Source: a virus
Length of the DNA stretch: 25,223 bases
Virus record (IMG/VR): IMGVR_UViG_3300032298_000962
Coordinates: 1-25,223 of that record
Strand: one strand, 5' to 3'
In this document: positions 1 through 25,223 of the stretch, piece after piece
How positions within the stretch are numbered: position 1 is the stretch's first letter
How the letters are laid out: every line of letters starts with the position of its first letter
Position numbers and translations under genes: made by a program
Notes under the pieces: generated by a model
Told to the model about the DNA's origin: nothing
The model's input: the letters and a program-made list of their open reading frames with translations, nothing else
Databases searched by the model: none

Positions 1-1
1 A

Positions 2-832
2 TTAACTTCATTACCAACCTTAGAGTTTACTACATCAATCCCACCAAAAGGATGTGTAATTGATTGTGCATTTTGTCCTCAACGAACATTATTAAATGTT
101 TATAAGGCAGATAAAACAATGACGTTTGAAAACTTTAAAAAAGTAATAGATAAATTACCTAAAGAAGTACGAGTAACATTTTCTGGATTTACTGAACCGT
201 GGTTAAATAAACGTTGCACCGATATGCTTATTTATGCTTCCCAACAAGGACATTCTATAGCAGCATTTACTACAGGTGTAGGTATGACAGTTGAAGATGT
301 AGAACGTATTAAAGATATTAAATTTGATGGTGGAGAAAATGGCGGTTTATGTTTACATATTCCTGACCAGGAACTTATTGCTAAACATCCAATCACACCT
401 CGCTTAATTGAAGTATTTGAACGTTTTAAAGAACTTGAAAACCATATAGAAAACTTTTATGTTATGTGTATGGGAGAAGTTCATGAAAGTGTTAAACATT
501 TGTGGCCTGAAGTATATGTTCCTACATTTTGGTCTAGAGCAGGTAACCTATTAGGCGAGGCCATTATTAAACCCGAACTAGAAAAATATAAAGATCGATT
601 CCAGCATATGGATCATGGTGATAAACCTATGACTTGTGGTTGCGTTGAAGATTTATACCATAATGTTGTATTACCTAATGGAGATGTTTCATTATGTTGT
701 ATGGATTACGGTTTAAAACATATTTTAGGAAATATATTTGAACAAGATTATGAAGATGTAATTCCTAGACCACTACAATGTTTTTCCTTATGTCAAGGAT
801 GTGAAAATGCAGTATCACCTGATAAAAAATAA
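2..832 (+). CDS. Radical SAM / SPASM-domain protein (5' end outside window)
   Basis: The frame is open from the left edge, so the gene starts upstream; the first internal ATG is at 119, but using it would remove the catalytic motif. Codons at 53, 65 and 74 are cysteines in the order CxxxCxxC (GCVIDCAFCPQ), the classic motif that holds the [4Fe-4S] cluster in radical SAM enzymes. The C-terminal part has a second cysteine-rich region: a CGC, then LPNGDVSLCCMDYG, LGNIFE and finally CFSLCQGC. This layout fits a SPASM/twitch auxiliary-cluster domain. Such enzymes cleave S-adenosylmethionine to a 5'-deoxyadenosyl radical and often modify peptides or sugars. The substrate is unknown. The next gene begins two bases after the stop, so the two are probably co-expressed. 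Seen: the cysteine motifs. Known: the family chemistry. Inferred: a role in modifying a virion or host component. Confidence 0.8.
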   Translation, partial: LTSLPTLEFTTSIPPKGCVIDCAFCPQRTLLNVYKADKTMTFENFKKVIDKLPKEVRVTFSGFTEPWLNKRCTDMLIYASQQGHSIAAFTTGVGMTVEDVERIKDIKFDGGENGGLCLHIPDQELIAKHPITPRLIEVFERFKELENHIENFYVMCMGEVHESVKHLWPEVYVPTFWSRAGNLLGEAIIKPELEKYKDRFQHMDHGDKPMTCGCVEDLYHNVVLPNGDVSLCCMDYGLKHILGNIFEQDYEDVIPRPLQCFSLCQGCENAVSPDKK

Positions 833-834
833 TT

Positions 835-1386
835 ATGACACTACAATATTGGTTACAAAAATATATAAAAGATCCTAAAAATCAATCAATTAATTTTAAT
901 TTAGGGTGGAGTTATGAACAACAAGGACAAACTGCATCAGCTGCTGGTTTTTATCTTCGTAGTACTGAATTTGGACATGATAAAAATCTTCAATATGAAG
1001 CATTAATGCGAATGGCATTGTGTTTTGAAAAACAAGGTAATCGCATATTTACTATTAAAGGTATTTTATTACGTGCTATCTCTATTTTACCAAAACGCCC
1101 AGAAGCATATTTTTTACTATGTAGAATATATGAACGAAATAAAGATTGGCAGGAAGGTTATACTATGGCTGTAACATCGTACGAGTTTGCTACTGATGAA
1201 CCTAATACGGTAACCGATGTAGAATATCCTGGTAAATTAGGGTTTACATTTGAAAAAGCTGTTTGTGCCTGGTGGGTTGGGTTATGGAATGAATCATTAG
1301 ATTTATTTAAAGAATTAAAAGATAAAGACTTACCAGAAATATATAAAACAGCTATTAATAGTAATTTGAATAATTTACAAGCCTGA
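835..1386 (+). CDS. TPR-like helical-repeat protein
   Basis: The 183-residue product is largely helical, with paired-helix segments that look like tetratricopeptide repeats (about residues 15-50, 53-90 and 90-125, including NLGWSYEQQGQTASAAGFYL and PEAYFLLCRIYERNKDW). TPRs bind other proteins. The middle and C-terminal part (ILPKRPEAYFLL, YPGKLGFTFEKAV, then a WW-containing helix) resembles, from memory, the helical region that follows glycosyltransferase domains in some marine phage proteins; no glycosyltransferase domain is present here. The start at 835 lies two bases after the preceding radical SAM stop, with no Shine-Dalgarno sequence, which suggests translational coupling and a shared function. 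The fold is fairly clear; the partner and function are not known. Confidence 0.55.
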   Translation: MTLQYWLQKYIKDPKNQSINFNLGWSYEQQGQTASAAGFYLRSTEFGHDKNLQYEALMRMALCFEKQGNRIFTIKGILLRAISILPKRPEAYFLLCRIYERNKDWQEGYTMAVTSYEFATDEPNTVTDVEYPGKLGFTFEKAVCAWWVGLWNESLDLFKELKDKDLPEIYKTAINSNLNNLQA

Positions 1387-1389
1387 CAA

Positions 1390-1404
1390 TATTTATAATA
1401 AAAT
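1390..1404 (+). promoter_or_regulatory. Putative phage late promoter (15-mer copy 1)
   Basis: TATTTATAATAAAAT lies directly after the TPR gene's stop and 6 bases before the fibre gene's ATG. It contains TATAAT at 1394-1399. The same 15-mer precedes other structural genes. Used as a -10 element it would put the transcript start within a few bases of the ATG. Confidence 0.6.
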
Positions 1405-1410
1405 ATTTAA

Positions 1411-2877
1411 ATGGCAAATGTATTAAAGAAAATATTTGATCCTACTATAGATGAAGTAGTACAAAATTTCACTATCCAATCTTGGCATGTATCTCAATCA
1501 GTAGATGCACTTACAGGAGCTGATGATTATGATATTACTATATCTGGATCTTTAGTTGTAACAGGTTCTGTTGCTATTCATACATTATCCAATACTTCAT
1601 CAAATGGAGTTGTATTATATGATGATGTTACGGGACTATTATATTATACTGCATCTTCTGCTTTTGCCGTTAATAACTTCTACACAAGTAGTGTAACCCA
1701 AAGTATTACAAGTAGTGTAGTTAACAATAGTATTAACAACAGTACAATTACTCAAAACATTACTAATAGTGTTGTAAACGATCCTGCTCCTAGTGATCAA
1801 TATATTCAATATAATAGTGCAAGTGCATTTGGTGCTAGTGCTGATTTTCAATTTTTATATATTTCAAGTAGCTTACAACAAGGCAACCAAAATGTAGCTA
1901 AAGGATATTATTCCCATGCTGAAGGTAAAGGTACTGTATCATCTGGTTTTAGTTCTCATGCTGAGGGGGAAAGTACAGTTTCCTCTGGAAAAAGTTCTCA
2001 CGCTGAAGGTTTCCAATCTTCAGCTTCAGGACAATGGTCACATGCTGAAGGAGTAGGTACTTTTGCTATTGGTACTTTTTCTCATGCTGAAGGTGAGGAT
2101 TCTCAAGCATTTGGTACTTGTTCTCATGCTGAAGGATTTACTTGTACTACTGCTGCCGATTATTCTCATGCTGAAGGAAACCAATCATATACTTTAGGTA
2201 ACTTTTCTCATGCTGAAGGAGGAGAAACATATGCTAGAGGGGTAGGATCTCATGCTGAAGGGTATAGAACATATACCCAAGGAATATATTCTCACGCTGA
2301 AGGATCTAATACTTTTACTAACGGAACATATTCTCATGCAGAAGGATATTTTACTACAGCTTCGGCTAATTATTCCCATGCAGAAGGATATTGGACGGTA
2401 TCTAATGGACTTTATCAACATGTCCAAGGACAATTCAACCAATCATCATCAATTCAATCTGCTTTTATTATAGGAAATGGAACAAGTAATACTTCAAGAT
2501 CAAACTTAGTATTTGCTTCTGGTTCGTCTTTTCAAGTTACTGGATCTGTATCTCTTACTCAAAACTTAACTGTAGGTGGAGGATATAGACCAAATACCCG
2601 CCAAACAGATTCTGCACTAGATCCAACACTTTTAGTTACTGATCATGTAGTATTTATTGCCCCTACTTCTCCTGGAGGAATTGTTTATCTTCCATCATCA
2701 CCAATTACAAATATGCAAATAGTAATAATGAGAACTGAACTTACTTCAGCATTTACTGTTCAGCCTCTGGGTGGATTCCTTATAAATGGTCTTTCTTCTT
2801 ATACATTTCCAGCCACAGCATTTACTAGAAAAACATTTACTTTCTTTGGAGGTAGATGGTGGGTTGATTCAAATTAA
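1411..2877 (+). CDS. Tail-fibre / adhesin-like protein with SHAEG beta-roll repeats
   Basis: This is a 488-residue structural protein. Residues 1-60 include GSLVVTGSV, a segment type common in phage fibre shafts. Residues 90-130 are Asn/Ser/Thr-rich with repeated SSV and NNS words. Residues 168-335 are twelve consecutive 14-residue units, each starting SHAEG, followed by a degenerate unit (QHVQG). SHAEG-type repeats occur in YadA/Hep_Hag-like left-handed beta-rolls of trimeric adhesins and in phage fibres. The last 100 residues form a non-repetitive C-terminal domain with hydrophobic strands and a Trp-Trp near the end. No peptidase S74 chaperone motif is visible. It likely forms a trimeric, surface-exposed fibre or baseplate-attached adhesin that binds the host. 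A late-promoter-like 15-mer precedes it. Fibre role: inferred from repeats and context. Confidence 0.7.
   Translation: MANVLKKIFDPTIDEVVQNFTIQSWHVSQSVDALTGADDYDITISGSLVVTGSVAIHTLSNTSSNGVVLYDDVTGLLYYTASSAFAVNNFYTSSVTQSITSSVVNNSINNSTITQNITNSVVNDPAPSDQYIQYNSASAFGASADFQFLYISSSLQQGNQNVAKGYYSHAEGKGTVSSGFSSHAEGESTVSSGKSSHAEGFQSSASGQWSHAEGVGTFAIGTFSHAEGEDSQAFGTCSHAEGFTCTTAADYSHAEGNQSYTLGNFSHAEGGETYARGVGSHAEGYRTYTQGIYSHAEGSNTFTNGTYSHAEGYFTTASANYSHAEGYWTVSNGLYQHVQGQFNQSSSIQSAFIIGNGTSNTSRSNLVFASGSSFQVTGSVSLTQNLTVGGGYRPNTRQTDSALDPTLLVTDHVVFIAPTSPGGIVYLPSSPITNMQIVIMRTELTSAFTVQPLGGFLINGLSSYTFPATAFTRKTFTFFGGRWWVDSN
1912..2415 (+). repeat. 12 x 42-bp in-frame repeat encoding SHAEG units
   Basis: Twelve units of exactly 42 bases run without any insertion or deletion, each coding 14 residues that begin SHAEG. 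A thirteenth, degenerate unit (QHVQG) starts at 2416. The unit starts are nearly identical in DNA (tctcatgctgaagg and close variants), while the remaining nine residues vary freely apart from a frequent Gly near unit position 12. Confidence 0.95.
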
Positions 2878-2906
2878 TTTGTAAAAACTTTAAAATTATA
2901 TAATAT

Positions 2907-3170
2907 ATGTCAATTGTTTCAGAAAAAAAGTTCTTAACAGAAGAAGAATTAACAACTTTAAAAGAAATTCAATCAAATACTCGTGCTCTTATTTCTGAGT
3001 TAGGTGAAATTGAATTAATTAAATTACAAATAGAAAATCGTTATAATACTGCAAAACAGTTTTTAAATGATTTATCGGATAAAGAACAAAAATTTACCGA
3101 TTCTATTTTTACTAAATATGGCAAAGCCACCATTAACCCAGAAAATGGTGAGATTACTTTATTAGATTGA
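2907..3170 (+). CDS. Small coiled-coil protein, function unknown
   Basis: An 87-residue acidic protein. Residues 10-70 are strongly helical with heptad-like hydrophobic spacing (LTEEELTTLKEIQ, LGEIELIKLQIENRY, FLNDLSDKEQKF), and the protein ends in a short strand-like tail (YGKATINPENGEITLLD). It has no signal peptide or membrane segment. It sits between the fibre gene and the first sheath gene and lacks the late-promoter 15-mer, so it is probably transcribed with the fibre gene. Small coiled-coil proteins of this kind are common in structural clusters of T4-like marine phages, but I do not recognise a named family. It could be a chaperone or connector; that is a guess from position only. Confidence 0.6.
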   Translation: MSIVSEKKFLTEEELTTLKEIQSNTRALISELGEIELIKLQIENRYNTAKQFLNDLSDKEQKFTDSIFTKYGKATINPENGEITLLD

Positions 3171-3189
3171 TCTAGACTTAAGTACACCA

Positions 3190-3204
3190 TATTTATAATA
3201 AAAT
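3190..3204 (+). promoter_or_regulatory. Putative phage late promoter (15-mer copy 2)
   Basis: A perfect TATTTATAATAAAAT copy 12 bases before the ATG of the first sheath gene, with TATAAT at 3194-3199. It falls in the 46-base gap after the coiled-coil gene. Confidence 0.6.
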
Positions 3205-3216
3205 AATTATTTTACA

Positions 3217-5376
3217 ATGGCAGAAACAATTGTATCACCTGGTGTACTAGCTATAGAAAACGACCAGTCATTTATCACTCAAGGACCTATTACTGCCGGA
3301 GCTGCTCTCATAGGCCCAACTGTTAAAGGAAAAGTAGGTATTCCTACTATAGTAACTTCATACAGCGATTATCAAAATAGATTTGGTGCTCAATTTTTAA
3401 GTGGAAGTAAGAATTATACTTACTTTACTTCAATATCAGCATATAATTATTTTAATAGTGGAGGAACAACGTTATTAGTTACCCGTGTTGTAAGTGGTTC
3501 ATTTACCCCAGCAACCTCTTCATTGATTCCTTCTTCCACTGCTGCTACTGCAGGGAATGCATTTTCTAATGCATTTTCTAATGCATTCTCAACCTCTCCA
3601 ATATCTTCAGCTACTTTAAATTTAACTACTCTTTCAACTTTAGCAGCTACATCAGGATCAAGTTCTTTTAATTTAAATGGTATTGACATTTATTATACTG
3701 GATCCCCAGTAACTAATACAACAAATAGTATTTACATTAATACTGCTTCTTTTTCAGGAAACACTGTTCTTGACTTTGTTGTAAGTTCATCTGCTACTCT
3801 TTATTTAAGCAGCTCAGTTTCACCATATGCTACCTACCTTCAATATATTTCATCTTCAGTAGCTTCACCAAATTTAATATTTGTTTCTACTAACCCTAAT
3901 GGATTATTAGGTAACTTATATTATTTCACTTCAGGAAGTACTACTACATATTTTTCTGGAGGATCTAATACAGAAGCTTTTATTCTTGAAACCCTTTCTG
4001 AAGGTGAACTTATGAATAGCACTGGTCCTACAGGACTAAATAATACCCTACTTTCAGGTTCAAGTGAAAATTATAGATGGCAAATTACTTCTCCTAATGT
4101 TAATGATGGAACTTTTTATTTACTCATTAGACAAGGAAATGATACTTTAAATTCACCATCAATTTTAGAATCTTGGGGTCCATTATCTTTAGATCCTAAT
4201 TCTTCTAATTATGTTGAAAAAGTAATAGGTAATCAAGTTGAAACTGTTCAATTCGATTCTTCAACAGGAGAATATTATGTTGAAATGGTTGGAAACTTTA
4301 TAAACCAATCAAGATATGTTAGAGTAAAACAAGTTAATATTACTACTCCGGATTATCTTGATAATGCTGGAAACCCAAAACCACAGTACACTGGTTCAAT
4401 TCCTTTCCCATCAAGTGGATCTTTTGGAAGTGCAATTGGTTCAAATATTCCTTTTGGAAAAGCCGGAAATTATTATGAAAATATAACCAATACTAATGTT
4501 CAAGGTTTACAAGCAAGTGACTATAATCAATCTATAGGATTACTTTCTAATCAAGATGCTTATAATTACAATGTGCTTACTGCTCCTGGACTTATAGGTG
4601 ATGGTACTAATTATCCTGCTCATGTTTCTGTTGTTACTAATCTAATTTCAACAGTACAAAACAGAGGAGATGCTATGACTGTAGTAGACCTAGTAGGATA
4701 CGGTTCCAACATTATCCCAGTAACTACAAACGCTCTTACATATGATACTTCATATGCTGCAGCTTATTGGCCTTGGGTTCAAACAATTGATCCTAATACT
4801 GGAGAAAGAGTTTGGGTACCAGCTTCAACTATGATTCCAAGTGTATATGCATTTAATGATGCTGCTTCTGCTCCTTGGTATGCACCTGCTGGAACTTCTC
4901 GTGGTGTATTAAGTACAGTTATTAGAGCAGAACGTTCATTAACTCAAGGAAATAGAGATTTACTTTATGATAATAATGTAAACTCAATTGCTACTTTCCC
5001 TAATACTGGTGTAGTAGTATTTGGTCAAAAGACATTACAAAAGAAAAAAAGTGCTCTTGATCGTGTAAATGTACGTCGTTTGTTAATTGAACTTAAAAAT
5101 TATATCTCTCAAATTGCTGATACATTAGTATTTGAACAAAATAATGTTACTACAAGAAATAATTTCTTAGCTCAAGTTAATCCATATTTAGCATCTGTTC
5201 AACAACAACAAGGTTTAACCGCATTTAGAGTTGTAATGGATGAATCTAATAACCCACCATCAGTTGTAGATAATAATCAATTAGTAGGACAAATTTATTT
5301 ACAACCTACACGTACAGCTGAATTTATTATGCTTGACTTTAATATATTACCTACAGGTGCAACGTTTCCTGTTTAA
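3217..5376 (+). CDS. Contractile tail sheath protein, copy A (gp18-like)
   Basis: The 719-residue product matches the architecture of T4-type sheath proteins (T4 gp18 is about 660 residues). The N-terminus has SPGVLAIENDQSF, AGAALIGPTVKGKVGIPT and a SYSDYQNRFG block. The conserved C-terminal domain (about residues 505-719) has YWPWVQTIDP, VWVPASTMIPSVYAFND, APWYAPAGTSRGVLS, LDRVNVRRLLIEL and ends QPTRTAEFIMLDFNILPTG. Sheath subunits polymerise around the tail tube and contract to drive it through the envelope. The middle (about residues 95-400) is Ser/Thr/Asn-rich and variable, probably the exposed domain; it includes a threefold NAFS microrepeat. The next gene is a clear paralog. It is preceded by a late-promoter-like 15-mer and has no Shine-Dalgarno sequence. 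Confidence 0.93.
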   Translation: MAETIVSPGVLAIENDQSFITQGPITAGAALIGPTVKGKVGIPTIVTSYSDYQNRFGAQFLSGSKNYTYFTSISAYNYFNSGGTTLLVTRVVSGSFTPATSSLIPSSTAATAGNAFSNAFSNAFSTSPISSATLNLTTLSTLAATSGSSSFNLNGIDIYYTGSPVTNTTNSIYINTASFSGNTVLDFVVSSSATLYLSSSVSPYATYLQYISSSVASPNLIFVSTNPNGLLGNLYYFTSGSTTTYFSGGSNTEAFILETLSEGELMNSTGPTGLNNTLLSGSSENYRWQITSPNVNDGTFYLLIRQGNDTLNSPSILESWGPLSLDPNSSNYVEKVIGNQVETVQFDSSTGEYYVEMVGNFINQSRYVRVKQVNITTPDYLDNAGNPKPQYTGSIPFPSSGSFGSAIGSNIPFGKAGNYYENITNTNVQGLQASDYNQSIGLLSNQDAYNYNVLTAPGLIGDGTNYPAHVSVVTNLISTVQNRGDAMTVVDLVGYGSNIIPVTTNALTYDTSYAAAYWPWVQTIDPNTGERVWVPASTMIPSVYAFNDAASAPWYAPAGTSRGVLSTVIRAERSLTQGNRDLLYDNNVNSIATFPNTGVVVFGQKTLQKKKSALDRVNVRRLLIELKNYISQIADTLVFEQNNVTTRNNFLAQVNPYLASVQQQQGLTAFRVVMDESNNPPSVVDNNQLVGQIYLQPTRTAEFIMLDFNILPTGATFPV
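3556..3591 (+). repeat. 3 x 12-bp tandem repeat in sheath A (NAFS x3)
   Basis: The word aatgcattttct occurs twice in a row, followed by a third copy ending in ctca. The repeats stay in frame and encode NAFS three times. They lie in the variable exposed part of the sheath and have no counterpart in the second sheath gene. Confidence 0.9.
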
Positions 5377-5401
5377 TAATATATTTTAAGGAAATTTTAG
5401 A

Positions 5402-5416
5402 TATTTATAATAAAAC
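5402..5416 (+). promoter_or_regulatory. Putative phage late promoter (15-mer copy 3)
   Basis: TATTTATAATAAAAC, one base off the consensus, 14 bases before the second sheath ATG, with TATAAT at 5406-5411. The bases between it and the ATG are almost only A and T. Confidence 0.6.
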
Positions 5417-5430
5417 TAAAATAAAATAAA

Positions 5431-7446
5431 ATGTCAAATTTTACAACTTCTCCTGGAGTAGCAATAAGCGAAATAGATAACACATTCTTAACTGGACAAC
5501 CGGTTCAAGCAGGTGCTGCTATTATAGGTCCAACAGTAAAAGGTCCTGTAGAAAAACCAACCCTAGTTACTTCGTACTCTGATTTCGTAATGATGTTTGG
5601 AGATACATTTATTAGTGGAGGTCAATCTTATTCTTATCTTACTTCAATTGCTGCCTATAATTACTTCAATTATGGAGGAGATTCATTATTAGTTGCTCGT
5701 GTAACTAGTGGATCATATTCATCCGCTATAACAAAAGATGTTAATTCAGGAGTAGCATTAAGTTTTGCTTCTGCATCTCTTAATTTAACTAATGCCGTTG
5801 CTACTGGATATACAGCTTCTTTCAATGGGGTGAATGTAATTTTATCCGGTTCAAGTGTTCAAAATGTATTTAACAATGCTACTTCCTCAGTAGTAATCCC
5901 TTCAAACCCCTCAAACTTTTATACTAATACTATCATTAATAGTAGTGCTTCTTTTAACACTCCTAATATGGTAGTAACCTCAAATACCCCAGGTATTACT
6001 GGAAACTCATATTATTATGTTTCTGGATCTACTACAGTATATTATTCTGGTGGTTCTAACGGAATTTCTTTTGTATTAGAAACTATTTCCGAAGGAAATT
6101 TAATGAACAATTCAGGTTCTAATGCTTTAGGAACTAATGGAGCTTTAAATTCAGGGTCAATTGCTAATATTCGTTGGGAAGTTACTAATGCTAATACCGG
6201 ATCAGGTACATTTAATATCTTAGTTAGACGTGGTAATGATGTTGAATCTAGTAAAGTAATACTAGAGGCATGGAATAATTTAACATTAGATCCAAATTCA
6301 ACACGTTATATTGCTAAAGTAATAGGTGACCAAAAATTAAATTATAGCTCTGTTAATAACCAAATGGAGGTATCTGGAAGTTTTCCAAATAATTCAAAAT
6401 ATATCCGTGTAAAAGCAGTTAATTATCCAACTCCAAATTATTTTGATGCTAATGGTGTTGCTATTACAGCATATACAGCTTCAATTCCATTAAATGGTAG
6501 TGGTTCAAATGGTGGAACATTTTACAATGCTACGGGTAATGTAAATAATGTTATTAATTTATATGATGCTATTGCTACAAACACTCAAGGATTAATAGGA
6601 ACTGATTACAATAACATGGTTTCTCTTTTAGGAAACCCTGAAGCTTATCAATTTAATATCCTATTCACTCCTGGATTACTAAATGATACTCATACTACTC
6701 AAGTTACAAATATTATTTCTAATACAATTGCTAGAGGAGATAGTATGTATGTGTTAGATTTAGGAACATATGGTAGTTCACTTGGAGAAGCAGTAACCCA
6801 AGCTAACACAAGAGATACTTCATATGCAGCAACATATTGGCCTTGGGTTCGAATTATTGATCCGGCAACAGGAAAACATGTTTGGGTACCAGCTTCAACA
6901 ATGATCCCAGGTGTATACGCATTTAATGATAAAGTATCTGCTCCTTGGTTTGCACCAGCAGGTATTAACCGCGGTGGATTAAGCACAGTTCTTCAAGCTG
7001 AATATAAACTTACTCAAGGTAATCGTGATACGTTATATAGCAACAATATCAACCCTATTGCAACATTACCTCAACAAGGTGTAGTAGTATATGGTCAGAA
7101 AACATTACAAAAATCTCAATCTGCTTTAGACCGTGTAAACGTACGTCGTTTAATGATTGAATTAAAATCTTATATCCGCCAAATTGCAGATACAATTGTA
7201 TTTGAACAAAACACAATTGCAACAAGAAATTCATTTGTATCTCGAGTTAATCCTTACTTAGAAGCAATTCAACAAAAACAAGGATTATATGCATTTAAGA
7301 TTGTAATGGATGATACCAATAATGGACCAGCAGTAATCGACCAAAACCAATTAGTAGGTCAGATTTATATCCAACCAACTCGTACAGCTGAATTCATTTC
7401 GTTAGATTTTATTTTACAACCAACAGGAGCTCAGTTCCCGATATAA
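5431..7446 (+). CDS. Contractile tail sheath protein, copy B (gp18-like)
   Basis: A 671-residue paralog of the preceding sheath. The shared N-terminal blocks include SPGVAISEIDNTF, AGAAIIGPTVKGPVEKPT, VTSYSDF and AAYNYFNYGG. The shared C-terminal domain (about residues 457-671) includes YWPWVRIIDP, VWVPASTMIPGVYAFND, APWFAPAG, QKTLQKSQSALDRVNVRRL and QPTRTAEFISLDFILQPTG. The middle is shorter and diverged, without the NAFS microrepeat. Its length is closer to T4 gp18 than copy A, and it lies next to the tube gene as gp18 lies next to gp19, so it may be the ancestral-type sheath. It has its own late-promoter-like 15-mer, so the two copies can be expressed at different levels. Whether both are in the virion cannot be told from sequence. 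Confidence 0.93.
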   Translation: MSNFTTSPGVAISEIDNTFLTGQPVQAGAAIIGPTVKGPVEKPTLVTSYSDFVMMFGDTFISGGQSYSYLTSIAAYNYFNYGGDSLLVARVTSGSYSSAITKDVNSGVALSFASASLNLTNAVATGYTASFNGVNVILSGSSVQNVFNNATSSVVIPSNPSNFYTNTIINSSASFNTPNMVVTSNTPGITGNSYYYVSGSTTVYYSGGSNGISFVLETISEGNLMNNSGSNALGTNGALNSGSIANIRWEVTNANTGSGTFNILVRRGNDVESSKVILEAWNNLTLDPNSTRYIAKVIGDQKLNYSSVNNQMEVSGSFPNNSKYIRVKAVNYPTPNYFDANGVAITAYTASIPLNGSGSNGGTFYNATGNVNNVINLYDAIATNTQGLIGTDYNNMVSLLGNPEAYQFNILFTPGLLNDTHTTQVTNIISNTIARGDSMYVLDLGTYGSSLGEAVTQANTRDTSYAATYWPWVRIIDPATGKHVWVPASTMIPGVYAFNDKVSAPWFAPAGINRGGLSTVLQAEYKLTQGNRDTLYSNNINPIATLPQQGVVVYGQKTLQKSQSALDRVNVRRLMIELKSYIRQIADTIVFEQNTIATRNSFVSRVNPYLEAIQQKQGLYAFKIVMDDTNNGPAVIDQNQLVGQIYIQPTRTAEFISLDFILQPTGAQFPI

Positions 7447-7463
7447 GAAAATAAAAAACTGAA

Positions 7464-7478
7464 TATTTATAATAAAAT
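7464..7478 (+). promoter_or_regulatory. Putative phage late promoter (15-mer copy 4)
   Basis: A perfect TATTTATAATAAAAT copy 15 bases before the tail tube ATG, with TATAAT at 7468-7473, followed by an A-rich stretch up to the start codon. Confidence 0.6.
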
Positions 7479-7493
7479 AAAAATAGAAAACAA

Positions 7494-7982
7494 ATGGCAA
7501 TTTTAAATCCAAACGAAATATTTTTCACAGCGTTTGAACCTAAACAAACCAACCGTTTTATCCTTTATATGGATGGCGTTCCATCATATTTGGTAAAAGG
7601 AGTAGGAGCAGTGTCTTTAACACAAACAGCAGTTGCCCTTAACCACATTAACGTTCAACGTTATGTAAAAGGAAAAACTGTTTGGAACACTATTCAATTT
7701 ACATTGTATGATTCAATCACTCCAAGTGGTGCACAATCAGTAATGGAATGGGTACGTTTGGGTCACGAATCAGTAACAGGCCGTGACGGTTATTCAGATT
7801 TCTACAAGAAAGATATTACATTCAATGTTTTAGGTCCTGTAGGTGATATCGTTTCTGAATGGATTGTTAAAGGAGCTGTTATTACAGAAGTTAACTTTGG
7901 CGATTATAACTGGGATGACGATGGAACTCCAGTAAATGTCCAAGTAACTGTACAACCTGACTACTGTATCTTGAACTACTAA
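7494..7982 (+). CDS. Tail tube protein (gp19-like)
   Basis: The 162-residue product equals the usual length of T4-type tube subunits (T4 gp19 is 163). The features fit the family: an N-terminal PNEIFFTAFEPKQTNRFILY followed by MDGVPSYLVKGV, a central VKGKTVWNTIQFTLYD, the EWVRLGHESVTGRDGY segment, and a C-terminal block with GPVGDIVSEWIVKGAVITEV and the NFGDYNWDDDG motif. The protein stacks as hexameric rings to form the inner tail tube through which DNA passes. It directly follows the sheath pair, as in T4. It is preceded by a late-promoter-like 15-mer and followed by a strong terminator, so high independent expression is expected. Confidence 0.93.
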   Translation: MAILNPNEIFFTAFEPKQTNRFILYMDGVPSYLVKGVGAVSLTQTAVALNHINVQRYVKGKTVWNTIQFTLYDSITPSGAQSVMEWVRLGHESVTGRDGYSDFYKKDITFNVLGPVGDIVSEWIVKGAVITEVNFGDYNWDDDGTPVNVQVTVQPDYCILNY

Positions 7983-8003
7983 GAACAAAACAACAAAGTA
8001 TAT

Positions 8004-8042
8004 AAAAGCTCCAAAGAAATTTGGGGCTTTTATTTTTCTTTT
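8004..8042 (+). terminator. Rho-independent terminator after the tail tube gene
   Basis: AAAAGCTCCAAA (8004-8015), a GAAA loop (8016-8019) and TTTGGGGCTTTT (8020-8031) form a 12-bp stem with a single G-U pair, followed by a T-rich tract. It ends the sheath/tube transcription unit 22 bases after the tube stop and separates it from the secreted-protein gene. Confidence 0.88.
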
Positions 8043-8055
8043 ATATATTGTGCTT

Positions 8056-10020
8056 ATGAAAAAATTAATTGTATTTCTTTTATTGACTAGTATAGGATAT
8101 AGTCAATATTGTCCTTCTTTAGGACCTGATCAATTGTTACCTTGTGGTGTAGGATCAACTACATTAACCGCAGATTTAAGTCAATGTGGTGCTGGTAGTA
8201 ACCCTAATCAAACAACAAATTATGGTGTTTCTAACATACCATATGTTGCTCAAACAAATACAGGAACTAATTTATTTATGTTAGATGACACCCAACAAGG
8301 TCCATTTAACATTGGTTTTAATTTTTGTTTTTTTGGAAGTACCTATACTCAATTTTATGTAGGTTCTAATGGTTGGATTTCTTTTAGTGGCGGTCAACCT
8401 GTAACTTTTACAACTCAAACAATCCCTACTGCTAGTCCTTTTGTACCTAAGAACTGTATTATGGGCCCTTGGCAAGACTGGCACCCAGGAGTAGGTGGTC
8501 AAATTAAATATCAAGTACAAGGTACTGCTCCTTGTAGAAAACTTATAGTTAGTTGGATTAATATGCCTATGTTTTTTTGTACTGCTACTACAGGTACATT
8601 TCACATTGTAATATATGAATCCTCTAATATTATTGAAAATTATATCCAATCAAAACAGTTTTGCGCTTGGCAAGGTGGAACATCAACTCAAGGAATTCAT
8701 AATAATATGGGTACAATTGGTATTGCTGTTCCTGGAAGAAATTCTACAGTATGGACTGCAAACAATGATGCTTGGAGATGGACTCCATCAGGACCAACAG
8801 TAAATCCTACTTTAACATGGTATCAAGTAGGTAATCCAAACCCAATTGGGTGGGGACCAACAATTAATGTTACACCCCCAGTAGGAGGTGCTCAATATAC
8901 TTGTCATTTTGTATATCCTATATGTAATGCAGGTTGGTCTGCATGTAATACTGGAGGTAATTTAGGACCTGATACTGTATTTGTACAACCCGGCCCACCA
9001 ATTCCCTCAACAGGACCAATTAATGGTACTGATACTATATGTTATTTAAGTTCAAGTGATATATATAATGTTCCTTTACAACCAAATTATAATTATCTTT
9101 GGATGTCTGTTGCCCCAATTATATCAGGCCAAAACACAAATCAAATTGAAGTAGATTTTAGTTCTTTTTCTCCTGGGTTTATTTCTGATGCTATTCAAGT
9201 AATTCCTGAAGAAAATGGATGTATTGGGTTACCTATTATATTTGATTTATTTATTTTAGATGTTTTACCTGTAATTGATTCTCTAGGACCGTTTTGTGAA
9301 TATGATGAATTTGTTACTTTAAATGCGGTTCCTGCTGGAGGAGTATTTAGTGGTGTAGGTGTTGGAGGTAATGATTTTTATCCTTCAAACGCAATAGGAA
9401 TTAACATTATTAATTATGAATATACTTTAAGTGGGTGTATATTTGATACAACAACAACCGTAATTGTTAATCCACAACCAACTCTTGATTCAATAACCCC
9501 ATACAATCCATTTTATCAAGTTTGTGAAGGTGATTCAATAGTAACAATATTTAATGCCCTTTCAAACCTGCCAGGATATAATGAATGGACATTTATGGGT
9601 ACAACATATCAACAAGATGATATTTCTATTTCTTTTGAAACCCCAGGAATGTTTCCTTTATCCGTAATTCATTATTCAAATGGGTGTGTTTCATCTATTC
9701 AAGAAACAGTAATCACAATAGCACGTTGTCCTGAATTATTATTTTATGTTCCGAATTCATTTACACCTGATGGGAATGAACATAATAATGTTTTCCAACC
9801 AGTATTTACAAATGGATTTGATCCATATGACTTTTATTTAGTAATATACAATCGTTGGGGAGAATTGATATATGAATCATATAATTCTACAGAATATTGG
9901 GATGGAACATATAATAATATACCGTGTCCTGTAGGATCATACACATATAAAATTCAATTTGGTTTTAAAGAAACAGATAATGACCAAATTATAAGTGGAA
10001 ATATTAATCTTATTAGATAG
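8056..10020 (+). CDS. Secreted protein with T9SS type-B sorting domain
   Basis: A 654-residue protein. ATG 8056 is preferred to GTG 8050 because it gives a typical signal peptide: MKKL, a hydrophobic core (IVFLLLTSIG), then YSQ, with likely cleavage before Gln as is common in Bacteroidota. About residues 19-300 form a Cys-, Gly- and Trp-rich domain (FYVGSNGWISF, GTFHIVIYESSNIIENYIQ, GTIGIAVPGRNSTVWTA) of a kind seen in large Bacteroidota surface proteins. Ig/PKD-like segments follow (about 310-560). The last 90 residues (VPNSFTPDGNEHNNVFQP, YNRWGELIYES, EYWDGTY, PVGSYTYKI, GNINLIR) match the gliding-motility-associated C-terminal domain (CHU_C/TIGR04131 type), the T9SS type-B sorting signal. 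The expected route is Sec export, then T9SS export to the cell surface. It lies between the tube and tail-assembly genes behind a terminator. Its role in the phage is unknown. Confidence 0.88.
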   Translation: MKKLIVFLLLTSIGYSQYCPSLGPDQLLPCGVGSTTLTADLSQCGAGSNPNQTTNYGVSNIPYVAQTNTGTNLFMLDDTQQGPFNIGFNFCFFGSTYTQFYVGSNGWISFSGGQPVTFTTQTIPTASPFVPKNCIMGPWQDWHPGVGGQIKYQVQGTAPCRKLIVSWINMPMFFCTATTGTFHIVIYESSNIIENYIQSKQFCAWQGGTSTQGIHNNMGTIGIAVPGRNSTVWTANNDAWRWTPSGPTVNPTLTWYQVGNPNPIGWGPTINVTPPVGGAQYTCHFVYPICNAGWSACNTGGNLGPDTVFVQPGPPIPSTGPINGTDTICYLSSSDIYNVPLQPNYNYLWMSVAPIISGQNTNQIEVDFSSFSPGFISDAIQVIPEENGCIGLPIIFDLFILDVLPVIDSLGPFCEYDEFVTLNAVPAGGVFSGVGVGGNDFYPSNAIGINIINYEYTLSGCIFDTTTTVIVNPQPTLDSITPYNPFYQVCEGDSIVTIFNALSNLPGYNEWTFMGTTYQQDDISISFETPGMFPLSVIHYSNGCVSSIQETVITIARCPELLFYVPNSFTPDGNEHNNVFQPVFTNGFDPYDFYLVIYNRWGELIYESYNSTEYWDGTYNNIPCPVGSYTYKIQFGFKETDNDQIISGNINLIR

Positions 10021-10025
10021 GTCAA

Positions 10026-10034
10026 TATTTATAA
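10026..10034 (+). promoter_or_regulatory. Degenerate late-promoter-like motif
   Basis: TATTTATAA, the left part of the recurring 15-mer, 4 bases before the ATG at 10039; the right part is replaced by CCAT. It may be a weak copy of the late promoter, or chance in AT-rich DNA. Confidence 0.35.
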
Positions 10035-10038
10035 CCAT

Positions 10039-10410
10039 ATGAAACTAGATAGTTTACGTACGTTAGTTAAAGAGGAGCTTAGTAAGCGACTAAATGAGGA
10101 ATACCAAGATAAATTTAAAATGGTAGGTATGCTCATTACTAACATTAAAAAACGCCCCCAAAAAGAAATATTTTCCGATATCCGTTCTATTCCAGGTGTT
10201 ACAGTAGCATCTGTAAAAGAACCAATGGAATACAGTGAACAAGATACAGAAAAATTTCAATCTATAATGACTGTTAAAGTAGATGGTCATCCATGGATTT
10301 CAAAAGGTGGATTTGATCGTACAAAAATGGAAGATATCCGTAAAGCAATATTAAAAGTAGAAGGAGTATTATCATTTAATGTGAATCCTGATAATGTTTC
10401 TACTATTTAA
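10039..10410 (+). CDS. Small phage protein with ferredoxin/ACT-like pattern, unknown
   Basis: A 123-residue protein. The first 20 residues (MKLDSLRTLVKEELSKRLNE) form an amphipathic helix of the type LxxLxxEExxKxLNE, which recurs at the start of many T4-like marine phage proteins. The rest alternates strand-helix-strand-strand-helix-strand: KMVGMLITNIKK, a helix (QKEIFSDIRSIPGV), VTVASVKEP, QSIMTVKVDG, a helix (MEDIRKAILKVEGV) and SFNVNP. The pattern, with two IPGV/VEGV turns, suggests a ferredoxin-like (ACT/heavy-metal-type) fold, though without metal-binding cysteines. It lies between the secreted protein and the baseplate-assembly gene. I do not recognise a named family; the fold assignment is an inference. 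Confidence 0.6.
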   Translation: MKLDSLRTLVKEELSKRLNEEYQDKFKMVGMLITNIKKRPQKEIFSDIRSIPGVTVASVKEPMEYSEQDTEKFQSIMTVKVDGHPWISKGGFDRTKMEDIRKAILKVEGVLSFNVNPDNVSTI

Positions 10411-10412
10411 TA

Positions 10413-10424
10413 TATTTATATAAG
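10413..10424 (+). promoter_or_regulatory. Degenerate late-promoter-like motif
   Basis: TATTTATATAAG resembles the left part of the 15-mer and lies 27 bases before ATG 10452. A second AT-rich TATAATAAATAAAAAT at 10435-10450 runs up to the start codon and may be the better match. Confidence 0.35.
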
Positions 10425-10451
10425 ACAATTAAGTTATAATAAATAAAAATT

Positions 10452-11180
10452 ATGAGTGAATTTAAATTACCAACTGAAATAGTTGAATTACCTTCTAAAG
10501 GTTTACTTTATCCTGAAGATTCTGAATTAGCAAAAGGTACAGTCGAAATTAAGTATATGACCGCTAAGGAAGAAGATATCCTTACTAATCAATCATATAT
10601 TAGAAGTGGTACTGTACTTGATAAATTATTAAAATCAATTATTGTATCTAAAATTAATTTTGATGATCTATTAATTGGTGATAAAAATGCAATTATGGTT
10701 GCTGCTCGTATTTTAGGATATGGTTCTGAGTATTCATTTGATTATTTAGGTGAATCTTACACAATTGATTTATCTCAAATCGAAAACAAACCACTTAAAG
10801 AAGAATTATTCAAATCTCGTACAAATGAATTTACATTTACCTTACCAAAAACAGGTAATGTAATTACTTTTAAAGTTTTAAACCACAAAGACGAACAGGA
10901 TATTAATCGTGAATTAGAAGGTTTAAAGAAAATCAATAAAGACGCTTCTCCTGAGCTTTCAACCCGTTTAAAATATATGATCACCTCAGTTGAAGGTAAT
11001 CGTGATAGAAAAGATATTCGGGAATTTGTAGATAATTATCTTTTAGCTCAAGATTCTCGAGCATTAAGAGAATACATTAAAGAAGTTCAACCAGATGTTG
11101 ATCTAACTTTTTTTCCCGACGGTTCTGACACTAGAGTCAATATCCCAATTGGGGTTAGCTTTTTTTGGCCTGACATCTAA
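10452..11180 (+). CDS. Baseplate hub / tail assembly protein (gp26-like)
   Basis: A 242-residue soluble protein. The N-terminus (IVELPSKGLLYPEDSEL, then GTVEIKYMTAKEEDILTNQS), the central DDLLIGDKNAIMVAARILGYG and the C-terminal IPIGVSFFWPD block match what I recall of T4-type baseplate hub assembly proteins in marine myoviruses. The last 32 bases overlap the next open frame, which is in the +1 phase and lacks an ATG, and the tape measure gene follows it. That layout is like the paired tail assembly chaperones (G/GT type) that coat the tape measure protein in other tailed phages. Two runs of seven T (11108-11114 and 11160-11166) lie in the region open in both frames. The exact T4 equivalent (gp26 or another hub gene) is uncertain. 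Confidence 0.6.
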   Translation: MSEFKLPTEIVELPSKGLLYPEDSELAKGTVEIKYMTAKEEDILTNQSYIRSGTVLDKLLKSIIVSKINFDDLLIGDKNAIMVAARILGYGSEYSFDYLGESYTIDLSQIENKPLKEELFKSRTNEFTFTLPKTGNVITFKVLNHKDEQDINRELEGLKKINKDASPELSTRLKYMITSVEGNRDRKDIREFVDNYLLAQDSRALREYIKEVQPDVDLTFFPDGSDTRVNIPIGVSFFWPDI

Positions 11181-11487
11181 TCTAGCACCTCAAGTTAGAG
11201 CTGCTTTATTTAAACAAATCCACGAAATAGTTTTTCATGGTAAGGGAGGGTATGATTGGAATACAATCTATAACATGCCTACCTGGCTTCGTCGTTTTAC
11301 TTTTAATGAAATACAAAAGTATTATAAAGATGAAAAAGAAACTTTAGAAAATAAAAGCAAAAAAGGAAGTCAAACTGTAATTAGTTCTGATGGTCAAATA
11401 AAAACTCCTGAATTTTTACAAAAACCTCAAAACAAACCTCCTACATTTAACCCCTCTGCTAATAAAAAACCAGCAAGTTATAAATAG
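11149..11487 (+). CDS. Overlapping +1-frame ORF, possible frameshift-expressed chaperone part
   Basis: This frame has no ATG at its 5' end: it is open from 11107, overlaps the preceding gene up to 11180, and its best conventional start is TTG at 11149. The next ATG (about 11275) would remove the most protein-like part. The product (112 residues from TTG) has a helical N-terminus (LAPQVRAALFKQIHEIVF), a GKGGYDWNTIYNMPTWLRRF block and a polar, Pro/Lys/Asn-rich tail. The coherent GYDWNTIYNMPTWLRRF segment argues that it is translated. Possible routes are TTG initiation, a +1 (or -2) ribosomal frameshift at the T7 run 11160-11166, or a single-base sequencing error in that run that split one gene. 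Position just before the tape measure gene suggests a tail-assembly role. Confidence 0.6.
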   Translation: MGLAFFGLTSNLAPQVRAALFKQIHEIVFHGKGGYDWNTIYNMPTWLRRFTFNEIQKYYKDEKETLENKSKKGSQTVISSDGQIKTPEFLQKPQNKPPTFNPSANKKPASYK

Positions 11488-11491
11488 TTAA

Positions 11492-11507
11492 TATTTATAA
11501 ATAAAAT
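11492..11507 (+). promoter_or_regulatory. Putative phage late promoter (variant copy 5)
   Basis: TATTTATAAATAAAAT, the 15-mer with one inserted A, ends only 2 bases before the tape measure ATG at 11510. If it acts as a -10 element the mRNA would be leaderless or nearly so. Confidence 0.5.
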
Positions 11508-11509
11508 AA

Positions 11510-14179
11510 ATGGCAGCTTCACCAGAAGACATAAGAAAGAATTTTGAAAAACTACAAAAACTAGCTGATCAGTTAGGAAAAAATTTTTCTGAACTTAATC
11601 TAAGACCAGTTGCTGAGGATGCTGCTAAAGTTAGAGAATTTTTAGCGGCTTGGCAAAGAGAACTTAATGATATTGAAGCTTCTGCAGAATCTGTAGCTGC
11701 TTCTTTTAGAGACGTAGTAAATTCTATTTCAACTCAAAATCTTGGACTTCAAACTGCTAATAAATCATTTAGATCTATAGCTAATTTAGCTGATGAAATT
11801 GCAGATCATCAATTAAAACGAACAAAGTTATCTAAAGATGAACTTACAAGTATAGAAGATAAACTCAATAAAGAATATAAAATTTTAGAGAGAAATATTT
11901 CTAACTTAAGAATTGCAAAATCTGAATTAGAACAAGTAAAGCGTAGAGGGAAATTAACTGATAAACAAGAATCTCAACTTACAAGAATCAATAATGCTCT
12001 ATCAGAATCCGAAGTTCTTATAGCAAAACAAGAAGGTCCATTTAGAGACTTATTAATTAATATTAATCTTGTTAATGCTGATATTGATAGATTCAATGAA
12101 AAGTTAGGATTTACAGGACATATAGCTGAAGGAGTAGTTGGTGCTTTTGAAGGGTTAGGTTTAAAAGGACTTTCAAAAACACTAGGTCTTGAAGATGCCG
12201 TTGGGAAAATGAAAGAAATGGCCCAATTTCAGGCCGATCTACAAAAAGCAACAGAAGAATTAAGTAATTTAAATCAACATAGACTTTCTGAGGATGAGTT
12301 AAGAGCTGGTATTGGTGGTGAAGAATTAAAACAAAAACAACTTTTACTAGATAAACTTAATAAAGAATCCGAAATAATTGGTGCTAATAGTGGTAAGTTA
12401 AGTGTTTATGCTGCTGGGTTAAAATCTATGAGTCAAAGTTTTGCTAAAAACATTACTGACCCAGCATTTCTTATAGCAGAAATAAAGGACGCTTTAATCA
12501 GCTCTGATGAAGCTGCTGGAAGATTAGCTAAAGATTTTAATCTTACCTATAATGGTGCCCTAGCTACACGCCAGGAACTTAGTCAAATGGCAGCCCTATC
12601 AGGAGATGTTGCAGTTAATACTAAAGGTTTACAAGAATCAATGGTAGCTGTTGGTAAGTCATTAGGTACCAACGCTATGCTTAATGAAAAAGATTTAATA
12701 ACATTTACTAAATTACGTGAGCAAGCAGGTTATACTAATGAAGAATTAATAGGTATTCAAAAATTATCTTTAGTAAACGGAAAAACATTAAAAAATAATA
12801 CCGCTGAAATTCTAGGTGGTGCTAAAGTATATGCTGCTCGAAAAGGACTTGTTGTAAATGAAAAAGATATTCTTAGAGAAGTCTCTAAAGCCTCAGCATC
12901 AATTAAATTATCTTTAGGAGGAAGTGCTGATGAACTAGCACGATCTGTTGTACAAGCTAAATCATTTGGATTAACTTTAGAACAAGCCGATAAAATGGCT
13001 GAAAGTTTGCTTAATTTTGAATCTTCTATTGAAAATGAATTAAGTGCTGAATTATTAACAGGTAAAGATTTAAATCTTGAAAATGCTAGAAGATTAGCAT
13101 TAAATAATGACATAGCCGGAGCCGCAGAAGAAGTTGCAAAACAAGTAGGATCATCTGCTGATTTTGCTAATATGAATAGAATCCAACAAGAATCTATTGC
13201 AAAAGCAGCTGGATTAACTAGAGATGAATTAGCTCAATCCTTAATGGATCGAGAAGCTCTTCAAAAAATAGCCCATGAAGAAGGAGAATCAGCGCAACAA
13301 GCATTTAATAGATTAGTTGAAACTGTAGGATTAGAAGAGGCTAAAAAACAATTAGGAGATGAAGCATTAGCTAATCAATATGCCCAACAAAGTGTTCAAG
13401 AACGTTTTGCTAATGCAACAGAAAAATTAAAAGAATTATTTGTAAGTATAGCAGAACCAATTCTCCAAATTGTATCTCCATTAGTTAACCTAGTATCAGC
13501 AGTCCTCCCAGCTATAAATCTTCTTTTACAACCTGTATTATTCGTTTTCCAATCTATTTCAGATGCTATTAGAGGTGTTTCAGACTTATTGCATGGAAAT
13601 ATAAAAACTGGAATGGGTTTATTTGTGCAAGCATTGCAAGCGGTAGCAGTTGGTTGGGGTGCTATTGTGGGGTATCAAAAAATATACGGGATACTTCAAT
13701 CTAAAAACTTAATCCAACAAATAAAATTTGGAAGTATCTTAAAAAAACAATTTTGGACAACATTAGGTGAAGGAATTGCTAGTATTTGGGGAAAAATAGT
13801 TGGATTCTTAGGACCCTTTGGAATCCCAGTAGCAATTGCTGCAACTGCTGGATTAGTAGGAGCTGCTATGTCCTATTTTAATAAAGGAGATGATGTCTTT
13901 TCCCCAGGTGATGGATCAGGCTATGGTAAACGTACTTTATTTGGCCCTGAAGGAGCAATTGCTTTAAATGATAAAGATACAGTAATAGCAGGAACTGATT
14001 TATTTCAAAAAGGAAATGATGTAGCAATGGCTCCTGCAGGAGCAATGTCTGTATCTAATCTTACAGCACCAAAACGTGAAGTTACTCGTGACCCTAATTC
14101 CGGTGTAATTTCTGCTCTTAGAGATTTAATGGCAGTGACAGGTAAAGTTAATGAAGTATCTACATTGAAAATTCAATAA
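11510..14179 (+). CDS. Tail tape measure protein
   Basis: An 889-residue, mostly helical protein. Residues 1-640 carry long coiled-coil stretches (for example LEQVKRRGKLTDKQESQLTR and AQFQADLQKATEELSNLNQH). Two hydrophobic segments follow, at about 654-690 (IVSPLVNLVSAVLPAINLLL) and 765-790 (GFLGPFGIPVAIAATAGLVG). The C-terminal region has GSGYGKRTLFGPEGAIALND and DTVIAGTDLF, a pattern I know from tape measure proteins of T4-like marine phages. It sets tail length and is packed inside the tube; the hydrophobic parts may reach the host membrane at infection. At roughly 0.15 nm per helical residue, the length would suggest a tail of about 130 nm, longer than T4; this is only a rule of thumb. 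It follows the putative chaperone pair, the usual place for this gene. Confidence 0.82.
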   Translation: MAASPEDIRKNFEKLQKLADQLGKNFSELNLRPVAEDAAKVREFLAAWQRELNDIEASAESVAASFRDVVNSISTQNLGLQTANKSFRSIANLADEIADHQLKRTKLSKDELTSIEDKLNKEYKILERNISNLRIAKSELEQVKRRGKLTDKQESQLTRINNALSESEVLIAKQEGPFRDLLININLVNADIDRFNEKLGFTGHIAEGVVGAFEGLGLKGLSKTLGLEDAVGKMKEMAQFQADLQKATEELSNLNQHRLSEDELRAGIGGEELKQKQLLLDKLNKESEIIGANSGKLSVYAAGLKSMSQSFAKNITDPAFLIAEIKDALISSDEAAGRLAKDFNLTYNGALATRQELSQMAALSGDVAVNTKGLQESMVAVGKSLGTNAMLNEKDLITFTKLREQAGYTNEELIGIQKLSLVNGKTLKNNTAEILGGAKVYAARKGLVVNEKDILREVSKASASIKLSLGGSADELARSVVQAKSFGLTLEQADKMAESLLNFESSIENELSAELLTGKDLNLENARRLALNNDIAGAAEEVAKQVGSSADFANMNRIQQESIAKAAGLTRDELAQSLMDREALQKIAHEEGESAQQAFNRLVETVGLEEAKKQLGDEALANQYAQQSVQERFANATEKLKELFVSIAEPILQIVSPLVNLVSAVLPAINLLLQPVLFVFQSISDAIRGVSDLLHGNIKTGMGLFVQALQAVAVGWGAIVGYQKIYGILQSKNLIQQIKFGSILKKQFWTTLGEGIASIWGKIVGFLGPFGIPVAIAATAGLVGAAMSYFNKGDDVFSPGDGSGYGKRTLFGPEGAIALNDKDTVIAGTDLFQKGNDVAMAPAGAMSVSNLTAPKREVTRDPNSGVISALRDLMAVTGKVNEVSTLKIQ

Positions 14180-14186
14180 TAATTAA

Positions 14187-14201
14187 TATTTATAATAAAA
14201 T
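14187..14201 (+). promoter_or_regulatory. Putative phage late promoter (15-mer copy 6)
   Basis: A perfect TATTTATAATAAAAT copy 8 bases before ATG 14210, with TATAAT at 14191-14196. It would drive the baseplate block that follows the tape measure gene. Confidence 0.6.
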
Positions 14202-14209
14202 AATTTACT

Positions 14210-14482
14210 ATGGGACTTTTAGACATACTAACTAACCAAGGGTCATCATTAACTGCTTATAATGGTACTCAACCCGCAATCAATCAACTTGCAACTCAAC
14301 AATCTAAACTTCATGCTGATGGAAATCAACCTGGATATTCATTAAATGGTGCTGGTGCTAATTTAGTAACTACCCAATACAATGACTACCAAGATGGAAC
14401 ACCAAACCAAATTCCATTTCCATCCCAACTAGATTTAAATGGCGTAACTCCATCACAGTATTTAGATAACTTACCTCAATAA
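14210..14482 (+). CDS. Small structural protein, function unknown
   Basis: A 90-residue protein rich in Asn, Gln, Gly and Leu, with few charged residues and no cysteine, signal peptide or membrane segment. It begins MGLLDILTNQGSSLTAYNG and ends VTPSQYLDNLPQ. It lies between the tape measure gene and a large tail gene, starts after a late-promoter-like 15-mer, and stops 7 bases before the next gene, so the two are likely co-translated. I do not recognise a family. The composition fits a small, extended virion protein, perhaps a baseplate or tube-end component, but that is inferred from position. Confidence 0.6.
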   Translation: MGLLDILTNQGSSLTAYNGTQPAINQLATQQSKLHADGNQPGYSLNGAGANLVTTQYNDYQDGTPNQIPFPSQLDLNGVTPSQYLDNLPQ

Positions 14483-14489
14483 GAGTTGA

Positions 14490-16442
14490 ATGGGGCTTTT
14501 AATTAAACTACAGAATGGGGACACCCAACTTAAATCACTTAAATTTGGTAAAGATAGACCAGGAGGGGGTGATAGTGGACAACCCTTTCTTCAAGAATCT
14601 ATTGATGCCCCTTTACAAAACCCAGATTATTACAATGATTTTGTTTTACGTGGTGGAATTGAAGCTCCAATTTCAGCAGCACAAGATGTTGCCCGTTTAA
14701 CAAAATATTTAGCAAGTCCTAAAGGACTATTGTTTATTACTAAACAAGAATTATTATCTAGAACAGGAACAAAAACTGAAGCTTCAAAAGGAGTTCAATA
14801 TTTGTTTGGAGCTCTTAATGAAGGTGTTTATAATCCATTAAATACACTTGCTCAAGCAGGAACTGGATTTTTAGGTGCTCATTTTGATAAACAAGAAGTA
14901 AAAAAATATCAAGATGTCATTGCATCCAATCAACCAAAAGATAATTTTATTCCTGAAAATAATAGACTTGCTCAATTATCACTTTTAATCCCTCAAAATA
15001 GAGCAGAAAGTAATTTTTCATTTGTATTAGGTTATAGATTAAATGCAAATAATTCTCTTATATCTTATGGTGGTGGGCCTGATTCTAATCTTGGAGTAGG
15101 TAAAACCTACATTAATTTTGCTACTAGCAATTACGGTGACCCAGATTCTATAAAAACATTACTCCCTAAACCTGATGGATATTTAACCTCTAATAAAGAT
15201 TATTATATCCCTTCAGGTAGTGTTTATGATATAGGTCAACTTTTAGATAAAAATCCTGATAAATCTATAGATGTTGATAGATTAGGTCCTTACTTAAGAT
15301 CTAGACTTGATTTAAATCGATATCAAGTAAATGAAAATAAATTAAATGATACGTCTGGAAAACGAATAGTTCCTCTTGGGGCTACTTATCTATACACTCA
15401 TACTAAAAATTCTAATTTTCCATTTGCTCCTCCACTTCTTGGTCCTAATGCAACAGAGACTAGTTTAAGACTTGAAAAAAGAGACTCCTCAACATTTGGT
15501 GGTCAATTTGATCGTATAGGATTAACCACTTCCCATTGGTCTCAAACCCCAGACAATTCAGTATACATCGATGGTACATTAAAGGGTAAAGAAAACCTTA
15601 AAAATTACCTTACTAAAAACGATTTCAATCGCACTGTATCAACAACAGATGAAATGAAATACACTAACTCTCTTGATACTAAAATAGTTAGAGTTAGAAA
15701 TTATACAGATTCCCTACGAGTAGCTCTCATTTCAGGTTCACGTCAATTTACTTTTGAAGATCAAACCCCAAGAAAATTTACTCCATTACCTGGTTCAAAT
15801 TTACTTGTTGGAGAAGATGGACTTCCAAAAAGATATGTCCCATATGATTTATATGAAGACACTTTCCCTTTATATGATTCAACTCAAATAAGTAATGATA
15901 TCAATAATGATGATCTAGTTCCATTTATTATTACTGTAATCAATCCATTACAACCAGATTACCCTTCTACATCTATTCAATTTAAGTCCTATGTAAAATC
16001 ATTTTCAGATTCTTACGGTGCTGAATGGAATGCTCAATCTTATATGGGTAGAGCTGAAAAATTTTATAAATATAATTCATTTTCAAGAAATATAAATTTT
16101 TCTTTTATAGTAGCAGCAACATCTCCGGAGTCATTAAATGATAATTATTTTAAACTTAATACATTAGCAGCATCAGTTGCACCTACATACTCATCTCAAG
16201 GTTATATGGCTGGTAATTTACATACATTAACCTTTGGAAATTATGTAAAAAATCAATATGGGATATTAGAAAGTGTTGATTATACTATTATGGATGAATC
16301 TCCTTGGGAAACTCAGGGTGATAAAAAACTTCCTTTTTATATTGAAGTAAGTTGTAAATTCATTCCAATTCAGAATTTTAGACCAGAATATTTTCCTGAT
16401 ACTGCCACCGGTCAAAAACAGTTTATTGAACAAACAAATTAA
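14490..16442 (+). CDS. Large baseplate-associated virion protein (tube-initiator-like?)
   Basis: A 650-residue protein. The first 160 residues contain a helical part (EAPISAAQDVARLTKYLASP, then LLFITKQELLSRTGTKTEAS). The middle is Asn/Asp/Ser-rich without recognisable motifs. The C-terminal 160 residues (PFIITVINPLQPDYPSTSIQ, FKSYVKSFSDSYGAEWN, YMGRAEKFYKYNSFSRNINF, GYMAGNLHTLTFGNYV, DESPWETQGDKKLPFYIEVS) form a beta-rich domain that resembles phage tail-tube-type folds, as expected for proteins that start tube assembly on the baseplate (T4 gp48/gp54). It is followed by the LysM baseplate gene. From memory, similar proteins occur in structural clusters of T4-like marine phages. Structural role: fairly sure. 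Tube-initiator assignment: tentative. Confidence 0.6.
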   Translation: MGLLIKLQNGDTQLKSLKFGKDRPGGGDSGQPFLQESIDAPLQNPDYYNDFVLRGGIEAPISAAQDVARLTKYLASPKGLLFITKQELLSRTGTKTEASKGVQYLFGALNEGVYNPLNTLAQAGTGFLGAHFDKQEVKKYQDVIASNQPKDNFIPENNRLAQLSLLIPQNRAESNFSFVLGYRLNANNSLISYGGGPDSNLGVGKTYINFATSNYGDPDSIKTLLPKPDGYLTSNKDYYIPSGSVYDIGQLLDKNPDKSIDVDRLGPYLRSRLDLNRYQVNENKLNDTSGKRIVPLGATYLYTHTKNSNFPFAPPLLGPNATETSLRLEKRDSSTFGGQFDRIGLTTSHWSQTPDNSVYIDGTLKGKENLKNYLTKNDFNRTVSTTDEMKYTNSLDTKIVRVRNYTDSLRVALISGSRQFTFEDQTPRKFTPLPGSNLLVGEDGLPKRYVPYDLYEDTFPLYDSTQISNDINNDDLVPFIITVINPLQPDYPSTSIQFKSYVKSFSDSYGAEWNAQSYMGRAEKFYKYNSFSRNINFSFIVAATSPESLNDNYFKLNTLAASVAPTYSSQGYMAGNLHTLTFGNYVKNQYGILESVDYTIMDESPWETQGDKKLPFYIEVSCKFIPIQNFRPEYFPDTATGQKQFIEQTN

Positions 16443-16451
16443 TTACTTCAT

Positions 16452-16784
16452 ATGAATCGTTATCAATCAATACCTGTAGTTAAAACTGAATCAAATCCTA
16501 AAAGAAGATATACAGTTGCACGTTACCCTAGCATTCCTAGGAGCAATTCTGATTTGTATGTTTATGTTACTAAGGGGGATAGATATGATTTATTAGCATA
16601 TTCTTCATATGGTGATCCTTCTTTATGGTGGGTAATAGCTTTAGCTAATACTAATTCAACAATCCCTGATTCTCTTTTCCCAAATCCTGGTGATCAGATT
16701 AGGATTCCATCACCTTCTAATGTATCTTCAATAATAGCAACTTATGAAGCATTAAATAGAAATAATAGTCTTGGAGTAATTTAA
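16452..16784 (+). CDS. Baseplate wedge protein with LysM-like domain (gp53-like)
   Basis: A 110-residue protein. After an N-terminal stretch (RRYTVARYPSIPRSNSDLYV) it carries a LysM-type domain: VTKGDRYDLLAYSSYGDPSL, WWVIALANT, and the closing PGDQIRIPSP. In T4 the wedge protein gp53 has a LysM-like domain, and P2-type gpX tail proteins show the same GDRxDxLA...YGDxxLWWxIA pattern; they help join baseplate wedges to the hub. The gene starts 9 bases after the preceding stop and ends 11 bases before the hub-like gene, so all three are likely one translation unit. The length is shorter than T4 gp53 (about 196), so only the LysM core is shared. Confidence 0.75.
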   Translation: MNRYQSIPVVKTESNPKRRYTVARYPSIPRSNSDLYVYVTKGDRYDLLAYSSYGDPSLWWVIALANTNSTIPDSLFPNPGDQIRIPSPSNVSSIIATYEALNRNNSLGVI

Positions 16785-16795
16785 TATCGATAGTT

Positions 16796-19447
16796 ATGGC
16801 AAATAACATAATAGGAGAACCATTTCAAAAATATGTCAGAGATCAGATAACAAAAAGACAAGAAATTTATGGGTCTGGAATTATTGGACCAATACCTGAC
16901 CGGGTAAATAGAACTCCTCAAGATCTTGCCTACATGAATTCTAAAACAGCTTGGATTAAACTAGCTTCAGGGATTTCAATTTCTCAAAAGCGAGCAAATA
17001 AAAACAATTTTAGAAATGGCTTATATGGAACAACCCCTGCAAAAAGATTTGTTTTATTTGGTGGAGTTTCATCTCTTATAGACCCAAATTCACCTGATAA
17101 CCCATATGATTATCCAATCCTTAAACAAAGAGGAACATATAATGGTATTAACAATATATGGAACGATTTAAATGGAGTATATAATGTAACTGCTGCTAAA
17201 GGTATACAAATAGGAGAGGATGGATATGGAAACCCAATATATAGTACTACTGCGGAATTTGGCTTAGTCCCTCCACCAGGCATAGTTAGTGCTGATATAA
17301 AATGTTTAAACCGTGGTTCTATTAAAAAAGCTACAGTTAATATTAAATGTTACAGCCCTGAACAATTTAAAATTTTAGATGATTTATATCTAAGAATAGG
17401 TTATACTATGCTTTTAGAATGGGGGTGGGCTCCATACATGAATAATAAAGGTGAGTATACACCTGATTATTATACTCTTATTGAAGATCCAGATGGATGG
17501 TTTTCAGAAAAAGCAAAATCTTCTACTTATATTTTAAATAAAATTAAAGGATATAGAGAAAAAAAAGATGGAAATTATGATGGTTTATTATGTAAAGTAG
17601 TAAACTTTAATTGGAAATTTGCTCAAGATGGATCATATGATATCACATTAAGTTTAATTAGTATTGGAGATGTAATAGAATCACTTAAAACTAATGTTCC
17701 CCCCTCAAAAGATATATCAAACTTTTTAAATGGTGCTTATTCATTATATAATCAAACATCTGACGAATCTGAAGATAATAATATCAAACCAACCCCTACA
17801 AATAATGCAATAGCAGCATATCTTTTCCTCCAAAAACTATATCTAGACATATTTAATAACCCAGACACAGGTATTGCTAATATAGAAGATACTAGTGCAA
17901 GCACATTATGGTCTGAAATTGATGGTAATAGATTAGAAATCCCTGGTTTTTTTGTTATCCCCCCTCCTGGAGGTATTGCTAGCCTAAACCCAGTTATTGT
18001 GTTTGAGGGTGGTTTTGATAGTAGAGCTGATGCTATACAATGGTTAAAAGATAAAGGTTATTATACTGGTTATACAGAACTTACAGGAATTGATAATTAT
18101 GAACAACTATTAGTAGCTACAAGTAATAGTTATCTTATAGATTGTGGAATTTTTTCTTGTAAAGTTGGAGTTAAATCTTTCCCAGACCCAGATGCTGTTT
18201 CTTATAAAGCAGAGAAAAAAGATGTTTGTTATATAAATTATAACAATGAAACAGATGATACTGATGAAATAAATGATGATGGTTTTTATATGAGATTAGG
18301 TCATTTATTAGCTTTTATTCAAGATAACGTAGTACCTAAAGTAGAAGGTACAGAAGAACCTATTTTAAATATAGACTATGCTCGATGGGGTAATCTTATG
18401 AAATATTTTCCTTACCAAATTTCATTTGATCCTAGAGTTTGTATAGTTAGAAGCGAATCAGTAAAAATAGGAGATTTAGGAGCTAATCAAAAACTCTACT
18501 GGAAACAACTTGATGGATGGCATGCCCCAGGTGCAGATTATGCTTTTATAATGAACATATATGTTAGTCACCGTCAAATCATCTCCAGTCTAGAAAATAA
18601 TGTTGATGAAAATGGAAATTTAACTTTATTTGATTTTGTTCAATCTATATGCACTGAATTAAACAAAGCTTTAGGAGGAATAAATAATCTTGAAGCAATT
18701 TTAGATGAAGAATCAAATACTTTAAGAATTATAGATTCTAGCTACAATCCAAAATTAAGTGCAGATTATATATTACAACTTTACGGGTATAGAGAATCTG
18801 AACAAACTTCTAATTTTGTACGTAATTTTGATTTAAAAACTGAAATTACAAATGATTTTGCTACAATGGCTACTGTTGGTACAACCGCTGGTGGTTATGT
18901 AAAAGGAACAGAAAATACAATGTTTTCTAAATGGAATGAGGGGTTAAAAGATAGATTTAAAGAAAAATTAGTTGCTGCTAATAAAGAATCAAGAATTCAG
19001 ACAGGTAGTATAGCAGAAGCAAATGAAGAATATACTAAAAATATTTGGCAGGGTGCAGCAACTGCTTTTGGTTTAGTTAAAAAAGATATAGATAATTATG
19101 TGTTCTTTGATCAAGGTTTAGCCCTGAATGATCAGGTTATAAATCAAAATATTGCTTATGCAACTGAATTTTATAAATATTGCCAATATGAAATTCGTAA
19201 CACTTACGAACCTAAATATGCGTCTCCTAGAACTGGATTCGTCCCAATAAGTTTAGGAGTAACCATGGATGGAATTGCAGGAATTAAAATATATAATTCA
19301 GTAAATGTAGATACTAGATTTCTTCCTGTTAATTATCCTGAATCCTTAAAATTTATTATAAAAGGAGTTAACCATAAATTACAAAATAATGATTGGGAAA
19401 CTTCTATTGAAACTGTAGTAATATACCAAAATGAAGATTATAGCTAA
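16796..19447 (+). CDS. Large baseplate hub-like virion protein
   Basis: An 883-residue protein with no signal peptide or clear membrane segment. Residues 150-300 are the most distinctive: FGLVPPPGIVSADIKCLNRG, SIKKATVNIKCYSPEQFK, YLRIGYTMLLEWGWAPYMNN and FNWKFAQDGSYDITLSLISI followed by GDVIESLKTNV. From memory this block occurs in large structural proteins of T4-like marine phages. Beta-strand patterns of this sort fit a hub (gp27-type) tube-like domain. The C-terminal region (FVPISLGVTMDGIAGIKIYN, then a segment ending WETSIETVVIYQ) resembles hub proteins that cap the tube. The next gene overlaps its stop by one base and encodes a lysozyme-like protein, matching the hub plus tail-lysozyme pairing of T4 gp27/gp5. 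Hub role: inferred from context and pattern. Confidence 0.6.
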   Translation: MANNIIGEPFQKYVRDQITKRQEIYGSGIIGPIPDRVNRTPQDLAYMNSKTAWIKLASGISISQKRANKNNFRNGLYGTTPAKRFVLFGGVSSLIDPNSPDNPYDYPILKQRGTYNGINNIWNDLNGVYNVTAAKGIQIGEDGYGNPIYSTTAEFGLVPPPGIVSADIKCLNRGSIKKATVNIKCYSPEQFKILDDLYLRIGYTMLLEWGWAPYMNNKGEYTPDYYTLIEDPDGWFSEKAKSSTYILNKIKGYREKKDGNYDGLLCKVVNFNWKFAQDGSYDITLSLISIGDVIESLKTNVPPSKDISNFLNGAYSLYNQTSDESEDNNIKPTPTNNAIAAYLFLQKLYLDIFNNPDTGIANIEDTSASTLWSEIDGNRLEIPGFFVIPPPGGIASLNPVIVFEGGFDSRADAIQWLKDKGYYTGYTELTGIDNYEQLLVATSNSYLIDCGIFSCKVGVKSFPDPDAVSYKAEKKDVCYINYNNETDDTDEINDDGFYMRLGHLLAFIQDNVVPKVEGTEEPILNIDYARWGNLMKYFPYQISFDPRVCIVRSESVKIGDLGANQKLYWKQLDGWHAPGADYAFIMNIYVSHRQIISSLENNVDENGNLTLFDFVQSICTELNKALGGINNLEAILDEESNTLRIIDSSYNPKLSADYILQLYGYRESEQTSNFVRNFDLKTEITNDFATMATVGTTAGGYVKGTENTMFSKWNEGLKDRFKEKLVAANKESRIQTGSIAEANEEYTKNIWQGAATAFGLVKKDIDNYVFFDQGLALNDQVINQNIAYATEFYKYCQYEIRNTYEPKYASPRTGFVPISLGVTMDGIAGIKIYNSVNVDTRFLPVNYPESLKFIIKGVNHKLQNNDWETSIETVVIYQNEDYS

Positions 19448-20229
19448 TGGGGAAGAAAAAAATTATAGAATATAACAAAGAGTTTGAATATGTTACTGAC
19501 ATAATTGGTAAAGCTGTTGCTGTATTTCCATATAATGCTCCATCTGCTCCATCTGGAGGTGGCGGCGGTGGTGGTAGTACCATTGGTGTAGTTACCGGAC
19601 CAGGATTAGATCCACTTAAAAGAATTATTGCTCTTTGGGAAAGTTGTGGGGGTGATATTAGTAAATATGATTCACAATCATGTTATAATGCAACAAATCC
19701 AAGTGCAAACTTTAAAACTAAATTTGGAGTTGATGTAGAAAATGTAATTATAGGTCAAGTTCAAAATAAGACTACTGGAGCTACAGGAAAATATCAATTT
19801 ATGCCTGCTGGTACTATGTTAAATGCTGCAAGGGGTGCTGGGTTAGACCCTAATGTGGCTAAATTAACTAATGCTAACCAAGAAAAAATGGGAGAGTATT
19901 TAATAAACTATCGTGTTGGAAACTATATAAAAGGTTCCAATAATGGTACTCAACGAGATTTAGAAAATGCAGTTTTAGCTTTAGCTCAAGAATGGGCAGC
20001 TTTACCTACTTGTCGTTATCGAAATAACCCAAACAAACCACCAAATACCCTCTCAGTATCAAATAATGTTGTTACTGGCTTTGGGACTACCACATATTGG
20101 GGAGGTACTTCCACTAATCCAGGCAATAGCCCAATACAAATTTCAGAAGTAGTTAAAGCTCTTGTTAAAACTAGAATAAATCTTACAGGAAATAATAGCT
20201 TTTTTATTCCACCATATGCTGTTGTATAA
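19447..20229 (+). CDS. Tail-associated lysozyme-like protein
   Basis: A 260-residue protein whose ATG overlaps the hub gene's stop by one base (TAATG). After a short charged N-terminus (1-35) and a seven-glycine linker (37-43) comes a lysozyme-like domain: LKRIIALWESCGG with Glu65 as the likely catalytic acid, ATGKYQFMPAGTML (about 112-125; compare the GxYQFxPxT motif of phage muramidases), QEKMGEYLINYRVGNYIKG and LALAQEWAALP. These motifs suggest hydrolysis of peptidoglycan glycan strands. With no signal peptide and a place next to the hub, it is more likely a virion enzyme used at entry, like the lysozyme domain of T4 gp5, than a holin-dependent endolysin. The C-terminal 50 residues (STNPGNSPIQISEVVKALVK) may anchor it to the hub. 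Confidence 0.7.
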   Translation: MGKKKIIEYNKEFEYVTDIIGKAVAVFPYNAPSAPSGGGGGGGSTIGVVTGPGLDPLKRIIALWESCGGDISKYDSQSCYNATNPSANFKTKFGVDVENVIIGQVQNKTTGATGKYQFMPAGTMLNAARGAGLDPNVAKLTNANQEKMGEYLINYRVGNYIKGSNNGTQRDLENAVLALAQEWAALPTCRYRNNPNKPPNTLSVSNNVVTGFGTTTYWGGTSTNPGNSPIQISEVVKALVKTRINLTGNNSFFIPPYAVV

Positions 20230-20233
20230 CGAA

Positions 20234-20243
20234 TATTATAAAT
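20234..20243 (+). promoter_or_regulatory. Degenerate late-promoter-like motif
   Basis: TATTATAAAT directly before ATG 20245 resembles the core of the recurring 15-mer but lacks part of it. It may be a weak late promoter copy. Confidence 0.3.
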
Positions 20244-20244
20244 A

Positions 20245-20901
20245 ATGCCATATTACCCAAAATCCCAAATTAAATCTGGACTTTACACTAGTGGGGGTGA
20301 ATATTCTTTAGTTCCCCCTCCAAATAATATTAATGCAAGTCAATATGTTGGGTATTATTATCAAGTATCTAATGGTTCTTTATATACCGGAAAGACTCCT
20401 CAAGATGGTCTCTCTCAACCTTTATACCGTATTAATTCCCTTTCTACTTCTTTAAACTCTACACCATCATCAGTACAATTATATACAATTGATTATTATA
20501 GTTCCCCATTTTCAACAGAAGGTAATATTAATAATAATCAATATGTAAAAACTACAAATACTTACCCAATTTCAAGATTAATTCCACCTTTCAATTTAAC
20601 TTTACCATCTCAAAATGATTACAGTTTAGGAGTATTTTCAAGGTATTTTTGTAAAAAAAATAATGAAAACAAATATTTAGAAATTGATCAAACTACTTAT
20701 CAAGATTTAAACACTAAAAAGCCTACTATTGCTTGGGATTTATATACTCCAATAACTACTTTATGGTATTTGTCTGGTGATAAAGATACTATTTATAAAG
20801 CAAATAAAGGATTAATTGGTTTAATTGAAAAAAATCAAAAATGGTACGGGTTTACTCAATACTTTAAAGATAATTTTTTACAATATTACTTGGTATCTTA
20901 A
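20245..20901 (+). CDS. Virion structural protein, function unknown
   Basis: A 218-residue, Tyr/Asn/Ser-rich protein. The N-terminus (MPYYPKSQIKSGLYTSGGEY, then VGYYYQVSNGSLYTGKTPQD) follows a pattern I know from structural proteins of T4-like marine phages, and the C-terminal 75 residues (YLEIDQTTYQDLNTKKPTIA, TLWYLSGDKDTIYKANKGLI) are a second conserved-looking block. There are no catalytic motifs, signal peptide or membrane segments. It is the last gene of the tail block, 15 bases after the lysozyme-like gene, and the replication genes start after it. It is probably a baseplate or wedge component; I cannot name the T4 equivalent. Confidence 0.6.
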   Translation: MPYYPKSQIKSGLYTSGGEYSLVPPPNNINASQYVGYYYQVSNGSLYTGKTPQDGLSQPLYRINSLSTSLNSTPSSVQLYTIDYYSSPFSTEGNINNNQYVKTTNTYPISRLIPPFNLTLPSQNDYSLGVFSRYFCKKNNENKYLEIDQTTYQDLNTKKPTIAWDLYTPITTLWYLSGDKDTIYKANKGLIGLIEKNQKWYGFTQYFKDNFLQYYLVS

Positions 20902-20918
20902 AAGATATTTAGTATCTT
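20894..20918. repeat. Triple alternating inverted repeat at module boundary
   Basis: TATCTT (20894-20899), AA, AAGATA (20902-20907), TTTAG, TATCTT (20913-20918). The middle block can pair with either flank to form two mutually exclusive 6-bp hairpins. It overlaps the stop of the last tail gene and lies just before the polymerase ATG. It is too weak and AT-rich to be called a terminator. Confidence 0.35.
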
Positions 20919-20924
20919 CAAAGC

Positions 20925-22175
20925 ATGTATTGGCTGATAGAAGATCCTAAACATATTGAATTACTCGCAAGTTTAAAACATGAAATTGCTTATGTTGAGG
21001 TAATACCAAACTCACATAACTTACATGCTGTTGAAAACGACGTGTGTGCTTTATATATTCGTCCAAAAGATGATTCAAAAGGATACATTATTCCGGTAAA
21101 CCATAGCGAAACAATAAATGCAACAATAGAGGATTGTTTAAAAGTATTAAACAGTATAAAATATATTTATGTAAGGGATAGAAAAGAGTTTTTACATTAT
21201 TTTGCTCTTAAGCATTGCTCCCAACCATCACCCTCCCCCAATACGTATATACCTCAACCAACACAAGCTCATATACAATTGTACAACAGGTATCCGGAGA
21301 TACAAAATTTAAACACAATTATACCAATCGTAAAACACTATGAAGTATGTGAGCAAAACTTTACAAACTACGAAAAAATAAGATTTAACTCGTTTTATAA
21401 TAAGGCGGCATTAGTGTTTAATCAACTAGAACGAGCGGGTATAAAAGTAGACCAAACGTTATTTGAACAGTACTTTGATAAAGAAGCAAACGAGTTTATA
21501 TACACACACTATAACCTAAACACATTAACAACAAGACCATCAAATACTTTTAATAATATAAATTTTTCAGCCTTAAATAAAGAAAATGGAGAAAGAAAAT
21601 GTTTTATACCGCGCAATAATTCGTTTTTGGAAATGGATATTAGTGCTTATCACCCTACCCTTCTTGCTAACCTACTTGATTATGCTTTTGATAGTAGTGA
21701 TATTCATGGGAGTTTCGCTAAAATGTATAATGTGGATTACGCCAAAGCAAAAGAGATCACATTTAAGCAACTTTATGGTGGAGTTTGGAAAGAGTATAGG
21801 GAACTTCCCTTCTTTAAAAAAGTAGTAGCATATACGGACGATTTGTGGGAAACATTTAACCATGCGGGTCATATCAAATGCCCCATTTCAGATTATAAGT
21901 TTTACAACAACGAACTGGAAAATATGAATCCACAAAAGTTGTTGAATTACGTGTTACAAAACTTGGAGACCGCAACTAACGTTAATATATTATATGAAAT
22001 ATTTAAGATATTGCGGGGGAAAAATACTAAACTCGTGTTATATGTGTACGATTCGTTTTTATTTGATTATGATGAAAATGAACCGGATGTAATGCTTAAA
22101 ATATTAGGAATATTTAACAAATACAAATTACAAGTCAAAATTAAAAAAGGCACAAATTACGATAATATTGAATAA
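20925..22175 (+). CDS. Family A (PolA-type) DNA polymerase, compact
   Basis: A 416-residue polymerase-domain protein. The palm and fingers motifs of family A can be followed in order: the TGR-like TTRPSNTFNNINFSALN (202-218), motif A FLEMDISAYHPTLLA with Asp238, motif B AKEITFKQLYGG with Lys276, Phe280, Tyr284 and Gly285 at the same spacing as E. coli Pol I Lys758-Phe762-Tyr766-Gly767, and motif C VLYVYDSFLFDY with Asp376. Asp238 and Asp376 would bind the catalytic metals. Motif C reads YDS where Pol I has HDE. The N-terminal 150 residues look like a reduced exonuclease-type fold (CALYIRPKD, KGYIIPVNHSE) without the DxE metal site, so proofreading by this chain is doubtful. T4 itself uses a family B enzyme. 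It is followed 5 bases later by a small gene and then the SSB gene. Confidence 0.8.
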   Translation: MYWLIEDPKHIELLASLKHEIAYVEVIPNSHNLHAVENDVCALYIRPKDDSKGYIIPVNHSETINATIEDCLKVLNSIKYIYVRDRKEFLHYFALKHCSQPSPSPNTYIPQPTQAHIQLYNRYPEIQNLNTIIPIVKHYEVCEQNFTNYEKIRFNSFYNKAALVFNQLERAGIKVDQTLFEQYFDKEANEFIYTHYNLNTLTTRPSNTFNNINFSALNKENGERKCFIPRNNSFLEMDISAYHPTLLANLLDYAFDSSDIHGSFAKMYNVDYAKAKEITFKQLYGGVWKEYRELPFFKKVVAYTDDLWETFNHAGHIKCPISDYKFYNNELENMNPQKLLNYVLQNLETATNVNILYEIFKILRGKNTKLVLYVYDSFLFDYDENEPDVMLKILGIFNKYKLQVKIKKGTNYDNIE

Positions 22176-22180
22176 AAGTT

Positions 22181-22642
22181 ATGTATAGCACTTTAGAACA
22201 ACCCCGTCATATGTATAATCAATTCGATTATGATTTTACATTTGATACGTTATTGATGAACAATAGATTGTTTTGCACATTTACTTCCTTGGATGATTTA
22301 GAGGCGTTGGTAGGAGAACTGTCAAGACGCTATTCCATTATGTACAATAAAATGTTTGTGTTGCATGTTAAAAGCAACAATGAATATGTTATTACATACA
22401 ATGTTGACCAAGGTAATGTAAACGACATTCCCGATAATACCATTTTGGTACACAGAAAAAAAGAATCAAACACACTATATACAATAAATGCCCTAAACGA
22501 GTTAATTAAAAAACTTAATGGAGGTGCAGTTGATACAAACTTCCCAGTAAACTGGCAACACTATAGAAATTGTATATTGTTAACTCAACACAATGAGATA
22601 AAGCAACTAAACACAAAGATTTTTAAGATAGTTGAAATCTAG
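22181..22642 (+). CDS. Conserved-looking protein next to DNA polymerase, unknown
   Basis: A 153-residue soluble protein with alternating strands and helices. Notable parts are FTFDTLLMNNRLFCTFTSLD, a helix (DLEALVGELSRRYSIMYNKM), strands (FVLHVKSNNEYVITYNVDQG), LYTINALNELIKKLNGG, and a C-terminal NWQHYRNCILLTQ segment with a basic, Lys/Ile-rich end. No catalytic motif is visible. It starts 5 bases after the polymerase stop and lies before the SSB gene, so it is probably co-transcribed with the polymerase and involved in replication, for example as a polymerase or primase accessory factor. That role is inferred only from position. I do not recognise the family. Confidence 0.6.
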   Translation: MYSTLEQPRHMYNQFDYDFTFDTLLMNNRLFCTFTSLDDLEALVGELSRRYSIMYNKMFVLHVKSNNEYVITYNVDQGNVNDIPDNTILVHRKKESNTLYTINALNELIKKLNGGAVDTNFPVNWQHYRNCILLTQHNEIKQLNTKIFKIVEI

Positions 22643-22674
22643 TTTGGTTTAGTGAATAAAGGTTATTATATTTA
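22643..22674 (+). promoter_or_regulatory. Possible Bacteroidota-type promoter before the SSB gene
   Basis: TTTG (22643-22646) and TATATTTA (22667-22674) are 20 bases apart. This resembles the Bacteroidota -33/-7 consensus (TTTG, then TAnnTTTG) with one mismatch in the -7 element. It lies in the 60-base gap before ATG 22703, the only sizeable gap in the replication block. A start near 22681 would give a leader of about 20 bases. Confidence 0.4.
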
Positions 22675-22702
22675 AGTTGTAAACAAATAAATTAGTTATA
22701 TT

Positions 22703-23533
22703 ATGAATCTTGATGCTATTAAGAAAAAGCTTGAGTCCATGCAAAAACAACCCTCATCAGGTGGTGGCTCAAACAACCAAACAAAGCGCTTTAAACCGCA
22801 AGTTGGTAAACAAACGGTTCGTGTTGTTCCTTTCAAATACAACAAAGACTTCCCATTTACGGAAATGAAATTCTACTATGGTATTGGTAGTAAAAAGGTA
22901 ATCGCTTCTCCTTTGAACTGGGGCGAAAAAGATCCAATTGCTGAATTTGCAAAACAACTTCGTGGTACAAACGATAAAGAAAACTGGCGTTTAGCTAAGA
23001 AATTAGATCCGAAAGTTCGTATCTTTGCTCCTGTAATTGTTCGTGGACAAGAATCTGAAGGTGTTCACTTGTGGGAATTTGGTAAAGAAATTTATGAGGC
23101 ATTCTTGCAAATGGCTGCTGACGAAGAAGTAGGTGATTTTACAGACATCATGACTGGCCGTGACATTAAATTGGTTACTGTAGGCCCTGAATCAACAGGT
23201 ACTGTGTATAACAAAACTACTATCCAACCATCAATGAAAACGTCTCCATTATCTGAAGATAATAAAGAATTAGAATTGTGGTTAGATGATCAAGTCAATC
23301 CAAAAGACATTTACAAAATGCTTCCTTTTGATGAGATCAAAGCTGCACTTCAAGAATGGTTAAACCCTGAAGAAGCAGAAGAAGAATTCCCATCAGATGG
23401 TTTATTAGTAGTAGAAGAAAAGGAAGAAAAACCTCAATCAAACTATAGCTTGTCTACTAAACCAGCAGCTAAAAAATCAAAAGCAGAAGCATTTGATGAT
23501 TTGTTTGAAGAGGATGATGATATGCCGTTTTAA
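22703..23533 (+). CDS. Single-stranded DNA-binding protein (gp32-like)
   Basis: A 276-residue protein with the three-part layout of T4 gp32 (301 residues). The basic N-terminus (MNLDAIKKKLESMQKQ, then a Gly/Ser/Asn linker) would serve cooperative binding. The OB-type core runs about 25-215 (KRFKPQVGKQTVRVVPFKY, FPFTEMKFYYGIG, ASPLNWGEKDPIAEF, LDPKVRIFAPVIVRG, VHLWEFGKEIYEAF, GDFTDIMTGRDIKLVTVG). The acidic C-terminal tail ends DDLFEEDDDMPF. The core contains no cysteine, so the zinc site of T4 gp32 is absent. The tail tip DDDMPF closely resembles the DDDIPF tip of bacterial SSB. It coats ssDNA during replication and recombination and works with the UvsX-like recombinase encoded next. It has its own possible promoter. 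Confidence 0.85.
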   Translation: MNLDAIKKKLESMQKQPSSGGGSNNQTKRFKPQVGKQTVRVVPFKYNKDFPFTEMKFYYGIGSKKVIASPLNWGEKDPIAEFAKQLRGTNDKENWRLAKKLDPKVRIFAPVIVRGQESEGVHLWEFGKEIYEAFLQMAADEEVGDFTDIMTGRDIKLVTVGPESTGTVYNKTTIQPSMKTSPLSEDNKELELWLDDQVNPKDIYKMLPFDEIKAALQEWLNPEEAEEEFPSDGLLVVEEKEEKPQSNYSLSTKPAAKKSKAEAFDDLFEEDDDMPF

Positions 23534-23547
23534 TTTGAATTAAGGTT

Positions 23548-24633
23548 ATGGCTAGAACAAGAAAATCGCTAACTGAGGCGGCGGACAAAGAACTGAAAAC
23601 CGCCTTTAGTTTAGACAAATTTAAGGCAAACAAGGGTTTAGCGTCAAACGTTAAGTTTAAGGAGCAAAAATGGATTCCATTTTCTCCGGCTTTGCAAGAA
23701 GCACTATCTATCCCTGGAATTCCTATGGGCCATAACTCAATGGTTCGAGGAAAATCAAATACAGGGAAATCTACTATGACCATTGAAGTAGCAGTTAATG
23801 CTCAGAGAATGGGAGTACTCCCTGTATTGATTATCACCGAAATGAAACATGATTGGAACCACTGGAGAACCATGGGTTTTGAAATGGAAGATGTAGTTGA
23901 TGAAGAAACAGGTGAAATTTTAGATCAAACTGGATTCTTTATTTATCGAGATAGAAGTTCTTTAAACTCAATTGAAGATATTGCTGAATTTATCATTGAT
24001 CTTTTAACTGAACAAAAGAAAGGTAATTTACCCTACGACTTGTTATTTATCTGGGATTCAGTTGGTTCAATTCCATGTCAAATGTCTATTGAACAAGGTA
24101 AAAACAATCCAATGTGGAACGCAGGAGCTATTGCAACTCAATTCGGGAATTTTATTAATCAACAGATTGTAATGTCTCGTAAGGAAAGTTCAAAATACAC
24201 GAATACTCTGTTTATTGTAAATAAAGTAGGTGTTGCTCCGGCTTTAACTCCAATGTCACAACCTAGAATGACAAATAAAGGTGGAGATACGTTCTATTAT
24301 GATGTTTCACTTTGTTTAACATTTGGAAACGTTACAAACGCTGGTACTTCTAAACTTAACGCTGTTAAAGACAAGAAGAAAGTTGAATTTGCATTACGTA
24401 CAAAAATTGCTTGTGATAAAAACCATATCAATGGAATCACTACAATGGGTACTATTGTTTCTACAGTACACGGGTTCATTAAAGATGATCCGAATGCTAT
24501 TAAGAAATACAAAGATGCACATTCTACTGAATGGGCCGATATTTTAGGCCAAGGTACTTATATAGTACAAGAAGACAACAGTGAATGGGACGAAAAAGCA
24601 CCAACACCTGATTTATTTGAAAACGAAGATTAA
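23548..24633 (+). CDS. uvsX: UvsX/RecA-like recombinase
   Basis: A 361-residue RecA-fold ATPase, close to T4 UvsX in length (391). Walker A is GKSNTGKS (Gly68, Gly73, Lys74, Ser75). Glu98 in LIITEMKHDW is at the position of the RecA catalytic glutamate. Walker B is LLFIWDS with Asp170. A conserved polar block follows (NTLFIVNKVGVAP, MTNKGGDTFYYDVSLCLTF). The N-terminus (to about residue 45) is basic and helical, likely for filament contacts. It forms filaments on ssDNA and catalyses strand exchange, supporting recombination-dependent replication with the gp32-like protein. ATG 23548 lies 15 bases after the SSB stop, and an AAGG sits just upstream. The gene is followed one base later by the exonuclease gene. 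Confidence 0.88.
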   Translation: MARTRKSLTEAADKELKTAFSLDKFKANKGLASNVKFKEQKWIPFSPALQEALSIPGIPMGHNSMVRGKSNTGKSTMTIEVAVNAQRMGVLPVLIITEMKHDWNHWRTMGFEMEDVVDEETGEILDQTGFFIYRDRSSLNSIEDIAEFIIDLLTEQKKGNLPYDLLFIWDSVGSIPCQMSIEQGKNNPMWNAGAIATQFGNFINQQIVMSRKESSKYTNTLFIVNKVGVAPALTPMSQPRMTNKGGDTFYYDVSLCLTFGNVTNAGTSKLNAVKDKKKVEFALRTKIACDKNHINGITTMGTIVSTVHGFIKDDPNAIKKYKDAHSTEWADILGQGTYIVQEDNSEWDEKAPTPDLFENED

Positions 24634-24634
24634 T

Positions 24635-25223
24635 ATGAAGAAAGACCTCTTAAACCTCCTAAATAACATTCAAGAACACGGGGAAGAAACCCCAACATCA
24701 GAGCGATTCCTGCTTATAGATGGACTCAACCTCTTCTTTCGAAATTTTAGTGCAATTAACGCAGTCAATTCAAACGGAGTCCATATTGGAGGTTTAGGAG
24801 GATTTTTTCGATCTTTGGGAGCTTTAATTCGCACCATCCAACCTACACAAGTTTATGTGGTGTTTGATGGTGTGGGTTCCTCCAATAATAGGAAAAACAT
24901 TATTCCTGAATACAAATCAAATAGAAACATTACTCGAGTAACCAAACATGAATTGTTTGATACTTTAGAGGAAGAAGATGATTCCAAAATAGACCAAATT
25001 ACTCGAATCATCCAGTATTTGAAAACGTTACCTGTTAAAACAGTATCGTTACCTAGAGTAGAGGCAGATGATATTATCGCTTACTTAAGTGATATATTGC
25101 CTACAAAACCCGAAGACAGAGTATTCATAGTATCTAGCGATAAAGATTACCTGCAGTTAATTAGCGATAAAGTTATAGTCTACAGACCAATTGAAAAAGA
25201 ATACTACACTACAGATAAGATCG
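24635..25223 (+). CDS. FEN/RNase H-type 5'-3' exonuclease (3' end outside window)
   Basis: An open frame starts at ATG 24635, one base after the recombinase stop, and runs off the right edge after 196 residues. It shows the ordered acidic residues of the 5'-nuclease (FEN, T4 RNase H, Pol I 5'-exo) family: RFLLIDGLNLFF with Asp29, VYVVFDGVGSSNNRK with Asp78, the PEYKSNR helical-arch block, LPRVEADDIIAYLS with Glu143, Asp145 and Asp146, and FIVSSDKDYLQLIS with Asp169 and Asp171. These bind the two metal ions that cut RNA primers or 5' flaps. With a polymerase that lacks a 5'-nuclease domain, this enzyme would remove primers from Okazaki fragments. The family call is firm; the missing C-terminus hides any helix-hairpin-helix part. 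Confidence 0.87.
   Translation, partial: MKKDLLNLLNNIQEHGEETPTSERFLLIDGLNLFFRNFSAINAVNSNGVHIGGLGGFFRSLGALIRTIQPTQVYVVFDGVGSSNNRKNIIPEYKSNRNITRVTKHELFDTLEEEDDSKIDQITRIIQYLKTLPVKTVSLPRVEADDIIAYLSDILPTKPEDRVFIVSSDKDYLQLISDKVIVYRPIEKEYYTTDKI

Follow-up and report, generated by a model that had tools for sequence, protein, structure and literature searches.

A predicted type IX secretion system type-B cargo protein encoded in a phage tail module and conserved across a phage family

The open reading frame at positions 8056-10020 (+) of the window, by which the whole analyzed stretch of viral DNA with a length of 25,223 nt is meant, encodes a 654-aa protein that, judged by its sequence features, is a type-B cargo-format protein of the type IX secretion system (T9SS). 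The best reading of this gene is a moron-like insertion of a Bacteroidota adhesin-type gene that was captured once. Its product is probably a host-derived surface protein exported during infection. A first-pass annotation of the same DNA had proposed that a host-format surface protein is made in infection; this is favored by the conservation of the export signals, from which we infer the export of the phage protein during infection.

Export signals of the encoded protein

The HMM search proposed in the first-pass annotation was carried out for the C-terminal domain (CTD), and both models of the type-B sorting domain (9748-10017, +) matched above their curated cut-offs. Pfam CHU_C reached 45.8 bits (E 6.8e-12, residues 565-643, cut-off 27) and TIGR04131 Bac_Flav_CTERM 44.1 bits (E 1.7e-11, residues 565-654, profile positions 3-85 of 85, cut-off 35). 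The latter match extends to residue 654 of 654 and thus to the extreme C-terminus of the cargo protein. This is the only sorting-domain match in the whole 25 kb record, compared to none in 14 control genomes.

At the N-terminus, a putative Sec signal peptide, MKKLIVFLLLTSIGYS (8056-8103, +), is followed by QYC. It consists of an n-region, an h-region and a cleavage site between G-Y-S and Q, so that Gln starts the mature protein, which agrees with the Q-rule of Bacteroidetes describing signal peptide cleavage that exposes a glutamine (PMC5837995). Signal peptides were evaluated with our own strict criteria across 91 distinct full-length phage homologs and detected in 84 of them, so that the signal peptide claimed in the first-pass annotation is borne out by the sequence as well as by its conservation in the phage copies. 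Among the seven others, two have Asn at position -1 and five were missed by the pattern for the mature start; the N-termini of these five resemble signal peptides too. The +1 residue is Gln in all 64 distinct phage signal-peptide sequences, a count that is partly built in because the search pattern looks for Gln; Q17 is also invariant in alignments that were not constrained by this pattern.

The sorting-domain motifs are kept in 89 of the 91 distinct full-length copies, and the blocks FTPDG, NRWGE, WDGTY, G-Y and the last G are conserved among the phage homologs. Five motifs of the CTD, A-E, are needed for type-B secretion (PMC12618676). In nine pairs of phage copies, dN/dS amounts to 0.10-0.19 for the whole cargo gene and to 0-0.17 for the sorting domain, compared to 0.12-0.31 for the middle part of the protein. 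The sequence of the signal peptide varies while the feature itself persists, a pattern expected from selection for export. According to these sequence comparisons, purifying selection acts on the export signals throughout this large phage family.

Genomic context in the tail module

The window contains a contractile-tail module with two sheaths (phrog_23), a tube, a gp26-like hub, a tape-measure-like protein and a gp53-like wedge, followed by ssDNA-binding-like, UvsX/RecA-like and exonuclease genes. The cargo gene is located between the tail tube gene upstream (7494-7982, +; phrog_4542, E 4e-22) and the gp26-like baseplate hub gene downstream (10452-11180, +; phrog_150, E 1e-8), whose homolog in the Flavobacterium phage immuto 2-6A is annotated as baseplate hub subunit. 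A small gene without family match (10039-10410, +) usually comes next after the cargo gene in the lineage of the window. The order of tube, cargo gene, small gene (not always present) and hub is repeated on about 29 other viral contigs, as far as these extend, which excludes a misassembly and confirms the earlier assignment of the gene to the phage genome between tube and baseplate genes.

Phage immuto has a comparable tail module, with a sheath 43% identical to that of the window. There, the tube is directly followed by the hub with a gap of 108 nt, and the cargo gene is absent from this site, which identifies the cargo gene as an insertion in an immuto-like tail module.

Further features of the window were recorded. 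The tail-sheath genes are arranged in tandem (3217-5376 and 5431-7446), a pair that is kept in the relatives and represented by a single gene in immuto. The region 1411-2877 encodes repeated SHAEG motifs like those of a YadA head, probably belonging to a fiber or trimeric adhesin-like protein (PHROG 25468). At the start of the fragment (2-832) a Radical SAM/SPASM-like protein is encoded, followed by a TPR-like protein. Rfam and tRNA searches gave no matches in the window.

Phage family and bacterial origin

By searching IMG/VR with the cargo protein, 37 contigs encoding relatives were found, most of them near full length and with 57-89% identity. Alignment-based searches detected the N-terminal domain on 198 viral contigs and type-B sorting domains on 421; sequences were taken from the best 80 of the 198 and the best 80 of the 421 contigs, which overlap with the first 37. 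The IMG/VR records are fragments without completeness values. The search for proteins with signal peptide and CHU_C domain near the tail genes of other phages, as suggested in the first-pass annotation, thereby yielded the 91 full-length copies, many of which lie far from tail genes. Next to these copies, genes resembling those for thymidylate synthase, thioesterase and phosphoesterase were found, among others, and a distance of about 75-120 kb separates the cargo gene from the tail sheath in several long contigs (e.g., G033, G034, G037 and G042). Each of 19 contigs of 68-229 kb encodes one type-B protein, except for one contig with two. Using tblastn, the type-B CTD was found in no cultured phage, and the only matches were two metagenomic phages of 635-642 kb. 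One of them, LR745206 (635 kb), encodes further type-B proteins in addition to a copy 48% identical to the cargo protein; three type-B domains are present in the second one, LR756502 (642 kb).

Two observations concern the neighbors of individual copies. In LR745206, a glycine-rich type-B cargo gene (L040:3309-5807, -) is situated about 8 kb from the cargo homolog, and in Flavobacteriales UBA6165 a similar glycine-rich type-B gene (L070:9337-10476, +) directly follows the cellular homolog; the cargo gene and its glycine-rich neighbor look as if they had been captured as a pair. On the phage contig L032, a GroEL-like gene (4108-5730), recognized by reading of the sequence, is found near the cargo homolog.

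A search of genome contigs revealed 119 relatives, nearly all of them in Bacteroidota, of which the best 80 were taken. Exceptions are a few weak, distant matches from other phyla and a MAG labeled Competibacteraceae that contains one near relative. The cellular homologs are located among chromosomal genes (UvrD-, MurA-, IF-3- and L20-like by ORF reading). Like the phage protein, the chromosomal homologs of Bacteroidota (e.g., L063, L067, L069 and L070) have the N-terminal domain, with roughly 53-64% identity, a signal peptide following the Q-rule and, where the C-termini were checked, a type-B-like CTD. They differ from the phage copies in being mostly longer (about 730-1400 aa), chromosomal and outside the phage clade.

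In the phylogenetic tree, the 37 phage rows form one clade (support 100/99) nested among the cellular rows of Bacteroidota. In a larger tree, 89 distinct phage rows fall on one side of a branch (SH-aLRT 98), and the context changes between tail and non-tail at least 5 times. The single nested clade together with these context changes points to one capture from a Bacteroidota host and subsequent movement between phages. Since the cellular sample was drawn with patterns from the phage alignment, the nearest cellular donor may be missing from it.

The existence of close cellular homologs could also be explained by a chance fragment of host DNA, i.e., a misassembly, a contamination or a decaying passenger gene. 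This is extremely improbable given the identical junctions on about 29 contigs, the grouping of all phage copies in one clade apart from the cellular rows and the dN/dS of about 0.1-0.19; misassembly and contamination were rejected on the same grounds.

Transcription signals and cysteine content

Between the tube and the cargo gene, an intrinsic terminator was predicted, consisting of a hairpin with a 14-pair stem and a T-rich tail (8002-8033, +; fold z -5.7). This hairpin is the best one in the scanned 20 kb and is conserved in the relatives, in some of them with a differing sequence. Phage immuto, lacking the cargo gene at this site, has a different terminator-like hairpin after its tube gene. 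For this reason, transcription of the tube gene probably stops at the hairpin, with the cargo gene having been inserted downstream of it.

The motif ATATTTATAATAAAAT occurs shortly 5′ of the genes for the YadA-head-like protein, both sheaths, the tube and the tape as well as of o14210 (sites at 1389, 3189, 5401, 7463 and 14186, all +). It is conserved in the relatives, is also found in immuto and probably represents a promoter or leader element of late genes. In front of the cargo gene, the best match to the motif does not exceed the background (median 9 of 16, compared to 9.2 in random blocks). In the lineage of the window, where the cargo gene lies in the tail module, it could be expressed late by read-through. 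A sigma-type promoter (TTTG/TATATT) between the terminator and the start codon is not claimed; the candidate overlaps the conserved hairpin.

The cargo protein contains 19 Cys, of which 18 are invariant among 20 aligned phage copies. By comparison, the tube protein of the window has a single Cys, and its sheath, hub and tape contain none. The even number of invariant Cys fits a disulfide-bonded protein that folds outside the cytoplasm.

These data bear on the alternative, already raised in the first-pass annotation, that a secreted Bacteroidota protein has been reused as a virion part, namely as a tail decoration or adhesin assembled beside tube and hub. The position of the gene between tube and hub in the lineage of the window would agree with this, as would the frequency of Ig-like or PKD-like folds among phage decorations. 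However, the conserved signal peptide would take the protein out of the cytoplasm, where virions are assembled, and together with the invariant Cys it argues against a virion part. Furthermore, the copies of other phages lie in unrelated neighborhoods, several of them at the distances from the sheath given above, the cargo gene is preceded by a terminator and does not have the motif found at the late genes for sheath, tube and tape, and a tail of this kind is also made by immuto, in which the gene is absent between tube and hub. The virion alternative is thus considerably weakened and regarded as quite improbable. No PHROG match was obtained for the cargo protein, although structural proteins can also go unmatched.

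Domain architecture

The mature protein, here read as an exported one, starts with a conserved, cysteine-rich and all-beta N-terminal domain (residues 17-320; 8104-9015, +) that is shared with the Bacteroidota homologs. As the full-length structure model was poor in this domain due to a shallow alignment, a model of the N-terminal domain only was used instead (AlphaFold2, 84 homologs), which reached a pLDDT of 93.9 and a pTM of 0.88. The comparison of this model with the PDB by Foldseek revealed no match below E 1e-3, and no sequence relatives of the domain were found in the PDB. With VIA-align, the best Z of 7.0 was obtained for single PKD/Ig domains, which were aligned to both ends of the model. 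The modeled N-terminal domain is therefore probably an Ig/PKD-like split domain carrying an insert of ~200 residues. In the BFVD, the best match was A0A6J5P7T5, an uncharacterized phage protein (E 3.6e-10). A kinship to the grappling-hook protein GhpA (Z about 6) was rejected because many Ig domains tie with it.

The N-terminal domain is followed by a PKD-like stalk domain (PKD_6; 9007-9177, +) with a match slightly below the cut-off. In longer homologs, a SprB-like repeat, which is under the Pfam cut-off, is inserted before the PKD-like domain. As far as can be deduced from the domain assignments, the combination of N-terminal domain, PKD, SprB-like repeats and type-B CTD is the layout of an adhesin.

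This layout would be in agreement with a function of the exported protein in adhesion or aggregation, by which infected cells would stick to other cells, particles or polysaccharide, so that the progeny find hosts more often. In related phages, a C-type lectin as well as a cohesin protein equipped with a type-A CTD are also encoded. On the other hand, neither a ligand nor a relative of solved structure was found for the N-terminal domain in structure and sequence searches of the PDB. Such a function is conceivable, though doubtful, and the adhesion of cells or particles is the next most likely use after the exclusion of competing phages discussed below.

Shuttle proteins and possible role during infection

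Type-B cargoes exit via SprA without PorV, and PorP/SprF-like shuttles serve to collect and anchor them; one shuttle can be shared by orphan type-B substrates (PMC12618676, PMC9143113). The cognate shuttle is commonly, though not invariably, encoded by the next gene, cargo and shuttle are required in stoichiometric amounts, and F. johnsoniae fails to secrete a type-B cargo when this is overproduced in the absence of its shuttle (PMC12618676). In the 41 phage records searched, no PorP/SprF-like shuttle (TIGR03519) was detected; the same search was positive in all of 12 Bacteroidota control genomes. The genomes with cellular homologs encode 5-25 PorP/SprF-like proteins, none of which could be recognized as adjoining these homologs in the neighbor lists inspected by eye.

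Due to the existence of orphan type-B substrates, the missing adjacent shuttle does not bar the phage protein from the type-B cargoes. The lack of a phage shuttle and the known type-B route make it most likely that the protein depends on a shuttle of the host and ends up at the surface of infected cells. In view of the F. johnsoniae result, export of the phage copy may be inefficient, or the copy may have a jamming effect.

Another reading is a decoy or inhibitor, in which the shuttle-less cargo titrates the host PorP/SprF-like shuttles and strips the cell of gliding adhesins or other T9SS surface proteins. The absence of shuttles from the phage records searched, the stoichiometric need for cargo and shuttle (PMC12618676) and the phage resistance of T9SS and gliding mutants (PMC9233685) are consistent with this. 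It is nevertheless rated as unlikely, since the N-terminal domain is conserved as strongly as the CTD and would be needless in a pure decoy.

For an exported and displayed protein, the following course is proposed. The phage protein would be made during infection with a Sec signal peptide, be cleaved to a Gln N-terminus and fold with disulfides in the periplasm. The T9SS of the host, whose presence is presumed, would then carry it across the outer membrane, where a PorP/SprF-like shuttle of the host would hold it with the N-terminal domain exposed on the outside of the infected cell. An altered cell surface would be the most likely benefit: competing phages might be excluded because the T9SS shuttles are occupied or because T9SS-delivered adhesins, required for entry by phages of these hosts, are masked. 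The exclusion hypothesis is derived from the finding that gld/spr mutations make F. columnare phage-resistant (PMC9233685). On the basis of this flavobacterial surface biology, superinfection exclusion is tentatively put forward as the purpose of the protein. The more specific scenario, in which a once-captured type-B protein takes over PorP/SprF-like shuttles and displaces entry adhesins, so that superinfection is excluded via the T9SS/gliding apparatus, is possible but speculative.

If the proposed role is correct, tailed phages of Bacteroidota routinely remodel the surface of the infected cell via the host T9SS, and phage biology would be linked to the T9SS/gliding apparatus, whose mutations already confer phage resistance. 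The phage family furthermore represents a large natural set of shuttle-less type-B cargo for studying cargo-shuttle recognition.

Comparison with known systems

Moron genes of tailed phages encode surface-altering conversion or exclusion proteins. Like these, the cargo gene is derived from a host and interrupts a late gene region that is syntenic in other respects, without belonging to the structural units. It differs from typical morons in the export route, which would be the T9SS.

Like the T9SS type-B substrates SprB, Fjoh_3952 and PG1035, which have PorP/SprF-like shuttles (PMC12618676, PMC9143113), the phage protein starts with a Sec signal peptide and ends in a type-B CTD; a repeat or PKD stalk is shared with adhesin-type T9SS type-B substrates. 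Unlike SprB, Fjoh_3952 and PG1035, it is phage-encoded and has no adjacent shuttle gene. In F. johnsoniae, three type-B substrates are likewise orphans; they are served by Fjoh_1677, a PorP/SprF-like shuttle.

The first-pass annotation had assumed that no phage system of this kind is described. This does not hold for T9SS cargoes in general, as three type-A cargo proteins of the T9SS were reported for Cryophage (PMC7468147) and one is encoded by immuto; phage-encoded T9SS cargo as such is thus already known. In immuto, gp012-gp015 (L143:936-4423, NC_055915.1) form a run of genes with signal peptides that encode a DNA/RNA non-specific nuclease, a C-type lectin, an uncharacterized protein and, as gp015, a cohesin protein whose sorting domain is of T9SS type A. 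On the viral contig L036, the type-B gene is preceded by a comparable set. As a cultured Flavobacterium phage carrying a type-A cargo protein, immuto, with Flavobacterium sp. LMO8 as its host, is a ready laboratory model. For P. gingivalis phages, genes with Q-rule signal peptides, as found here, have been described, with no mention of a T9SS sorting domain there (PMC10367356).

The closest comparison is Cryophage, for which, as here, phage-encoded proteins with T9SS sorting domains were proposed to be secreted by the host and perhaps to serve superinfection exclusion (PMC7468147). The Cryophage cargoes belong to type A (TIGR04183) and comprise variable enzymes and a PA14 protein encoded in flexible islands (PMC7468147). 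In contrast, the protein of the window belongs to type B (TIGR04131), is adhesin-like and comes from one conserved family that arose once and occurs in many phages. An earlier report of a phage family of type-B T9SS cargo was not found in a literature search of mainly openly accessible papers. As far as these papers show, the type-B phage family is new, as are the findings that it arose once, is widely distributed and was relocated repeatedly.
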